Shown here: piece after piece, positions 1-64,000 of the stretch
Layout of the letters: every line of letters begins with the position of its first letter
How positions within the stretch are numbered: the stretch's first letter is position 1
NCBI RefSeq assembly: GCF_008630635.1
Contig: NZ_CP043869.1
Span: 1,736,001-1,800,000 of the forward strand
DNA from: Neptunomonas concharum
GTDB lineage: Bacteria; Pseudomonadota; Gammaproteobacteria; Pseudomonadales; Balneatricaceae
Direction of reading: 5' to 3'
DNA length: 64,000 nt
Program-made: the position numbers and the translations under genes
The notes under the pieces: model-generated
Database searches by the model: none
Told to the model about the DNA's origin: nothing
Seen by the model: the letters and a program-made list of their open reading frames with translations, nothing else

Positions 1-2
1 TT

Positions 3-905
3 TTGAGTCTGATACTCGGCATGGGCTTGCCTACAACAGCTAACTATATTGTCGTGTCCTCACTGTTAGCGCCTGTTGTGGTTTCATTAGGTCAAGAGTC
101 TGGCCTGATCGTGCCATTGATCGCTGTGCATCTATTTGTGTTCTACTTCGGCATTATGGCCGATGTGACACCACCTGTGGGCTTGGCATCATTTGCCGCG
201 GCGGCTGTCTCTGGCGGAGACCCTATCCGTACAGGGTTTGTTGCGTTTGCCTATAGCTTGAGAACGGCTGCACTGCCATTCCTATTTATCTTCAATACTG
301 ACTTACTATTGATTGATGTCGGCTGGATTGGCGGCATTCAGGTGTTCATTATCTCTACCGTTGCTATCTTAATCTTTACTGCAGCGACACAAGGCTTCTT
401 TATCACCCGCAATCGTTGGTACGAAACAGTCTTAATGCTGTTGGTGGCATTTTCACTCTTCCGTCCTGGATTCTGGATGGATCGGGTTGTACCGCCGCAT
501 CAGACTATCGAGCCTGCGCAACTGGTCGAAATGGCAAGTCAGATGGAAGAGGGAACTGAGCTGCGCCTATGGATTGATGGGGAAGATGACGTGGGTAATC
601 ACCGTTCTTTCTTAACGTTGTTGCCATTAGGTGAGGGCAGTAATGGTGAGGATCGCTTGTTCTCTTCCGGCATCGAGCTGGTTACCAATAACGGAAAAAC
701 CATTATCGATATGGTGGGGTATGACAGCCCAGCAGAAAAAGCAGGTCTTGCATTTGATCAACTCATAACATCGGTTGAAATTCCACAATCGCAGCCGGCA
801 AAAGAGTTTATGTATTTTCCTGCGTTGGCGTTATTGGCATTGATTGTCTTTATGCAGAGAAGACGAAGATCAACCCCTCAACTGAGCGCTGCATCGGCTA
901 ATTAA
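3..905 (+). CDS. TRAP transporter fused permease (4TM/12TM), C-terminal part
   Basis: This is the C-terminal 300 residues of a large TRAP-type secondary transporter permease; the 5' end lies off the left edge. The first ~170 residues are hydrophobic membrane helices with the DctM-like stretch LGMGLPTTANYIVV and the ADVTPPVGLASFAAAAVSGG loop found in fused DctQM permeases. Residues ~185-265 form a soluble domain resembling the PDZ-like DUF3394 tail of this family (GYDSPAEKAGLAFDQLI), followed by one last helix and a basic RRRR end. Such permeases import small organic solutes with a periplasmic binding protein, not visible here. A universal stress protein follows 58 bases later, as in the halomonad ectoine TRAP operon. 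The substrate cannot be read from this fragment. Confidence 0.9.
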   Translation: MSLILGMGLPTTANYIVVSSLLAPVVVSLGQESGLIVPLIAVHLFVFYFGIMADVTPPVGLASFAAAAVSGGDPIRTGFVAFAYSLRTAALPFLFIFNTDLLLIDVGWIGGIQVFIISTVAILIFTAATQGFFITRNRWYETVLMLLVAFSLFRPGFWMDRVVPPHQTIEPAQLVEMASQMEEGTELRLWIDGEDDVGNHRSFLTLLPLGEGSNGEDRLFSSGIELVTNNGKTIIDMVGYDSPAEKAGLAFDQLITSVEIPQSQPAKEFMYFPALALLALIVFMQRRRRSTPQLSAASAN

Positions 906-963
906 ATCAATTGAGTAGACAGGCCGGCCTGAAATGGCTGGCCTGACGCAAGAGGAACACAAT

Positions 964-1395
964 ATGTTTAAAAAAGTACTTGTACCCGTTGATCTAAATG
1001 AGCCGGCATTCAGTGAGAAAGCGATGGCCTTGGCTTTAAGAGAGATGGATGACCAAGATTCAGAACTGCATTTGATTGCCATTGTTCCGGGCTTTACGAA
1101 CTCTTATGTGGCTTCTTACTTTAGTGAGAGTACCCATAAAAAAGCGGTGAAAGAGCTAGCTCAAAAACTAAAAGAGTATGCCAGCTCTCATGTGCCTGAG
1201 GGCGTAAAGAGTGTGCTCAAGGTATATGAAGGCTCGCCCGCAGAGCAGATCGTTGCGTACATTAAAAAACAACAGATCGACCTCGTTATTATGTCTGCAC
1301 ACCATCGAAATCCAGTGGATGAATTTTTGCTGGGCTCTGTGTCAGCGCGCGTAGCAGAGCGTTCTCGTTGTTCTGTGCTATTGATTAAGAATTAA
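964..1395 (+). CDS. Universal stress protein, UspA family
   Basis: A 143-residue cytoplasmic nucleotide-binding stress protein. It begins MFKKVLVPVDLNEPAFSEKA, the usual first strand and helix of the USP fold, and ends with the ATP-binding loop region GSVSARVAERSRCSVLLIKN, close to the GxVSxxVxxxxxCPVLVV pattern. I chose the ATG at 964 over an in-frame codon at 934 because AGAGGA precedes it by about seven bases and homologues begin with this motif. It follows the TRAP permease directly, so it is probably co-transcribed and may modulate the transporter as TeaD does for TeaABC; that role is inference from arrangement. Confidence 0.9.
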   Translation: MFKKVLVPVDLNEPAFSEKAMALALREMDDQDSELHLIAIVPGFTNSYVASYFSESTHKKAVKELAQKLKEYASSHVPEGVKSVLKVYEGSPAEQIVAYIKKQQIDLVIMSAHHRNPVDEFLLGSVSARVAERSRCSVLLIKN

Positions 1396-1437
1396 CCCTA
1401 ACCTAAACCCAACCTACAGGTTTAAAAACAAAAAGCC

Positions 1438-4400
1438 ATGCCTGACCGATCTTATGATAACTGTGAAATTTTAGACTCCTTAAACCAACGTTTGAAGGAG
1501 AAGTTGTCACCCGATGCTGTAGAGCAAATCTCTTCCTTTGCTCGCCAGTATTATCAGACCTCAACCTATGAGGAGTTGAGTGAGCGCAGCCCTGATAACC
1601 TCTATGGTGCTACTATCGCGAGCTGGGAGTTTTTACAAAAACTGCCGGATAACCAACCTAAGATTCGTGTCTACAATCCTGATCTGGAGCAGCATGGCTG
1701 GCGTGCGCAGCACACCGTGATCGAAATCCTCCAGCCGGATATCCCTTTCCTTGTGGATTCTATCCGAATGGAGCTAAACCGCCGAGATCGTGTTATTCAT
1801 ACGATTCACAATGCTATTCTCCGTGTCGAACGAGACGCTCAAGGCAACCTACAAAACCTAGTCAATGAAAGCAGTGATGCCTCCCAATATGAGTCCAGCA
1901 TCTATCTAGAAGTGGATCGCACCAGTGATAGCCAAGAACTCAAGGTAATCCATACAGCGATTCAGAAAGTGCTGGAGCAGGTGCATATTGCCGTCGCTGA
2001 TTTTGAAGCGATGCAAAATCAAGCGCGTACAATGCAAGATGAGCTTCATGGTGACACCACTTCGCAGGTGAGCGAGTTTTTAAGTTGGATGCTTAATGAT
2101 CGTTTTACATTCTTAGGGTACGATGAACTGATCATTGAAGGGGAAACCGTCAAGCGTGACCCTAAAGCGTCGTTAGGTATCAGTAAGCTCTATAAAAAGC
2201 GTAAAGGTGAGCAAGACAATCTGCTGTCGGCTACTGAGAAAGAAAACCTGTCACAAGAAGTGCTGGTGTTTGCTAAAGACGCCCATTTCTCCAAGGTGCA
2301 TCGTCCGGCTTACTTAGATCGTGTAATCCTGAACCGCTTTGATGAGCAAGGCCAGCTGGTAGGCCAGCGCCGTTTTCACGGCTTGTACACTTCACCGGTT
2401 TACTCTGAACCTGCATCTTCTATCCCTGTGATTCATGAGAAAGCGCAGGCGGTACTGGCAAAAGCGGGCTTTGAGCGCCGTAGCCATAATGGCAAAGAGC
2501 TTCTGCAAATCATGAATGATTTGCCAAGGGATGAGCTGTTTTTATCCACGGAAGAGCAGCTTCTGAATACCACGATTGGGATTTTCAGCATTAGAGATCG
2601 ACGCAAAGTTCGTCTACTGATGCGTACAGATCGCTGCCAGCAGTTTGTCAATTTCTTATATTATGTGCCGCGTGATATTTACTCCACAGCACTGCGTATT
2701 CAAGTGCAGGAGATCCTTGAAAAAGCCTGCAATGCAAGCGAATCTCAATTTACGACACGCTTTAGTGAGTCAGTACTGGCGCGGGTGCACTTTGTCGTCA
2801 AAATTGACCAGCAAAATCCGCTTATTCCCGATATTGCAGCACTCGAAAATCAAGTTAGCCAAATCTCAAGGGACTGGAAAGACGAGCTTCATGCCGCTTT
2901 GACCGAAGCGTTTGGTGAAGAGCAAGGTAACCGCCTGCAAAGCAGCTACCGTAACGGCTTTACCAGTGCTTATCGTGAGCACTTTAGAGTTGAAAGCGCA
3001 GTATTTGATGTGCAGCGTATAGAAGAACTAAGCCCTGAAACGCCGGTGACAATGAGCTTTTATCGCGTACTGGAACAGGAATCGCACCTTTTGCGCTTCA
3101 AGCTCTTTAGTAAGTCGCGCCCCTTGATTCTCTCTGATGTGATTCCGGTATTAGAAAACTTAGGGATGCAGGTATTAGGCGAGCATCCTTATGAGGTGGT
3201 ACGCAATGATGGACAGAGCTTCTGGATCCATGATTTTACGCTGATTTATCAGGGTAAAGAGCCAGTTGTACTGGATGAGGTAAAAGACGTATTCCAAGAT
3301 GCTTTTGCAAACATCTGGAGTGGTCGTGCCGAGAACGATGAGTTTAACCACCTAGTGATTGGAGCCAACCTGACTTGGCGAGAAGTGGCTATGTTACGTG
3401 CTTATGCTCGCTATAGTAAGCAGATCCGTGCAGGTTTCTCCCAGCCTTATATCGCTGGAACACTGGCCCGTCATATATATATCACCCGTTTGTTGGTGGC
3501 GCTTTTCCGTGCTCGTTTTGAGCCACAACGACAAGGTAGTGAAAAGGTTAATGCACTGGCGAGTCGTTTAGAAAACAGTATTGTTGAGGCCTTGGATAAG
3601 GTGGATAATCTCAACGAAGATCAGATTCTGCGCCGCTTCCTTGATCTGATTAAAGCCACGTTACGCACCAGCTTTTTTACACGAGACGCTGAGGGTGAAT
3701 ACAAAGAGTATTTTGCCTTCAAGCTTAATCCGCGCGCCATACCGGGTATGCCACTCCCTAAACCGATGTTTGAGATCTTTGTGTACTCCGCAAGGGTTGA
3801 AGGGGTACATCTACGTGGCGGCAAGGTGGCTCGTGGTGGTCTACGCTGGTCAGATCGATTAGAAGATTACCGAACCGAAGTACTAGGCTTAGTAAAAGCG
3901 CAGCAGGTTAAAAACTCAGTCATTGTGCCTGTTGGGGCAAAAGGTGGCTTTGTTGCTAAGAAGTTACCCACCAGCGGTGGCCGTGAGGCTTGGCTGGAAG
4001 AGGGGATTGCCAGCTATAAAATCTTTATCAGCGCTTTGCTGGATGTAACGGATAACTTGGTTGCCGGTGAGGTTGTACCACCGGTTGATGTCGTTCGTCA
4101 TGATGAAGATGATCCTTACTTCGTGGTAGCGGCTGACAAAGGTACCGCGACTTTCTCAGATATTGCCAACTCCATTGCCGAGTCTCGTGGTTTCTGGTTG
4201 GGTGATGCTTTCGCCTCCGGTGGGTCACAAGGTTATGACCATAAAGGTATGGGTATTACCGCCCGCGGTGCTTGGGAGTCGGTCAAACTGCATTTCCGTG
4301 AATTAGGCATTGATACTCAAACTCAAGATTTTACCGTTATTGGTATAGGTGATATGGCAGGGGATGTGTTTGGTAACGGCATGTTGCTATCCGAGCATAT

Positions 4401-6231
4401 TCAGCTTTGTGCTGCCTTTAACCACCTGCATATCTTTATCGATCCTAACCCTGATGCGGCAAGCAGCTTTGCTGAGCGCCAACGCCTGTTCAATCTACCA
4501 CGCTCCAGCTGGGAAGATTACAGCGCCGATCTAATCTCAAGCGGCGGTGGTATTTTCTCCCGGGCAGCTAAATGGCTTGAGATCTCGTCTCAGATGAAAG
4601 TCCGGTTTGGTATCACTGAAGACCGTCTATCTCCGAATGATCTGATCAGCGCATTACTCAAAGCGCCTGTCGATCTGATCTGGAACGGCGGTATTGGCAC
4701 CTATGTTAAAGCCAGCCATGAAAGTCACAGTGATGTGGGCGATAAAGCCAACGATAGTTTACGCGTTAATGGTAACGACTTACGCTGTAAAGTATTGGGT
4801 GAGGGCGGTAATTTAGGCTTTACTCAATTAGGCCGTATCGAATTTTGCGCTAAGGGTGGCAAGTCTAATACCGACTTTATTGATAACGCCGGTGGTGTGG
4901 ATTGCTCCGACCATGAGGTAAATATCAAAATCCTGCTCAATGAAGTGGTAGCGAACGGAGATTTAACCGTCAAGCACCGTAACGCTTTACTGCGGGAAAT
5001 GACTGATGAAGTCGCCGAATTGGTATTAAACAATAACTACCAACAAGCGCAGGCGATTAGTATATCGCTCCAACATGCTCGAAAATCTATAGATGAATAC
5101 ATTAGATTAATCAGCAGGTTAGAGAGCGTTGGTAAACTAAATCGTGAGCTTGAATTCTTACCAGGTGATGACCAGTTACAGGAGCGAAAAAGTAATAACG
5201 CTGGGCTGACACGCCCCGAGCTTTCGGTACTGATCTCCTATGTAAAAATGGAGCTAAAAGAATCCTTGAGCAACTCATGGATCACGGATGATGTTTATTT
5301 AAGCCAAGAGATCAAAACAGCATTTCCTGCCAAGTTGGTCGACACCTATCCTGCAGAGATCAGCCAACACCGTTTGCACAAAGAAATAATCGCAACCCAA
5401 CTGGCTAACGGTATGGTTAACAGCATGGGGATTACCTTTGCTGAGCGACTTAGCCAAGTGAGCGGATATGCGTTTGCTGATATTGCAGCGGCTTGGGTGA
5501 TCGCAAGGGACGTATTTGATATCGACACGCTACGCTCTCAAATCGAAGCGCTCGATAACCAAATAGACTCCGGATTACAACAACAGATGATGGCCGATCT
5601 GATTCGTGTTGTACGCCGTGCGACTCAATGGTTCTTACGTCACCACCAACAAAGTGGTGATATTGGCGCGCTTGTCAGCCAATTCCGTCCAGCTGTTGAG
5701 CTGATCACACAGCAGTGGGATGAATTGCTCAGTGGCGAAGCCCAAGAGCGCTGGAGCGAAAAACAGCAGCAACTGATTAATGCCGGAGTTCCAGCGAGTT
5801 TGGCAGCGTCTATTGCCGGTGCTGACAATCTCTATTCCCTGCTAAGTATTATTCAAGCGGCAGATCGTACCAGCCAACCACTGCAACGGGTTGCTCAGGT
5901 CCATTTCCGCTTAGGCGATCGCCTCAAACTCTATTGGTTTGACCTACAGATGAAAGAGATTGAAGCGGTAAGCCATTGGGAAACAATGGCAAGAGACAGC
6001 TTTAGGGAAGATCTTACCAATCATCAACAGTCGATCACTGAGAACGTATTGAATGTCGATGATGCCCAAGCAGAGCCTGAAGTACTGCTTGAAAGCTGGT
6101 TGTCTGGTAAATCGTTATTAATGGATCGTTGGCAATCACTGCTCAACGAGATCAGTAATAGCGGCCAGCAAGACTTTGCTATCTACACAGTTGCTATTCG
6201 CGAGCTGCAAGCACTGGCAAATGATATTTAA
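1438..6231 (+). CDS. gdhB: NAD-specific glutamate dehydrogenase, large (~180 kDa) type
   Basis: At 1597 residues this matches the large bacterial NAD-GDH family, which oxidises glutamate to 2-oxoglutarate and ammonia, mainly for catabolism. The N-terminal ~600 residues are the ACT-like regulatory part of the family. The catalytic core lies around residues 780-1230, with GGLRWSDRLEDYRTEVLGLV, the lysine-bearing VPVGAKGGFVAKK and the nucleotide-fold segment VIGIGDMAGDVFGNGMLLS. The C-terminal ~350 residues are helical, as in homologues. The ATG at 1438 has no strong ribosome-binding site, only an A-rich leader. The gene looks intact. A 67-codon ORF follows 71 bases downstream. Confidence 0.96.
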   Translation: MPDRSYDNCEILDSLNQRLKEKLSPDAVEQISSFARQYYQTSTYEELSERSPDNLYGATIASWEFLQKLPDNQPKIRVYNPDLEQHGWRAQHTVIEILQPDIPFLVDSIRMELNRRDRVIHTIHNAILRVERDAQGNLQNLVNESSDASQYESSIYLEVDRTSDSQELKVIHTAIQKVLEQVHIAVADFEAMQNQARTMQDELHGDTTSQVSEFLSWMLNDRFTFLGYDELIIEGETVKRDPKASLGISKLYKKRKGEQDNLLSATEKENLSQEVLVFAKDAHFSKVHRPAYLDRVILNRFDEQGQLVGQRRFHGLYTSPVYSEPASSIPVIHEKAQAVLAKAGFERRSHNGKELLQIMNDLPRDELFLSTEEQLLNTTIGIFSIRDRRKVRLLMRTDRCQQFVNFLYYVPRDIYSTALRIQVQEILEKACNASESQFTTRFSESVLARVHFVVKIDQQNPLIPDIAALENQVSQISRDWKDELHAALTEAFGEEQGNRLQSSYRNGFTSAYREHFRVESAVFDVQRIEELSPETPVTMSFYRVLEQESHLLRFKLFSKSRPLILSDVIPVLENLGMQVLGEHPYEVVRNDGQSFWIHDFTLIYQGKEPVVLDEVKDVFQDAFANIWSGRAENDEFNHLVIGANLTWREVAMLRAYARYSKQIRAGFSQPYIAGTLARHIYITRLLVALFRARFEPQRQGSEKVNALASRLENSIVEALDKVDNLNEDQILRRFLDLIKATLRTSFFTRDAEGEYKEYFAFKLNPRAIPGMPLPKPMFEIFVYSARVEGVHLRGGKVARGGLRWSDRLEDYRTEVLGLVKAQQVKNSVIVPVGAKGGFVAKKLPTSGGREAWLEEGIASYKIFISALLDVTDNLVAGEVVPPVDVVRHDEDDPYFVVAADKGTATFSDIANSIAESRGFWLGDAFASGGSQGYDHKGMGITARGAWESVKLHFRELGIDTQTQDFTVIGIGDMAGDVFGNGMLLSEHIQLCAAFNHLHIFIDPNPDAASSFAERQRLFNLPRSSWEDYSADLISSGGGIFSRAAKWLEISSQMKVRFGITEDRLSPNDLISALLKAPVDLIWNGGIGTYVKASHESHSDVGDKANDSLRVNGNDLRCKVLGEGGNLGFTQLGRIEFCAKGGKSNTDFIDNAGGVDCSDHEVNIKILLNEVVANGDLTVKHRNALLREMTDEVAELVLNNNYQQAQAISISLQHARKSIDEYIRLISRLESVGKLNRELEFLPGDDQLQERKSNNAGLTRPELSVLISYVKMELKESLSNSWITDDVYLSQEIKTAFPAKLVDTYPAEISQHRLHKEIIATQLANGMVNSMGITFAERLSQVSGYAFADIAAAWVIARDVFDIDTLRSQIEALDNQIDSGLQQQMMADLIRVVRRATQWFLRHHQQSGDIGALVSQFRPAVELITQQWDELLSGEAQERWSEKQQQLINAGVPASLAASIAGADNLYSLLSIIQAADRTSQPLQRVAQVHFRLGDRLKLYWFDLQMKEIEAVSHWETMARDSFREDLTNHQQSITENVLNVDDAQAEPEVLLESWLSGKSLLMDRWQSLLNEISNSGQQDFAIYTVAIRELQALANDI

Positions 6232-6302
6232 CGAAAATATTGGAGCAGTGGTTAAGGCCGCTGCTTCATTTAAACACTCCAACCATTGGATAATGTAGGA
6301 CC

Positions 6303-6506
6303 ATGAGTACAGCAAACTTTCAGGCTTTTTCGGCTCAGCGTAGCGTTTTTAAAATCAGAGAAGTGGACGAGAACAGTTGGTGGGTTTACCGCTACGAGAT
6401 CGGCTTCCATGGGGTACAAGCACCGATCCCACGGGTTGTGTTCTTTGCTCGGGATAAGCAAAAAGCGCAAGCGTGGATCGATGTTCAAATAGCGGATCAA
6501 GCTTAA
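6303..6506 (+). CDS. Small hypothetical protein (67 aa)
   Basis: A short ORF between NAD-GDH and a convergent response regulator. TAGGA lies about seven bases before its ATG, which supports translation. The protein is aromatic-rich in the centre (ENSWWVYRYEIGFHGVQAPIPR) and ends in a short predicted helix; it has no signal peptide or membrane segment. I do not recognise a family. Composition and start signal favour a real gene over chance, and it could be co-transcribed with gdhB. Confidence 0.6.
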   Translation: MSTANFQAFSAQRSVFKIREVDENSWWVYRYEIGFHGVQAPIPRVVFFARDKQKAQAWIDVQIADQA

Positions 6507-6544
6507 ACGTAAATGATTAAGCGGTAGAAGTACCGGACGGTTTA

Positions 6545-7600
6545 CTATACCGGCACTTTGCAGTGGATGGCCCCTTGGTCATCCACACTTAATATATGCT
6601 CAATCCCTTGGGGCAGTCCGTTTTGTGAAATAGATTGAGTAATGTAGTACTGTAATTGATCAGCCCATCTCTGTTGAGAGAATACAGGGTGCCCAGAGGT
6701 TAGCTCCAAAGAAACACGCCAGCTACCCTCATCATCAGGTGATATCATAATGCGTAAATCATTACCATCGGCACTGAGTAACGCTAATTCGACTATGCCA
6801 ACTATCAAGCACCTTAACTGCGTGTAATTGCCCTCAATCGATGTGGCTAAGCTTGGGTCTAACACATAGTCCAGCAACCAGCCGTTTTGGCGACTCTCGG
6901 GTAAAAATAGTCCGAGGATATCATCCATTAGTTGAGAGGGGCTAAAGCGGGTACGCTCTGGACTGCTCGCAGGGGTGTTCGCTAAGTCAAGTAAGGCCGC
7001 TAAACGATCGATAGCCGCGCTTAAATTCGTTACGGCATCTTTGGCAACTGGGTTTAGGCTCATCTGCTCAAGCCGCTGAGACTGGCGAAGAAGAGGGGAT
7101 AGTCGCTCTTGTATCGATTCGGTAAGCACACCGTCATGATGAGCGGTTGGTAACAAAGCTGATGAACTACTCTGCTGGATGCGTGCATTGCGTATATCCC
7201 GATAAGAGCGCAAAGCCACAACCACAGAAGTCAGTAACCGCGAGGCCGATAGTTCAGCCTTGCTCAGATAATCGTTGATATCGTAATTGACAATTACCTG
7301 AGCTTCGGGCGCATAACCGGGGTGTCCGGTGCGTAGAATGATACGCACATCATGGTTATTTAGCTCGCCACGGATATGCTCAACTAACTGTAGCCCCGCA
7401 TGATCGGTCTCCATCACGACATCTAACAACACCAAGGCTATATCAGTGTGCTCAAGCAGCTTTTGCCGGGCTTCTGCACCACTCATGGCGCTGATCAGTT
7501 CAATAGGGCGTTGCTCAAATTCATAGCCGCGAAATATCATGCGCGTAATGCCATGAATGCCCTCTTCATCATCTACAACAAGTATCTTCCAGGTTGCCAT
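6545..7600 (-). CDS. Response regulator with degenerate histidine-kinase-like output domain
   Basis: 351 residues. Residues 1-~145 are a receiver domain: KILVVDDEEGIHGI holds the acidic pair, LVLLDVVM the phospho-accepting aspartate, and YLSKAEL the conserved lysine. The stretch MIFRGYEFEQRPIELISAMS and the later SVVVALRSYRDI resemble receivers of the DUF3369 family, but the following DUF3369/HD-GYP region is missing. Instead residues ~165-350 resemble a dimerisation helix pair and an HATPase-like fold, without a clear H-box histidine or the N and G boxes. It may be a phosphate sink or protein-binding regulator. It sits 42 bases after the AraC-type gene on the same strand, so the two may form one transcript. 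Confidence 0.8.
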   Translation of the reverse strand: MATWKILVVDDEEGIHGITRMIFRGYEFEQRPIELISAMSGAEARQKLLEHTDIALVLLDVVMETDHAGLQLVEHIRGELNNHDVRIILRTGHPGYAPEAQVIVNYDINDYLSKAELSASRLLTSVVVALRSYRDIRNARIQQSSSSALLPTAHHDGVLTESIQERLSPLLRQSQRLEQMSLNPVAKDAVTNLSAAIDRLAALLDLANTPASSPERTRFSPSQLMDDILGLFLPESRQNGWLLDYVLDPSLATSIEGNYTQLRCLIVGIVELALLSADGNDLRIMISPDDEGSWRVSLELTSGHPVFSQQRWADQLQYYITQSISQNGLPQGIEHILSVDDQGAIHCKVPV

Positions 7601-7642
7601 ATGTGCTTCATTTTATAAGTTTTATAGTTATCATTAGCAGGG

Positions 7643-10600
7643 CTATTCTGCCAGTAAAACACGTTTGTATTCCAGTTGTTTCACTTTTTCAGAAGCGCCC
7701 CAATCACGATAAAGGGTAAGTGCCTCTTCTGTACAAAAGCGCGCTAAACGTCTCTGCTGTGCCACGTGTAGGTAGTCACCATAACGTTCATAAGCCAATG
7801 CTTTATGAAATAGCCCCTCTTGCTTCTCTGCCATCAGAATAGCTTCTTCGAAAGCTAGCGTTGGGCTGTCTCCTTGCAAGCGGGCATTTTCTGCTACCAA
7901 TAAGCTGTAGTGAAAACTAAAGTTATCAGGAGATTCAGCACGCCAAAGTTCAAAGCGGGACAAAATCTGTTCCACCTCCAGTTTGCGCCTTGGCCCCAAG
8001 CCATTATTCTGATGCCCTTGAATCAATCGCATCATCGCTGTACAAAAAAGCAGCTCACTGACACTGAAATAACCAGACATTTCGTTTTCTACACGCCCTT
8101 CCCACAAGTAGAAAGTATTCCAATAGCACTGCTGATCAAGCAGTAGGGCGGCAATCACGTGGCTCATTGCTTGCCAACCGTTTTGATACTCAAGGGTATC
8201 TGGCTCAGATGGTGCCTTATGGCCTAGTAAATACGCGGGGAGATCAAGAATACCTGATAAAGCTGCTGATGAGGCGTTATCCCTATCAACACCGATAGTT
8301 TCTAGCGATTCTGCGCCAAGTAAACGTAATTGATAATGCAATAAATTGCATTCCTGCAACACCGTTGGAAATTGGTTTTCCCGTGCCAGCAGCGCTAATT
8401 TTTCAACATGGTGACGTATCTCATCTAATGGCGCTAACCAGTGCTGAACACGACTTGCATAGAGCAGCATCGCATGAAGGGCGGCTTCATCTGGATCACC
8501 ACCAGACGGATGATTGAGGCCGCCATAACGGTTAGCAAGTTGTACACCTTGAGCGGCAAATAACCGTGCTAACGGGTAATCCCCACAAACCCATGAGGCC
8601 ACCCAGGCATAACTAATAAACGCAAAAGGCGTTAGACTAGATCGCCCTTGCTCCAAACTAAGCTGAGTCATTCTTCCCGCAGCGCAAGCAGCGAGAAGGG
8701 GTTGGCCTGATTGTGTAGCCATCAATAGAATCTGTTCTAAAAGGGAGAGTCTAAAAAGCTCATCAGGTGCCACTTCAACCGCTAATCTTTGTAACGCTTC
8801 TCCATTAAAACGTACGCTAATGGCATCCAATTGTGTCAGTAGATAAGGGAGTTGAGTTTTGGCTGTGCTAGGCAGCGGTTGGTCGATATCAGCTAAAGCC
8901 TGCATCAGAAGCGACAGTGCTTCCTCAGGGTTGTTCTGTTGTTGATGAATCTGAGCCAATAACAAGGCACGCTGCGCTAATGCCGGTAATGTATTGGCCT
9001 CCTTTAACTTATTTAAGCATACCTGAGCTTTATCTATCTCGCCTGCACGAAACCATAAATGAGCTTGATGAGATAGCAGTGACTCTCGCTTAGAACTTGA
9101 TGCAAAGCACTCTTCTTTTTCATTACATTCAATAAGATAGGAAAGATAGTTAGCAGACTTTTTAAACTTATGCAGCGCTTCTGCCAATTCAGAAGCTCGA
9201 AGATTCAGGCCAGTGACTTGTTCAAATAATGGGTCTGAAGGCTTAAGTGCGAGCGCATTAAGATGATGTAAACAGGTTTCAACCAACGGGAGTGAATCGC
9301 TAGTGATGGGGTTATCTTGCAGTACGTTGAGTAATCGCTCACCCATTGTGCGATGTTTGTCTTCGCGTTGCTGCTTGTTTAGACGTTGTATGATACGAGC
9401 AAGAATATCAGGGTGGTTAAATCGATAGCGTCCGACATCATCCGCTGAGGATTTTACCTGCTGAATAAGACCTTGTTGTTCAACAGGCCAAAGATGGATC
9501 GCCAAACGTGCTACAGGGTTATGTGTGATCTCAGATAAGCTTTGTAAATCAAAGCACTCGCCTAACAATGCAGCCCATTCTAGCAATGATAATGAGAAGT
9601 CATTGATGGATGACAGGCGTTGATCAATCGTTTCTTCACTAATATCGGATACATTCAGCACCTGTTCTGTTATGTGATCCGGTAGCAGAGCGTCAGGCAC
9701 AACCAACGAGATAGGGTTGACCTGTTGCCGGTACAGGCTAGGGGCAACCCCCATCCAACGTTTAAACGCTTTTTGAAAAGCGGACTGGTTTGAAAAGCCT
9801 AACTGGAAAGCAATTTCGCCAAAGCTCATTTGCCCCCGCTGAATCAACTGTAAAGCGACATCGCGGCGTGTTACGTCATATACATCTTGAAAGCTGGTAC
9901 CCAAAATACCTAACTTGCGCTGCAAAGTACGTAAGCTCATACCCAGCGTTTCGGCCACCTCGTCGCGCCTGACCGTTCCGCCACCTTCATTTAATTGACG
10001 GCGAATCAAATTGCGTGTTTGTGCAATGAGCGCCCCTTGCTGATTCATCTTACTGAGCAAGGAGTCTGCAAACTCTAAATGCAGTTGATGCATCTCCTCA
10101 TTAGCTTCCAGGCACGCCAACGAAAGATAGTCGGAGGGTAATAACAACTGATTTCTGAGGGCATTAGATTCAACTTCTGCCGCAAAAAAGCGTTGGTATG
10201 GCTGGATATCCTGAGGCTCAGGAAACGCAAAACGAACACAGCAAGCAGGAATTTGCTGCCCGGTCAGCCAGCGAGACCAGTTGATTAAACAGCCAAGTAG
10301 GTATTCAACCGGCTGCAGTTGGGGGTGATTTAGCTCTAATGTTAGAAGCACACCATCACTCACCGGCTCCATCTGAAGCACAGCACCCTCCATCAGAAGG
10401 GGAAGGTAATCAATCAACGTTTGATAAGCTTTGCCCAATGTCGCTGATGTGGACATCAGAAAACCGATAGAGCCCAACATCCTTGGTTGGGTAGCCTCGG
10501 CTAGGCTGAGTGCAATATGAGGGTTATTTGATGCCTCTACCAAGAGGTTCAATACATCGGCATAGCGTTGTGTCGGAAAACGCACCCCCGGTTTGCTATA

Positions 10601-10714
10601 ATCGCTTTGCGACAGCGATGCTGCCTCCAATATCCGTGCTGGTGCGAGCCGGTAGTGTTGGGCCAGATGCATCACAGGTTCAAGCAGTTTGGCAGAAGCG
10701 GTAGTCATTGGCAT
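7643..10714 (-). CDS. Very large AraC-family regulator with C-terminal TPR-like extension
   Basis: About 1023 residues from the ATG at 10714, which I prefer over an upstream in-frame codon at 10792 that would overlap the divergent gene starting at 10776. Residues ~1-210 resemble the arabinose-binding-type effector domain (LAQHYRLAPARILEAASLSQ). Residues ~240-340 are an AraC DNA-binding pair of helix-turn-helices (ETLGMSLRTLQRKLGILGTS; IAFQLGFSNQSAFQKAFKRW). The next ~90 residues resemble the winged helix that follows the ATPase in STAND or AAA signalling proteins (LSLLEWAALLGECFDLQSL). The remaining ~600 residues are helical, TPR-like repeats. No Walker A motif is visible. It may regulate the divergent solute-binding protein. 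Confidence 0.85.
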   Translation of the reverse strand: MPMTTASAKLLEPVMHLAQHYRLAPARILEAASLSQSDYSKPGVRFPTQRYADVLNLLVEASNNPHIALSLAEATQPRMLGSIGFLMSTSATLGKAYQTLIDYLPLLMEGAVLQMEPVSDGVLLTLELNHPQLQPVEYLLGCLINWSRWLTGQQIPACCVRFAFPEPQDIQPYQRFFAAEVESNALRNQLLLPSDYLSLACLEANEEMHQLHLEFADSLLSKMNQQGALIAQTRNLIRRQLNEGGGTVRRDEVAETLGMSLRTLQRKLGILGTSFQDVYDVTRRDVALQLIQRGQMSFGEIAFQLGFSNQSAFQKAFKRWMGVAPSLYRQQVNPISLVVPDALLPDHITEQVLNVSDISEETIDQRLSSINDFSLSLLEWAALLGECFDLQSLSEITHNPVARLAIHLWPVEQQGLIQQVKSSADDVGRYRFNHPDILARIIQRLNKQQREDKHRTMGERLLNVLQDNPITSDSLPLVETCLHHLNALALKPSDPLFEQVTGLNLRASELAEALHKFKKSANYLSYLIECNEKEECFASSSKRESLLSHQAHLWFRAGEIDKAQVCLNKLKEANTLPALAQRALLLAQIHQQQNNPEEALSLLMQALADIDQPLPSTAKTQLPYLLTQLDAISVRFNGEALQRLAVEVAPDELFRLSLLEQILLMATQSGQPLLAACAAGRMTQLSLEQGRSSLTPFAFISYAWVASWVCGDYPLARLFAAQGVQLANRYGGLNHPSGGDPDEAALHAMLLYASRVQHWLAPLDEIRHHVEKLALLARENQFPTVLQECNLLHYQLRLLGAESLETIGVDRDNASSAALSGILDLPAYLLGHKAPSEPDTLEYQNGWQAMSHVIAALLLDQQCYWNTFYLWEGRVENEMSGYFSVSELLFCTAMMRLIQGHQNNGLGPRRKLEVEQILSRFELWRAESPDNFSFHYSLLVAENARLQGDSPTLAFEEAILMAEKQEGLFHKALAYERYGDYLHVAQQRRLARFCTEEALTLYRDWGASEKVKQLEYKRVLLAE

Positions 10715-10775
10715 GGGAAGAGTAGTACTATCCTTTGAGTTCTGACACAAGATTATCACAGAGCCCTGTAAAAAT

Positions 10776-11540
10776 ATGTCCTTGCGTGCCACTTATTTTC
10801 TCAATGTATTAATGTCGGTTTTGGTAAGCTTGCTACTTGCCTATGGTCTCAATGTAGAAGCTGCCAATCTACCCACGACTTTAAAAGTAGGGGTTCCGAC
10901 ACCCGGTCAGAAGCCATTTTTTTGGCTAGATGATAGGGGGGAGTATCAAGGTATCTATCCAGACACCTTGCGGCTTATTGCCAAAGACTTACAGGTTGAT
11001 CTCGAATTTATCCCGCTTTCCCAAGCACGCATCAGGCGCCATTTCACGGTAGGCAAATTGGATATTGAGATGGGGGTTCCAATGAACGAACCCGAAGATT
11101 CCGCTTTAAAGGAGGTCTCCCGCTATAGCCGTCCGTTTAGTGTCATTAATGAGGTAATTATCTATCGTCCTGAGTTATCTTTTCCGGTCTTTATCCTGAG
11201 AGATTTGGAAGGGCAGCGCGTTGCAACGGTCAGAGGGACTAGCGTGCCTTACTATCTTATTCGAGAGGATCTCACAAATGAATGGCAGATTGCACAACGG
11301 GTACACCGCGGCTGGAACGATATCGGCTTAATGAAAGAGGCTGTTGCTTTACATTATCAGCACTCTGAAAACCTGAACTACAAAACCTCGCTTCCGTACG
11401 CGAGTAAACCAGTAACGTTTAGGCTGCACCGAAATAAAGGCGCGCTATTACCCCTAATGAATAACAGCATCAAGCGGTTAGAAGAGGAGGGTAAGTTGGA
11501 AGAATTGGTGTGCAAATACCTTTGTGGTACAGGTAAATAA
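10776..11540 (+). CDS. Periplasmic amino-acid-type solute-binding protein (SBP family 3-like)
   Basis: A 254-residue exported protein. Residues 1-~29 form a signal peptide (positively charged start, long hydrophobic core, cleavage near NVEA-A). The mature part starts with the binding-fold pattern LKVGVPTPGQKPFFWLDDRG, then YQGIYPDTLRLIAKDL, typical of bacterial family 3 solute-binding proteins. No ABC permease or ATPase lies beside it, so it may be an orphan sensor-type binding protein. It is transcribed divergently from the large AraC regulator, the start codons being about 60 bases apart, so a shared control region is likely. The ligand is unknown. Confidence 0.85.
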   Translation: MSLRATYFLNVLMSVLVSLLLAYGLNVEAANLPTTLKVGVPTPGQKPFFWLDDRGEYQGIYPDTLRLIAKDLQVDLEFIPLSQARIRRHFTVGKLDIEMGVPMNEPEDSALKEVSRYSRPFSVINEVIIYRPELSFPVFILRDLEGQRVATVRGTSVPYYLIREDLTNEWQIAQRVHRGWNDIGLMKEAVALHYQHSENLNYKTSLPYASKPVTFRLHRNKGALLPLMNNSIKRLEEEGKLEELVCKYLCGTGK

Positions 11541-11561
11541 CACACCATATGATCTCTCCCG

Positions 11562-12884
11562 TTACTTTTTCAATAGATGCTCTGCCACAGCTTGATAGGC
11601 AGGAAGGGAAGTTGGATCAATAGCGGCGTTGCCCGCATTAGGGTGCGAGGCGAAGCGCACAATAACCATCTCAGCGGTAGGGTCAACATAAACAGTCTGG
11701 CCATGTACGCCGCGAGCTGCAAAAGCACCGTGTGCGTTGTGGAACACCCACCACATACTTCGATAACTACCCCCAGGGAGATATTGGTATCCTGCTTTCT
11801 CGAAAGCGGCTTTATCTCCACCTTGTTGAATATGCTCTATAACAGCTTTGGGGAATAAACGTTTCCCATTGATCATACCTTTATTGAGAACTAGCTGCCC
11901 AAAACGCGCCATATCGCGAAGCCCCGCGCTCAGACCGCCTCCAGAAAAAGGTACGCCTTTGGCATCTACTGTCATATAGGCATCTTGCTCAGCGCCCATG
12001 CGGCTCCAGATTCGTTCCGAAAGCAGTTCGGTAATCTCCTGACCCGTCACTCGGGAGATGATCCAGCCCAATGTATCCGTGTTTATCGTTTTATAATGAA
12101 ATGCATCCCCATGCTCCCCATCAGGTTTTACCGTTTGTAAATACTCAAAGTAACCAACAGGTCCTGTATAATTTTTGGGTTTTGGGAGCGGACTAGCCGC
12201 AGCACTATATGCCCAAATATCGGCTTTAGGGTCAGCATAGTTTTCACTGTAGGCAAGTCCTGTCACCATATCCATGACTTGGCGGACCGAAGCAGAACCA
12301 AAAGCACTGCTGGATAGTTCAGGGATAATGTCAGATACCCTTGCTGTGTCATCAAGGGCACCTTCTGCCACTAAAATCTCAGCTAAAAGCCCTGTAGCTG
12401 ATTTTGTCATCGACATTGCGGCATGTTTTCCCGCATCACTCAAGCAGCCAGAATAGTACTCATAGACAACTTTTCCTTTATGCATGATAAGGATGCCATC
12501 AGTGTAATTCTTGGCCAAAGATGCTTCCCACGTTATTGCAGAGTCACTTCCAATGGGCAAGAAAGAAACAGCATCTATTGAACCATCAAGTGCATACTCC
12601 AACGGAATAGGGGCTCCTAAGCCTCGGCTAACCTGCTCTGTTGGCAGTAGCTCACGTAGATGACAGACACTCCATCGCATTTTAGGGAAGCTAAAAAAGT
12701 TGGAGTCAGGCTGCATGATTAATTTATCAGGAGAGGGGGGGAAACCGTTCATCCAACCCAACGTAACAGGGTCTGAGTCAGCGGCAGTCAATGCGCCTGG
12801 TTTTGATTGGGCAAGCGCCGAAGTGGTGCAGACTAATGTCACCCCACAAAAAGCCAGTAATCTTCTAGTAGTTAACGACAACAT
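11562..12884 (-). CDS. Secreted serine hydrolase, class C beta-lactamase / NylB-like
   Basis: 440 residues from the ATG at 12884, chosen over the codon at 12923 because AGGAGG lies at the right spacing and the signal peptide begins there (MLSLTTRRLLAFCGVTLVCT, cleavage near ALA-QS). The penicillin-binding/beta-lactamase fold is shown by SMTK (the SxxK nucleophile and lysine), AYSENY as a candidate tyrosine box, and a late VHGQTVYVDP segment matching the third box region. The order fits 6-aminohexanoate-oligomer hydrolase and esterase relatives better than true AmpC. The start overlaps the stop of the upstream porin gene by 20 bases, so translation is probably coupled. The substrate is unknown; an amide or ester taken up through the porin is plausible. 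Confidence 0.87.
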   Translation of the reverse strand: MLSLTTRRLLAFCGVTLVCTTSALAQSKPGALTAADSDPVTLGWMNGFPPSPDKLIMQPDSNFFSFPKMRWSVCHLRELLPTEQVSRGLGAPIPLEYALDGSIDAVSFLPIGSDSAITWEASLAKNYTDGILIMHKGKVVYEYYSGCLSDAGKHAAMSMTKSATGLLAEILVAEGALDDTARVSDIIPELSSSAFGSASVRQVMDMVTGLAYSENYADPKADIWAYSAAASPLPKPKNYTGPVGYFEYLQTVKPDGEHGDAFHYKTINTDTLGWIISRVTGQEITELLSERIWSRMGAEQDAYMTVDAKGVPFSGGGLSAGLRDMARFGQLVLNKGMINGKRLFPKAVIEHIQQGGDKAAFEKAGYQYLPGGSYRSMWWVFHNAHGAFAARGVHGQTVYVDPTAEMVIVRFASHPNAGNAAIDPTSLPAYQAVAEHLLKK

Positions 12885-14346
12885 TGACAAATCCTCCTGT
12901 CCAATTAGGCACATAACCACCAAAGGTGTCTCTTATTCCTTTACCTGGAAAAGAAACACTCAAACCAGCCGTTAAAAAAATATTCTGGGAAACAATACGG
13001 TTGTACTCCAGAAAAAGATCGTCCGATAAATGTGCGTGGGTGACGCCAGAAATAACATTTGAGCTATTACCAACGGTTTCTACACGCGTGGCCTGCCCGA
13101 ATTGAATAGGGCTCCTCAGCTCATTTGCACGAATATGGGAGTACCGCAGTGTCAGTGTATCCTGTTTTGATGGCTGAATACGCAAAGCAACGTTATAGGC
13201 TTGGACATTTGAGTTAATGAACGTCATGGATGATTTAGATCCTGTCGCCCATGCGCTCGGGGAGCCTTCATAATATAGGGGATCAAACCGCTCTAGCTTA
13301 TCAGTATCAGGGTCATCACCTGAGAAAGTTTGATAAGACAAGATTAGAAGAGGCGACCAAGCTAGATCTTTGAACGCATATCCCGTTTGGAGTCTTCCTG
13401 CCCAAGCACTCAGGTCTATGCGGTCATTCCATTCATAGGCAATATCGGCACTAAACATTAAGTTCTGATTATTCCCCATAGAAGAGTTCAGCGCATAGAT
13501 GTTAAGCGCGTTTGTGCCTTCACGCGCTCCCGGTAAAATAGTTGGAGCGCCAACACCACCGAAAGCCGCTTGAGCATATGGAGATTGCGACTCCAAAACC
13601 TTAATGTAACTTAGCCCTGCATAATCAACGATTGAAGTTTGATGACGAAAATCAAACCCTGCTAAGCGATTGTTACTATCGTTAGACGACAACTCATTGG
13701 GGCTAATATAAAACAATGTGCCGGTTGTATGAGCATGCTTGAACTGCCCGATTGCAGCCGTATCCCATGCTTTTCTAGGCCCAAATTTCAGTGCGCCTCG
13801 TTCAAAGCCGCTAGATCCACCGTTGGCAATCAGCATGCCTGAGCCAAGTTTTAATTCCTTAGGGCCAAGGGAAAGATCGATGGCTGCTTTATTTTCAAGT
13901 TGTTGTTGATAGCCAAGGTAAGCTTCTTCTAATGTCACTCTGCCTGTATCGTTGGCATCATAGGCATCAGTACCTTGAGTATAAGAAAACACCCCTGAAA
14001 GTTTTCCGTAGAATATGCCACCCCCTGTGGGGGACTGAAAGCTGATACCGGGTTTTACGTAGTACTCTAACCACTCAGTATCTGAGTCAAAACCTGCGTC
14101 TGGCGCTACTTGATCTGAGAAGTTCCAGAACAAGTTGGTCTCTGCGACCGCATTCACCCCAGCTTGGAAATGGGAAAGCCATTGTGTATTTTGTGCTAGG
14201 GCAAAGCTAGGGGAGTTAAATACGAGGATGGCAGCGACTGTTAGTAACGACCGAGGTTTAGCACAACGAATCTTAGCATTTCGTATGCTTTTGAGAACGA
14301 TGTCTTCCGTTAGGTTACACGATCCATAGTGAGCTAATTGATCCAT
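12865..14346 (-). CDS. Outer-membrane beta-barrel porin (alginate-export-like)
   Basis: 493 residues with an N-terminal signal-like segment after a charged leader (LLTVAAILVFNSPSFALAQN). The rest alternates polar and aromatic residues as a beta-barrel does, with strand-like stretches such as GIFYGKLSGVFSYTQGTD and a C-terminal WTGGFVNVVVNY ending in a terminal aromatic. The segment LSLGPKELKLGSGMLIANGG recalls the conserved shear region of alginate-export/DUF1302-like porins. It is the first gene of a two-gene operon with the secreted serine hydrolase, suggesting uptake or release of that enzyme's substrate or product. The start at 14346 may be slightly long, since about 30 residues precede the hydrophobic core. 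The exact family is uncertain. Confidence 0.75.
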   Translation of the reverse strand: MDQLAHYGSCNLTEDIVLKSIRNAKIRCAKPRSLLTVAAILVFNSPSFALAQNTQWLSHFQAGVNAVAETNLFWNFSDQVAPDAGFDSDTEWLEYYVKPGISFQSPTGGGIFYGKLSGVFSYTQGTDAYDANDTGRVTLEEAYLGYQQQLENKAAIDLSLGPKELKLGSGMLIANGGSSGFERGALKFGPRKAWDTAAIGQFKHAHTTGTLFYISPNELSSNDSNNRLAGFDFRHQTSIVDYAGLSYIKVLESQSPYAQAAFGGVGAPTILPGAREGTNALNIYALNSSMGNNQNLMFSADIAYEWNDRIDLSAWAGRLQTGYAFKDLAWSPLLILSYQTFSGDDPDTDKLERFDPLYYEGSPSAWATGSKSSMTFINSNVQAYNVALRIQPSKQDTLTLRYSHIRANELRSPIQFGQATRVETVGNSSNVISGVTHAHLSDDLFLEYNRIVSQNIFLTAGLSVSFPGKGIRDTFGGYVPNWTGGFVNVVVNY

Positions 14347-14516
14347 ATAAAAGTTCCCACGAAGAGCATGAGTGGCTCTTGGTTCTTAGTGTTGAAGCCT
14401 ACGCTGTTAGATACGAATTGTAAATTCACCGCGCCAGCCTGCTAAATATATTTAGGCAACACTTGTCTCATATATGTTATTATTAATAGTATTGATAATG
14501 ATTACTATTTAATAAT
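14347..14516. promoter_or_regulatory. Divergent promoter region, porin operon versus two-component system
   Basis: This 170-base gap separates two divergent operons. Its right half is AT-rich and carries the Fur-like box listed separately. I see no RNA gene here. Confidence 0.55.
14494..14510 (+). promoter_or_regulatory. Fur-box-like operator before response regulator gene
   Basis: GATAATGATTACTATTT matches the first nine bases of the classic Fur consensus GATAATGATAATCATTATC and stays close to it afterwards. It ends seven bases before the ATG at 14517, where a bound repressor would block transcription or initiation. A second box precedes the TonB receptor in the same cluster, which strengthens the case. 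Confidence 0.7.
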
Positions 14517-15248
14517 ATGAATGCAACAGTCATCCCTCCGTCGTATCAACTGCTTCTCGTCGAAGATGACGATACGATTAGCAGCTTAATTAAATCCGGT
14601 TTATCAGCTCAAGGTTACAGCGTTGATCATTGTATAGCCGGGGATCAAGGTCTGGAGCAGGCACTTAAACATCCTTACCACATGATATTGCTGGACTTGA
14701 TGTTGCCTCAACTCCATGGCTTGGAGCTGTTACGGAAACTCAAAGCCGTGCGCGAGAGAACCCCCGTTATCGTGATATCAGCATGCACTCAGCAGCAAGA
14801 TCGTATAACGGGTTTACATTATGGTGCGGATGACTATCTACCTAAACCCTTTTGTATGGAAGAGCTGCTGTTAAGAGTTCAGGCTGTTTTGCGTCGCTGT
14901 TATCAAGAGAAAGTATTAGAAACACACCAATTAAAGGTTGGCCCCCTTAGAATCGATAAGCGTGCTCGTCGGGTATATGTTGAGCAGCAATTAACAAGTC
15001 CTTTTGCTAGGTTTGAGATCGAGACATTAACGCCAGCAGAGTTCGATCTTCTTTGGTATTTAATGTTATCGCCTGATGAAGTCCACTCCCGCGAATACCT
15101 ATACCAAGCCGTGTTACGGCGCAATTATGCTCGATTTGATCGTAGTCTGGATGTTCATATCAGTAACTTGCGCAGCAAATTGCGTGACAGCGCCCCAACT
15201 CAAGAATGGGTGATTACGATACGGGGTAAAGGTTATCGTCTGTGGTAA
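14517..15248 (+). CDS. OmpR/PhoB-family response regulator
   Basis: 243 residues. The receiver has acidic residues in LLLVEDDDTI, the phospho-acceptor in MILLDLMLPQLHGLELL, and the lysine in DDYLPKPF. Residues ~140-243 are a winged-helix DNA-binding domain (TPAEFDLLWYLMLSPDEVHS; DVHISNLRSKL; IRGKGYRLW). The start is the first ATG of the frame; no good ribosome-binding site precedes it. The kinase gene starts with GTG at 15242, overlapping the end by seven bases. A Fur-like box lies just upstream and a TonB receptor follows, so the pair probably senses iron availability or a related signal. Confidence 0.93.
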   Translation: MNATVIPPSYQLLLVEDDDTISSLIKSGLSAQGYSVDHCIAGDQGLEQALKHPYHMILLDLMLPQLHGLELLRKLKAVRERTPVIVISACTQQQDRITGLHYGADDYLPKPFCMEELLLRVQAVLRRCYQEKVLETHQLKVGPLRIDKRARRVYVEQQLTSPFARFEIETLTPAEFDLLWYLMLSPDEVHSREYLYQAVLRRNYARFDRSLDVHISNLRSKLRDSAPTQEWVITIRGKGYRLW

Positions 15249-16663
15249 AAGGCAAACTTTACTGGGTATTAATAGCCAGCGTGGCATTAGGTAGCCTACT
15301 GCTATTTGCTTTATTGTACTGGGCTAATGATCGGATATCACAATCCCTCACTTTAATAGATAGCGCCCATCAGGCTCAGTTACAAACATGGGCAGATAAA
15401 GCAGAGTCTTACCTTACATCCAACGATTATCATGAGTTAGAGCATTACCTGGCTTATTTGAATAAAGATCAGCAAGTAGCAGCGTTTGTCCTAACCCATC
15501 AACTGCAACCCCTCTCTGGCTTGACTATACCGCCAGAGTTGCTGGGGAAACTGAATTTTCAACGGCAGTTAGATTGGCCTGTTCACTCACATTGGGATGA
15601 GGTGTTGATCGGTATTCCACTTAATAATGTGCAAGCGAGCTTCGTTGTACGTTTGCCCGATCACATGCATCCTAAGCCCTCTTTAGGTAGTTTAAAATTT
15701 ATACTGACGATGCTGATCCCCTTATCAGCCTTACTGCTACTCACGCATTTTTTGTATCGCTATATTATTGGGCCACTACGCACACTCAAAGAAGCCTCTA
15801 AACAACTTGCTACAGCAACATTGGATTATCAAGTAAGACCGCTATTTGGTAATCGACGAGATGAACTCAGTGAGCTAGCTGACACCTTTGATAATATGGC
15901 TTGCCGTATACAGCAACTGGTAAAAAGCCAACGACAACTCATCGGAGATCTGTCCCATGAGATACGGACACCACTAACACGTATTCGCTTACTATTATCC
16001 TCCCATTTACCCGATGCCGAACGACGCAAGCGCTTGGAGCATGAAATCTCAGTGATGCAACTCCTGCTTGATAACGCAGTGTTGTTAGCCCGCTGGGATA
16101 TTGAACCAGAAGCAGCCAGCTTAGACTCTTTTGGTCTTGTACCCGTCTCTGATTTACTCACGATGGTGTTGGACGATGTTAACTTCGAATTTTCAGATCG
16201 GGAGATAGTGACCGCTATCGAACCTGAGTTAATGCTCTGCTGTGGGTCAGCCTTTGGTATGACAAGAGCTATGGAAAATATCATCAGGAATGCCATGCTT
16301 TATTCGGATGATAGCGTATATGTTTCAGCATGGCAGGGCGATCAAGGCTCAGATCTATCCCGTTTTAACGCCTCTGAATGGACTACAGTGGTTGATCATC
16401 AATCGTCAAACCCAGGTGTTTTCATCTGTGTACAGGACCAAGGGCCGGGCGTTGCCTTAAATGAGTTGAACCATATCTTTGAGCCTTTCTACCGGGTTGA
16501 TAAGTCGCGATCACGAAGTCATGGCGGCAGCGGATTAGGATTACCCATTGTCCGTCAGCAAATAATGCAGTTACAAGGGGCGCTTTGGGTGCGAAGCCTA
16601 CCTGATAAAGGGTTTGCTATCTGCCTGTTTTTTCCTGAACTGGAGCACATAAACGAATTGTAA
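15242..16663 (+). CDS. Sensor histidine kinase, HAMP type
   Basis: 473 residues. There are two membrane helices (residues ~8-28 and ~155-175) flanking a ~125-residue periplasmic sensor with no recognisable domain. A HAMP segment follows (YRYIIGPLRTLKEASKQLAT), then the phospho-accepting histidine in GDLSHEIRTPLTRIRLLLSS. The ATPase has N-box MENIIRNAMLYS, a glycine box VQDQGPGVALNELNHIFEPF and GGSGLGLPIVRQQI. The GTG start overlaps the response regulator gene, indicating coupled translation. It is the cognate kinase of the preceding regulator, with a likely role in controlling the TonB receptor operon. Confidence 0.93.
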   Translation: MVKGKLYWVLIASVALGSLLLFALLYWANDRISQSLTLIDSAHQAQLQTWADKAESYLTSNDYHELEHYLAYLNKDQQVAAFVLTHQLQPLSGLTIPPELLGKLNFQRQLDWPVHSHWDEVLIGIPLNNVQASFVVRLPDHMHPKPSLGSLKFILTMLIPLSALLLLTHFLYRYIIGPLRTLKEASKQLATATLDYQVRPLFGNRRDELSELADTFDNMACRIQQLVKSQRQLIGDLSHEIRTPLTRIRLLLSSHLPDAERRKRLEHEISVMQLLLDNAVLLARWDIEPEAASLDSFGLVPVSDLLTMVLDDVNFEFSDREIVTAIEPELMLCCGSAFGMTRAMENIIRNAMLYSDDSVYVSAWQGDQGSDLSRFNASEWTTVVDHQSSNPGVFICVQDQGPGVALNELNHIFEPFYRVDKSRSRSHGGSGLGLPIVRQQIMQLQGALWVRSLPDKGFAICLFFPELEHINEL

Positions 16664-16719
16664 AGAATGTAAATTTGCTACGCGAAGCTGGCTTGATATG
16701 AGAGATTAGCCACTAATGT

Positions 16720-16739
16720 AAATAATTATCATTCGTAAT
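16720..16739 (+). promoter_or_regulatory. Fur-box-like operator before TonB receptor
   Basis: AAATAATTATCATTCGTAAT matches most of the repeated NATAAT hexamer pattern of Fur boxes. It ends 14 bases before the receptor's ATG at 16754. Iron-dependent repression of the downstream cluster is the natural reading. Confidence 0.7.
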
Positions 16740-16753
16740 ACAGGTTTAGCCAA

Positions 16754-18700
16754 ATGACTCCAGCTTCGTTATTGAAAAAATTACCCCTAGCCTTAGCGAT
16801 CAGTGCCGCAAGTGGGGCGGTTATGGCAGAAGGACAAGCCAAAGAGTTACAACCTCTAGAGGTTTGGGCAACACAAATATCAAGCTCATCTGAATACCTT
16901 GGCGATAATGATATTCAGCTTAAACAAGCCGACCATTTAAGCGACTTAATGCGTATGCTGCCGGGTGTTGAGGTTGGTGGAACACACTCCGTCGTACAAA
17001 AGATCAGTATTCGTAGTCTGGATGACACAGACCTGAATATCACGATCGATGGTGCTAACCAACAAGCTTATGTTTATCACCACGCGGGCAACCTGCTGAT
17101 CAACCCAGATATTTTAAAAGCGGTAGATATACAAGTGGGTGCAAACTCAGTCTTGACGGGAGGTCTTGGGGGGAATGTCGCTTTCGAAACAAAAGATGCT
17201 ATTGACTTACTTCAACCAGGCCAAAAAGTTGGCGGACGAATTCAGGGTCAAGTAGCCAGCAATAAGTACTTCGGAACCTCATTTACCGGATTTGGGCGCT
17301 TAGGCGAGAATTTAGATTTTCTTGCTTATATCAATCAGGTCGATCGTGATAACCCTGATGATGGTAAAGGACGAGAAAGCTTAGGTAATGATGGGAAAAT
17401 CATGAATGGCCTGCTCAAGGCCGGTATTGCACTAACAGATGAGCAGCGCCTTGAGGTGGCATATGACCACTACAAGGATGAAGGAGATTATCCTTTTCGT
17501 GCCGATATGGGTGTAGGGACTAATCAGGCTATTACAGGAGATCGCCTCTATCCTACCGATTACCAACGGGATACCTTCACAGTGGGCTATGAACTGGATA
17601 AGGGGGATGCTCTATACCTAAGAGCAAATCTATACCACAACGAACTCGCTTTAAAACGCCGTGAAGATGCCGAGGAATATGCGGTAAAAGAGGGCGTTAC
17701 AAAGAATATTGGCGGTAAAGTCTTAGCTGAGACCCTACTGGAACATGCGACGTTTAATCAAACCTTACGTTATGGCGGCGAATACAATCTCCAAAAAACG
17801 CGTATGTACAAAGATGGCCATAACAAAGGCGGTGAAGAGGCTGCTCGCTTGGCTCTCTATGCTGAGGATACGCTGGATTTTGATGGTATTCGTATCACAC
17901 CGGGGCTACGGTATAACTTCTATGATATAGATGCTACCGCAGCTGATAAAAGCTACAACGAGTGGACATGGGGCCTTGCAGCAGAGATGGATCTGAACTC
18001 ACAGTGGACATTACGAGCGGCTGCAACCCGGTTATTCCAAGGGCCTAATCTAGAAGAGGCGTTCTATGCGGATTATGTTAACTCAAACAACGCCTCACTG
18101 AAGCCTGAAACAGGTTTAAACCGTGAAGTTGGAATCCGCTTCCGCCAACAGCAACTTGGGGGCTTTGATGAAGTTAACGTAGGTTTCACGGCCTTTCATA
18201 CATCCATTAACGACCGTATCGCCTGGAGCCGTAGTGGAGGCAGCTGGTTCAACCAAGATAAGGTTGAGTTAAAAGGTTTTGAGGCCAGCGCACGCGTAGA
18301 AAAAGGCTCATTTAGCGCTTTAGCAAGCTACTCAAAAACTGATACAGAAGACAAACTGACAGGCAACCCTATAGCAGATCAATCCGGTGATAGCGTTTCA
18401 TTAACTGTAGATTACACCTTCCCACAGCAAGTCACCTTGGCGTGGGAATCACAATGGATCATGGAAGAGGGACATTACAACAAGCCTGCTTACAACGTGC
18501 ATAGCATCTCTGCACGTTGGGCACCTAAATCGGTTAAAGGGCTTGAGCTGACCGCCGGAATTGAGAACATCTTTGATGAGTATTATGTCTCTCATGTTTC
18601 CCGTATTGGGGAGTCGAATCACCCACGCTTCGGACACTTAGTGTTAGATGACTCTGAGCCAGGTCGCAACATTAAACTCACAGCCGCTTATAGTTTCTGA
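16754..18700 (+). CDS. TonB-dependent outer-membrane receptor (ferric-chelate type)
   Basis: 648 residues. Signal peptide at residues 1-25 (LALAISAASGAVMA), a TonB-box-like LQPLEVWATQ, then a plug domain (LSDLMRMLPGVEVGG; ISIRSLDDTDLNITIDGANQ; LTGGLGGNVAFETKDA). The remaining ~480 residues form a 22-strand-type barrel ending GRNIKLTAAYSF with a terminal phenylalanine. The barrel carries the LKPETGLNREVGIRF and GIENIFDEYYVSHVS motifs common to this family. A Fur-like site lies upstream and PepSY, DUF2271 and DUF4198 genes follow, a grouping usually linked to iron, haem or metal-chelate uptake. The ligand cannot be assigned. Confidence 0.94.
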   Translation: MTPASLLKKLPLALAISAASGAVMAEGQAKELQPLEVWATQISSSSEYLGDNDIQLKQADHLSDLMRMLPGVEVGGTHSVVQKISIRSLDDTDLNITIDGANQQAYVYHHAGNLLINPDILKAVDIQVGANSVLTGGLGGNVAFETKDAIDLLQPGQKVGGRIQGQVASNKYFGTSFTGFGRLGENLDFLAYINQVDRDNPDDGKGRESLGNDGKIMNGLLKAGIALTDEQRLEVAYDHYKDEGDYPFRADMGVGTNQAITGDRLYPTDYQRDTFTVGYELDKGDALYLRANLYHNELALKRREDAEEYAVKEGVTKNIGGKVLAETLLEHATFNQTLRYGGEYNLQKTRMYKDGHNKGGEEAARLALYAEDTLDFDGIRITPGLRYNFYDIDATAADKSYNEWTWGLAAEMDLNSQWTLRAAATRLFQGPNLEEAFYADYVNSNNASLKPETGLNREVGIRFRQQQLGGFDEVNVGFTAFHTSINDRIAWSRSGGSWFNQDKVELKGFEASARVEKGSFSALASYSKTDTEDKLTGNPIADQSGDSVSLTVDYTFPQQVTLAWESQWIMEEGHYNKPAYNVHSISARWAPKSVKGLELTAGIENIFDEYYVSHVSRIGESNHPRFGHLVLDDSEPGRNIKLTAAYSF

Positions 18701-18718
18701 TTCTATTTTTAATGACGA

Positions 18719-18739
18719 ACCGGAGGTTTCACCTCCGGT
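18719..18739 (+). other. Intercistronic hairpin between receptor and PepSY genes
   Basis: ACCGGAGGT and ACCTCCGGT form a perfect nine-base-pair stem with a three-base loop in the 56-base gap. No U-tract follows, so it is more likely an mRNA processing, stabilising or attenuating element than a full terminator. Confidence 0.6.
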
Positions 18740-18756
18740 GCGGTGAGGGCATAAAA

Positions 18757-19368
18757 ATGCTGGATGCGATAGCGCAATGGGTATCGCCACGCCTAATGCG
18801 GACGATTCATCTTTACTCAGCAACCTTGATGTTGGCCGCCATGCTTTTCTTTGCATTCACTGGCATCACACTGAACCATCCAGATTGGTTTAGTGAACAT
18901 CAATCAACCCTACGGGAGGAGGTTTTACCCGAGCCAATTCAGCAATTTCTTACGATTACCGACCCAGGGCAAGCCCCCCCTTCGCTTGTCTTGGATTGGT
19001 TAAAGAAAGAGCAGAATATCCATGGCAAGAAGATCGAGATCGATTGGGATAGTGCAGACTCCTTATTGTTGATTGATATACAACAACCGGGAGGGTTTGC
19101 TCTAGTTGAAGTCGACTTAACATCCGGCCGTGTTGTGATCGAGCAACGTCTGGGGAGCTGGGTACAGGTGTTAAATGATCTACACAAAGGGCGCTACGTA
19201 GGCGAGATATGGAAATGGTTTATCGATATCTCAGCGCTGATCATGCTGCTGTTTACCTTAAGTGGTTTCTGGCTGATTTTACCGCAAAAACGAAGACGTC
19301 AAGGCCTGCTTGGAATCGCACTAGCGGGAACCTTGGCACTGGTGCTGCTTTATAAAGGAAGTATTTAA
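18757..19368 (+). CDS. PepSY-associated membrane protein
   Basis: 203 residues from the ATG at 18757, preferred over 18712 because the longer form would translate through the intercistronic hairpin and GTGAGGG sits at good spacing before 18757. It has a membrane helix at residues ~15-40 (HLYSATLMLAAMLFFAFTGI) followed by TLNHPDWF, a common PepSY_TM signature. A periplasmic PepSY-like section contains a VEVDLTSGRVVIEQR strand pair, then LHKGRYVGEIWKWFIDISAL enters the second helix, and a third helix ends the protein. Related proteins often accompany TonB receptors and are thought to assist ferric-chelate reduction or handling. Its stop overlaps the next start as TAATG. Confidence 0.88.
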   Translation: MLDAIAQWVSPRLMRTIHLYSATLMLAAMLFFAFTGITLNHPDWFSEHQSTLREEVLPEPIQQFLTITDPGQAPPSLVLDWLKKEQNIHGKKIEIDWDSADSLLLIDIQQPGGFALVEVDLTSGRVVIEQRLGSWVQVLNDLHKGRYVGEIWKWFIDISALIMLLFTLSGFWLILPQKRRRQGLLGIALAGTLALVLLYKGSI

Positions 19369-19886
19369 TGCTCAGAAAAACAATCTTGCGCCAATTGTGC
19401 ATAGCGGGGTTAGGTGTTGGCTTAACACTGAGTGCAGCCACGGCTCAAGCCGCCGTGTTACAAGTCAACATTGAGCTACCCGAGTTTACACAAGGCCCAT
19501 ACCATCGCCCCTATGTAGCGGTTTGGGTAGAGAACGAAAAACACCAGCCAGTTCGGCAGATAGCGCTCTGGTATGAAGATGCCGAATGGCTAAAAGATAT
19601 ACGTCGATGGTGGCGCAAAGCCGGGCGTTATGGGCAAGCTGAAACAGATGCTGTTACTGGAGCGACCCGAGCCCCTGGACATTATCAACTGGTATGGGAT
19701 GGAAAGGATGCCAAAGGCAACCTATTACCTGAGGGCAGCTATTTTGTCCAAATTGAGGTGGTTCGTGAGCATGGGGGACGCACATTGCGCGAAGTGCCAA
19801 TAAGCGTACCCCTCAAAGCACTGGATATTAGCCATCCCCCCGAAGGGGAACTAGGTAGCGTAAACCTCAAAGTGACACAGGAATAA
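19368..19886 (+). CDS. DUF2271 periplasmic protein
   Basis: 172 residues with a signal peptide (CIAGLGVGLTLSAATAQAA). The mature protein matches DUF2271: YVAVWVENEKHQPVRQIALW, WLKDIRRWWRKAG, DAVTGATRAPGHYQLVWDG and LLPEGSYFVQIEVVREHGG. The last motif resembles the FlgD-like beta-sandwich used for extracellular assembly, but no biochemical role is established for the family. Its ATG overlaps the PepSY stop, and DUF4198 follows after 11 bases, so the three are one transcription unit with the receptor. Confidence 0.88.
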   Translation: MLRKTILRQLCIAGLGVGLTLSAATAQAAVLQVNIELPEFTQGPYHRPYVAVWVENEKHQPVRQIALWYEDAEWLKDIRRWWRKAGRYGQAETDAVTGATRAPGHYQLVWDGKDAKGNLLPEGSYFVQIEVVREHGGRTLREVPISVPLKALDISHPPEGELGSVNLKVTQE

Positions 19887-19897
19887 AAGGACAACAT

Positions 19898-20737
19898 ATG
19901 CAACATATCGTTAACCCCAAGGTGCTCTGGCAGCACCGCAAAGCACTCTCACTGGCGTTACTCTTAGGAGCATCGTCAAGCATAGCGACAGCTCACCCTG
20001 TGTGGCTGCTGCCTAGTGAGTTTGTACTCTCCAGTAAGGAACCAGTATGGATCACTGTCGATGCATCTGCTTCTAACCATGTTTTTATCTATGATCATGG
20101 CATACCGCTGGAGCGCGCCAAAATAGCCTCCCCCGATGGAAAGACACGCCCAGTTGGCACCTATTTTAAAGGCCAACGCCGGAGTGTATTCGATCTGCAG
20201 TTAGATCAAGAGGGGACATGGAAGTTATCTGCCTCGCGCCCAGCCACACATATTACTTACTATGAGCACAACGGCGAAAAAAATCGAATCTTCGCAACTA
20301 AAACAGACGCGAAAAAACGCTTACCTAACGATGCTAAACTTGGCACAACAACCTTATATCACACCGCTACACACGCCTATGTAACTTGGGGAGCGCCATC
20401 TGGGAAGGTGTTAGAAACCACAGGGAAAGGGCTAGAACTGGTTGCAAAAACTCATCCTAATGACTTGGTAGCAGGGGAGAAAGTGACATTACAGTTTCTT
20501 CTTAACGGTAAACCTGCTGCCAATATTGATGTTGATGCGACGCCAAGCAACACCCTGTATCGCGATGACCGAATGGAAATACATGCGCGTACCGACGCTC
20601 AAGGCTATTTCAGCTTTACGCCCTCACTCGCAGGGCCGTGGTTGGTCGGCGCTCATACTGAATACACCATCCCATCACCAGACGCTGACAAGGAGGCCCA
20701 CCTGCTTTATCTAACATTGGAGGTGCAAGTGCAGTAA
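19898..20737 (+). CDS. DUF4198 periplasmic protein
   Basis: 279 residues with a signal peptide (LSLALLLGASSSIATAHP). The mature start HPVWLLPSEFVLSSKEPVWI and the later NHVFIYDHGIPLERAKIASP match DUF4198, a family often annotated as nickel- or iron-uptake-associated periplasmic proteins. The C-terminal ~90 residues form a carboxypeptidase-regulatory-like sandwich (LLNGKPAANIDVDATPSN; TDAQGYFSFTPSLAGPWLVG). AAAAGGA precedes the ATG. It closes the run that starts with the TonB receptor. A histidine directly after the cleavage site could bind metal, which is inference. Confidence 0.88.
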   Translation: MQHIVNPKVLWQHRKALSLALLLGASSSIATAHPVWLLPSEFVLSSKEPVWITVDASASNHVFIYDHGIPLERAKIASPDGKTRPVGTYFKGQRRSVFDLQLDQEGTWKLSASRPATHITYYEHNGEKNRIFATKTDAKKRLPNDAKLGTTTLYHTATHAYVTWGAPSGKVLETTGKGLELVAKTHPNDLVAGEKVTLQFLLNGKPAANIDVDATPSNTLYRDDRMEIHARTDAQGYFSFTPSLAGPWLVGAHTEYTIPSPDADKEAHLLYLTLEVQVQ

Positions 20738-20741
20738 CCAA

Positions 20742-20767
20742 CAATTGTGATACTTATTTTACAATTG
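20742..20767. promoter_or_regulatory. Inverted repeat CAATTGT-N12-ACAATTG
   Basis: Perfect seven-base arms lie just after the DUF4198 stop and about 70 bases before the first spondin gene. The spacing and symmetry suit a dimeric regulator operator for the spondin operon. It is AT-rich and lacks a U-tract, so a terminator is less likely. Confidence 0.4.
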
Positions 20768-20797
20768 CGTGATTAACCCATGACTTCTCACCCATAG

Positions 20798-20830
20798 ACT
20801 TCCCAGTAACCATTAATACAACTGGGAAGT
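20798..20830 (+). promoter_or_regulatory. Ten-base-pair hairpin covering the ribosome-binding site of spondin gene 1
   Basis: ACTTCCCAGT (20798-20807) and ACTGGGAAGT (20821-20830) are perfect complements around a 13-base loop. The right arm holds GGGAAG, the only candidate ribosome-binding site, seven bases before the ATG at 20837. In mRNA the stem would hide it. The same symmetry could instead be a DNA operator. Confidence 0.55.
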
Positions 20831-20836
20831 TACGCT

Positions 20837-21535
20837 ATGAAAATAAAAACGCTACTAGCCGGTATGGCTTTATCTGTTGCCGCAGCACCAAGCTTTGCAG
20901 AGGTCATCTCCGTTGAAGTTACCAACCTTACCCACGGCAGTTACTTCACCCCTTTATTATTAACAGCCCATGGCGATAACCTCCATCTGTTCAATGTCGG
21001 GACAGCGGCGACGCCTGAGCTTCAAGCGATGGCTGAAGGCGGTAGTATTGATGGGCTCGTTGCCCTAGCCAGTGCTGCTAATGCCTCTAACATGCCCAAC
21101 CCTGCGGGAGGCTTACTGGCACCCGGCGCTAAAACCAGCGTAATGCAGTGGGATACCGGCTCGAACGGTTATCTCAGCATTGTGGGTATGGTGCTACCGT
21201 CTAACGATGGTTTTGTCGGTCTTAACAGCTGGAAAATCCCCACAGCAAAAGGCAAATACACGGTCATGCTCAATGCTTATGACGCTGGCACCGAAGCCAA
21301 TGATGAGATCGTTAACGGCGGTGGCGCACCTGGAGCACCGGGCATTCCTGCTAACCCCGGTGCTAATGGCGGAACTGGCGCTACCGGCGTGACGAGCACA
21401 GAAGCGAATCAGACGGTCCATATCCACCGTGGTGTATTAGGAGATACGGAAGAGTTCAGCGGGCCAAGTGATTTAGACTCACGCATTCACCGTTGGTTAA
21501 ACCCGGTTGCTAAACTGGTTGTGACTGTAGAATAG
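20837..21535 (+). CDS. Spondin-domain secreted protein with Gly-rich insert
   Basis: 232 residues. Signal peptide residues 1-21 (LLAGMALSVAAAPSFA). The mature part fits the spondin_N fold: VEVTNLTHGSYFTPLLLTAH, a central GAKTSVMQWDT, LSIVGMVLPSNDGFVGLNSW and YDAGTEANDE. After this, residues ~160-185 are a Gly-Pro-Ala-rich stretch with collagen-like triplets (GAPGAPGIP, GANGGTGATG) absent from the paralogue downstream. The end (HRWLNPVAKLVVTVE) is the last strand. Bacterial spondin proteins are secreted, surface or matrix-associated and little studied; calcium binding is likely for the fold. It forms a pair with the lipoprotein gene 11 bases downstream. Confidence 0.88.
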   Translation: MKIKTLLAGMALSVAAAPSFAEVISVEVTNLTHGSYFTPLLLTAHGDNLHLFNVGTAATPELQAMAEGGSIDGLVALASAANASNMPNPAGGLLAPGAKTSVMQWDTGSNGYLSIVGMVLPSNDGFVGLNSWKIPTAKGKYTVMLNAYDAGTEANDEIVNGGGAPGAPGIPANPGANGGTGATGVTSTEANQTVHIHRGVLGDTEEFSGPSDLDSRIHRWLNPVAKLVVTVE

Positions 21536-21546
21536 GAGAGGAGACG

Positions 21547-22245
21547 ATGAACACGAAGTACATAATGTTTCCTGCCTTAATCGCTTTGCCATGGTTGCTC
21601 ACAGCCTGTAGTGGTAGCAACAACGACTCACCCGTACAAAAGGTGATGGCAAACTATGAAATCAAAATTACCAACGCCACCCATGGTCAACCACTATCGC
21701 CACCTGCCGCTATTTTGCATGATGGGCAATATATGGCATGGTCGATAGGTTCATCGGCTAGCGCTGGGTTAGAAACCCTTGCAGAATCAGGGTCGCCAGC
21801 TGATCTGGTGGCCGAAGCGGCCTCTACGGTTGCACAAACCACAGGGAGTGGCGTTGTTGTACCTGGAGCCATGATGTCGTTGATGCTATCGGGTGAATGG
21901 TCAAGCGATCTTGAACTAACCGTCGCGACGATGCTGGTGAATACCAATGATGCTTTTACCGGCACAACAGGATGGCATGTGGGTGACTTGGCCGTTGGCG
22001 AGCATAAGCAGATGCTGATGCCTATCTATGATGCGGGCACCGAAACCAATGACGAGCTTGCCGCAACGATCCCTGGGCCTGCTGCTGGTGGAGAAGGCTA
22101 TAACCCTGCAAGGGAAAGTCATGATCAAGTCAGACGCCACCCCGGTGTCGTTACCCAAGCGGATGGTTATGCAGACTCAGCATTGACCGAAGCGCACCGT
22201 TTTGATCAAGGCGCCATGTTAGTTAGCGTAGTCCGTACTCAGTAA
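21547..22245 (+). CDS. Spondin-domain lipoprotein
   Basis: 232 residues with a lipoprotein signal: LPWLLTACSGS, with the lipobox LTAC and lipid-bearing Cys near residue 21. Mature sequence parallels the preceding protein: YEIKITNATHGQPLSPPAAI, a MLVNTNDAFTGTTGW segment, then IYDAGTETNDE and a final VRRHPGV...AHRF...AMLVSVVRT strand. A strong ribosome-binding site (GGAGAGGAG) precedes the ATG. The two are tandem paralogues from a duplication that has diverged: one soluble or surface form, one membrane-anchored. A hairpin follows, separating the pair from the next two-component system. Confidence 0.88.
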   Translation: MNTKYIMFPALIALPWLLTACSGSNNDSPVQKVMANYEIKITNATHGQPLSPPAAILHDGQYMAWSIGSSASAGLETLAESGSPADLVAEAASTVAQTTGSGVVVPGAMMSLMLSGEWSSDLELTVATMLVNTNDAFTGTTGWHVGDLAVGEHKQMLMPIYDAGTETNDELAATIPGPAAGGEGYNPARESHDQVRRHPGVVTQADGYADSALTEAHRFDQGAMLVSVVRTQ

Positions 22246-22264
22246 TCTATGCTAGATTGACAAA

Positions 22265-22289
22265 AAGGATGGTGGCTTTCACCATCCTT
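22265..22289 (+). terminator. Hairpin after spondin operon
   Basis: AAGGATGGTG and CACCATCCTT form a perfect ten-base-pair stem with a five-base loop, starting 20 bases after the spondin lipoprotein stop. No U-run follows, so termination would be partial or factor-dependent. It also makes a start for the next gene at 22257 unlikely. Confidence 0.55.
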
Positions 22290-22310
22290 GTACCACCAAC
22301 GGAACACCCC

Positions 22311-23012
22311 ATGCACGAAAGAATTCTGATTGTCGAAGACCAAGAAGATATCAATGCACTGATCGCCTTGAATCTAGAGGTACTGAACTACCAAGTAAGC
22401 TGCGCGCTCAATGGCACGGATGGTTTACAACAAGCACAAGATGGCGAATTCGATCTTATTATCCTCGATGTGATGCTACCGGGTATCGATGGGCTGCAAA
22501 TCTGCAAAATTCTTCGCGCAAATAACCTTTTCACACCGATATTGATGTTAACCGCCCGTAAAAGTGAGGCGGATCGAGTGGTCGGGCTTGAAGTAGGCGC
22601 AGATGACTACCTAACAAAACCCTTTAGTGTATTAGAGCTACAAGCACGCGTTAAAGCCTTGCTGAGACGGATGGAGTTTAATAAGCAACAGCAAACAGAA
22701 GAGGGCAGTGCTGACGACATTACGGTTAAGCAACTACAGATTCATAAAACCAAACGTGTGGTCTCTTTAGCGGGGCAACCGATTAACCTGACCGCTAAAG
22801 AGTTTGACTTATTGCTGTATCTGGTGAGTTTTCCTGGTCAGGTTTTTAGCCGCGAACAACTCCTCAATGCCGTATGGGGCTACCGACACAGCGGATATGA
22901 ACATACCGTCAATTCTCATATTAACCGCTTACGCGCAAAAATAGAGCAAGACCCAGCCAACCCACAGTTTGTGCTTACGGTTTGGGGTGTAGGATATAAG
23001 TTCAGTGAATAG
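22311..23012 (+). CDS. OmpR-family response regulator (second system)
   Basis: 233 residues from the ATG at 22311 (MHERILIVEDQEDINALIAL). The upstream TTG at 22257 would run through the hairpin and adds no family sequence. The receiver has LIILDVMLPGIDGLQICKIL with the phospho-acceptor and DDYLTKPFSVLELQARVKAL with the lysine. The C-terminal winged helix includes LTAKEFDLLLYLVSFPGQVF, VNSHINRLRAKIEQ and VWGVGYKFSE. The cognate kinase gene overlaps its end by eight bases. Its position after the spondin pair suggests a link to them or to envelope stress. Confidence 0.92.
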   Translation: MHERILIVEDQEDINALIALNLEVLNYQVSCALNGTDGLQQAQDGEFDLIILDVMLPGIDGLQICKILRANNLFTPILMLTARKSEADRVVGLEVGADDYLTKPFSVLELQARVKALLRRMEFNKQQQTEEGSADDITVKQLQIHKTKRVVSLAGQPINLTAKEFDLLLYLVSFPGQVFSREQLLNAVWGYRHSGYEHTVNSHINRLRAKIEQDPANPQFVLTVWGVGYKFSE

Positions 23013-24507
23013 ACAAGGTTTTAGATTTCGCTTATCGCTGGCGCTGTTTGGCAGCTTTCTACTCATTGGCGCTTTTGCAATTATGCTGTTTGTTTACTCG
23101 TCTCGTGCTTACCAGCAAGAGATCACTCAGCTCATGCACAAAGAGCTAGCCACCCATGTGGTTGAAGAATACCGTTTTTATCAAGGTGATAAGCCAGACA
23201 TAGAAAGCACTAAAGAAACCTTCCATAACCTCATGTATTTAGGCGCAAATTTTGAATTTTATTTACTCGATACAAGTGGCAAAATACTGGCCTATTCAAC
23301 CGATCCTGCAAAAATAAAACGCGAAAAGGTCAGCCTAGCGCCAATCCAAACGTACCTAAACACCTCCATTTTAGATCAGCCCATACATGGGCAAGACCCA
23401 AGGTCACTCACTGGTGAGAAGATATTCAGCGTTGCCACCATCAAGCAAAATGACCAAGTGCAAGGCTATCTTTATGTGATTTTAGGCAGTGAAATCTATG
23501 ACGAAATTGCCGATATGGTACTGAGCAGCCAGATCTTACAATGGGGGCTGGGTTTGCTTACCGCAGGTTTTGCTTTCGCGCTTTTGTCAGCCCTATGGAT
23601 TACAGGATTGATTACCAAACCACTGCATCTGCTCACATCACAAGTCAAAACGGTGCAACAAACAGGGCTATCAAAACAATCTGTGCAGAACATACAGGTG
23701 ATAGAACGGCTTGAGCAATGGCAAGAGGGCACACAAGATGAAGTGAACATCTTAGGGAGTGCCTTTAGGGAGCTATTAGAGCAGCTCAATGAGCAATACC
23801 AAAATGTAGTCACGGTAGATGAACTCCGAAAAGAGCTGCTATCACACGTATCACACGACCTCAGAACGCCATTGGCCTCCTTGTTGGGCTACTTAGAGAC
23901 TTGGGAGCTAAACGAAGGCAAAGTATCAGCCATAGAAAGCCGCCAATATATACATATCGCCAAAAAGAATGCCCACAAGATCTCCTTATTAATCGAGCAG
24001 CTCTTTGAACTGGCTTACCTTGATAGTGGCAACGTACAAGTGAATAAAGAGCACTTTTCCATCGCTGAACTGATTCAGGACGTCCTGCAAAAGTTCCAGA
24101 TAGAAGCGCAACAAAAGCAAATACACCTAGATATCTCACCGAAAGACAGCAGCATTTGCGTCTGTGGTGATATAGAAAAGCTGGAAAGAGTCTTTACTAA
24201 CCTGATTGAAAACGCGATTCGTCACACCCCCGAAGGCGGCTCAATTACCGTAAAGCTGATTAACAGCTCGGGGCTGGTATCGGTCGAAGTCACCGATACC
24301 GGAATAGGTATACCAGAAGCCGACATCCCCCATGTGTTCGACCCCCACTATAAAGCGCAGAACAGCGTTAGGGAAAACACAGCCCATGGCGGTTTAGGCT
24401 TAGCCATCACTAAAAAGATTTTGGATTTACACCAGTCAGAGATCGCCGTGAAAAGTGCGATAGGCCAAGGCACCACCTTTGAGTTCTCTTTAGCGGCTAA
24501 AGCGTAA
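23005..24507 (+). CDS. Sensor histidine kinase (second system)
   Basis: 500 residues, GTG start inside the end of the regulator gene. Membrane helices at residues ~8-30 and ~180-203 bracket a ~150-residue periplasmic sensor (ANFEFYLLDTSGKILAYSTD suggests a PAS-like or dCache-like fold). The HAMP region follows, with an extended linker around residues 210-270. The kinase core has ELLSHVSHDLRTPLASLLGY (phospho-His), the N-box NLIENAIRHTPEGG, the D-box VTDTGIGIPEADIPHVFDPH and GGLGLAITKKIL. The stop lies 11 bases inside the convergent RES toxin gene, so the two 3' ends overlap. Confidence 0.92.
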   Translation: MNRQGFRFRLSLALFGSFLLIGAFAIMLFVYSSRAYQQEITQLMHKELATHVVEEYRFYQGDKPDIESTKETFHNLMYLGANFEFYLLDTSGKILAYSTDPAKIKREKVSLAPIQTYLNTSILDQPIHGQDPRSLTGEKIFSVATIKQNDQVQGYLYVILGSEIYDEIADMVLSSQILQWGLGLLTAGFAFALLSALWITGLITKPLHLLTSQVKTVQQTGLSKQSVQNIQVIERLEQWQEGTQDEVNILGSAFRELLEQLNEQYQNVVTVDELRKELLSHVSHDLRTPLASLLGYLETWELNEGKVSAIESRQYIHIAKKNAHKISLLIEQLFELAYLDSGNVQVNKEHFSIAELIQDVLQKFQIEAQQKQIHLDISPKDSSICVCGDIEKLERVFTNLIENAIRHTPEGGSITVKLINSSGLVSVEVTDTGIGIPEADIPHVFDPHYKAQNSVRENTAHGGLGLAITKKILDLHQSEIAVKSAIGQGTTFEFSLAAKA

Positions 24508-25180
24508 CCTCAGACACTGTAAGCACAGCAATAATCTTTTGATGATAACCGCTCCAGACGTAACGAAAATGCTTACCCTGGCGCGGAATCGTCACCGCTT
24601 TTGGCCGAAACGCCGCAACACACTCGCCACCGCTATCTCGCACGCTGCGGTATAACAAACCATTGCTATCCTGATCCCTCATGGTCTTAGCAAAAACCTG
24701 TGCCGCTGAATAATCATCAGGATCATGTAACGTCTCATACTCAGCATCACGCACATCATGCAAGGGCAGGGCGACTTGGTTAATATACTGGCGCATCGTC
24801 AGCTCAGTATCAGGCTCTTGGGTAGCTGATAAAAACTTCTCCCGGTGGTAGACCGTCTCCGCAATGGCGGTATTCAGATCCCGAGCCCCGTAATACACAC
24901 CAAAGCGCCCATCGGTAAAACGGCTCGCCACACCAATATGGGTAAAGGCAGCCATCACCGGCGTTGAGCCAGGCCCAGACACCCGTTCATCAGGTGATAA
25001 CAAACAGAGATTACCCACTTCATCCCGTAGCCGGTCGTTGGTAAGCGACTCAATTGCATACACTAAATCCAGATCTTCGGGGTCGGCGACCGTCTCAAAC
25101 AAACCGATAGGGGGGAAGTGGCTAGGCACTAAACGATGCAACTGACCCCAATCGGGCAACACCTCAACTGGCAAGCGCAT
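24497..25180 (-). CDS. RES-domain toxin of a RES/Xre toxin-antitoxin pair
   Basis: 227 residues. The RES domain fills the protein: an N-terminal LHRLVPSHFPPIGLFETV, ending with NGLLYRSVRDSGGECVAAFR, which carries the conserved Arg-Ser region. An ARDLNTAIAETVYHREKF helix holds the family's glutamate. RES toxins (such as MbcT) consume NAD+ and stop growth until their Xre-type antitoxin binds them. The start is one base after the antitoxin stop, so the pair is a bicistron with the antitoxin first, the common order. Its last 11 bases overlap the 3' end of the convergent histidine kinase. Confidence 0.9.
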   Translation of the reverse strand: MRLPVEVLPDWGQLHRLVPSHFPPIGLFETVADPEDLDLVYAIESLTNDRLRDEVGNLCLLSPDERVSGPGSTPVMAAFTHIGVASRFTDGRFGVYYGARDLNTAIAETVYHREKFLSATQEPDTELTMRQYINQVALPLHDVRDAEYETLHDPDDYSAAQVFAKTMRDQDSNGLLYRSVRDSGGECVAAFRPKAVTIPRQGKHFRYVWSGYHQKIIAVLTVSEVTL

Positions 25181-25181
25181 C

Positions 25182-25571
25182 TTAACCCCTCATGCCATCA
25201 AGATAACGGCGCACATCCGAGAGATTAACCAAGCTACCTTTGAGCATTACATTAATCGCCGACTCGCCCCCAAAATCCCGATTAGGCTTAAACGGCCACG
25301 CATTAGCTTGCGCCTCGGTTGGGAACAACAACCGCAACGCCTTATAAATCCCCATCACATACGAGATGCGCTCAAGGGTATCCTTAGGCAGCGCAGGAGC
25401 ATCACCACTACGCCACTTGTAAAACGTAGAACGCGCCGGATCACCCAATAAACACATCTCATCCTGAGCCGACAAACCCCAGCCCCGGGTGATGTTAAAG
25501 AACACCTTAAGCGCAGTACTAGAAACACGCTTAGGATCGGCTTCTTGTAAAATTTGAGTGGGTGAGTGCAT
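25182..25571 (-). CDS. MbcA/ParS/Xre-type antitoxin
   Basis: 129 residues. Residues ~15-70 are an Xre-like helix-turn-helix region (FFNITRGWGLSAQDEMCLLG; RSTFYKWRSGDAPALPKDTL). The C-terminal MbcA/ParS toxin-binding part includes RISYVMGIYKALRLLFPTEA, FGGESAINVMLKGSLVNLSD and VRRYLDGMRG. The family binds and blocks the RES toxin active site and represses its own promoter. The gene lies one base upstream of the toxin. A perfect ten-base palindrome 50 bases upstream is a candidate operator. Confidence 0.9.
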   Translation of the reverse strand: MHSPTQILQEADPKRVSSTALKVFFNITRGWGLSAQDEMCLLGDPARSTFYKWRSGDAPALPKDTLERISYVMGIYKALRLLFPTEAQANAWPFKPNRDFGGESAINVMLKGSLVNLSDVRRYLDGMRG

Positions 25572-25887
25572 AGCTGCCGCCTCGTAATATGATAAGTATT
25601 AGCGGTTTGATTATAGTCTCTATCTAGATATAAATACAAATATGTTTCTAATGAGATTTTATAGTGTCGTATCTCTACATAACACGTGCTAGGAGCGGCT
25701 CTGTTAATGCGATGTAATGTTGAAACTAAGAGAGCTGTGATGGGTATGCTTAGTTCGAGAAGCTAAATTCAGCACGTGGACGTAAGACAGCAACTGTTAT
25801 ATAACCTTAGAGATGTATTGCTCCTTTCTATTTAAATGGGACGCGATCATTTCGTTAGGTGTCACAGCACCACAAAGGATGTATAAA
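25572..25887. other. Intergenic region between toxin-antitoxin and OLD/UvrD operons
   Basis: A 316-base divergent gap without a supported gene. CACGTGCT (25683-25690) and AGCACGTG (25771-25778) are inverted copies 80 bases apart, and the antitoxin palindrome lies at the left. The segment must hold promoters for both operons. I do not recognise an RNA gene. Confidence 0.5.
25621..25630. promoter_or_regulatory. Palindrome TATCTAGATA upstream of antitoxin gene
   Basis: This perfect ten-base palindrome is 50 bases from the antitoxin start, in an AT-rich stretch that would carry the promoter. It could be the autoregulatory site. The evidence is only position and symmetry. Confidence 0.35.
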
Positions 25888-28344
25888 ATGACAACTGAAG
25901 AAATTATCCATGCATTCAACCTTAATGATGAGCATGTAGAACACCCATTTAGAGTTAGCTTGATAGATGAAAACATAACATGCCCACACTGCAGGGCTGT
26001 TAAGGGTTTGGGTGAATTAGTAGATGAAGAGAGAGTAGGGATACAAAAAACTATGAGTCGCATGAAAATTGACTTTGTTGAAGTAAAAAATTTCCGAAAG
26101 CTACAGCGCTGTAGAATAGATTTTGATTCCGAAAAAACCCTGTTGGTTGGGGCTAACAATAGCGGCAAAACTTCTGCAATGGTTGCCCTTAGAAAATTTC
26201 TCTTATCTCCTGAAGATATTGAAGTCCGTGATGTATCTATCAGTAATTGGACTCACATTGATGGTATTGGAAGTGATTGGGAAAATGGGGAAAACTCAGA
26301 AAAAGATCTCAGTGACTTTTTACCTTCCCTCGATGTTTGGCTATATGTTCCTCTTCAGAATATACACCATGTAGTACACATATTACCAAGTGTCGATTGG
26401 GATGGCGGAAATATTGGGGTCAGACTTCAATTCGAGTTGAAAAGTTTAGACAAGCTAAAAGAAGATTTTCTAGCGGCCAGAAAAAAAGCTAAAGAGATAG
26501 AAACTGGATATAGCCCTGATGAGGATGCCCACGCCAAGCCATCAATTGAGCCAATAAGCCTTGTTGATTTCTTACATACAAAGCTTTCGATCTACACAAC
26601 ATTAAAAGCTTACTCATTAGATACAGCAAAGCTTGTTGGGCCAGACAGTAAAGGGGCAGCCCAAATGCAGCAGCTCGAAGAAGATGCACTTGAGCTTGCA
26701 AGTAACCCTTTCAAAGGATTGATTAACATACGTGAGATACCCGCACTTAGGGATTTTTCTGATGGTAAAAGTGCCTATGCCGATGGTAAACCTGCAAAGA
26801 GCGAAAGAATGACAGGTACGCTATCTGGTCATATTAGGGGGTACTATGAAAAGCATATCGAGAGCGCCGATAACATTAACCAAGATGACATCAATGCATT
26901 TGGGGCCATACAAAAAGCGGAGAATGCATTTGATCAGCGCCTGAAACATGGCCTTTCTCATGTTTTGAAAGAGCTTGAAGACTTAGGAGTGCCCGGAGTT
27001 AATAATCCCAACATCGTTTTTAATCCAAAATTTAAATCGTTGGATGGTTTAAGTCATGATTCTGTCGTACAGTATCGTGTTTCTGAGCCTGTAGATAATG
27101 AAAGAGATCAATTCTTACCTGAATCATATGCTGGATTAGGCTACCAAAACTTAATTGCAATGATCTTTATGCTAATCAGGTTTAGGCAAGACTGGATTGA
27201 GCCTCAACATTCAGATAGCGAAGAAGTTGCTATTGCTCCAATTCAGCTTGTAATGATTGAAGAGCCAGAAGCTCATTTACATGCACAAGTTCAGCAGGTT
27301 TTTATCAAGAAAGCATATACAGTTCTAAGAAACCATAAAGATTTATCAGAGACATCACCGTACTCAACCCAGCTGCTCGTAAGTACTCATTCTAGTCATG
27401 TTTCTCATGAGGTCGACTTTTCCAATCTGAGGTATTTTCGTCGACTCTTACCGTCAGAAAAAGGGAAGTCAGCCACATCCACAGTTGTGGATTTATCCAA
27501 TATATATGGTGAGGATAAAAAAACTTATAGGTTTGTAAAAAGATACATAAAAGCTACAGATTGCGACCTTTTTTTTGCTGACGGTGCAATATTCGTAGAG
27601 GGTCAGGCAGAACGTATCCTCGTACCACATTTCATCAGAGAGCACTTTGAGAATCTGTGGGGGCGATATATCAGCTTGATCGATATTGGTGGATCAAATG
27701 CTAGAAGGTTCCAACCATTAATACAGGCATTAGGGCTTACCTCCTTAGTTATCACTGATTTGGATGCAGGAATTCGAACCAAAGTACCCAAGACAGGGGG
27801 TGGGGAAACAACTAGAACAAAAAAAGTACCGCCAGCTAAATCAGATGGTCAGGTTACAACAAACCCAACGCTGAAAGCATGGCACCCGAAGTTAGAAAAA
27901 ATCGATGAATTGCTTGAGTTGTCAGATCAGCATCACAGTATTCGTGTAGATGAAAACTATTATTTATACGTGGCATATCAGAAACAGGTAACTAACCCAA
28001 ATAACCCTGAAGAGATGCTCATACCAAGAACATTCGAGGATGCATTGATTTATGAAAATTTTGATAGCCTTAGAGAGATAGAAGAATCCTTAACAACCCG
28101 AAAAATCAAAGCGCTTCTAGATAGGAAAGATGCTGGTGAGGAACTCGAATTAGAGGGTGAGATATTTGAAATAGTAAACAACGCTGAAAAAGCTGAATTT
28201 GCTATTGAGTGCCTTCTAGCCATCGATGAAGGAACAAATTTAACTCCGCCCAAGTACATAGCAGCTGGTTTAAAGTGGCTAGATGAAAAACTTCAGGAAA
28301 CGATTGAGAGCCCTCTAGCAGAAGCAGGTGACTCAAATGGTTAG
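25888..28344 (+). CDS. OLD-family ATP-dependent endonuclease, Gabija GajA-like
   Basis: 818 residues from the ATG at 25888, which has AAAGGA at good spacing; an earlier ATG at 25813 lacks one. Residues ~1-60 are an extension with TCPHCRA. The ABC/SMC-type ATPase starts at IDFVEVKNFRKLQRCRIDF, with Walker A VGANNSGKT and Walker B QLVMIEEPEAHLHA followed by LLVSTHSSHVSHE. A TOPRIM nuclease follows: FVEGQAERILVPHF holds the acidic EGxxE and VITDLDAG the DxD. This is the class 2 OLD plan, in which the paired UvrD gene defines Gabija. Gabija GajA is usually nearer 580 residues, so this form carries large insertions. Anti-phage defence is the likely role. Confidence 0.87.
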   Translation: MTTEEIIHAFNLNDEHVEHPFRVSLIDENITCPHCRAVKGLGELVDEERVGIQKTMSRMKIDFVEVKNFRKLQRCRIDFDSEKTLLVGANNSGKTSAMVALRKFLLSPEDIEVRDVSISNWTHIDGIGSDWENGENSEKDLSDFLPSLDVWLYVPLQNIHHVVHILPSVDWDGGNIGVRLQFELKSLDKLKEDFLAARKKAKEIETGYSPDEDAHAKPSIEPISLVDFLHTKLSIYTTLKAYSLDTAKLVGPDSKGAAQMQQLEEDALELASNPFKGLINIREIPALRDFSDGKSAYADGKPAKSERMTGTLSGHIRGYYEKHIESADNINQDDINAFGAIQKAENAFDQRLKHGLSHVLKELEDLGVPGVNNPNIVFNPKFKSLDGLSHDSVVQYRVSEPVDNERDQFLPESYAGLGYQNLIAMIFMLIRFRQDWIEPQHSDSEEVAIAPIQLVMIEEPEAHLHAQVQQVFIKKAYTVLRNHKDLSETSPYSTQLLVSTHSSHVSHEVDFSNLRYFRRLLPSEKGKSATSTVVDLSNIYGEDKKTYRFVKRYIKATDCDLFFADGAIFVEGQAERILVPHFIREHFENLWGRYISLIDIGGSNARRFQPLIQALGLTSLVITDLDAGIRTKVPKTGGGETTRTKKVPPAKSDGQVTTNPTLKAWHPKLEKIDELLELSDQHHSIRVDENYYLYVAYQKQVTNPNNPEEMLIPRTFEDALIYENFDSLREIEESLTTRKIKALLDRKDAGEELELEGEIFEIVNNAEKAEFAIECLLAIDEGTNLTPPKYIAAGLKWLDEKLQETIESPLAEAGDSNG

Positions 28345-30214
28345 CAAATGTTTGGTCGGTCTTGCAGATACTGATGTTGATCTAGTTATCTCACATTGTC
28401 TCAACCCCGTTTCTCCTCATTCATTTTTTCTATACGCAGGAGCTGGTTCCGGTAAGACGTACTCGCTAGTCAAAGCACTTGAAGCTTTTGAAAAATCATA
28501 TGGGGAGGAATACCGGCGAGAAGGAAGAAAGTTAGCTGTCATTACATATACCAATGCTGCCTGTGATGAAATCACAGAAAGAGTAAAAGGAAATCCTCTT
28601 TTTCACATAAGCACAATTCACAGTTTTTGCTGGATATTAATAAAAAGCTTCCATGATGGAATTCGCGAGTATTTGCTAAGTGAGATACCAATTGAAATAC
28701 TAGAACTAGAGAAGCAAGAAGCCAAAGGCAGAGGAGGTAAGGCATCTGAAGTAAGGCGACGAAAAATTGCTGATAAAAAGAAATACATCGAATGGTTAAA
28801 CGCCAAGAAAGTTTTTACTTATAACCCTAATGGCGACAACCAGGGTATGGCATCACTTTCTCACTCACAAGTCATAAAGATTTGTTCGTATTTTTTAGTA
28901 GCCAAGCCGTCTTTCCAGCAAATCTTAGTAAGTCGATATCCATTTATGCTTATTGATGAAAGCCAAGATACAAATAAGGATTTTATCGAAGCGTTATTTG
29001 AAGTTGAGAAACGCCATGAAACTTTTGCTCTAGGACTCATTGGAGACATGATGCAGAGAATATATGGTGACGGAAAAGCAGACTTGGGAGCCGCTCTCCC
29101 TGAAGGCTGGGCTAACCCGATCAAGCATATGAATTGGAGAAGCCCAAGTAGGATAGTTTCTCTCGCTAATGATATACGACACGAAACTGATCAGCAGATT
29201 CAAAAAGTACCAGATGGTAAGCCGGAAGGGTTTGTTCGTCTCTTTATAGCCAATTCTGATATCCCAAATAAGCCTCAATTTGAGGTAACAGTTGAAAGGC
29301 AAATGGCTGAAATTACAGGAGATGAATTGTGGAATAATCAAGAAAATACTAAACATCTTATGCTCGAACATAAGATGGCGGCAAAAAGAATGAATTTTGA
29401 ACCAATGTATTCAGCATTGAGTAAATCAAGTCACTTTCAAACTGGCTTGAGAAGCGGAGAGTTGACTTCAGTTCGAGTGTTTTCTGAATACGTACACCCT
29501 CTATATAAGCTGGTAAAAGAAGGAATGAGTCATGCTGTGATGACTCACTTAAGAAGAACAAAGTCACCTTTGATAAGTAAAGAATACTTGCAATCCCAAG
29601 TTGCTACCACACCTCTTCAGCCCGTCAGAGAAGCCATTCAAAAGCTGGTAGAGTTGATTGACTCTGATCCAAAAATAGCATTTCTAGAGATCCTTCAATG
29701 CGTAGCAACTCATAATCTGTTTTCTATACCTCATAGTTTGGTTGCGTTTATCGATGTTCAATTTAATGAAAATAAGGCCGAAGAAGAATCAGACCTAAAT
29801 GAAGCTGATGATTCTAGTATTGAAGCTCTTCTCGCCTTTCTAAAAACACCTTATCAACAGATAGAGGCATACAGTACCTATGTTTCTGGGGAAGGGGCGT
29901 TTGATACTCATCAGGGTGTAAAAGGGAGAGAATTTGAACGGGTGTTAGTCGTTATGGATGACGAAGATGCTGGCGGGTTCCTGTTCTCATATGAAAAGCT
30001 TTTTGGTGTTCAAGAGTTAACCAAAAGAGATAGAGAGAACATAACAAGTGGTAAAGAATCGGGGGTTGATAGAACACGAAGGTTGTTTTATGTCACTTGC
30101 ACTAGGGCTGAGAAAAGCTTAGCGCTAGTTGCTTACACCCGAGATCCTAGTAGATTAAAGCAAAGTGTTTTGTCTAAGGGATGGTTTATTGAAAATGAAA
30201 TCGTAATGCAATGA
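28337..30214 (+). CDS. UvrD/PcrA-like superfamily 1 helicase, Gabija GajB-like
   Basis: About 625 residues. I favour the ATG at 28337, with CAGGTG before it; the GTG at 28328 is possible. Both overlap the OLD gene, so translation is coupled. All helicase motifs are present: Walker A YAGAGSGKT, motif Ia VITYTNAACDEITERV, STIHSFCW, the DExx box LIDESQDTN, motif III GLIGDMMQRIYGDG, motif IV NWRSPSRIV, motif V HQGVKGREFERVLV and motif VI RRLFYVTCTRAEKS. The middle 2B-like region is short of replicative UvrD, as in GajB. It is predicted to act with the OLD nuclease on phage DNA, signalling nucleotide depletion or DNA ends. Confidence 0.88.
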   Translation: MVSKCLVGLADTDVDLVISHCLNPVSPHSFFLYAGAGSGKTYSLVKALEAFEKSYGEEYRREGRKLAVITYTNAACDEITERVKGNPLFHISTIHSFCWILIKSFHDGIREYLLSEIPIEILELEKQEAKGRGGKASEVRRRKIADKKKYIEWLNAKKVFTYNPNGDNQGMASLSHSQVIKICSYFLVAKPSFQQILVSRYPFMLIDESQDTNKDFIEALFEVEKRHETFALGLIGDMMQRIYGDGKADLGAALPEGWANPIKHMNWRSPSRIVSLANDIRHETDQQIQKVPDGKPEGFVRLFIANSDIPNKPQFEVTVERQMAEITGDELWNNQENTKHLMLEHKMAAKRMNFEPMYSALSKSSHFQTGLRSGELTSVRVFSEYVHPLYKLVKEGMSHAVMTHLRRTKSPLISKEYLQSQVATTPLQPVREAIQKLVELIDSDPKIAFLEILQCVATHNLFSIPHSLVAFIDVQFNENKAEEESDLNEADDSSIEALLAFLKTPYQQIEAYSTYVSGEGAFDTHQGVKGREFERVLVVMDDEDAGGFLFSYEKLFGVQELTKRDRENITSGKESGVDRTRRLFYVTCTRAEKSLALVAYTRDPSRLKQSVLSKGWFIENEIVMQ

Positions 30215-30657
30215 ATGATTTTTTTCTACGAAGTTGTTTCCGTGTTGGGCCAGCCATAACGACCACCCCAATTAATTCGTGTTTTGGGGCAAGAAGAGTG
30301 AGCATCTCACTTTCCAGTCATATAGCTTACTAGCTAGAGCAGACCAGAACTATTCTTGAGTTTTTACTTGGCTTGTGAGATCAATCTCACGCCTAAGTTC
30401 TATTAACAGGATAAGGAAAGACACTGTGAGTATTTTTATATACAGTTTAACATAATATATATTATGCGAAGTTAATAATGCGCAATAAATCCTACAAAAA
30501 CAGGATATTTAAAATCTGTAAGCGTTTACTTTTAATCTTTTATGAACACAATAAAATCATTGATATATTCGGCAATTTTCACGGATCACCACACAAATAG
30601 TTTTCAAAGATTTACAGAAACAGACTGAGAAGCTATAAAGACAGGCAGTCACACCTT
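30215..30657. other. Long AT-rich intergenic region with several palindromes
   Basis: This 443-base gap holds no convincing ORF. AGTGAG-CAT-CTCACT lies at 30297-30311, GTGAGAT-CA-ATCTCAC at 30375-30390, and a perfect 16-base AT palindrome at 30451-30466. Two GTGAG/CTCAC sites 78 bases apart look like paired operators. The rest is AT-rich and featureless to me. Confidence 0.5.
30451..30466. repeat. Perfect 16-bp palindrome CATAATATATATTATG
   Basis: The left half CATAATAT and right half ATATTATG are exact reverse complements with no spacer. It is centred in the 443-base gap, about 190 bases before the small membrane-protein gene. An operator is plausible; so is chance in AT-rich DNA. Confidence 0.5.
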
Positions 30658-30951
30658 GTGGCTTTGAATAGCATTCACTGGAGCGTTAAGGAGCGAGATT
30701 TGGGTATCGAGGATCGAGACTGGTACAGAGAGTACCACAAAGAAAGGAAAAACAATGGAAGCGCTAAAAATGAAAGCAGATGGAGCAGCGCAAAGCCGAA
30801 CAAGCCAGTAAGCAAGGCCGCTGAGGTAACTAGACAACGCCCAAACACCACAAAAGCACCGGAACCACTCAGCAAAAGTTCATTGCTTTATATGTCAGTA
30901 ACATTGAACGTTATTTTGATAGGCTCGCTGGTTTACGTGCTTTACCGCTAG
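30658..30951 (+). CDS. Small C-terminally anchored membrane protein (97 aa), unknown
   Basis: The frame opens with GTG at 30658. The first ~30 residues are highly charged (ERDLGIEDRDWYREYHKERK), residues ~35-70 are basic, low-complexity and probably disordered, and residues ~75-95 are a single hydrophobic helix (SLLYMSVTLNVILIGSLVYV) ending YR. The topology suggests a tail anchor with a cytoplasmic charged head. I do not recognise the family, though a similar WYR-plus-charged head followed by a basic linker and one helix occurs in small proteins of mobile DNA. The start is uncertain because no clear ribosome-binding site is seen. Confidence 0.55.
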   Translation: MALNSIHWSVKERDLGIEDRDWYREYHKERKNNGSAKNESRWSSAKPNKPVSKAAEVTRQRPNTTKAPEPLSKSSLLYMSVTLNVILIGSLVYVLYR

Positions 30952-31043
30952 ACGCATTCTAGAGGACAGTTGCGTATTTCCCCTGCCCCATCTTGGCGAT
31001 GAGCGGATAGATATAGGCGAATTAGAAAGGCTTTCGCAACGAG

Positions 31044-31070
31044 CTAATCATCACTGGAATGATTAGTTTT
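31044..31070 (+). terminator. Hairpin with short U-run after the 97-aa gene
   Basis: CTAATCAT and ATGATTAG form a perfect eight-base-pair stem around CACTGGA, followed by TTTT. It fits a plus-strand terminator for the small membrane-protein gene. It overlaps the last codons of the convergent 92-residue ORF. Confidence 0.5.
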
Positions 31071-31341
31071 GAAGAACTTTTACAGGATTAACTAGATAAT
31101 CGCTCACTAAAAATGGATGGACTGAGACTAGCTCTTCAGTGATATCAGAGAGGACTACAAAGGCAATATCACTTACGCTGACCTCTGTTTTGGCGAGCAC
31201 TTCATAGGCTTCACCTTGGCGCAGGACTAGCTTGTCCTGGATGTGATAATCCATTTCAAGCATGATTTTGTCGCCAGGTTCTAGGCTGTACCAAAAGAAT
31301 TCTGAGTCAACCAATAAGTTGATGTTCTGTTCGTGTATCAA
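31063..31341 (-). CDS. Hypothetical protein (92 aa), coupled to LuxR-type regulator
   Basis: The TTG start at 31341 overlaps the response regulator's stop as TTGA, so translation is likely coupled. The protein is acidic and beta-rich (FFWYSLEPGDKIMLEMDYHI; YEVLAKTEVSVSDIAFVVLS), with no signal or membrane segment. I do not recognise the family. The fold looks like a small barrel; a partner or modulator of the regulator is a guess from arrangement. Confidence 0.6.
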   Translation of the reverse strand: MIHEQNINLLVDSEFFWYSLEPGDKIMLEMDYHIQDKLVLRQGEAYEVLAKTEVSVSDIAFVVLSDITEELVSVHPFLVSDYLVNPVKVLQN

Positions 31342-32003
31342 GGCCTTACGACACCATGTCGTATCGCTAGATGAACTAATTCTGAGTTATTGGCTAGATT
31401 GAGCTTTCTGAGAATGTTGGCTCGATGAGCGTGAACTGTTTTTCGGCTCAGGAACATAGCCTCAGCTATTTGAGCTGCAGACTGACCCTCTGCTAATAAA
31501 GTAAATATTTGCAATTCTCTGCTAGTTATTTGATTTAATGGGCTTTTTTCTTCTTCACACCCATCAATTACTGCTTTAACTGATTCAGAGAAGTATTCAC
31601 CACCTTCATGAACCGCAAGCACTGCCTTGACTAGGTCTTCCGGCGCACAGCGCTTAGTTAGGTAGCCCTTTACGCCTACTTTTACAAGGCGCCCCGGATA
31701 AGGGTTTGACTCCCAAACGGTCAACACAATCACCTTAGCTCTAGCGTCATAACCGAGAATGCGCTGCACCGCATCGATTCCACCTTGAGCTGATGTCGCA
31801 TCTAGTGAGTCAGAATCAGAGGGCATGGAGAGATCCATAATCACTACATCAGGGAGTGTTTTTTTATAGATTTCAAATGCTTGTTCGCTATTGTTCGCCT
31901 GAGCTATGATCTCAATTTGCGGGTGCTTATCCAGCAATTGCTGAAAACCAGCCCTAACAATATCGTGATCATCAACCAGTAGAACTTTTGCTGTTTTTAT
32001 CAT
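31338..32003 (-). CDS. NarL/UvrY-type (LuxR-family) response regulator
   Basis: 221 residues. The receiver runs KVLLVDDHDIVRAGFQQLLD, the acceptor aspartate in DVVIMDLSMP, and the lysine in GYLTKRCAPEDLVKAVLAV. A roughly ten-residue insertion (SDSDSLDATSAQ) follows the phosphorylation loop. The C-terminal LuxR-type helix-turn-helix is LTSRELQIFTLLAEGQSA region with MFLSRKTVHAHRANILRKL. No kinase gene is nearby, so it is an orphan in this window. It shares a TTGA overlap with the downstream gene, and an ATACGTAT palindrome also found before the KfrA-like gene lies upstream. Confidence 0.9.
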   Translation of the reverse strand: MIKTAKVLLVDDHDIVRAGFQQLLDKHPQIEIIAQANNSEQAFEIYKKTLPDVVIMDLSMPSDSDSLDATSAQGGIDAVQRILGYDARAKVIVLTVWESNPYPGRLVKVGVKGYLTKRCAPEDLVKAVLAVHEGGEYFSESVKAVIDGCEEEKSPLNQITSRELQIFTLLAEGQSAAQIAEAMFLSRKTVHAHRANILRKLNLANNSELVHLAIRHGVVRP

Positions 32004-32040
32004 ACGTCGTCATTATCTCGATCAGTTAACCAATGCTGTC

Positions 32041-32048
32041 ATACGTAT
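32041..32048. promoter_or_regulatory. ATACGTAT palindrome upstream of LuxR-type regulator
   Basis: This eight-base palindrome is identical to the two before the KfrA-like gene and lies about 40 bases before the regulator start. It suggests shared control. One copy alone would be unremarkable. Confidence 0.4.
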
Positions 32049-32078
32049 AGACGTCTGTCTTTAGAACAAAAGATCTAT

Positions 32079-32522
32079 TTATAAATCAACACCCGAGTCT
32101 GCACCACTGTAGGCATCACTTGTATCAACATCCAACGCGTAAACGGAGGCTTGCTCGAGATTTTTACAGCGAGCAGGATACGCTACTAGCTCATCACTAT
32201 AGCCTACTAACTTAATTCCTTCCTGCTTGCAGTGCATTAGCACCTTCTCAAGGGCTTTTATGACGGCTAACTGACGGTCGTTAAACTCCCCATCCCCTAC
32301 TTCGCTGCGTCGCTTGCCAGTCACTTGACGAACAACATAGCCATCACTATCAACCAGTTGAATACTGATATCCGTTATCTTTTCTTTGACAAGCAATATC
32401 TTGGCGCGAGCAAAATCCTGCTCCGTACGGCAGCTAATGGCTGCACCCGGCGTACACGCCCTAAGAGCTGAACGAATCGTTTCTGCACTCACGCCCGCCG
32501 GTAGATCAGTATCCATGTCCAT
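32079..32522 (-). CDS. Hypothetical protein (147 aa) downstream of KfrA-like gene
   Basis: The protein starts MDMDTDLPAGVSAETIRSAL and has a mixed alpha/beta pattern (AKILLVKEKITDISIQLVDS; AVIKALEKVLMHCKQEGIKL) and an acidic tail. It carries three cysteines (ACTPGAAISCRT; HCKQ). I see no signal peptide or membrane helix and do not recognise a family. It follows the KfrA-like gene by 29 bases on the same strand and was probably transferred with it. Confidence 0.6.
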   Translation of the reverse strand: MDMDTDLPAGVSAETIRSALRACTPGAAISCRTEQDFARAKILLVKEKITDISIQLVDSDGYVVRQVTGKRRSEVGDGEFNDRQLAVIKALEKVLMHCKQEGIKLVGYSDELVAYPARCKNLEQASVYALDVDTSDAYSGADSGVDL

Positions 32523-32551
32523 TTCCGATAGTTTATCTAAGAATATGATTC

Positions 32552-33370
32552 TTAAGGATTACTTTTTGCCAGAGATAGCTCTTTTTTGCAATCAGTTAAT
32601 GCATTTATCGCATCATCGTAACGCGCGTCTTGCTGCGCTATCACCAATTCGAGACGATGTCTTTGTTGCAAGGCTTCTTTTTCTTGCGCCAAAAGCGTCT
32701 CTCTAAGTCTCACACACTCTTGATCTCGCTGCTCAAGAGCAAGCTCAAGCTCCTTGATTTTAGAGGCATTTACCTTCGCCTCCACTTTGGCATTAAACAA
32801 GGCTTCACTATCTACAGGTGAGCGGATCTCTGCTCCTGCGCCACGTTCTTGGACAATCTCAAGTTGCCTGACTTGCCGCCTAAAGTCATCTCTTTCAGAG
32901 GAGGCTCGAATAAGCTGACTTTCCGACTCCAACAGTTTTTGGCTAAGCTGCTGCACTTGATTGCGCAACTCATCATTTGAGCTGCGAACATCCAGATTTT
33001 GTGCTTGCAAGCGATCAACGGAAGCGCGCAGAACCTCCAATTGCTCCACACCTTCTTTCTTACGTTCTTTAATTAGCTGCTCAATCTCATCACGCTCTTT
33101 TTTGAGGGCATGGTGCGCATATGCCAGCGCCTGATCCCACAGCTGACTTGCCACTGTAATGACCGGCTCAGGCAGTTCTGGGTGCTGATCCTTTCGATAT
33201 AAGCGCTCAGAGAGCGACGCCCACCATAGATTCAGCGCAGAATTAATAGTTGTAATACTACCGCTACCTATATGCTCACGCACGTTTTGCTGGGTTGGCC
33301 TGACTCCAGCTTGTAGCAGCGCATCCGCAGCTTCAAATACTTTTTCTCGAGTGTCTGATTTTCTTGGCAT
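32552..33370 (-). CDS. KfrA-like DNA-binding coiled-coil protein
   Basis: 272 residues from the ATG at 33370 (MPRKSDTREKVFEAADALLQ). Residues ~1-65 match the KfrA N-terminal DNA-binding domain: VRPTQQNVREHIGSGSITTI and NSALNLWWASL. Residues ~85-270 are one long coiled coil with charged heptads (RDEIEQLIKERKKEGVEQLE; ELALEQRDQECVRLRETLLA). KfrA proteins are found on broad-host-range plasmids and integrative elements, where they repress their own genes and help segregation. Two ATACGTAT repeats just upstream are the likely operators. The presence of such a gene suggests a mobile-element origin for this stretch. Confidence 0.87.
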   Translation of the reverse strand: MPRKSDTREKVFEAADALLQAGVRPTQQNVREHIGSGSITTINSALNLWWASLSERLYRKDQHPELPEPVITVASQLWDQALAYAHHALKKERDEIEQLIKERKKEGVEQLEVLRASVDRLQAQNLDVRSSNDELRNQVQQLSQKLLESESQLIRASSERDDFRRQVRQLEIVQERGAGAEIRSPVDSEALFNAKVEAKVNASKIKELELALEQRDQECVRLRETLLAQEKEALQQRHRLELVIAQQDARYDDAINALTDCKKELSLAKSNP

Positions 33371-33380
33371 AAAAATACAC

Positions 33381-33404
33381 AATACGTATTATTTGATACG
33401 TATC
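33381..33404. promoter_or_regulatory. Paired palindromic operators before KfrA-like gene
   Basis: AATACGTATT (33381-33390) and GATACGTATC (33395-33404) share the core ATACGTAT, with centres 14 bases apart. They start 11 bases before the KfrA-like ATG. Direct repeats of a palindrome at this distance fit an autorepressor bound as adjacent dimers. Confidence 0.6.
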
Positions 33405-33543
33405 ATAACCTCATTTATTCTATTTTAGATAGCTCATTGATAGTGGTTTAGTGATTTTATGTAAATATTTCTCCCCTATTGCACACATCATCCTAAAAAA
33501 CTTGTCCTATGATTAAGTAAAGGAGCCCACAAGGAGTGATCGT

Positions 33544-34548
33544 ATGTCTATTAAAGTTGCAATTAATGGTTATGGCCGTATCGGCAGAAATATAATGCGT
33601 GCGCTTTATGAAGGCGGTCTTAGAGAGCAGATAGATATTGTTGCTATCAACGATCTTGGTGACGCTAAGGTCAATGCGCACTTAACCGAGTTTGATTCTG
33701 TGCATGGGCATTTTCGCCGCCCCGTCTCTGCCCGTGATGGGAAGATGTATATTGATGGCGATGCCATTCAGATCTTTAGCGAGCGCGATCCAAACCATCT
33801 AGACTGGGGTGCGTTGGATATCGATATTGTATTTGAGTGCACTGGGCACTTTACAACACGCGAAGCTGCTGCCATTCACCTCGAACGAGGTGCTAAGAAG
33901 GTGCTGATCTCAGCTCCAGCTAAAGGCGCTGACGCCACTATTGTTTATGGCGTTAATCACACAACGCTGACACCCGAGCATAAGATCGTTTCTAATGCAT
34001 CTTGCACAACCAACTGTCTTGCGCCGCTGGCGCAAACGCTAAATAACCATATTGGTATTAATGAAGGCATGATGACAACTATTCATGCCTATACCAATGA
34101 TCAGCATTTGTCCGATGTTTATAGCAATGACATCTATCGGGCAAGGGCCGCTACCCTTTCGATGATCCCTACGAAAACAGGTGCCGCCGAAGCGGTTGGC
34201 TTAGTACTACCCGAATTAAAAGGTAAACTCTCAGGCTTAGCGGTTCGCGTACCAACGGCCAATGTTTCACTGGTTGACCTAAGTTTTACGCCTAATCGCG
34301 CAACCAGTGTGGATGAAATTAATCACTTAATGAAAGAAGCAAGCCTAGGTAGCTTGAACGGTATAGTGGAATACAACGAGCTACCCCTTGTTTCAGTCGA
34401 TTTTAACCATCATCCTGCTTCATGCATCTTTGATAGTACACAAACACGCGTAAGCGATAGCTTAGTCAAAGTGTTTGCTTGGTATGACAATGAATGGGGC
34501 TTCTCAAACCGAATGCTGGATACCGCACTGGCGATGAGCAGAGTGTAA
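33544..34548 (+). CDS. gap: Glyceraldehyde-3-phosphate dehydrogenase, type I
   Basis: 334 residues, the normal family length. It has the Rossmann start [20 protein letters not shown], the catalytic cysteine in [12 protein letters not shown], the histidine in [11 protein letters not shown]-type context, and [20 protein letters not shown] with [13 protein letters not shown]. The aspartate in AINDLGD favours NAD over NADP. Sequence around the catalytic loop fits GAPDH, not erythrose-4-phosphate dehydrogenase. ACAAGGAGTG precedes the ATG. It stands alone beside accessory genes, without pgk or tkt. The 3' end forms a hairpin with the convergent sbcC end. Confidence 0.93.
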
Positions 34549-34560
34549 CCGCTCTGCTCA
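34535..34560. terminator. Hairpin between convergent gap and sbcC
   Basis: TGAGCAGAG and CTCTGCTCA form a nine-base-pair stem with an eight-base loop that includes the gap stop codon. No U-run follows on either strand, so it is a weak or factor-assisted terminator. Confidence 0.45.
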
Positions 34561-34562
34561 GA

Positions 34563-37500
34563 TTAGGAGTCGCGCCAGCAGATTCGACTCCCCCGCTCCG
34601 ATGAGAGAATATCAATTCGGAGCGGTATCTGTTCTTTAAGCTCGGTAACGTGGGAGATAATTCCTATCATACGGCCACTTTGTTGCAGATCGGTCAATGT
34701 ACGAATAGCCAAATCAAGCGATTCAGGGTCTAGACTGCCGAAACCTTCATCGATAAAAAGCGTATCTAAACGAATGCCTCCGGCATAAGCCTGCACAACA
34801 TCTGAGAGCCCAAGCGCCAGCGCCAGCGCCGCCATAAAACTTTCACCGCCAGATAATGTCGCAACGGCTCGAATGCGCCCCGCGTATGCATCTTCAACTT
34901 CTAGATCTAAACCAGAGGCGCGATTTCCTTTGGCGCGATCCTCTTTGCGCAGCAGTCGATAACGCCCTTTACTCATCAGCGATAAGCGATGGCTCGCCTC
35001 AATGAGTACATCATCCAATAGAACACTCAACACAAAGCGCTGCAAACTGACTTTATTTCCTGTTTGCCCATTAGCTACATCACTCAGTGTGCCTGCAACG
35101 GCATATTGTTGCTGTAAGGCCTCGGTCTCCCGTTTAATTTGCTCAAGCCCTTTGAGTTTTTCCTCTAGAACAATTTGCTGATTATGTAAGGCTCGCCATT
35201 GTTGCTCTGCTTGCTCAAGCTGCAATTTAGCGGCATGCCATACCGCTTCTACGGTGGCCATATCAGGCGGTGTTTGGTTCTTTAATTCAGACTCAATGGC
35301 GGTCAAAGCCCCCTGCTTCTTTAGCCTGTCAGACTCGTAGCGCTGAATGCGCTCCTGAACTTGATGCTGCTGTTCCGAATCTAAAATAGCACTCAAAAAG
35401 TCGGTTTGATCATTAAAAACACTGTTCGATAAAGCCGATAGCCAACTCGATAGCTGGTGTTCAAATTCCACCTTTAATGCTTCACAAGATTCTTTTCTTA
35501 TACGTTGCGTCGCAGTTGCTTCATCCAGTGCGCTTTGCATGGCGCTTTGGCGTTTTTGCAGTGACTTAACTTGGTCATCTGCCGTGACCATCTGCGCTTC
35601 CAGACTTGTTAACGCTTTCTGAACCGCGTCACTCTGTCGGTAAGCTTCTGGTAGCTCAGCTACGACTAATGCATATTCCTTTTCTATTTCAGTTAGCATT
35701 TTGTCGGCATGATCAAATTCAGCCTTGTGGTGCGCTAAACGCTGTTCTAATTGAGCAATTGATGCGCTAAGTTCGGCTTTTTTGCTCTCAAGTCCTTTAA
35801 GAGATGCGCGCTGCTCCATCCAAATATCACACTGTCGCTTTATCTCAAGATACCGCTGTTCCAGTGCATCTACACTTAGATTCTCTTCGTCACCCAGCAG
35901 AGCTTTGACTTCGGTTATTACATTAGTAATATTTTCCAAGTCTTTGTTAGTTAAGGAGTATGCTTCGCGCTTTAGGCTCAACTCCTGAGTCAGCTCAGCA
36001 GCCTTATCTCTCGCTTGAGCAACATCATTTTGGCTTGGCGGCTCTATCTCGCTGACAGCGGGTGATGGGTGGTTATCGCTACCGCACACAGGGCAAGGCT
36101 GACCTGACTGTAAACTTCGTGACAAAATCGCAGCCTGCCCCAGATGCCAATCCCGCTCTATACGATTAGCATCCGACAAAGCGGCTTGCTCTCGTTCATT
36201 TAGCGCAATGCCTGTTTGCTTTAAAGTGGCTAATTTTTGCGTTAGCTCAGCAGATTTGATTTGTGCCTCTTGTAAGCGTTTCGCCTGCTCGACCTGCTGT
36301 TTAGCGCGATCCACAGCAATGGGTAGGTCGCCGTTTTCCTCAATATTGAAGCGGAGCTGAGCCAAGCTTTCGTCCAACTTCACCAGTTCCGCCTTCTTAT
36401 GATCCAACTCAGCATTGGCTACTGCGTTCTGCTGCCGCTTAGCTTGGCAAGCTTGTTGGGCCTGAAGCCTGGCTTTCTCTACTCCTTGAAGTTGCTTTGA
36501 TTTTTCAAGGTAACGAGCAACCTCTTGCTTTTGTGCACCCCACTCATTTATTTGCTGTTGTAAGTGGGGTATTTTTTGCGTCTCTTCGGCTAACAGCGCT
36601 TGCTGTGTTTTCTTGGCGTTCAACAGCTCTTCGGCCTGCGTTAACTGACGTTCTGCTTGCGATAAACGCTGCTGCGTTTGCAGATACTGATCATAAGCAG
36701 GTTGGAGTTGGCTGGCTACGCTGGCTCGCTGTAAGCGTAATTTATCGGCTTCAATCGAGTGAGATTGCTCCGCCAATATTAGGATTGATTTTCTTAGCTC
36801 ATCCAGCTGAGCAAAGCGCGCAAGCAAAGTTTCAGATTGGCGTAAGTACTCTCTTGTCTGATTTTCCTGATGGCGACATTCTTCAAGTTTCTTATAAGAA
36901 CAATCAGTTTTTTCTTTGATTTCTAAATGATTTTTTACTAGAGATTCCTCTCCATTAGCACCACTTTGCTCTAACAGTACTGTCTTTTGGCGAGTTAAAT
37001 TATCGGCTTCGCGGCGTATCTCTGCTGAACGTATTTTTAGCTCATCTTCAAGTTTTTTGTAGATTTGTGTCTGAAAAAGCTGACTAAAAATATGCTCGCG
37101 ATCTTTTGAGTCGGCCATTAAAAGCTGGCGAAATTTGCCTTGAGGTAACACCATTACCTGGCGAAACTGATCCACATTCAATCCAAGCAGTTGTTCAATC
37201 TCTCGCGTGGCCTCGGTCACTTTATTACTTACAATCAAGCGCAGCTCTGTTCCATCTTCTGCTAGTTGCCATAACTGCGCTTCAGCCGATTGCTGGGTAA
37301 ATCCCTCACCTCGGGATTTTGGCCGTGCCTGCTCAGGCACACGACGAACTCGAAATACTTGTCCAGAAAGCGCAAAGGTAAAGCTTACTTCTGTGAGTTG
37401 CTCAGCATTAGCAAGATCAGAACGCATCTGCGCCCCTTCTCTCTCATCACCTGTGGTCTTACCGTATAAGGCAAAGCAGATGGCATCCAGTAAGGTGGTT

Positions 37501-37622
37501 TTTCCTGACCCAGTCGGGCCATTGATGAGAAAGAGCGGCCGCTCACCTAAACGTTTAAAGTCGATGACCTCTTGTGCAGCAAAGGGGCCAAAAGCGCTCA
37601 TTTCTAACACTAACGGCTGCAT
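34563..37622 (-). CDS. sbcC: Exonuclease subunit SbcC
   Basis: 1019 residues, SMC-like ATPase of the SbcCD (Mre11-Rad50-type) nuclease that processes hairpins and DNA ends. Walker A is INGPTGSGKTTLLDAICFAL near residue 35. Two long coiled coils flank the zinc hook QPCPVCGSDNHPSP near residue 500. The signature ATLSGGESFMAALALALGLS and Walker B TLFIDEGFGSLDPESLDL are near the C-terminus. The start is one base after the sbcD stop, so the two are translationally coupled. Length and motifs are complete. Confidence 0.97.
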   Translation of the reverse strand: MQPLVLEMSAFGPFAAQEVIDFKRLGERPLFLINGPTGSGKTTLLDAICFALYGKTTGDEREGAQMRSDLANAEQLTEVSFTFALSGQVFRVRRVPEQARPKSRGEGFTQQSAEAQLWQLAEDGTELRLIVSNKVTEATREIEQLLGLNVDQFRQVMVLPQGKFRQLLMADSKDREHIFSQLFQTQIYKKLEDELKIRSAEIRREADNLTRQKTVLLEQSGANGEESLVKNHLEIKEKTDCSYKKLEECRHQENQTREYLRQSETLLARFAQLDELRKSILILAEQSHSIEADKLRLQRASVASQLQPAYDQYLQTQQRLSQAERQLTQAEELLNAKKTQQALLAEETQKIPHLQQQINEWGAQKQEVARYLEKSKQLQGVEKARLQAQQACQAKRQQNAVANAELDHKKAELVKLDESLAQLRFNIEENGDLPIAVDRAKQQVEQAKRLQEAQIKSAELTQKLATLKQTGIALNEREQAALSDANRIERDWHLGQAAILSRSLQSGQPCPVCGSDNHPSPAVSEIEPPSQNDVAQARDKAAELTQELSLKREAYSLTNKDLENITNVITEVKALLGDEENLSVDALEQRYLEIKRQCDIWMEQRASLKGLESKKAELSASIAQLEQRLAHHKAEFDHADKMLTEIEKEYALVVAELPEAYRQSDAVQKALTSLEAQMVTADDQVKSLQKRQSAMQSALDEATATQRIRKESCEALKVEFEHQLSSWLSALSNSVFNDQTDFLSAILDSEQQHQVQERIQRYESDRLKKQGALTAIESELKNQTPPDMATVEAVWHAAKLQLEQAEQQWRALHNQQIVLEEKLKGLEQIKRETEALQQQYAVAGTLSDVANGQTGNKVSLQRFVLSVLLDDVLIEASHRLSLMSKGRYRLLRKEDRAKGNRASGLDLEVEDAYAGRIRAVATLSGGESFMAALALALGLSDVVQAYAGGIRLDTLFIDEGFGSLDPESLDLAIRTLTDLQQSGRMIGIISHVTELKEQIPLRIDILSSERGSRICWRDS

Positions 37623-37623
37623 A

Positions 37624-38757
37624 TTAGGATTCGCCTCTATGGATCTGCTGCAGAACCTTGTTTAAGTATTCGGTTTGAGCATCGTCCATTGTCTCGCCTG
37701 TTACCTGCTCAAAAAAGTCGCTAAACATCTGCTGTTCTCCCTTTTTTAATTGCTCCTTGCCTGCGTGACCACTTGGCTGATGGCTGATAAGCCCCGGCCG
37801 CTCTAAATGCAGCACATTAGGATAAACCTCTCTAAGTTTGCCCATGATATCTAGTATGGCATGGGAGTCAGTTAGCTGAACCAACAGGTAGTCATCTTTG
37901 TTTGGATCCGTTAGCCCCTGTTGCAAAAGCGATTGTAATGAGCCAGTGATAGAGCGCATATCCCGCAGCGGCGTGAGCGGTATCTGCTGTAGGTGTTCAA
38001 CATCCTGTTCACCCAACTCAACTAGGACAACCGATTTAATCTGCTTCTCTTCAGAAAAGGAGTATTTGAGTATAGAGCCAGAGTAACGAATCTTTTCATC
38101 TCCCTTATACTGACGACCATGGAGATGCCCTAAAGCCACATAGTCAAAGGGTAAAAAGTGCTGGTAAGAAACACACTCGGCACCACCAATAGAGAGCGGA
38201 CGTTCTGACTCAGAGGCTTGCCCACCATCAATAAAACAATGACTTAACAGTATGTTACGCTTTGTACTTAGACTCTTTTCTATCTTGTTAACTAGGCATG
38301 CCATCGCCTCATCATGACTGGAGACTTCAGTAGCAAAGGCTTGTTTTACCGTGACAGGATCAGCATAGGGAATGCCATAAAATGCTACATCTCCAAACTG
38401 ATCATGCAAGATAACGGGCTGGGTTAATTGCTCTAGGTCTGCAAGAATATGCACGCCCACCTGCCCCATCTGGCTGGCTCCAAAGCGTAATCTTTCAGCC
38501 CCATCGTGGTTACCACTGATAAGAATAACCGTGATATGGCGCTGGTGAAGCTGATCCAATACCTCGTCTAGGAGCGCAACGGCTTGTGATGGCGGCACCG
38601 ACCGATCATAGATATCCCCCGCAATGAGAACAACATCCACCTTTTCTTGCTCTGCAATCTGTATGATTTGATTAAGCACATGTCGCTGATCTTCAATTAA
38701 AGAAACATTATGAAATTGACGTCCAATATGCCAATCAGAGGTATGAAGTATTTTCAC
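37624..38757 (-). CDS. sbcD: Exonuclease subunit SbcD
   Basis: 377 residues, the Mre11-like Mn-dependent phosphoesterase subunit. The metal ligands are all present: SDWHIGRQFHN, AGDIYDRSVPP, ISGNHDGAERL, LSHCFIDGG and ALGHLHGRQ. The C-terminal ~100 residues are the capping part that binds SbcC, less conserved. It is the first gene of sbcDC, with sbcC one base downstream. Confidence 0.97.
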   Translation of the reverse strand: MKILHTSDWHIGRQFHNVSLIEDQRHVLNQIIQIAEQEKVDVVLIAGDIYDRSVPPSQAVALLDEVLDQLHQRHITVILISGNHDGAERLRFGASQMGQVGVHILADLEQLTQPVILHDQFGDVAFYGIPYADPVTVKQAFATEVSSHDEAMACLVNKIEKSLSTKRNILLSHCFIDGGQASESERPLSIGGAECVSYQHFLPFDYVALGHLHGRQYKGDEKIRYSGSILKYSFSEEKQIKSVVLVELGEQDVEHLQQIPLTPLRDMRSITGSLQSLLQQGLTDPNKDDYLLVQLTDSHAILDIMGKLREVYPNVLHLERPGLISHQPSGHAGKEQLKKGEQQMFSDFFEQVTGETMDDAQTEYLNKVLQQIHRGES

Positions 38758-38783
38758 TCAAAGACCACCCAAGTATTTGTTTT

Positions 38784-39644
38784 TTATTTTATTTTCTTGC
38801 ATTCATCTTCGAGAAGCTGAGCAAAAACCTCAAATTCGGGAATACTTAGCGTACTAGGCGGCTTTACAAAATCTTTTACCAATTGGTCAAAACATTGCTG
38901 ATAAGGTTCTACCGCAATGAGTGTGCCTTCTTTAAAAAACTTAACCCATGCATAGCTTTCCTTGTTTTTTATGAGGTCATAAGTCTTTGTCAGCGTACCT
39001 ATGCAGGTCGTCGGGCGGTTATCTAACGTGCTAATAGGCTTCAGACTGAGGGTCGATAAACCGCCTTTTCCCCGAGTTGTTCCCGTTTGTTCAAAACCGG
39101 GCTTCAATAACGACATCAAGGTTGCAGGATTAACGTTCAGATCGACTTCCAATATCGCTTCGGAGACAAGCCGTGCGGATTGGATACCACCATTACAGCG
39201 ATTCCCCTGCGCCTCTATACGCGTTAGAAAGTCTCTACCACTCGGTGTCCCGGGTAATCGACCAATGACATACACAGAAGCATCAGGAAACTCACTGCCC
39301 GCCGACTTATCATGAACTAGCAATAGCTCCATCGAGCGATCTAAGGTGCCTATCGGTTTATAAACAACATAGCCTTGTGGGGTTCCTTCTAAATCAACAG
39401 GCCGCTTCGCAAAATACCCGCCATCCGGCGTGCGCTTTACTTCAATGTCGGCATGAGCTGTTAAGCACTCATCCATATCAAAAGCGCCGCCATTGTCTTG
39501 CGCATTTTTAAGTGGCTGCAAACACAGCGGATGAAACAGCGGAATCGATTCAGGCCCTTCATAAGTGGCTTCAATAGCCATAACCGAGTTAACAAATACT
39601 GCCATCGAAAGACTAACGGCAACGGATAACGAGTTGAAACGCAT
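38784..39644 (-). CDS. Secreted hypothetical protein (286 aa)
   Basis: Signal peptide at residues 1-23 (LSVAVSLSMAVFVNSVMAIE) with AGGAGAG before the ATG. The mature protein has five cysteines that could form disulphides (HPLCLQP, DECLT, NRCNGG, TTCIG, QQCF, plus a late DECKK). Strand-like stretches such as MELLLVHDKSAGS suggest a beta-rich fold. I do not recognise a family. It lies 26 bases upstream of sbcD on the same strand; co-transcription is possible but a functional link is not apparent. Confidence 0.7.
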   Translation of the reverse strand: MRFNSLSVAVSLSMAVFVNSVMAIEATYEGPESIPLFHPLCLQPLKNAQDNGGAFDMDECLTAHADIEVKRTPDGGYFAKRPVDLEGTPQGYVVYKPIGTLDRSMELLLVHDKSAGSEFPDASVYVIGRLPGTPSGRDFLTRIEAQGNRCNGGIQSARLVSEAILEVDLNVNPATLMSLLKPGFEQTGTTRGKGGLSTLSLKPISTLDNRPTTCIGTLTKTYDLIKNKESYAWVKFFKEGTLIAVEPYQQCFDQLVKDFVKPPSTLSIPEFEVFAQLLEDECKKIK

Positions 39645-39849
39645 TGGCTCTCCTGAGAGGTCATAAGATTTCCTCAGCTAAGAATACCAAAAAGGAGACA
39701 ACACAGGCACGAATCAATTGCATTGGCGCACAAGAAGGTTTGAATGGCACGTTAGAGCGTGTATTTTTTCATGCAGCTCACTCACTATCCATTGGCACGT
39801 TAAATAAACATATCGTGCAGACCATCAACTATAAGAAAAGGATTCACTT

Positions 39850-41601
39850 ATGTTACTAAAGACGTCTTCTTGGTTAGTAGCCTGTGCGCTATTTACCACC
39901 AACCTTTATGCCGCACAAACGACGGACGCGATCGATCCTGAAGCTGCGAGCGGATTTACCGCAAAGCAAAGCGTTATCGCCAATAACTATATGGTGGCCG
40001 CAGCTAACCCGTTGGCTGTCAAAGCAGGTTACGAAGCGCTAGCAGCCGGTGGTAGCGCGATGGATGCCATGGTTGCTGTGCAAGCCATGCTGGGGTTAGT
40101 AGAGCCACAGTCTTCAGGCTTAGGTGGTGGCGCTTTTTTGGTTTACTACGATGCGAAATCCAAAAAAATCACAACCTTTGATGGTCGTGAGACTGCACCA
40201 ATGGCTGCCACACCGGAGTTATTTCAGGATGAAAATGGCAAACCGTTAACGTTTTATGATGCTGTTGTGGGTGGTCGCTCTGTAGGCACGCCTGGTACTG
40301 TAAAATTGATGTCCGAGATGCACAAACGCTACGGAAATCAACCGTGGGCGGACCTGCTCAAACCCGCACAAACCCTTGCCAGTGAAGGCTTTACTGTATC
40401 TGCACGTCTGGCGGGAGCCATTGCCAACGATAAAGAGCGACTTAGCCGCTACCCTGATACCCGCGCTTATTTCTTCACCCCCGAAGGTGAGCCTCTGGCA
40501 GAAGGCTCACGCCTTAAGAACCCTGAGTACGCTAAAACATTAGCGATACTAGCCAAAGATGGTGCTGACGCTTTCTATCAAGGCCCCATTGGTGAGGCTA
40601 TCGTTAAAAAAGTGCAGAGTATCGAGGACAACCCAGGCCTACTGTCTTTGCAAGACTTAGCCTCCTATCGTGTAAAAGAGCGTGTAGCGACCTGCGCTCC
40701 CTACCGCCAGTACGATATCTGCGGAATGGGGCCACCCAGCTCAGGCGCTTTGACGGTGGGCCAGATTTTAGGGATAAGCAGCCATTTTGATTTGAAATCC
40801 ATGGGACCTGACAGCCCTCAGTCATGGCAGGTTATTGGTGATGCTTCTCGGTTAGCCTTTGCGGATCGCGGCCGCTATATGGCTGATAGTGATTTTGTAC
40901 CCATGCCGGATGGCTTACTTGATCCTGACTATTTAGCAGAGCGTGCTAAGCTGATCACAATCGGTAAGGCATTGGAAACATCACCCGCGGGTGAACCTCG
41001 CTGGGAAAAGTCACAAAAAGTCGCCTTGGCAGATGATCAGTCCATTGAGCTACCCTCCACAACCCATATCGTGATAGCTGATAAAGATGGCAATATTGTC
41101 TCTATGACCAGCACCATTGAAAACGGTTTTGGCTCCCGCGTCATGAGTAATGGCTTTTTGCTTAACAACGAGCTAACTGACTTTTCCTTCGCCAGTTACA
41201 AGGATGGCTACCCTATTGCCAACCGCTTAGAACCGGGTAAACGGCCTCGTTCATCCATGGCCCCTACCATTGTCATGGAAAATGGAAATCCCTATATGGC
41301 GATAGGCTCCCCCGGTGGGTCAAGAATCATTGGTTATGTTGCCTCAACCCTAATTGCTCATTTAGACTGGGGGCTGCCGATTCAAGAGGCGATCAACATG
41401 CCTCACTTGATCAATCGTTTTGGCACCTATGATCTTGAACAAGGCACACCAGCCGAGCAGTTTAAAGCACCGCTAGAGGAGATGGGCTTTAAGGTTAATA
41501 TCAGAGACTTAAACTCTGGTCTTCATGCGATTCAGTTCAAAGATAATCAATTAATTGGAGGCGCCGACCCTCGCCGCGAAGGTACAGCGATGGGGGATTA
41601 G
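39850..41601 (+). CDS. ggt: Gamma-glutamyltransferase
   Basis: 583 residues. Signal peptide residues 1-21 (SWLVACALFTTNLYA). The N-terminal large-subunit region contains MVAAANPLAVKAGYEALAAG, SSGLGGGAFLVYYD and DGRETAP. The autocleavage nucleophile threonine is in LPSTTHIVIADKDGNIVSMT near residue 400, followed by MSNGFLLNNELTDFSF and RPRSSMAPTIV, GSPGGSRIIGYV. The enzyme matures into two subunits in the periplasm and cleaves gamma-glutamyl bonds of glutathione. AAAAGGA precedes the ATG. The short-chain dehydrogenase gene follows after 26 bases and may be co-transcribed. Confidence 0.95.
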   Translation: MLLKTSSWLVACALFTTNLYAAQTTDAIDPEAASGFTAKQSVIANNYMVAAANPLAVKAGYEALAAGGSAMDAMVAVQAMLGLVEPQSSGLGGGAFLVYYDAKSKKITTFDGRETAPMAATPELFQDENGKPLTFYDAVVGGRSVGTPGTVKLMSEMHKRYGNQPWADLLKPAQTLASEGFTVSARLAGAIANDKERLSRYPDTRAYFFTPEGEPLAEGSRLKNPEYAKTLAILAKDGADAFYQGPIGEAIVKKVQSIEDNPGLLSLQDLASYRVKERVATCAPYRQYDICGMGPPSSGALTVGQILGISSHFDLKSMGPDSPQSWQVIGDASRLAFADRGRYMADSDFVPMPDGLLDPDYLAERAKLITIGKALETSPAGEPRWEKSQKVALADDQSIELPSTTHIVIADKDGNIVSMTSTIENGFGSRVMSNGFLLNNELTDFSFASYKDGYPIANRLEPGKRPRSSMAPTIVMENGNPYMAIGSPGGSRIIGYVASTLIAHLDWGLPIQEAINMPHLINRFGTYDLEQGTPAEQFKAPLEEMGFKVNIRDLNSGLHAIQFKDNQLIGGADPRREGTAMGD

Positions 41602-41627
41602 CCCAAGCTATGTACCTTTGCTAGTGA

Positions 41628-42491
41628 GTGAAAATGCACATCGATAAAACGGTTTTGATTACAGGCTGCTCCAGCGGCATTGGATACCATGTAGCAGTAG
41701 GATTAAAAGCCCGAGGATATCGGGTTATAGCAACCGCTAGGCAAGAACCTGATGTCGTCCGGCTCCAGCAAGCAGGGCTAGAAGCTCTTCAATTGGATCT
41801 GGATGACAGCCAAAGCATCCAGCAAGCCGTTAAGCAGGTGCTGCAACTCACTGATGGGAAGCTATATGCGTTATTTAATAATGGCGCATATGGCCAACCT
41901 GGCGCAGTTGAGGATCTCAGTCGTGATGTACTTCGCCAACAATTTGAAACCAATCTGTTTGGCTGGCTTGAGCTGACCAACTTAATCATCCCAGTCATGC
42001 GCCAGCAAGGTTATGGCCGCATTATCCAAAATAGCTCAGTACTCGGGCTGATTACGCTAAAGTATCGCGGCGCTTATAATGCCAGTAAATTTGCTTTGGA
42101 AGGATTAACAGATACCCTCAGGCAAGAACTGCACGGCAGCCATATCCATGTCTCATTGGTTGAGCCTGGTCCGATCAGCAGTGATTTTCGTAAAAATGCT
42201 TATGCAAAATTTAAACAGAATATAGAAGTTGAAGGCAGCGCTCATCAGGATGTTTATGAAGCCGTTGAACGGCGTTTGGCTGCACAACCAAATCCGGAAC
42301 AAAAAGATCTGTTCACCTTAGGACCTGATGCAGTACTAGGCAAAGTTATTCATGCACTGGAAGCCAAAAAGCCTAAGCCCCGTTACTATGTCACCGTACC
42401 TACTTACCTGTTTGCCTATTTACGCCGCCTGCTACCCACAAAAGCACTGGATTGGTTACTGCGCAAAGCCTCCAGCGACGAGAACAAGTAA
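41628..42491 (+). CDS. Short-chain dehydrogenase/reductase
   Basis: About 286 residues. The cofactor motif is LITGCSSGIGYHVA, then FNNGAYGQPG, the active-site serine in IIQNSSVLGL and the YNASK tyrosine-lysine pair, with VEPGPISSDF after it. The GTG at 41628 opens the frame, but the ATG at 41634 is equally possible. Bacterial relatives are classical SDRs acting on undefined substrates, several noted as retinol-dehydrogenase-like. A bidirectional terminator follows, shared with convergent fahA. Confidence 0.92.
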   Translation: MKMHIDKTVLITGCSSGIGYHVAVGLKARGYRVIATARQEPDVVRLQQAGLEALQLDLDDSQSIQQAVKQVLQLTDGKLYALFNNGAYGQPGAVEDLSRDVLRQQFETNLFGWLELTNLIIPVMRQQGYGRIIQNSSVLGLITLKYRGAYNASKFALEGLTDTLRQELHGSHIHVSLVEPGPISSDFRKNAYAKFKQNIEVEGSAHQDVYEAVERRLAAQPNPEQKDLFTLGPDAVLGKVIHALEAKKPKPRYYVTVPTYLFAYLRRLLPTKALDWLLRKASSDENK

Positions 42492-42494
42492 AAA

Positions 42495-42519
42495 TGCCCG
42501 CATTCAGCGGGCACTTTTC
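42495..42519. terminator. Bidirectional terminator between SDR and fahA
   Basis: TGCCCGC and GCGGGCA form a seven-base-pair GC-rich stem with loop ATTCA. ACTTTTC follows on the plus strand and ATTTTT on the minus strand. It serves both convergent genes. Confidence 0.8.
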
Positions 42520-42531
42520 AGACAGTGGCAT

Positions 42532-43842
42532 TTAGCAATCGGCGGGTAAAATGGTGCTACTGACCTCACCAAAACCAATGCGTGCCGCCCCTTCTTTCGC
42601 ACAAAAACCTCTCATGATAACGGTGTCTCCGTCATTCAAGAACGTGCGGGTCTCACCATTGCCCAGATCTACCGGCTCCTTACCGCCATTAGACAGCTCT
42701 AACAACGAACCGGCTTCTTTGTGCTCAGGACCTGACTGGGTGCCACTGCCGAAGAAATCACCCGGCTTAAGGTTACAACCGTTAACGGTATGGTGGGCAA
42801 CCATCTGCGCAACCGTCCAGTAAGAGTGGCTAAAGTTTGAAAAAGAAACCGATTGCGCTGGCTGGTTATTGCGTCGCATCTGCTCCGTTTGAATCAAAAC
42901 TTCCAGCTTAATATCAAAAGCCCCCTGCGCTCGGTTCGCAGCGGATTCTAAATAAGCGAGCGGCTGTGGATCGGCCTCATCGCGAGTCCAGGATATGCGG
43001 TAAGGTGCCATCGCCTCCAGCGTCACAATCCATGGAGAAACCGTTGATGCAAAGTTTTTCGCCAGAAATGGGCCAAGCGGCTGATATTCCCATGCCTGAA
43101 TGTCACGAGCAGACCAGTCGTTGAACAAGCAGAAGCCAAATACGTGATCGTCTGCAGCATCTAGCGGAATGCGATCGCCCATTGCATTACCTTTACCAAC
43201 ATAGATACCTAGCTCTAGCTCATAATCCAAGCGTTTACATGGCCCCAAGCTTGGTTCAGCAGCATCAGGCGCCTTGGTTTGGCCTAAGGGGCGACGGAAT
43301 GTTTGCCCAGAAACACCAATAGAGGATGAACGGCCATGATACCCAATAGGCACCCATTTATAGTTGGGCAGTAATGGGTTATCAGGTCGGAAAAGTTTGC
43401 CGACGCTGGTTGCATGGAAAACAGAGGTATAGAAGTCCGTGTAGTCACCAATGTGAGCCGGCAACTCATACTCCACCTCACTCATCGGTACGAAAGCTGC
43501 CTCCAATGCCCGGTCAGCCCCTTCACGCAGCCCTTTAGATAATGCCAAACGCAGTGCTGAAGCAAATTGGTTTCCCAAACCCATAAGACGGTTCAGCGTA
43601 GTATCAGATGCCGCTTCAGCCGCTACTGCAGCATCGCCTGAGAGTAGTTTCAGGCTAGCAACTTTGGCAAGATCAATGACCTGATCACCAATCGCAACAC
43701 CTCCGCGATAGGTTTCGTTACTACCCGCCCGACGAAAAATGGCAAATGGTAGATTTTGAATGGGGAAATCACAGGCTTCACTATTGGCAGATGCCACCCA
43801 GCTTTTCAAATTTACATCGTGGGTTTCGTTTAACTGTATCAT
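42532..43842 (-). CDS. fahA: Fumarylacetoacetase
   Basis: 436 residues, the full family length. It hydrolyses fumarylacetoacetate to fumarate and acetoacetate, the last step of tyrosine and homogentisate breakdown. Family motifs: GDYTDFYTSVFHATSVGKLF (with the catalytic metal-site aspartate and histidine), PIGYHGRSSSI, LDYELELGIYVGKGN with the metal-binding glutamates and FGFCLFNDWSARDIQAWEYQ. An N-terminal SH3-like section precedes these. The VOC-domain gene lies upstream on the same strand and a MarR regulator diverges from it, a common arrangement for aromatic catabolism. Homogentisate dioxygenase and maleylacetoacetate isomerase are not in this window. Confidence 0.95.
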   Translation of the reverse strand: MIQLNETHDVNLKSWVASANSEACDFPIQNLPFAIFRRAGSNETYRGGVAIGDQVIDLAKVASLKLLSGDAAVAAEAASDTTLNRLMGLGNQFASALRLALSKGLREGADRALEAAFVPMSEVEYELPAHIGDYTDFYTSVFHATSVGKLFRPDNPLLPNYKWVPIGYHGRSSSIGVSGQTFRRPLGQTKAPDAAEPSLGPCKRLDYELELGIYVGKGNAMGDRIPLDAADDHVFGFCLFNDWSARDIQAWEYQPLGPFLAKNFASTVSPWIVTLEAMAPYRISWTRDEADPQPLAYLESAANRAQGAFDIKLEVLIQTEQMRRNNQPAQSVSFSNFSHSYWTVAQMVAHHTVNGCNLKPGDFFGSGTQSGPEHKEAGSLLELSNGGKEPVDLGNGETRTFLNDGDTVIMRGFCAKEGAARIGFGEVSSTILPADC

Positions 43843-43867
43843 GTATTTTCTCTCTACCCTGAAAACG

Positions 43868-43897
43868 GAAAAAACGAAAGCCTATTATGGCTTCCGT
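43868..43897 (-). terminator. Terminator-like hairpin between VOC gene and fahA
   Basis: On the minus strand ACGGAAGCC-ATAATA-GGCTTTCGT, a stem with one G-U pair, is followed by TTTTT. This is a good intrinsic terminator form between two co-directional genes, so fahA may be expressed at a lower level or by its own signal. Confidence 0.6.
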
Positions 43898-43928
43898 TTA
43901 TAAAAGGTTAGTTCTGCGTCACAGTTGA

Positions 43929-44471
43929 CTATTGGTCCGCAAACTCTTCTTCATGTAACCATGCTGCATGCTTAGGTGCTTTCTTAGTTTTCGACCACTC
44001 TTCCAACATAGCCGGTGCGACCTCTTTGAGCTGTTTCATCTGTGCGTCTGTGCCTGTAATACAGGTCAATTCTAAACGATGTCCATTCGGGTCAAAGAAG
44101 TAGATCGATTTAATAATGCCGTGGTTAGTTGGGCCTAAAACGTCCAGACCTTTGGCTTCCAAATCGGCTTTAGCTTCCATCAGTGCTTCTTCACTGGCCA
44201 CTCGGAACGCAATATGTTGAACCCACTCAGGTGTGTTGCGATCCCGATCCATCTTCTCTTTTGTCGGCAACTCAAAGAAAGCCAGAATATTACCGTTACC
44301 AGCATCCAAGAAAAGGTGCATATAAGGGTCAGGCTCTTTTGTGGAAGGCACCAGATCTTCAGCAATGGCTACCAGAAAATCCATGTTAAGCATCTTTTGG
44401 TAGAACTCAACGGTCTCTTTCGCGTCGTTGCAACGATAAGCAACATGGTGAATCTGTTCCAGCTTGATCAT
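43929..44471 (-). CDS. VOC/glyoxalase-fold metalloenzyme
   Basis: 180 residues from the ATG at 44471, with GAGGGTG before it, preferred over the frame's upstream codon at 44522. The two VOC modules are seen as IHHVAYRCNDAKETVEFYQK (first ligand histidine), NILAFFELP (glutamate), VQHIAFRVASEEALMEAKAD (second histidine) and IYFFDPNGHRLELTC (second glutamate). Family members are dioxygenases, glyoxalases and isomerases. Placement with fahA and a MarR regulator suggests a role in aromatic or tyrosine degradation, but the reaction cannot be assigned. Confidence 0.87.
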   Translation of the reverse strand: MIKLEQIHHVAYRCNDAKETVEFYQKMLNMDFLVAIAEDLVPSTKEPDPYMHLFLDAGNGNILAFFELPTKEKMDRDRNTPEWVQHIAFRVASEEALMEAKADLEAKGLDVLGPTNHGIIKSIYFFDPNGHRLELTCITGTDAQMKQLKEVAPAMLEEWSKTKKAPKHAAWLHEEEFADQ

Positions 44472-44515
44472 GTCCGCACCCTCGATATTTATTGTTTGAT
44501 ATAGCCTCCATATTA

Positions 44516-44529
44516 GTAACATATGTTAC
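44516..44529. promoter_or_regulatory. Palindromic operator GTAACATATGTTAC
   Basis: A perfect 14-base palindrome lies 45 bases before the VOC start and 146 bases before the MarR gene. Length and symmetry are typical of MarR-family sites. It is the likely operator of the adjacent regulator. Confidence 0.6.
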
Positions 44530-44674
44530 CATTGTCAAAGATCAATATTTTTTAATATCTATTTGTTTTATATAGACTTTGTCAATATTTTAGTTATTTA
44601 TTCCTAACAGGAAATTGTTTTTTACTCTATTGTTGACATACTATAAGGCATCGAAAGCAAGGCAGTACCTCACT

Positions 44675-45154
44675 ATGACCAGTAAAATGCCACCCAGTGA
44701 TAAACCCGCCACCCTTCAGCTCAACCAGTTTTTCCCTTATCGCTTATCCCAACTGAATGCCTCTGTTAGCGAAGTGATTGCTCAGCTATACTCGGGGCGT
44801 TTCGATCTAACGCCTCATGCTTGGCGTGTAGTTGCGACATTAGGGGAGAATGAGCAACTGGCTGCTACTGAGATAGCACAGCTTACAAGCCTTGAGAAAA
44901 TGCAAGTCAGTCGCGCAATATCAAGCTTAAAAGCGACGGGGCTGATTATGCAGGAAGTTGATCGTAAGGATCGCCGCTTCTCCAGACTCAGGCTTTCGGA
45001 TGACGGTAGAAAGGTCTACCAACAAATCGTCCCTCTAGTGACAGCACGAGAAGGCTATTTGCTTTCAGTACTCAGTGACGAAGAGAAAACGCTCCTCTAC
45101 GCTTTAATTGACCGCATTGCGAATCAAGCGGAAACCTTAAAGAAGTTAGGCTAA
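44675..45154 (+). CDS. MarR-family transcriptional regulator
   Basis: 159 residues from the ATG at 44675; the earlier codon at 44615 lies in the promoter region. Helix-turn-helix: AATEIAQLTSLEKMQVSRAI, SSLKATGLIMQEVDRKDRRF and the wing SRLRLSDDGRKVYQQI are all standard. The dimerising helices are at either end. It is divergent from the VOC/fahA genes with a 14-base palindrome between them, so it probably controls them in response to an aromatic or catabolic intermediate. The ribosome-binding site is weak. Confidence 0.9.
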   Translation: MTSKMPPSDKPATLQLNQFFPYRLSQLNASVSEVIAQLYSGRFDLTPHAWRVVATLGENEQLAATEIAQLTSLEKMQVSRAISSLKATGLIMQEVDRKDRRFSRLRLSDDGRKVYQQIVPLVTAREGYLLSVLSDEEKTLLYALIDRIANQAETLKKLG

Positions 45155-45261
45155 TCCATAGCCTTGGGGCCATTAACCTGTCACAAAATCTTAACATAAA
45201 TGAATGTTGTTTTTTGTCACAATGCGCCCGTTGAAATTTTATGAACTGAGAGGCTCGGCGA

Positions 45262-45630
45262 ATGAAGATCAAAAAAAGCAATGTAGCAATGGTAGAAAAG
45301 TGGATCGATATTCAACTAGCCAAAGATGACAAGTTTCCTTTTGATCAAGACGAGTCATCCAAAGCATCTAAAAAACACCTTAAAGCCTTAAAAGCCTGGA
45401 GAAAATGCACTCGTAATGCAAAAGAAGTCAGGGAGTGGTGTGATGAATGGTTGGATGAAGAGTACACCGAAAAGCTCTGGAGCTCTATCGAGAAAAACCG
45501 CTCACATAAGGCTGATCAAACATTAAAACTGACTCAGGATGCATACGAGCGTATTACCGCCGAAGCCGACGAACTGGACCTCTCCCCTTCGGAATTGATT
45601 ATTTCGCTTTTGCCATCAGATAAGTCTTAA
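45262..45630 (+). CDS. Hypothetical protein (122 aa)
   Basis: GAGAGG precedes the ATG. The protein is short, charged and helical: KKSNVAMVEKWIDIQLAKDD, LKALKAWRKCTRNAKEVREW, then a C-terminal part, LTQDAYERITAEADELDLSP, resembling a ribbon-helix-helix. The last 45 residues (SELIISLLPSDK) look like the second helix of such a DNA-binding unit. I do not know the family. It stands alone, about 100 bases after the MarR gene. Confidence 0.65.
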   Translation: MKIKKSNVAMVEKWIDIQLAKDDKFPFDQDESSKASKKHLKALKAWRKCTRNAKEVREWCDEWLDEEYTEKLWSSIEKNRSHKADQTLKLTQDAYERITAEADELDLSPSELIISLLPSDKS

Positions 45631-45832
45631 TCTTATGCGTTTTTCAGGCTGACATAAAATCGAAAACCGCTAGCCAGTATCACCCCAGCGGTTATACGGC
45701 TAGCCCAGCCCACGTTAGTGGATCGGTCTGCTCGCCTAAGAGCCCTATCCCTTGATACAAAATTGTTTCTCTAGGTGCAGATATTATCTGAGTAGAGAAA
45801 ATGTAATTTATTTGAATATAGTCACTAAATAA
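45631..45832. other. Intergenic region with imperfect hairpins
   Basis: The 202-base gap has AACCGCT (45665-45671) and AGCGGTT (45687-45693) as inverted copies. It separates convergent genes and probably holds their termination signals. No gene is visible. Confidence 0.4.
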
Positions 45833-47518
45833 TCATTCATTATTAGCAGGTATACCCTCAACTCTAATACAGTCTCGTCCAGAGTCTTTTGCTTGATACA
45901 ATAGCGCATCGGCACGCTTAAATAGATCATGGGTAGTTACATCTTCGTCAGCAATCTCGGCCACTCCGATACTGATCGTATAATTGATTTCTTTACCTTC
46001 AAACAAAACAATATTGTCTCTATTCACGGTTAAAATTCGTTCTGCTAATAAAACCCCCTTTTCTACTGGTGTATTGGGTAGAAGAATCACAAACTCTTCA
46101 CCACCAAACCTAGAAAAAAGGTCAGTGTTTCTCAGTAACCGCTGGGTAGTAATTACCAAAGATTGCAATACCAAATCACCGGCTAGGTGCCCATACAAGT
46201 CATTGATCTCTTTAAAGTAGTCAATATCCAGTATTAATAGCGTAAAATTATTTTCATAACGCTTCGCAAGATTAAACTCTCTATCTAAGCTTTTTTGAAA
46301 CCCCCTACGATTAGTTATACCGGTAAGCGAATCTAGATCTGCTTGCTTAGCAAGTTCTCTCTGAGCTTGTTTTCTTTTTTCCACTTCATAGCGCAAACGA
46401 AGTGTGATGAGCGAGAGGTAGAAAATAGCCCCCACTAATAAAATAAAGGGGAAAGATAACAATTGTAACCACCGCTTAAAACGCTCCCAATCATCACCCG
46501 TATCGCTTTGGTAGATAAATGAGTCTAGGTCATAGTGATCTATCAACCCCAGATGCTGATAAACCTTAGCAATACTTTCCCAACGTGTTTTATTGATATA
46601 ACCGACTTCGATGACACTGGGGTTGATCAGTTTCATCATCTCTTGCGCTTCATACAGAAGAAACGCTTTGTCGTACTGTTCTCCACGCATTTTGTATGTA
46701 TTGAAAATATGACTGGCAATCTCTTCAGGATGAGCTAATGCATAACGCCAACCGTCCAACGAAGCTTGGCGAAACTTGCTCACCACCTCAGTTTGCTCCT
46801 TTAGCATGTACTCGCTGGTAAATAGCAAGTCACCGTAGAAATCGATTCCATAATCTCTAGGCTCAATGGCAACTGGCGCTTTACCCGCTTTCTTTAAAAA
46901 ATAAGGGGAGTCCGTTATATAGGCGGGCATCAGCTGTGTTTTACCTTGTATCAGATCATTTAGATCCCACGTGGGAAAATGGTTATTCAACGAGCTCAAA
47001 TCAACACCGGCAACCAGAAGAGCTGCTACCGCCTCCGCATCGATGCGCTGATCACCACTTCCGGGTAAATTAAGTGAAATAGGACGTTGATTGCCAATAT
47101 CCTCTAAGCGATTAAAACCGTAATCTTCTGTGGTTAAAAAGACATAGGGGGAGTGCTGCAGTATGTTCGCCAGCACGACCAATGGAAAGCCACGGCTGTG
47201 ATTGATAAGCAGATCCGAGCGTGTCGTGCCAAACTGTGCTCGATGAAATAACACCTCAGACTCTGGCACAATTGCGTGGCCATGTTCATCGTAACCACCA
47301 TCTTTGATAGTTACATCCAGCCCCGCATCCTGATAGAAGCCTTTTAATTTCGCTGCATAATAACCAGCAAATTGAAACTGATGGTTCCACTGTAATTGCA
47401 GAGTAACAGCTACGGTATCCTGCTTCTCCCTAGCGATTATATCCGTCGTAAACAGTAAGCATATTAGAAACATCTTTACGACACAGAGGCTGCGAAAGAT
47501 ATTAAACCATTCTGCCAT
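45833..47518 (-). CDS. NMT1/THI5-type solute-binding domain fused to GGDEF diguanylate cyclase
   Basis: 561 residues. A signal or anchor at residues ~13-28, then a periplasmic NMT1/THI5-like binding domain (VTLQLQWNHQFQFAGYYAAK; KGFYQDAGLDVTIKDGG) up to ~residue 340. One membrane helix (LLSFPFILLVGAIFYLSLIT) leads to a short coiled coil and a GGDEF domain: LTGITNRRGFQKSLDREF, LLILDIDYFKEINDLYGHLA and RFGGEEFVILLP. The catalytic GGEEF is intact, and RNTD five residues before it is a standard product-inhibition site. The protein should make c-di-GMP in response to a pyrimidine-, sulfonate- or nitrate-like ligand. No partner phosphodiesterase is nearby. Confidence 0.92.
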   Translation of the reverse strand: MAEWFNIFRSLCVVKMFLICLLFTTDIIAREKQDTVAVTLQLQWNHQFQFAGYYAAKLKGFYQDAGLDVTIKDGGYDEHGHAIVPESEVLFHRAQFGTTRSDLLINHSRGFPLVVLANILQHSPYVFLTTEDYGFNRLEDIGNQRPISLNLPGSGDQRIDAEAVAALLVAGVDLSSLNNHFPTWDLNDLIQGKTQLMPAYITDSPYFLKKAGKAPVAIEPRDYGIDFYGDLLFTSEYMLKEQTEVVSKFRQASLDGWRYALAHPEEIASHIFNTYKMRGEQYDKAFLLYEAQEMMKLINPSVIEVGYINKTRWESIAKVYQHLGLIDHYDLDSFIYQSDTGDDWERFKRWLQLLSFPFILLVGAIFYLSLITLRLRYEVEKRKQAQRELAKQADLDSLTGITNRRGFQKSLDREFNLAKRYENNFTLLILDIDYFKEINDLYGHLAGDLVLQSLVITTQRLLRNTDLFSRFGGEEFVILLPNTPVEKGVLLAERILTVNRDNIVLFEGKEINYTISIGVAEIADEDVTTHDLFKRADALLYQAKDSGRDCIRVEGIPANNE

Positions 47519-47532
47519 ACATCCCTGACCTC

Positions 47533-47548
47533 AACCCGAAAACGGGTT
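47533..47548. promoter_or_regulatory. Small hairpin before diguanylate cyclase gene
   Basis: AACCCG and CGGGTT pair around AAAA, 15 bases upstream of the start codon. It lies in the leader of the cyclase gene and could affect translation or be an operator half. Evidence is structural only. Confidence 0.35.
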
Positions 47549-47630
47549 AAACTTTAGATTACATAGTAGCAGAGGCGGTTTTTTTCGCCATCTATTAACC
47601 ACTTTACATAGTTTCCTGTAGGTAATACGA

Positions 47631-47906
47631 ATGAGTTTACTCCACAAACTAAAATCACTGTTTGCTGTAGAAGAAGTCCAACAACCTGCTTTGAAAGAGA
47701 ATTATAAGGATTTTGAAATCATTGCTGATCCTGTTGAAACCGATGGTCAGTACCGTATTAATGGGCTTATTAAAAAAGGAGAGCATGAACACATCTTCAT
47801 TCGAGCGGATCTATTACCCTCACGCGAAGCGTGTGAGCAGGAAACCTTACGTAAAGCTCGTGTGATGATAGATCAACAAGGAGATAGACTATTTAACCCG
47901 CAATAG
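47631..47906 (+). CDS. HlyU-family protein
   Basis: 91 residues. The family pattern is present: YKDFEIIADPVETDGQYRIN, GLIKKGEHEHIFIRADLLPS and ETLRKARVMIDQQGDRLF. HlyU family members in Vibrio act as derepressors of haemolysin genes; in most marine bacteria the target is unknown. The true DNA-binding HlyU winged helix is a different family sharing the name, so no regulatory function should be assumed. It stands alone, with TAGGT upstream of the ATG. Confidence 0.82.
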   Translation: MSLLHKLKSLFAVEEVQQPALKENYKDFEIIADPVETDGQYRINGLIKKGEHEHIFIRADLLPSREACEQETLRKARVMIDQQGDRLFNPQ

Positions 47907-48015
47907 CCTGCAATTTAAGCGCATATGTCAGCACCTTTGATGGATTGTGTCATTGTTTCCACATCCTTTTCTTTAATAGGCTTGTCGTTATAACAATAAA
48001 AACGAGAGCCTCTTT

Positions 48016-49830
48016 ATGACACACAAGAAAACACTGGCATGCCTGGTTGGCTTACTGACACTGCAAAATGCCCACGCTAATGAGTTCAGTAACACACTAT
48101 TTTTTGGAGACAGCCTCACCGATTCCGGCTCATTTCTGCCTATCCTGCAGGCTAACCCCAGTTACAACGGGGCCGGGAAATTCACAACAAACCCAGGGCC
48201 TGTTTGGTCAGAAGTGCTAGCAGCTGAATATGGCGTAGCCTTATCCCCTGCCAATCAGGGTGGCACTAATTATGCCGAAGGCGGTGCTCGAATCATCGAC
48301 CAGCCTGGCGTTGGTAGCTTTCCTGCAACGGGCGCTACTCCTATCCTGACACAAGTTCAGACCTACCTTGCTGCTAACGGTGGCAAGGCCGATCCAAATG
48401 CACTCTACTCACTCTGGGGGGGCGCTAATGATATTTTTTGGATTGCTGGCGGACAGGTAGCCACCGCTGATATTTCCAACTACCTAACGACCACAATTAC
48501 AGGACAAGTCCAGGCTATTGGGGCCCTAAGAGCCGCCGGGGCGAAATATATTATTGTGCCGACACTACCTGATATTGGTGCCAGCCCATTTGGTACATCT
48601 CAAGGTGCTGCGGGTGCCGAAGGTCTTACCCGGTTGTCGAAAACCTATAATGACAATTTAATGCAGGCCTTACGGGTTAATAATATCTCCGTTATAACGG
48701 CGGATATGTTTACACTACTAAAAGAGATCCAAAGCCAGCCAAACCAATATGGTTTTGAAAATGTATCCCTGCCTGTTTGTGGAGCCCTGAGCTCTCTGCT
48801 GTGTGTCGAAGGCGAGCACTTTCCTTCTGGCTTAGAACAAACGTTTCTGTTTGCTGATGGTGTGCATCCAACCTCATCGGCTCATAAAATCATCAGTGAA
48901 TATGTCAAAAGTATCTTAGATGCCCCAGCTTTCGCCCAAAGCTTGCTTGTATCAGCCAGTCTAGATCAGCTCGCTATCATCGACGAAATCGATACTCAGC
49001 TTAACCAATCAAGAATGCAAAATGATGGTGAAACCTCACTCTGGATCAGTGGTAGCATGGGTAATCAAGACGGTGTCGTCGAGGCTTCCCCGACATCCCT
49101 TGGGATTGGTTTAAGTGTGCGTCAAAATCAGCATCAAACACTGGGAGCTGGTTTGCACTTGAGCCAAGCCGATGCGGATATGCAAGGCGGCAATGTGGAT
49201 GCATCAACAACGTCATTTACGGTTTATGGTGGTTGGGATATCAACCAATGGCAGCTTAACAGTAGTTTGACGGTATCTGCAGGTGATTACGATACCCAAC
49301 GAACAGTTAACCTTGGTGCAGCTACCCGTACTGTCAAAGGAAGCACCGATGGTATCCACTTTGGCGCCCAAGCCAGCCTTCATTACCCCTTAGAAACAGC
49401 AGCCTTTCATCATGGCCCTACTCTGCGGCTTCGCTACCAACGTTTGAGCCTTTCCGGTTTCTCCGAGGAAGTCGGGACAGGCTCATCAACGGCTATGCAT
49501 TTTGGCGCACAAACGGACGACAGCTTAACCGCTGTGGCCGGATGGCAGATTCGCAGCAAAGGTACACAGTGGCAACCTTATGGTGGCCTTGAGTGGGAGC
49601 AAATACTAACCGAAGATCCCGATTCTGTAATGGCATCGTTAGTAAACTTGCCCGGCAACGTGTTCTCACTCCCAACTATCGAGCAGGATAAAGGGACAGG
49701 GAAACTCACGTTGGGTGTCGACGGAAAACTAACGCAAAACATGTCTCTGAGTGCTCGCATCACCCATGCGTTTGCAAATGATAGCCGAGACGATACCCGA
49801 TTTAATCTATCGGCAAATATTAGATTCTAA
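48016..49830 (+). CDS. Autotransporter GDSL/SGNH esterase (EstA-like)
   Basis: 604 residues. Signal peptide residues 1-22. The SGNH hydrolase covers residues ~25-310: block I FFGDSLTDSG with the nucleophile serine, block III GGANDIF with the asparagine, and block V ADGVHPTSSAH with the catalytic aspartate and histidine. Residues ~330-604 form a beta-barrel translocator with strand-like repeats (FTVYGGWDINQWQLNSSLTV) ending RFNLSANIRF with terminal phenylalanine. The passenger probably stays attached at the cell surface and hydrolyses esters, as in Pseudomonas EstA. An 11-base-pair hairpin follows. Confidence 0.93.
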   Translation: MTHKKTLACLVGLLTLQNAHANEFSNTLFFGDSLTDSGSFLPILQANPSYNGAGKFTTNPGPVWSEVLAAEYGVALSPANQGGTNYAEGGARIIDQPGVGSFPATGATPILTQVQTYLAANGGKADPNALYSLWGGANDIFWIAGGQVATADISNYLTTTITGQVQAIGALRAAGAKYIIVPTLPDIGASPFGTSQGAAGAEGLTRLSKTYNDNLMQALRVNNISVITADMFTLLKEIQSQPNQYGFENVSLPVCGALSSLLCVEGEHFPSGLEQTFLFADGVHPTSSAHKIISEYVKSILDAPAFAQSLLVSASLDQLAIIDEIDTQLNQSRMQNDGETSLWISGSMGNQDGVVEASPTSLGIGLSVRQNQHQTLGAGLHLSQADADMQGGNVDASTTSFTVYGGWDINQWQLNSSLTVSAGDYDTQRTVNLGAATRTVKGSTDGIHFGAQASLHYPLETAAFHHGPTLRLRYQRLSLSGFSEEVGTGSSTAMHFGAQTDDSLTAVAGWQIRSKGTQWQPYGGLEWEQILTEDPDSVMASLVNLPGNVFSLPTIEQDKGTGKLTLGVDGKLTQNMSLSARITHAFANDSRDDTRFNLSANIRF

Positions 49831-49843
49831 ATGCCACCCATCT

Positions 49844-49874
49844 GGATCAGGGTACCAGACTGATACCCTGATCC
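49844..49874. terminator. Long hairpin between esterase and glnS
   Basis: GGATCAGGGTA and TACCCTGATCC form a perfect 11-base-pair stem with loop CCAGACTGA, between convergent genes. No U-run follows on either strand, but the stem's strength suggests termination or 3'-end protection. Confidence 0.6.
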
Positions 49875-49937
49875 AATAGCCTCTATTAAAGGCTTATCTC
49901 TGCTGGCAGGACTAACAACTCCATGTGAAGTCGGTTA

Positions 49938-51632
49938 TTAGTTACTCTTCGACCAAGAATCCCGCAAAGTCACCGTTCTGTTGATGATTAGATGTTCGCT
50001 GCTAGAATCAGGATCAACACTAAAATACCCCATCCGCTCAAACTGGTAACGACTTTCCGCAGGCGCATCCCTTAGCCCTGTTTCAGCTCTCGCCTCTTTC
50101 AGGACAACCAACGATTCAGGATTTAAGCAATCCATAAAACTGCGGTTCTTATCACCATCAGGATTCGCTTCTGTGAACAGTCGATCATACATACGCACTT
50201 CACAAGGAACGGATAACTCTTCAGATACCCAATGAATAACGCCATTAGGCTTATAGCCTTCAGGGTTAGCACCATTGGTTGCAGGGTCGTATGTGCAGAG
50301 TAGCTCGATCACCTCACCCGCTTCATTTTTAATTACTTCATTGCAGGTGATCACATAAGCACCGCGCAGACGAACGGAGTCACCTGGAGCTAAGCGCTTC
50401 CACTTATCTTTTTTATTTTTAGGGACTGGCTTCTCTTCGATGAAGTCTTCCTGCTCAATCAGTACATTGCGAGTCAGGCCAACTTTACGCATACCCATGC
50501 TCTCATCTTTGGGGTGCGCAGGTAGTTCAAACCACTCTTCAACCCCTTCAGCCATATTGGTTAAGGTAACTTTAAGTGGCTGCGTTACACACATGGCACG
50601 AGGAGCTGAGCTATCCAGATCATCTCTAATCGCAGCTTCAAGCATCCCCATATCAACAATACCATTTGAGCGGGTCACTCCAATCATATCGCAGAAACGT
50701 CTAATCGATTCAGGAGTGTAACCTCGACGTCTTAGACCCGAGATGGTTGGCATTCGAGGATCGTTCCAGCCAGCAACGATCTGCTCGTCGACCAACTGTT
50801 TCAGCTTACGCTTACTGGTGATGGTGTAGTTCAATTCAAGACGAGAGAACTCGTACTGACGCGGCTTAGCAGGCACCGGTAAATTATTGATAAACCAATC
50901 GTATAACGGGCGATGATCTTCAAACTCCAATGTGCAGATGGAGTGCGTAATACCTTCGATCGCATCGGATTGCCCATGAGCAAAATCATAAATGGGATAG
51001 ATACACCATTTATCGCCTGTCTGATGGTGATTAGTGTGCAGAATACGATAGATCATAGGATCACGTAGATTCATATTCGGCGCAGCCATATCAATCTTTG
51101 CCCGTAAAGCACATTCACCTTCTGCAAATTCACCGTTCTTCATTTTCTCAAATAACGATAAATTCTCTTCTATGGTGCGGTCACGGTAAGGGCTGTTTTT
51201 GCCAGGTTCACTGAAGCTACCACGGTACTCGCGTGCTTCTTCAGGACTTAAATCACACACATAGGCTTTTCCTTCTTTAATAAGATGGACTGCCCATAGA
51301 TATAACTGATCAAAATACGCCGATGTATAACGGATTTCGCCAGTCCACTCATATCCCAGCCACTGAATATCACTGATAATGGAGTCAATATACTCTTGGC
51401 TTTCTTTTTCAGGATTTGTGTCATCAAAGCGAAGATGGCAAGCACCTTGATACTTCTCAGCGGTTCCAAAATTCAAGCAGATAGACTTCGCATGACCGAT
51501 ATGTAGATAACCATTAGGCTCCGGCGGGAATCGCGTTACAACACTCCCTCCGTGTACATTATTTTTTAGGTCATCTTCGATGATCTGATGGATAAAATTG
51601 GTCGGTTTTAGGCTGGATTCGTTATTTGACAT
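49938..51632 (-). CDS. glnS: Glutaminyl-tRNA synthetase
   Basis: 564 residues. Class I signature [19 protein letters not shown] with the HIGH motif, followed by [28 protein letters not shown] replaces the KMSKS loop. The glutamine-specific C-terminal anticodon-binding beta barrels complete the protein. It charges tRNA-Gln directly, as in gammaproteobacteria. It is divergent from ppiB. A seven-base-pair hairpin is in its leader. Confidence 0.97.
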
Positions 51633-51658
51633 GTTCTCTACGTCTATTCAAACCGGTT

Positions 51659-51677
51659 TCAAGGCTTTATGCCTTGA
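51659..51677 (-). promoter_or_regulatory. Hairpin in glnS leader
   Basis: TCAAGGC and GCCTTGA pair around TTTAT, 26 bases before the glnS start. It may influence mRNA stability or translation; no U-run is present to make it an attenuator. Confidence 0.4.
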
Positions 51678-51781
51678 GCAAAGGGGCATTATAAACACTT
51701 AGAGAGCCAGTTCACACAACCGTCAATGGTAAATTTCTATAAAGATAATCACCTATACCGTGCAGCGGAGTCATACTTGCG

Positions 51782-51787
51782 TATAAT
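51782..51787 (+). promoter_or_regulatory. Candidate -10 element (TATAAT) for ppiB
   Basis: An exact TATAAT lies 42 bases before the ppiB start. The -35 region is not convincing, so this is a tentative promoter. Confidence 0.4.
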
Positions 51788-51828
51788 AGGCAGATTACAA
51801 GATCGATGATTAGAAGGACTCAATAGCA

Positions 51829-52341
51829 ATGATTATTCTCCACACAAACCATGGCGACATTACGTTAGAGCTTGATTTTGATAAAGCGCCAAAAACCGCT
51901 GCAAACTTCGAGCAATATGTTCGTGATGGTTTTTATGATGGTGTAATTTTCCATCGTGTTATTGATGGATTTATGATTCAAGGTGGCGGCTTTGAACCAG
52001 GTATGGTCGCCAAAGACACTCGCGAATCGATTGAGAATGAAGCCGATAACGGGCTATCTAATCGAAAAGGTACGATTGCGATGGCCCGCACCATGGACCC
52101 TCATTCAGCCTCAGCACAGTTTTTCATAAACGTTTCAGACAATAGCTTCCTTGATCATACCGCCAAAACAACAGAAGGCTGGGGTTATGCCGTTTTCGGC
52201 AAAGTAGTTGATGGACAAGACATTATCGACACCATTAAAGGCGTAGAGACCACAATGCGCGCAGGCCATCAGGATGTACCCAAAGAAGACGTTGTTATTG
52301 AAAAAGCAGAAGTCGTAGAGAGCGAAGAATCTCAAGCTTAA
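51829..52341 (+). CDS. ppiB: Peptidyl-prolyl cis-trans isomerase B (cyclophilin)
   Basis: 170 residues, cytoplasmic cyclophilin without a signal peptide. It opens [20 protein letters not shown], then [20 protein letters not shown] (the catalytic arginine and FMIQGG) and the substrate region [23 protein letters not shown] precedes the ATG. The lpxH gene starts three bases after the stop, a conserved pairing in gammaproteobacteria, and the two are co-transcribed. Confidence 0.96.
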
Positions 52342-52344
52342 CCT

Positions 52345-53070
52345 ATGTCAGTCTTTTTCATTTCAGACCTTCACCTACAAGCAGAGCGCCCGGATATTAC
52401 TCGGGCGTTTGTACACTTTATTGAGACCACCGCAAAACAAGCCAAGCAGCTCTACATTCTTGGGGACTTATTTGAAGCCTGGATTGGCGATGATATGCCT
52501 GTACCTGAATTTGAGCACGTGTTCTCGTCTCTAAAAAATCTAAGCAGCAGCGGGTGCCACATATATTTCCAATGTGGAAATCGAGATTTTCTTGTCGGCC
52601 AACAGCTCATGGCACGTATCGGGGCAACGCTTCTAAGTGATACAGCCATTGTCAGCTTGCCCGTAGGACCTGCCCTCCTCATGCATGGTGATCAGCTATG
52701 CACCGATGACATCGAGTATCAATCTTTTAGAGAGATGGTCAGAAATCCCACATGGCAACAAGATTTTATCGACAAACCTCTAAAAGAGCGTATCGCAATT
52801 GCAAAACAATTAAGGAATGCTAGCAAAGCACGCGGTATGGAAAAAGCGGATGAGATTATGGACGTTAATGCACAGGCGGTAGAAACTGCGTTCAAAAATG
52901 CGAACGTCGACCTGATGATTCATGGACACACCCATCGCCCTAACATTCATAGTACCGCAATCGATGGCCACTGCAGATCCCGGATTGTTTTAGGCGATTG
53001 GGACCACAGCCTATGGTATCTATGTTGTGATATCAATGGGCTCAACTTGGTCGATGAACCCATTAGTTAG
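52345..53070 (+). CDS. lpxH: UDP-2,3-diacylglucosamine diphosphatase
   Basis: 241 residues, calcineurin-like phosphoesterase of lipid A synthesis on the inner face of the membrane. Metal ligands: FFISDLHLQAERPD, LGDLFEAWIGDDM, QCGNRDFLVG, LMHGDQLCTDD and MIHGHTHRPNIH. Family length and motifs are complete. It follows ppiB by three bases. Confidence 0.96.
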   Translation: MSVFFISDLHLQAERPDITRAFVHFIETTAKQAKQLYILGDLFEAWIGDDMPVPEFEHVFSSLKNLSSSGCHIYFQCGNRDFLVGQQLMARIGATLLSDTAIVSLPVGPALLMHGDQLCTDDIEYQSFREMVRNPTWQQDFIDKPLKERIAIAKQLRNASKARGMEKADEIMDVNAQAVETAFKNANVDLMIHGHTHRPNIHSTAIDGHCRSRIVLGDWDHSLWYLCCDINGLNLVDEPIS

Positions 53071-53082
53071 CTAGCGTTTTGA

Positions 53083-53694
53083 CTAGGCCGCCGTTGGGAC
53101 TCCACTATGAAACCGGAATTCGGTGTCAGGCGTAGAAATCAATTCCGCTTCAACCTCACGAAACATAGCCACCCTTTCATCGATTGGCTCGCCTGCATAA
53201 TCAGCCGCTAATCCCAAATAGTCTTGATAATGGCGACCTTCTGACTTCAACAAGGAGCGATAGAATTTGGCCAGTACATCATCTAGATGAGGAGCAAGCT
53301 TTGCAAAACGCTCACACGAACGTGCTTCAATAAAAGCCCCCACAATAAGCGTATCGACCAACCGGCCCGGTTCGTGGGTTCTGATATGCTGACGCAGCCC
53401 ACCGGCATATCGAGCAGGCGACATGTGGCAGTAGGTAACATTACGAGCTTCCATTAACTCTAGAACCTGCTCAAAATGGATTAGCTCTTCTCGTGCAAGA
53501 CGCGACATTTTATTGAGCAGATCTGTACGATCCACATAGCGAAACATAAGCGTCATTGCCGTCGAAGCCGCTTTTTTTTCACAGTGTGCGTGATCAATTA
53601 AAAGTATCTCAGGCTGCCGTAATGCCTCATCGACCCAAGCATCGGGAGTCTCACAACCTAAAAATTCATGAATTTCGTTAAGGACGTCCATCAA
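53083..53694 (-). CDS. miaE: tRNA hydroxylase MiaE
   Basis: 203 residues. This ferritin-like di-iron oxygenase hydroxylates ms2i6A37 in tRNA. Iron ligands appear in AREELIHFEQVLELM, FIEARSCERFAKLA and SEGRHYQDYLGLA; an earlier glutamate comes from the HAHCEKKAA helix. It is convergent with lpxH and ends 12 bases from it. No MiaA or MiaB gene is in the window. Confidence 0.94.
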   Translation of the reverse strand: MMDVLNEIHEFLGCETPDAWVDEALRQPEILLIDHAHCEKKAASTAMTLMFRYVDRTDLLNKMSRLAREELIHFEQVLELMEARNVTYCHMSPARYAGGLRQHIRTHEPGRLVDTLIVGAFIEARSCERFAKLAPHLDDVLAKFYRSLLKSEGRHYQDYLGLAADYAGEPIDERVAMFREVEAELISTPDTEFRFHSGVPTAA

Positions 53695-53776
53695 TTACCT
53701 ACCTCGTTATCAAGCAGGTAATTATATCGCTTCGAGAAGCCGCACAAAACGGCTAAATAGAAAATGGCTGACACCA

Positions 53777-53810
53777 AAAAACGGGGTAGAAAGACACATG
53801 CCTTTCTACC
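53777..53810 (-). terminator. Terminator of the roadblock/PAS operon
   Basis: GGTAGAAAG and CTTTCTACC form a perfect nine-base-pair stem with an eight-base loop, beginning 10 bases past the last operon gene. On the minus strand CCCCGTTTTTT follows the stem, an intrinsic-terminator tail after a short spacer. Confidence 0.7.
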
Positions 53811-53819
53811 GTCATTAAA

Positions 53820-54566
53820 CTAATCAATCAACGTATCAATGAGATCAATCATAAACTCGGTTGACTCTTCATCCATCAGCTCCCAGCCTCCCAGCTGCAT
53901 CGCCTCGAGTACTTTCTGCCCTTTTGGGTCATCTTTCATCTCAAGCAAGCAAGTACTGAGCTTTGGAATTAAATGCTGAATACGAGGGCCAGCTAAAAGG
54001 GCGTGATGAATTACATCAATTTGGCTTTCAACCAAGACACGCATTTGATTTTTGGTTAGACCAGATAAATCTTCAAATGCTTCTTTCAGGAAAAACCCAA
54101 TATCTGCACTACCGTTTAACAAACTCTTTGCGACAAGGACATAGCTATGAACATGAGAGATTGTTACATTGGATGCGTCTAAATCAGCCGGCTCAATCAT
54201 GATCATGCCCATCATATGCACATCAGGATCATGCGTTGTAGCCACACGAATACCCGGCGGGAGCGTCTCTATTGACTGGTATTGAGACCCATCAGGAACA
54301 GCAATGATGGCCTCATCAGAATTACCGGTAGGTCTAACAACTGCTTTGAAACCCTTTTCCCTAACCAGCATGGCTGCATCGTAAGGGTTGGCATAAATTA
54401 GATCAATTTTGTCGAGTTGGATATCCCGCCGCTGCGCCTCAAAATCATCATACAGCTCCAGATGCATAGGCATCTCCAGTTGACGCTGTAACCATGTATT
54501 GAAAATAAACCAGCCTGATAAATGGTCAGGAGAGAAGTCAGGGCTTACCGATAAAGTACAGGTCAT
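53820..54566 (-). CDS. PhnD-type ligand-binding protein without export signal
   Basis: 248 residues. The fold matches phosphate/phosphonate-type periplasmic binding proteins (PF12974): opening strand LSVSPDFSPDHLSGWFIFNT, IDLIYANPYDAAMLVREKGF and ADIGFFLKEAFEDLSGL. It starts MTCTLSV, directly at the first beta-strand, so there is no signal peptide, and GGGAGCC supports this start. It should therefore sit in the cytoplasm. No ABC transporter is nearby. It is the last gene of a six-gene operon, three bases after the PAS gene. An intracellular ligand sensor is the inference. Confidence 0.82.
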   Translation of the reverse strand: MTCTLSVSPDFSPDHLSGWFIFNTWLQRQLEMPMHLELYDDFEAQRRDIQLDKIDLIYANPYDAAMLVREKGFKAVVRPTGNSDEAIIAVPDGSQYQSIETLPPGIRVATTHDPDVHMMGMIMIEPADLDASNVTISHVHSYVLVAKSLLNGSADIGFFLKEAFEDLSGLTKNQMRVLVESQIDVIHHALLAGPRIQHLIPKLSTCLLEMKDDPKGQKVLEAMQLGGWELMDEESTEFMIDLIDTLID

Positions 54567-54569
54567 ATT

Positions 54570-55013
54570 CTAGGCTCCCTGATCAGCAAGCATCGTTTTA
54601 TAGAGTGCGGTACACTCGTCCACTTTACTTCGAGAAGGCTTCCGCCTCACTGAGGTATATCCCATTAATTGGCCATTACGAATATTAGGGATCACTGTTG
54701 CTTTGACCCAGTAATAAGCACCATCTTTACGCAAGTTTTTAACGTAACCATGCCACTTCTTACCCGACTGAATAGTATCCCAAAGATCCTTAAAGGCGGC
54801 AGATGGCATATCTGGGTGCCTCAAAATAGAATGGTTTGTCCCAATCAGCTCTTCAAGCATATACCCAGACATATCAATAAACGCTTGATTTGCGTGAGTA
54901 ATTATACCGGTAGTATCTGTCCGGGAAACAATAAGCTTCCCGTCAGGATAAGGCACTTCTTGATCAACGATTACCGCCTCTCTCGAAGTACCGTCAAAAT
55001 ATTTGATAAACAT
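54570..55013 (-). CDS. Aer-like stand-alone PAS protein
   Basis: 147 residues; nearly all is a PAS domain of the Aer energy-taxis type. The start EVPYPDGKLIVSRTDTTGII and THANQAFIDMSGYMLEELIG are followed by NHSILRHPDMPSAAFKDLWD, KKWHGYVKNLRKDGAYYWVK, all Aer hallmarks that form an FAD pocket. No membrane helix, HAMP or chemotaxis signalling domain follows, so its signal must pass through protein contacts. It lies between the roadblock and PhnD-type genes, with 12- and three-base spacers. It could sense redox or oxygen for the operon. Confidence 0.87.
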   Translation of the reverse strand: MFIKYFDGTSREAVIVDQEVPYPDGKLIVSRTDTTGIITHANQAFIDMSGYMLEELIGTNHSILRHPDMPSAAFKDLWDTIQSGKKWHGYVKNLRKDGAYYWVKATVIPNIRNGQLMGYTSVRRKPSRSKVDECTALYKTMLADQGA

Positions 55014-55025
55014 AAGCGTTGCTTC

Positions 55026-55388
55026 TTAGAGCAGCTTACCAATCGCTTCAGCCGCTCGTTTTACGTCCAGAAAAATCAATCCTAAACGTGCGTTGGGTTT
55101 TGCCACAACGGTTAACACTGAATCATGATTCGCGTGAGTCATCAAAATGTAACCATCGACACCTTTAACCAGCACCTGTTCGAGCTCGCCACGAGCCAGC
55201 TCCTGGGCTGTTCTTTCTCCAAGAGAAAGCATTGCTGCGCTCATTGCGCCCACCCTGTCTTCATCCATGCTAGAAGGCAATAAAGCCTCGATCATCAAGC
55301 CATCGGTTGAGATGACGGCTGAGGCTTCAATCTCAGCTGAAGTACCATTCAGGTCGCTAAGAATTGACCCCATCATTTCAGAACGCAT
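55026..55388 (-). CDS. Roadblock/LC7-domain protein (MglB-like fold)
   Basis: 120 residues, a single roadblock/LC7 domain: ASAVISTDGLMIEALLPSSM, VGAMSAAMLSLGERTAQELA, LEQVLVKGVDGYILMTHANH and VLTVVAKPNARLGLIFLDV. This is the family of MglB, which normally regulates a Ras-like GTPase, and of similar dimer scaffolds. No GTPase gene is in the operon. GGAG precedes the ATG. The next protein upstream has a C-terminal half of similar pattern, suggesting a heterodimer. Confidence 0.88.
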   Translation of the reverse strand: MRSEMMGSILSDLNGTSAEIEASAVISTDGLMIEALLPSSMDEDRVGAMSAAMLSLGERTAQELARGELEQVLVKGVDGYILMTHANHDSVLTVVAKPNARLGLIFLDVKRAAEAIGKLL

Positions 55389-55431
55389 AGCAACTTCACT
55401 CCATTATAGTAATATTTGTCCGATCTATGGA

Positions 55432-56061
55432 TCAGTAATCTAAGTAGCGACTCGCAAGTGCACTTAGTAGTTCAACAAATTGGTGTTGGTTTAAGTTTGG
55501 TTGTTCGTGGATCACTAATGCGAACATTTGTGATCCAACGTGAATTATCCATGTGCCTAATAAGCTATTCCCTACCGGGTCAAGCAACCCCCAGGATTGT
55601 CCCATCAACTCTAAATCACGATTAAGAAGTTGGTGATGGCGGTGATGCATACTGATCAGATCAGCCGCAAGAGCCGCCAGCGAATCCGCATGATCCTGAT
55701 CAAATCCTGACGAGCCTAAGCAAAAGCCTTGATCATCCCCCAATACCACTTTCCCCGTTGTGGATAATACAGGCAAAACCTTTGAAAGAATCGTTTCTAA
55801 GCTGCCAGAAACAGGCTCTGCAGGGTTATCACTTAAGACGAGAAAACGGCGGGCAATCAGTTTTTGAAACAGAGCGTCTGCCATATCTTTATCTAAGTCA
55901 GCCAACTCCGCAAAGACTTCTGAGGAGTAAGCAATCGGTGCATCGCTACTCATCAATTGCAGTAATAAAGCACGAGCATCGTCCGACTGAGAGTTCACTG
56001 TCGCATAGTAAGCACCGCTGGGAGTAACTTGCAGGTAACGTATTTTGCTTTCCGAATTCAC
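55432..56061 (-). CDS. Roadblock-like protein with N-terminal winged-helix-like half
   Basis: 209 residues, starting at a GTG. Residues ~1-85 look like a small winged helix (ARALLLQLMSSDAPIAYSSE; DALFQKLIARRFLVLSDNP). Residues ~95-209 repeat the roadblock pattern: LSTTGKVVLGDDQGFCLGSS, ADSLAALAADLISMHHRHHQ, and WIIHVGSQMFALVIHE. The assignment of the second half is from pattern, not strong identity. It follows the repeat protein by 26 bases and precedes the clear roadblock gene by 43. A dimer partner of that protein is likely. Confidence 0.7.
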   Translation of the reverse strand: MNSESKIRYLQVTPSGAYYATVNSQSDDARALLLQLMSSDAPIAYSSEVFAELADLDKDMADALFQKLIARRFLVLSDNPAEPVSGSLETILSKVLPVLSTTGKVVLGDDQGFCLGSSGFDQDHADSLAALAADLISMHHRHHQLLNRDLELMGQSWGLLDPVGNSLLGTWIIHVGSQMFALVIHEQPNLNQHQFVELLSALASRYLDY

Positions 56062-56087
56062 TATATATCTCTCGCTATCCGTAACCG

Positions 56088-57926
56088 CTAGTAGGCAAAT
56101 AACTGGGCTGTGGTAGCCGCCGCCATAACCCCAAATACAAAGCGCTGAGGAATGTTTAACTCACTAATAACCTGAAAAGCCGTCATTGGACGGGTTTGCC
56201 ATAAATTGATTACAGCGTGAACTTCAGGAATAACGATATCGCGAATGCAATCTGGGGAGCGTGTTAATCTCCGAGTTCGGGAAGGATCGTCTGCTGGTAA
56301 GACCCTCCCCTGAACAGTCCATAAGCCCGCTAACCATAAAAGATCTTCGGCAGTGATGACCCGCTCTGAGAAGCCAAGCCCTTCCTGCAGATCATCCTCT
56401 ATCACATCGCCCGGCTTCATTGATAATTCGCCCAAGCCAAAACGGCTTGTCATAACAGTGTAGAGAACCTCTTCAGATAAATTCGTTACAAAACAATCAG
56501 TCCAAGGTAAATATTCAAGTCTTAAATGAAGTCCATCAATAGCTAAAGAGGTACGTTGGCTACGTCCTTTCTCAACTATTTTCTGAATCCAAGGGAGCAA
56601 CATCCCCTCTAAATTAATCAATAACCGGCGCCGGTCCGCTTCAATGGTCCAATCCAGTTCAGGAAGGTTACCAAAAACAGACACCATATTGGTCGCCTTT
56701 TGTGGCGTAGGCTTACTAATTAAAGCTTCATTATACTGGGCTTGTTTCTTTTCTATGGCTGGCTTTAAGGCCGGAACTATCTGGTCAAATACTTCAGGGG
56801 TAACAACTGGTTTAGATTGAGAAGGGCTGCTTTCAGCAAGCTTCGCGACTACCTGCGCCCTGACATTAGAGACTCGGGCACCTAGGTGAGGGCCGCCACC
56901 ATGGCCAATACTGTCAATAGAGGCAGTAGAACGAACGCCGCTTGCTCCTGTTGGATCAGGCGTATTAACGCCCTCCTTTTTAAGCAATGCTTTTTTCTTC
57001 GCTAATAACAGAGCACGTTTTTTAGCGGCCAGCTGAAGGTCTGCCACATTAGATTTGGGTTTTTGTTCGGCTTCTAAACGTTCTGCTTCTAAACGTTCTG
57101 CTTCTAGACGTTCTGCTTCTAGACGTTCTGCTTCTAGACGTTCTGCTTCTAGACGTTCTGCTTCTAGACGTTCTGCTTCTAGACGTTCTGCTTCTAGACG
57201 TTCTGCTTCTAAACGTTCTGCTTCTAAACGTTCTGCTTCTAAACGTTCTGCTTCTAAACGTTCTGCTTCTAAACGTTCTGCTTCTAAACGTTCTGCTTCT
57301 AAACGTTCTGCTTCTAAACGTTCTGCTTCTAAACGTTCTGCTTCTAAACGTTCTGCTTCTAAACGTTCTGCTTCTAAACGTTCTGCTTCTAAACGTTCTG
57401 CTTCTAAACGTTCTGCTTCTAAACGTTCTGCTTCTAAACGTTCTGCTTCTAAACGTTCTGCTTCTAGACGTTCTGCTTCTAAACGTTCTGCTTCTAAACG
57501 TTCTGCTTCTAGACGTTCTGCTTCTAAACGTTCGGCTTCTGCCTGCTCTGCAAGATAACGATCAAGATCAGAAGTTTCGGGGGCGATAGAAGCCTGAATT
57601 TGTTTTTGTAGCGCTTCAATACCTTCTGCAAGCGCATTTGCAGTGAACGGTTTTATAACAGTAATACAGTTATTCCATTCAAGCTCCGATACTGAGATCA
57701 ACAGAGCTGGCAGGCCAACCTTCTCTTCAAGGTAACTCTTTAAAGTAGATTTTGAGCTGGGCTGGTCGGCATTAAAAATAACCCAATCAGCGCGTGATGG
57801 CGAATCCACAATTTTGTATTGTTTGCCTACACGGTGAGATACGAAAAAATACTCCAGAGTATGCTTAACCGCACCTTCAAAGCCGATAAAGTGCACTCGA
57901 GAATGGTTAGAGGTACGACGATCCAT
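56088..57926 (-). CDS. Pseudo-receiver protein with 31 tandem RLEAE pentapeptides
   Basis: 612 residues. Residues ~1-115 fold like a receiver ([53 protein letters not shown]), but asparagine in VIFNADQP takes the phospho-acceptor place and the acidic pair is absent. Residues ~129-287 are 31 copies of RLEAE, predicted as a long charged single helix of about 23 nm. A lysine-rich helix and a low-complexity linker follow. Residues ~420-612 are a conserved-looking globular end ([40 protein letters not shown]; ending in a helix pair). The function is unknown. It looks like a scaffold linking the sensory parts of the operon. Confidence 0.8.
57066..57540 (-). repeat. 15-bp tandem repeat array (31 units)
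   Basis: The coding-strand unit is GAAGCAGAACGTTTA. Units are identical except at one base: 22 have leucine codon TTA and nine CTA. Seven CTA units are adjacent near the 3' end of the gene array and two are scattered. The unit length keeps the frame whatever the copy number. Confidence 0.95.
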
Positions 57927-57927
57927 G

Positions 57928-58437
57928 TTATAGACCTTCCTTTTTACTAGAAACCGCTGCAGCTGGAAGTGAACGTCCGTTAATCAGGACAGAGTGCCTC
58001 ACATCCAAGTTCGCTATCTGGTTAATGCGCTTACTCGCAATAATCTCACTCAGATTCTCGCTCAGCTCAGCCCCCAATAAAGGCTCAGCTTGCCGAATAA
58101 GCCTAAGGCTCAGTGCATTGCCCTTATAGCGCAACATAATCATCAAATCGATTAGCGCACCCAGTACCTTAGATTTTGAGCCATGAATCATTGCAAGATA
58201 AAATCGTCTCACATGATATTTCAAATCCTGAGGGTGTGTCGCAACAAGACGCGTCAGATTAGTCAAAGCATATTTAGGTACACTGCCCTGATAAATCAGC
58301 GACTTTTGCTCGCTGGTCTCAAAAGCGGCTTGAATACGATCAGCAAGATCGCCTTCCAGCTCTTCATTAAGATCCCAGTCTGAGATTGCCATCCAGATCT
58401 GCGAGTTCACTTTACTGTCTTCCTTCAAGTGCATCAT
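57928..58437 (-). CDS. Helical hypothetical protein (169 aa), first gene of the roadblock operon
   Basis: The protein is almost wholly helical ([60 protein letters not shown]). It has no signal peptide or membrane segment. I do not recognise the family. The next gene starts one base after its stop, so translation is coupled. It is transcribed away from acnB. The likely role is as a partner or adaptor of the operon's other proteins. Confidence 0.7.
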
Positions 58438-58759
58438 AGGTGCATCTGTCTTTTTATTAATAACATTAGTTATTGTAGAGGATAGCCAACAAATCGTGTT
58501 TTATCATGATCCGAACAATCATATACCGCTTCTGTTCAGACTAACAACGTCTCTTACCCATATAATTTAAAAAAATAGACCTAAATCATTAAAATAGTTA
58601 AATACAAAGTCTAAGGCGCCAGATTGTCGACAAACTTAACTTTGAGCGCCTCTTAAGATAGAATCCTCCCGCCATATCAACAATGAGACAAGATCTCAAC
58701 ACACCGTCGGCAGGGTATGTTAACAAAGACCGATGGAAATAACTGATGAGGGCTATATC
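58438..58759. promoter_or_regulatory. Divergent region between roadblock operon and acnB
   Basis: This 322-base gap is AT-rich on the left. The palindrome TTGTCGACAA (58624-58633) is flanked by AGGCGC (58614-58619) and GCGCCT (58646-58651). It must contain promoters for both directions. No gene is seen. Confidence 0.5.
58624..58633. promoter_or_regulatory. TTGTCGACAA palindrome before acnB
   Basis: This perfect ten-base palindrome resembles sites of GntR/FCD-type regulators, some of which control propionate and citrate-cycle genes. It is about 130 bases before the acnB start. Assignment is from form only. Confidence 0.4.
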
Positions 58760-61360
58760 GTGCTTGAAGCTTATCGTAAACATGTAGAAGAACGCGCCAC
58801 TGATGGTGTACCACCTAAGCCATTAGATGCTGACCAAACAGCTGCGTTAGTAGATCTACTTAAAAATCCACCTGCGGGCGAAGAAGAATTCCTTTTGGAC
58901 CTGTTAACTAACCGTGTTCCTGCAGGTGTAGACCAAGCAGCTTATGTAAAAGCCGGTTTTCTTGCTGCGGTTGCTAAAGGTGAAGCAACCTCTCCTCTAG
59001 TAGACGCTGTAAAAGCTGTTGAACTGCTAGGAACTATGTTGGGTGGTTATAACATCCAGCCATTGATCGACTGCTTAGAAAATGAAGCTTTAGCTCCGAC
59101 CGCTGCTAAGGCACTCTCGCATACATTATTAGTATTCGATGCATTCCATGACGTACAGGAAAAAGCAGAAGCAGGTAATGCTCACGCTAAACAGATCCTT
59201 GATTCTTGGGCTAATGCTGAATGGTTTACTTCAAAACCAGAGCTTGCTGAGAAAATCACCGTTACTGTCTTTAAAGTAACCGGTGAAACCAATACGGATG
59301 ACCTGTCTCCAGCACCTGATGCGTTCACACGTCCTGACATTCCAATGCATGCTAATGCTATGTTGAAAATGGAGCGCGATGGTATTAACCCAGACGTTCC
59401 AGGCTCTGTTGGTCCATTGAAGCAGATCGAAGAGATCAAAGCGAAAGGCTACCCTGTAGCATACGTTGGTGATGTTGTAGGTACTGGTTCTTCTCGTAAG
59501 TCAGCAACCAACTCTGTTCTTTGGTTCTTCGGTGATGATATCCCACACGTTCCTAATAAGCGCGCTGGTGGTTACTGCTTCGGTGGCAAAATTGCACCTA
59601 TCTTCTTCAACACAATGGAAGATGCTGGCGCGTTGCCAATCGAAATGGATGTAGAAAAAATGAATATGGGTGACGTGATCGACGTTTATCCATATGAAGG
59701 CGTTGCTAAAAATGCTGAAACTGGCGAAGTGCTTTGCAACTTCGAGCTGAAGACTCAGGTATTGCTTGACGAAGTTCGTGCCGGTGGCCGTATTCCTCTG
59801 ATCATTGGTCGTGGCCTGACAGATAAAGCACGGGCGGCATTAGGCCTTGAGCCAACCGAACTGTTCCGTAAGCCGGATCAACCTGCAGATACTGGCAAGG
59901 GCTATTCTCTTGCTCAGAAGATGGTTGGTAAAGCATGTGGCGTAGAAGGTGTTCGTCCAGGCACTTACTGTGAGCCAAAAATGACAACTGTTGGTTCTCA
60001 GGATACAACAGGTCCAATGACCCGTGACGAGCTGAAAGACCTTGCTTGCCTAGGCTTCTCTGCAGACCTGACGATGCAGTCGTTCTGCCACACTGCAGCT
60101 TATCCTAAGCCAGTTGACGTTCAGACACACCACACGCTGCCTGACTTCATCATGAACCGTGGCGGTGTTTCTCTTCGCCCTGGTGATGGTGTAATCCACT
60201 CTTGGTTGAACCGTATGCTGCTACCTGACACCGTAGGTACAGGTGGTGACTCTCATACGCGTTTCCCAATCGGTATCTCTTTCCCAGCAGGTTCTGGCCT
60301 AGTTGCCTTCGCTGCTGCAACAGGTGTTATGCCGCTGGATATGCCAGAATCAGTATTGGTTCGCTTTAAAGGTGACAAGCTACAGCCAGGTATCACGTTG
60401 CGTGACCTGGTTAACGCTATCCCTTACTACGCAATCAAGCAGGGGCTATTGACCGTTGCTAAAGCGGGTAAGAAAAACATCTTCTCTGGTCGCATCCTTG
60501 AAATCGAAGGTCTACCTGACCTGAAAGTTGAGCAAGCGTTTGAGCTATCTGACTCTGCGGCTGAGCGTTCTGCTGCGGCATGTTCTATCAAGTTGAACGA
60601 TGCACCGATTAAAGAGTACCTGACATCTAACATCACTATGTTGAAATGGATGATCTCTGAAGGTTACGGCGATGTTCGTACCATCGAGCGCCGTATCAAA
60701 GGTATGGAAGAGTGGTTAGCTAACCCAGAATTGATGGAAGCTGACGCTGATGCAGAGTACGCTGCGGTTATCGAAATCGATCTGAATGACGTTAAAGAGC
60801 CAATTCTGGCCTGCCCTAACGATCCAGACGATGTGAAATTACTGTCTGAAGTTGCTGGCGATAAGATCGACGAAGTGTTCATCGGTTCTTGTATGACCAA
60901 CATCGGCCACTTCCGTGCAGCGGGTAAACTATTAGATGCAGCGGGCACTTCTATCCCAACGCGTATGTGGATTGCACCACCAACGAAAATGGATGCTGCT
61001 CAGTTAACTGAAGAAGGTTATTACAACATCTTCGGTAAAGCCGGTGCTCGTATGGAGATGCCAGGCTGTTCACTGTGTATGGGTAACCAAGCACGTGTTG
61101 CTGACAAGTCTACCGTTGTGTCGACTTCTACGCGTAACTTCCCTAACCGTTTAGGTACAGGTGCGAATGTTTACCTGTCTTCTGCGGAGCTAGCGGCGGT
61201 TGCAGCACTACTTGGCAAGCTGCCCACAGTAGAAGAGTACATGCAGTATGCTGCTAAACTGGATACGATGGCAGATGACGTTTACCGTTACCTGAACTTC
61301 GACCAGATCGAAAACTACACAGCTAAAGCTGCTACTGTTATCCCAACAGTTCAAGCTTAA
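58760..61360 (+). CDS. acnB: Aconitate hydratase B
   Basis: About 866 residues from the GTG at 58760. An in-frame ATG at 58733 gives nine extra residues absent from other AcnB proteins, which start MLEEYRKH-like; here [13 protein letters not shown] fits, and TGAGGG sits before GTG. Iron-sulfur ligands are in [17 protein letters not shown] and [14 protein letters not shown]. Other family motifs: [35 protein letters not shown] and [16 protein letters not shown]. It is the main citrate-cycle aconitase in gammaproteobacteria. A strong terminator follows. Confidence 0.97.
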
Positions 61361-61373
61361 TTTTACGCTGCGT

Positions 61374-61404
61374 AAAAAAGCCCGTCCCTGTGACGGGCTT
61401 TTTT
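61374..61404 (+). terminator. Intrinsic terminator of acnB
   Basis: AAAAAAGCCCGTC and GACGGGCTTTTTT form a 13-base-pair stem with a five-base loop, followed by the U-run within the stem. It starts 14 bases after the stop codon. This is a textbook intrinsic terminator and can work in both directions. Confidence 0.95.
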
Positions 61405-61465
61405 GTTACTATTTATCTTAGTAATCCTCTTGTCACAGTGACGTTATACCTGTTCCGGAATAGTT

Positions 61466-61891
61466 ATGAAAACACCTGATATCGACACCCCTACTTCCAA
61501 AGAAAATGAAACCAACCAAACAAAAAATGGCTTTCTGGCGCTGGTTTCTAAAATGACTTTTGATGAGAAGCTACCTATTCGCTTTATGTTTAAAACCGTA
61601 CCTGAGCACTTAAACGATACAGGGTGGCGAATGTATACCGGTTATGAATCTGAAGAATACCTTGAGAATGAGCTGGCCAACATGGTGCCTGTTCCTGTTG
61701 AAAAGATGTGTCGTATAGACTCATCGCTCACTGATTTAGTGACCTATAATGCAGGCACCGTCTGGGAGCGCACGCCAGAGAGCGACGGCTGGCAACGTGT
61801 TTATGACTTTAAAATTCCTGCTGCCAACGTTGATGTCGGTATCACTAATGATATTGATCGATTCAATACAGAATTTAAAATCGACGATTAA
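61466..61891 (+). CDS. DUF2185 (immunity Imm33-like) protein
   Basis: 141 residues, cytoplasmic. The segment VPEHLNDTGWRMYTGYESEE followed by YLENELANMVPVPVEKMCRI is the DUF2185 pattern (gWrlytGdEseeY). The remainder is a beta-rich small fold. Related domains occur as polymorphic-toxin immunity proteins and as free-standing proteins; no toxin gene is adjacent, so no such role is claimed. It lies just before the heat-shock gene ibpA with a separate promoter between them. Confidence 0.82.
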   Translation: MKTPDIDTPTSKENETNQTKNGFLALVSKMTFDEKLPIRFMFKTVPEHLNDTGWRMYTGYESEEYLENELANMVPVPVEKMCRIDSSLTDLVTYNAGTVWERTPESDGWQRVYDFKIPAANVDVGITNDIDRFNTEFKIDD

Positions 61892-61894
61892 TGG

Positions 61895-61922
61895 CTTGAA
61901 AAAACTTCGTTCACCCTTACAT
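61895..61922 (+). promoter_or_regulatory. Sigma32-like heat-shock promoter of ibpA
   Basis: CTTGAAA (61895-61901) is a perfect -35 for the heat-shock sigma factor. After a 12-base spacer, CCCTTACAT resembles its CCCCATNT -10. The start would be near 61928, giving an ibpA leader of about 88 bases. Confidence 0.7.
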
Positions 61923-61931
61923 AAAAGTTAA

Positions 61932-62015
61932 GCCGACAGCCTTAGGTGTCGGCCGTTACCTGATCAAACGATAGGTAAACAACTTTCACATATTGCTTTG
62001 TATGAGGATATGATA
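61932..62015 (+). promoter_or_regulatory. ROSE-type RNA thermometer in ibpA leader
   Basis: Three hairpins occur in order: GCCGACA/TGTCGGC (61932-61953), TTACCT/AGGTAA (61956-61978) and CATAT/ATATG (61989-62012). In the last, TTGCT (61993-61997) faces the ribosome-binding AGGA (62005-62008) with one unpaired G, the hallmark of ROSE elements. A seven-base loop separates them. This matches the known ibpA thermometers that open on heating. Confidence 0.75.
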
Positions 62016-62435
62016 ATGCGAACATTTGACCTTACACCACTTTACCGTTCAGCCATTGGTTTTGATCGACTTGCCAATATGATTGATTCAGCTAACCGTA
62101 ATGAGCAACAACCTAGCTATCCTCCCTATAACATTGAATTATTGGGAGAAAATGCCTACAGAATCACCATGGCCATTGCAGGATTTTCTAAATCAGAACT
62201 GGAGATTCAGTCTGAAGAAGGTAATCTGACGATTAAGGGCGCAAAAGAAGCCGATACAACAGAGCGCACTTATCTGTACCAAGGCATTGCTGCCCGGAAC
62301 TTTGAGCGTAGATTTCAACTAGCGGACCATGTCAAAGTCGTTAAAGCCACTATAGAAAATGGCCTGCTACATGTTGACCTCGTCAGGGAGATTCCTGAAG
62401 CGATGAAACCGCGTCAGATCGAAATTACAGATTAA
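62016..62435 (+). CDS. ibpA: Small heat-shock protein IbpA (Hsp20)
   Basis: 139 residues from the ATG at 62016, preferred over the frame's TTG at 61998, which falls inside the thermometer. It begins [20 protein letters not shown], almost the enteric IbpA start. The alpha-crystallin domain is in [20 protein letters not shown] and [16 protein letters not shown], ending with a short IxI-like tail (QIEITD). It holds unfolding proteins in the cytoplasm until chaperones recover them. It is controlled by a sigma32-like promoter and a ROSE leader. Confidence 0.95.
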
Positions 62436-62448
62436 TCTCGACCTCTAA

Positions 62449-62480
62449 GTAGGGAAGCAGCGCTTCCCTACTACATCCTT
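62449..62480. terminator. Hairpin between ibpA and RND gene
   Basis: GTAGGGAAG and CTTCCCTAC form a perfect nine-base-pair stem with loop CAGCG. CTTTTT follows on the plus strand after a seven-base gap. It is placed to end ibpA and the convergent pump gene. Confidence 0.65.
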
Positions 62481-62481
62481 T

Positions 62482-64000
62482 TTAAGCGCCAACCGCCCCC
62501 TTTTTGAAATACCGATCACCTAGCACCAACATACAAGGTGTGATGAACAAGGTAAGCAAAGTGGCAAAGGCTAAACCTCCCGCAATGGTACTGGCAAGTT
62601 GCACCCACATTTGAGATGACGGCGCGTCCAAAGCAATTTTACGCCCGATAAAATCTAAATTGAGTCCATATGCCATGGGAATAAGCCCTGACACTGTGGT
62701 TACAGCCGTCAGTAGTACAGGGCGCAGGCGCTCTCTTCCTGTCATAAAGGCTGCATCCAATGACGCTATCCCTTCTGCTCTTTTCTTATTAAAAGCATCT
62801 ATCAAAATAATATTGTTGTTTACCACAATCCCTGCCAGAGCAATAACACCGATCCCTCCCATGACGATACCAAAGGGCTGGTTCGTCAAAAATAACCCAA
62901 GCAGCACCCCAGCTGTAGAGAAAAGAATGGCACTGAGCACTAAAACACTCTGATAAAAGCTATTAAACTGAGTAACCAAAATAAGCAGCATAATAAATAA
63001 TGCAACGATGAACGCCTTGATCAGAAAAGCCATGCTGTCTTTCTGGTCGGCATCTTCACCTTTAAAGTTAAACTCAACCCCTTGCGGGAAAGCGGTTTCG
63101 CTAATACGAGCCTGTAAGGCCTTAAGTTGGTTGTCGACCAATAGTCCCTCTTGAATATCGGATCGGATAGATATGACCTGTCGTCCATCAACTCGCTTGA
63201 TTCTTGAAACTTTGGGGGATGGTGAAACTTCCACAAAATTACTGACAGGCACCATGCCTTGGGCTGTTTTAATTCTTAACTGCTCTAATTGCTGTAGGGT
63301 TCTATGCTCTTTCGGAAAACGGGCACGAATATCCACCTCGTCATCGCTGTAATCCGGCCGGTATTGTGCAAGATTGATCCCAGCGGTGATTAGCTGGACA
63401 GCGTTCCCAATAGATATAATATCAGCACCGTAACGGGCAGCCTCTTGTCGGTTTACCGCCAAGGTCCACTCGATACCGGGCAAAGACCGGTCATCTTCGA
63501 TGCTAATAAAGCCCTTGATATCCCTCATAAGCCCTAGGAGCTGATCGGCTGAACTGATCAGATCGGACTGAGAGACACCACCAATCTCTATTTCAATGGG
63601 TTTACCGCCTGCCGGCCCATCCTCCTCCTCGATAACCTCTAAATATAAGCCAGGTATACCCTTAATTTTTTGCGCCAAGATAGAGAGTATGTGGTTTGCT
63701 GGCGCACGCTGGTGCCACTCTTCCAAGCGAAATTGCAAAACACCAATAATATCCTCCTTTCCTTCGCCATCTGGCTGAGCAAACGACCGAGCGTACACCG
63801 CTCCCAAGCCAGCCACACCTGTAATTCTCTTTTCAACCTCTTTTAAATAGTTATCCTTCTCGACAACCGATAGATCACCGCGGGCGTGAACCTGAACCAT
63901 TGCCGTTTCTGGCTCTGTTTCAGGGAAAAAAGTGATACCAGCACCATAGCTGCCGTAAACGATGTATACCAAAACCATCATGCCACATGTTGTTGCTATG
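62482..64000 (-). CDS. RND-family efflux transporter, C-terminal half (partial)
   Basis: The frame stays open to the right edge, so the gene continues beyond the window; the ATG at 63981 is internal. The visible ~506 residues start inside a membrane helix and then show GITFFPETEPETAMVQVHAR, the opening of the second periplasmic loop of RND pumps. The porter domains follow, then membrane helices FLIKAFIVALFIMLLILVTQ, GGIGVIALAGIVVNNNIILI and GRERLRPVLLTAVTTVSGLI, the last a motif of the HME/HAE families. The sequence resembles AcrB-type and related hydrophobe pumps but lacks enough to pick a substrate. Confidence 0.92.
   Translation of the reverse strand, partial: IATTCGMMVLVYIVYGSYGAGITFFPETEPETAMVQVHARGDLSVVEKDNYLKEVEKRITGVAGLGAVYARSFAQPDGEGKEDIIGVLQFRLEEWHQRAPANHILSILAQKIKGIPGLYLEVIEEEDGPAGGKPIEIEIGGVSQSDLISSADQLLGLMRDIKGFISIEDDRSLPGIEWTLAVNRQEAARYGADIISIGNAVQLITAGINLAQYRPDYSDDEVDIRARFPKEHRTLQQLEQLRIKTAQGMVPVSNFVEVSPSPKVSRIKRVDGRQVISIRSDIQEGLLVDNQLKALQARISETAFPQGVEFNFKGEDADQKDSMAFLIKAFIVALFIMLLILVTQFNSFYQSVLVLSAILFSTAGVLLGLFLTNQPFGIVMGGIGVIALAGIVVNNNIILIDAFNKKRAEGIASLDAAFMTGRERLRPVLLTAVTTVSGLIPMAYGLNLDFIGRKIALDAPSSQMWVQLASTIAGGLAFATLLTLFITPCMLVLGDRYFKKGAVGA

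Follow-up and report, generated by a model that had tools for sequence, protein, structure and literature searches.

A conserved roadblock operon of Neptunomonas concharum as a probable GTPase-less relative of Group 3 MglA/MglB systems

The 64,000-nucleotide window of the Neptunomonas concharum genome contains an operon in which two roadblock or roadblock-like proteins are encoded together with a PAS protein and a PhnD-like protein, and which carries no GTPase gene. We consider it rather probable that this operon derives from a Group 3 MglA/MglB system by loss of the GTPase gene, with a roadblock platform that would receive its input from the PAS and PhnD-like proteins and act on the cell pole or the type IV pilus. 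Most discussion of bacterial roadblock proteins treats them as regulators of small GTPases; their function without a GTPase is here a directly testable question in culturable marine bacteria.

Six minus-strand ORFs, from 57928–58437 to 53820–54566, are separated by spacers of 1, 26, 43, 12 and 3 bases, as computed from the ORF ends. The first gene, g1 (57928–58437), encodes an all-helical, TPR-like protein of 169 residues. The second, g2 (56088–57926), encodes a scaffold of 612 residues composed of an N-terminal receiver-fold domain, a variable helical linker and a mostly helical C-terminal domain; the linker contains an (ERLEA)n array encoded by a 15-bp tandem repeat with 31.7 copies and 98% matches (57065–57540, minus strand). 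RobB (g3, 55432–56061, GTG start, 209 residues) has an N-terminal extension and a divergent roadblock-like C-terminus, and RobA (g4, 55026–55388, 120 residues) is a roadblock protein of the MglB/CvnB type. They are followed by the Aer-type PAS domain protein g5 (54570–55013, 147 residues), a predicted FAD/redox sensor, and by g6 (53820–54566), a cytoplasmic protein with the PF12974 binding-protein fold and no signal peptide. On the same strand, 3' of g6, an intrinsic-terminator-like hairpin with an 11-pair stem is followed by TTTTTT (53785–53810); it is singled out by its position and strength only, because 10 terminator-like sites were found over 6.5 kb against 6.3 expected. Promoter-like sites were no more frequent than chance predicts (10 sites versus 10.6 expected), and Pfam gave no match at E ≤ 1 for either g1 or g2. 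Judged by hydropathy only, none of the six proteins has a transmembrane- or signal-peptide-like stretch. The gene count, spacers and terminator of the first-pass annotation were thus recovered, as were its descriptions of a set of cytoplasmic parts without a transmembrane receptor and of an operon without a GTPase.

The operon is real and conserved, and its gene order is beyond chance. In the best 80 of 357 RobA relatives, g2, RobB and RobA occur on the same strand and in the same order in all 80 loci, and a g1 homologue is present in 78, so that the co-occurrence proposed earlier as a check is borne out. Where present in these near loci, the PAS gene always directly follows RobA; PAS and PhnD are both found in 60 of the 80, neither in 18 and PAS alone in two, so that the genes for the Aer-type PAS and the PhnD-like protein go together as a unit. 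More distant relatives deviate from this pattern: 31 of the 40 class-level loci fetched hold g2, RobB and RobA, while the nine without a RobB match consist of g2, GTPase and RobA (five), g2 and RobA (one) or RobA alone (three), and the gene sets of L144, L145 and L147 are rearranged or partial, with no adjacent GTPase.

In 28 of the best 80 loci, g2 and RobB are separated by a Ras-like GTPase gene, and of the 31 class-level loci holding g2, RobB and RobA, 29 include a GTPase. The search for a nearby MglA-like GTPase suggested by the first-pass annotation therefore has a divided outcome, negative for the window operon itself and positive for its relatives. These GTPases carry GTPGQ as G3 in 62 and DAR as G5 in 56 of 63 ORFs, and their G4, read from alignments, is T-R-x-D and not NKxD. 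On a RobA+RobB tree of 111 loci, midpoint-rooted and read without support values (17 loci with missing or low-scoring RobA or RobB were left out), the GTPase is present at the root and changes three times, one loss falling at the base of the family to which the window belongs and two more elsewhere. On this tree, g1 - g2 - GTPase - RobB - RobA, optionally followed by PAS and PhnD, is the older state. Since the GTPase gene is located between g2 and RobB in relatives, its absence from the window operon is a derived loss, and the comparison shows that the whole window clade lacks the GTPase gene in the operon and, with it, the amphipathic C-terminal tail of g2 and roughly the last third of g1.

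The length of g1 goes with the presence of the GTPase: the protein has at least 200 residues in 55 of the 56 loci that carry the GTPase gene and in 1 of the 53 that lack it. Its predicted fold consists of helical hairpins (mean pLDDT 83.9), and a longer homologue, from L176, matches TPR models at E 1.2e-7; the fold matches of g1 (best Z 10.1) were discarded as evidence of kinship, as helical repeats reach such Z values without it. The predicted fold of the g2 relative from Neptunomonas marina has an N-terminal receiver domain (Z 12.2, rmsd 2.5, 105 residues aligned), in agreement with the pseudo-receiver scaffold annotated at first. The phospho-Asp position is occupied by Asn in this relative and in the FNADQP stretch of the window protein; among aligned members, the receiver Asp is kept by 10 of the 12 g2 proteins from loci with a GTPase and by 6 of the 18 from loci without one. 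The long helix previously taken for a separate spacer protein is merely the variable linker of g2, in place of which other Neptunomonas have a different sequence. The amphipathic tail in which g2 ends in GTPase-bearing loci is absent from the window protein; the regular expression used for this tail missed 11 of 58 GTPase-bearing loci, whose tails look equivalent by eye, and also missed L173.

RobA matches Robl_LC7 in Pfam at E 1.2e-15, and in the PDB its profile finds cvnB5 at E 6.8e-11 and, more weakly, MglB at E 0.001. It is 78–98% identical to 15 aligned relatives and carries an Asp-Gly pair at positions 29–30, where, over the 16 sequences, D29 is nearly and G30 fully invariant. According to the excerpts of PMC4316618, this pair is typical of MglB Groups 2–5 and predicted to face MglA. 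Group 3 loci have one or two MglB proteins with this pair, and here it is RobA that provides it, the match of RobB being weak: Robl_LC7 is found in RobB at E 4e-4, below the Pfam cut-off, and at E ≤ 0.1 in 16 of 21 RobB homologues, while an hhalign comparison of RobA with the RobB C-terminus gave no support (probability 2.1, versus 0.1–0.8 for unrelated pairs and 100 for the self-comparison). The roadblock nature of RobB is thus only weakly indicated. RobA is under extreme purifying selection in GTPase-free genomes, with a dN/dS of 0.000–0.017 in seven within-genus pairs; the ratio is far below 1 wherever computable in the operon genes, dS being saturated in many pairs for genes other than RobA, and no other gene of the set is as constrained as that of the MglB-type protein.

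For g5, the Pfam match to PAS_3 (E 2.5e-16) is accompanied by a match over 123 residues to the aerotaxis receptor PAS 8dik (E 3e-37), which we take to be that of E. coli Aer, with the RHPDMP stretch common to both; the Aer-type assignment made at first is thereby upheld, and g5 is predicted to bind FAD and to sense the redox or energy state. Unlike E. coli Aer, g5 is a stand-alone soluble protein without a HAMP or chemotaxis signalling domain, and its NCBIfam kinase matches are confined to the PAS part. The last protein, g6, matches the PhnD-like family PF12974 at E 3.9e-40; no PDB sequence matches it at E 0.01, and therefore no ligand is inferred. In contrast to PhnD-type periplasmic binding proteins of ABC transporters, g6 lacks a hydrophobic N-terminus, and the operon holds no transporter genes, the other five proteins showing no transporter match in Pfam.

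Clues to the output come from the neighbourhood and from genome content. A gene of the FimV/HubP family lies downstream in 22 of the 80 near loci, overlapping or at most 10 bp away in 16, with the FimV core model below cut-off in the five proteins of four loci scanned. This coupling is limited to GTPase-bearing relatives, mainly Thiotrichales, and the neighbours in the window lineage are housekeeping genes. In the family sample, pilM is above cut-off in 29/29 RobA-bearing versus 22/31 other genomes, and in the class sample it is found at E ≤ 1e-20 in 38/40 versus 28/40, a modest association confounded by phylogeny and genome size. Together with the Group 3 literature, these observations point to cell-pole or type IV pilus control as the most likely output.

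In the arrangement that we favour, RobA and RobB would form a cytoplasmic roadblock (hetero)dimer platform, held by g2 through its receiver domain, linker and C-terminal domain and by the helical repeats of g1. The PAS protein, responding to redox or energy state through its predicted FAD, and the PhnD-like domain, presumably binding a small anionic ligand, would provide a paired input to their neighbour RobA, and the output would most likely be machinery located at the cell pole, in the first place type IV pili. In the window genome, the switch may be supplied in trans by three unlinked GTPases that belong to the family of the operon GTPases; where a genome has no small GTPase at all, the platform would have to act directly. 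A bolder form, which we put forward only tentatively, is a G-protein system without its G protein: in several genera, the MglB-type platform would work without any small GTPase in the cell and pass redox and ligand input to the pole or pilus machinery by protein contacts alone.

The trans GTPases also allow an ordinary GTPase/GAP system, a possible but doubtful reading in which RobA and RobB serve these three proteins and nothing is truly GTPase-less. A search with the alignment of relatives detected them at E 1e-62, 1e-59 and 1e-56; each consists of a GTPase and a C-terminal domain, with an intact P-loop and GTPGQ/DAR-type motifs (GTPGQ in 15 and DAR in 12 of a trans set of 17), and RobA keeps the Asp-Gly pair. 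Strong matches (E < 1e-40 or about) occur in 19 of 29 RobA-bearing versus none of 31 other family genomes (p 1e-8; by genus, 6/8 versus 0/8; one match at E 0.008 in a RobA-less genome excluded), a co-occurrence that may tie these GTPases to the operon and that, lying within one family, is phylogenetically confounded. However, the other 10 of the 29 RobA-bearing genomes, all with a complete six-gene operon, have no match to the operon-type GTPase family with all candidates scored, and a Roc-family search gives only frames of at least 300 residues in these ten (G579 with one 873-residue Roc protein), although the same search ranks the three trans GTPases first in the window genome. Absences in class genomes are less certain, since about nine candidates were scored per genome. 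Moreover, each trans GTPase of the window genome adjoins its own small partner gene. The word "roadblock" for the trans proteins is a mere Pfam hint (Robl_LC7 in 3/15 C-terminal domains, best E 0.006, and in 1/13 partners), as hhalign against RobA and RobB gives no support (probabilities 0.1–1.4, versus 0.1–0.8 for unrelated pairs); a Robl_LC7 search of the window genome found no match on the trans proteins.

Less likely, g2 would itself be a transcription regulator of receiver and winged-helix type, its activity set by the roadblock, PAS and PhnD proteins. The excerpts of PMC4316618 suggest such a role for the conserved Group 3 protein and report a winged helix predicted by Phyre2; the N-terminal receiver fold and a mostly helical C-terminus, confident in the model, are in line with it. 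Nevertheless, structure matches of g2 cover residues 5–113 and none the C-terminus, 12 of the 18 GTPase-less members aligned have a residue other than Asp at the phospho-acceptor position, and the long hypervariable linker is judged unusual for a response regulator. That the operon is a decaying relic, its genes kept by linkage alone after GTPase loss, is very improbable: g1 and g2 are shortened in the GTPase-less clade, RobA is missing from 31 of 60 family genomes, g2 is broken into two ORFs in L042, the PAS–PhnD pair is missing from L053 and L092 and PhnD from L016, but simple decay is rejected on the dN/dS values, and the gene order held in all near loci also speaks against it.

The GTPase-less derivative that we favour can be placed among described systems. 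The excerpts of PMC4316618 count 328 orphan MglB homologues, none characterised by 2014; since then MglC (PMC7949163, in part) and an orphan MglB of Snodgrassella (PMC11112851) have been studied, in host cells that keep an MglA. The Myxococcus MglA/MglB/MglC/RomY module, as excerpted (PMC7949163, PMC9481161, PMC7519303), has interacting roadblock proteins, MglC binding MglB at an interface other than that of MglA, the receiver-domain protein RomR and the TPR effector SgmX, which steers type IV pili. The window operon resembles it in its roadblock proteins, receiver-domain partner and TPR-like protein, whereas a Group 1 GTPase is central there and those excerpts mention no PAS and PhnD partners. 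Actinobacterial conservons (CvnA-D) share the MglB-type RobA (cvnB5 match), the GTPGQ/DAR-type GTPase of relatives and, in the excerpts of PMC4316618, which mention none for Group 3, mglA loss in some members; they differ in that Pfam finds no CvnA-type histidine kinase in the six proteins, the sensors here being a cytoplasmic PAS and a PhnD-like protein. Among the papers listed by searches of the open-licence literature, none shows an operon of roadblock, Aer-PAS and PhnD proteins.

The closest described kind is the Group 3 MglA locus of beta- and gamma-Proteobacteria (Wuichet & Sogaard-Andersen 2014, PMC4316618), which according to the excerpts comprises a conserved protein with a receiver-like N-terminus, a variable linker and a winged-helix-like C-terminus, an MglA with GTPGQ, a G4 without Lys and DAR, and one or two MglB. 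The first-pass annotation knew of no described system with this composition; for the core this does not hold, whereas the PAS–PhnD pair and g1 are indeed unmentioned for Group 3 in these excerpts, which describe a genomic system and not the characterised complex that the annotation named as counter-evidence. The window g2 beside MglB homologues and the GTPase of relatives in the same place are alike; the GTPase next to MglB is missing from the window operon. Because the Group 3 motifs of the relatives' GTPase and the receiver and variable-linker plan of g2 both match, the operon appears as a GTPase-less descendant of this kind, and its family offers a natural loss series at operon scale, in which the same neighbours are seen alongside a GTPase in cis, a GTPase in trans or none that could be found in the genome, and two plausible inputs, redox and a small ligand, are tied to the roadblock platform.

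All six minus-strand genes of the operon proposed in the first-pass annotation (53820–58437) were reproduced by an ORF and terminator check of the window, with the same coordinates, spacers of 1, 26, 43, 12 and 3 bases, and terminator. A Pfam domain scan recognized the PhnD-like protein (g6), the PAS protein (g5), a clear roadblock domain in RobA (g4) and a weak one in RobB (g3). Both outer proteins, the helical g1 and the scaffold g2, gave no Pfam family at E ≤ 1, and no transmembrane- or signal-like stretch was found in the six proteins. A search of the N. concharum genome (3.56 Mb, single contig) for Robl_LC7 at E ≤ 0.001 brings up RobA and RobB and no other protein.

A RobA scan of 84,980 species genomes returned 357 relatives, of which the best 80 were kept, so that counts on these 80 loci describe the nearest relatives. 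Among them, g2, RobB and RobA are present in 80/80 loci (g2 is split in L042), g1 in 78, the PAS gene in 62 and the PhnD gene in 60, with no exception in gene order and strand. The genera represented include Neptunomonas, Amphritea, Marinobacterium, Neptuniibacter, Nitrincola, Pontibacterium and Motiliproteus, as well as Thiothrix, Leucothrix and others; the window RobA is 78–98% identical to 15 aligned relatives. RobA was detected in 64 of 370 genomes evenly sampled from the Gammaproteobacteria, and 31 of 40 stretches of this class, fetched around RobA matches with weak ones included, carry g2, RobB and RobA, the other nine being without that set.

Of the 80 loci, 28 have an additional ORF of ~180 residues separating g2 from RobB, and 52 do not. 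This ORF encodes a Ras-like GTPase (PF03029, E 3.8e-12) with a P-loop, GTPGQ, mostly TRxD, and DAR, and is present in 29 of the 31 class loci, L153 and L173 being without it. The RobA+RobB tree, midpoint-rooted and without printed support values, comprises 111 non-identical loci, 17 loci having been left out: 52 carry the GTPase and 59 do not, 57 of the latter forming one clade nested among the GTPase-bearing loci, and parsimony requires three changes with the GTPase present at the root. Loss of the GTPase coincides with a shortening of g1 and g2: g1 has at least 200 residues in 55/56 GTPase-bearing versus 1/53 GTPase-less loci, and g2 proteins of the GTPase-less clade lack the amphipathic tail (RGLFSRLLKRLLG-like). 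Since L153 and L173 keep this tail, their losses look separate from that of the clade. The receiver Asp of aligned g2 proteins is kept in 10/12 GTPase-bearing and 6/18 GTPase-less loci.

Other arrangements were seen as well. Fusions join the operon GTPase with a Ser/Thr protein kinase domain at L171:8044–9546 and L177:4633–6222, and a RobA-like domain with an AAA/STAND-like ATPase at L183:5768–7372. At L184:9865–12462, a g2-like protein carries GAF and histidine kinase domains. In 23 loci (L064:1698–2048 and relatives), the GTPase-bearing operon is preceded by a divergent gene, which from reading its sequence we take to be bactofilin-like; NCBIfam gave no match for its product.

Outside the window, three genes of the N. 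concharum genome match the operon GTPase strongly (E 1e-62, 1e-59 and 1e-56); all are unlinked genes for Ras-like GTPases (L138:7522–10413, L139:6663–8309 and L140:7498–8821). Each encodes 329–343 residues with a C-terminal domain and is followed by a small partner gene, and one additionally by a gene for a sensor-HAMP membrane protein that lacks an output domain. Among 60 genomes of the family, RobA occurs in 29 and a strong GTPase match in 19, distributed as 19/29 RobA-bearing versus 0/31 other genomes (p 1e-8), or 6/8 versus 0/8 by genus; two matches at E 0.007–0.008, of which one falls in a genome lacking RobA, were left uncounted. The ten RobA-bearing family genomes with no strong match (taken to be Marinobacterium sediminicola, M. 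iners, M. weihaiense, M. litorale, three Amphritea, two Nitrincola and one Motiliproteus) all carry the complete six-gene operon (L236, L238, L240–L247). In 14 GTPase-less genomes, a second GTPase profile found nothing beyond one weak fragment (E 0.08); 12 of these genomes, searched for the Roc family, gave only frames of at least 300 residues, including an 873-residue Roc protein in genome G579. Across seven within-genus pairs of GTPase-free genomes, none saturated for this gene, RobA dN/dS is 0.000–0.017; many values for the other operon genes are saturated and the remainder span 0.009–0.17. RobA medians in GTPase-bearing genera are 0.020 (Thiothrix) and 0.010 (Leucothrix). The operon is real, conserved and under selection.

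Judged by its sequence, g5 is an Aer-type PAS protein, predicted to bind FAD. PAS and PhnD co-vary in the 80 loci (both in 60, neither in 18, PAS only in two, one of these at a contig end), and PAS directly follows RobA in 62/62 PAS-bearing loci, with a gap of -41 to 163 bases. In genome G607, a second RobA copy stands with PAS and PhnD alone, away from g1-g2-RobB-RobA (split sites L234 and L235). On these grounds, the PAS-PhnD pair would report through RobA.

As to the output, 22/80 loci, all 22 GTPase-bearing, have a gene for a FimV/HubP-type polar landmark downstream; in 16 it overlaps the preceding operon gene or is at most 10 bases from it. Five such proteins from four loci matched TIGR03504 (E 2e-12 to 5e-8), with the FimV core model below cut-off. 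pilM exceeds its cut-off in 29/29 RobA-bearing versus 22/31 other family genomes (p 0.002) and reaches E ≤ 1e-20 in 38/40 versus 28/40 genomes of a class subset (p 0.006), both comparisons being confounded by phylogeny and genome size. In Snodgrassella, PMC11112851 relates that mutation of an orphan mglB of Group 3, the MglA/MglB systems of beta/gamma-Proteobacteria, changed soft-agar flares, which its authors attribute to type IV pili. Together, these observations make pole or pilus control the leading but unproven output.

The g2 linker varies in sequence among relatives; in the window it consists of 31 AERLE units encoded by a 15-bp array. This in-frame minisatellite (57065–57540, 31.7 copies) encodes an (ERLEA)n helix that would be ~23 nm long if fully helical, and N. 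marina g2 has (EQA)n at the same position, suggesting fast turnover.

PMC4316618 describes Group 3 MglA as carrying GTPGQ, a G4 motif often without lysine, and DAR, and as having conserved neighbors: one or two MglB plus a protein in which a variable linker joins a receiver-like N-terminus to a winged-helix-like C-terminus. The window g2 fits this scaffold in its variable linker and its receiver fold, the latter present in the predicted structure of the N. marina relative's N-terminus, whereas the GTPase is missing from the window locus, which is thus of Group 3 type minus the GTPase. The membership rule excludes the operon as found from the Group 3 MglA systems, but it is descended from one: a new, GTPase-less form, marked by an Aer-PAS/PhnD pair, of an already described kind.
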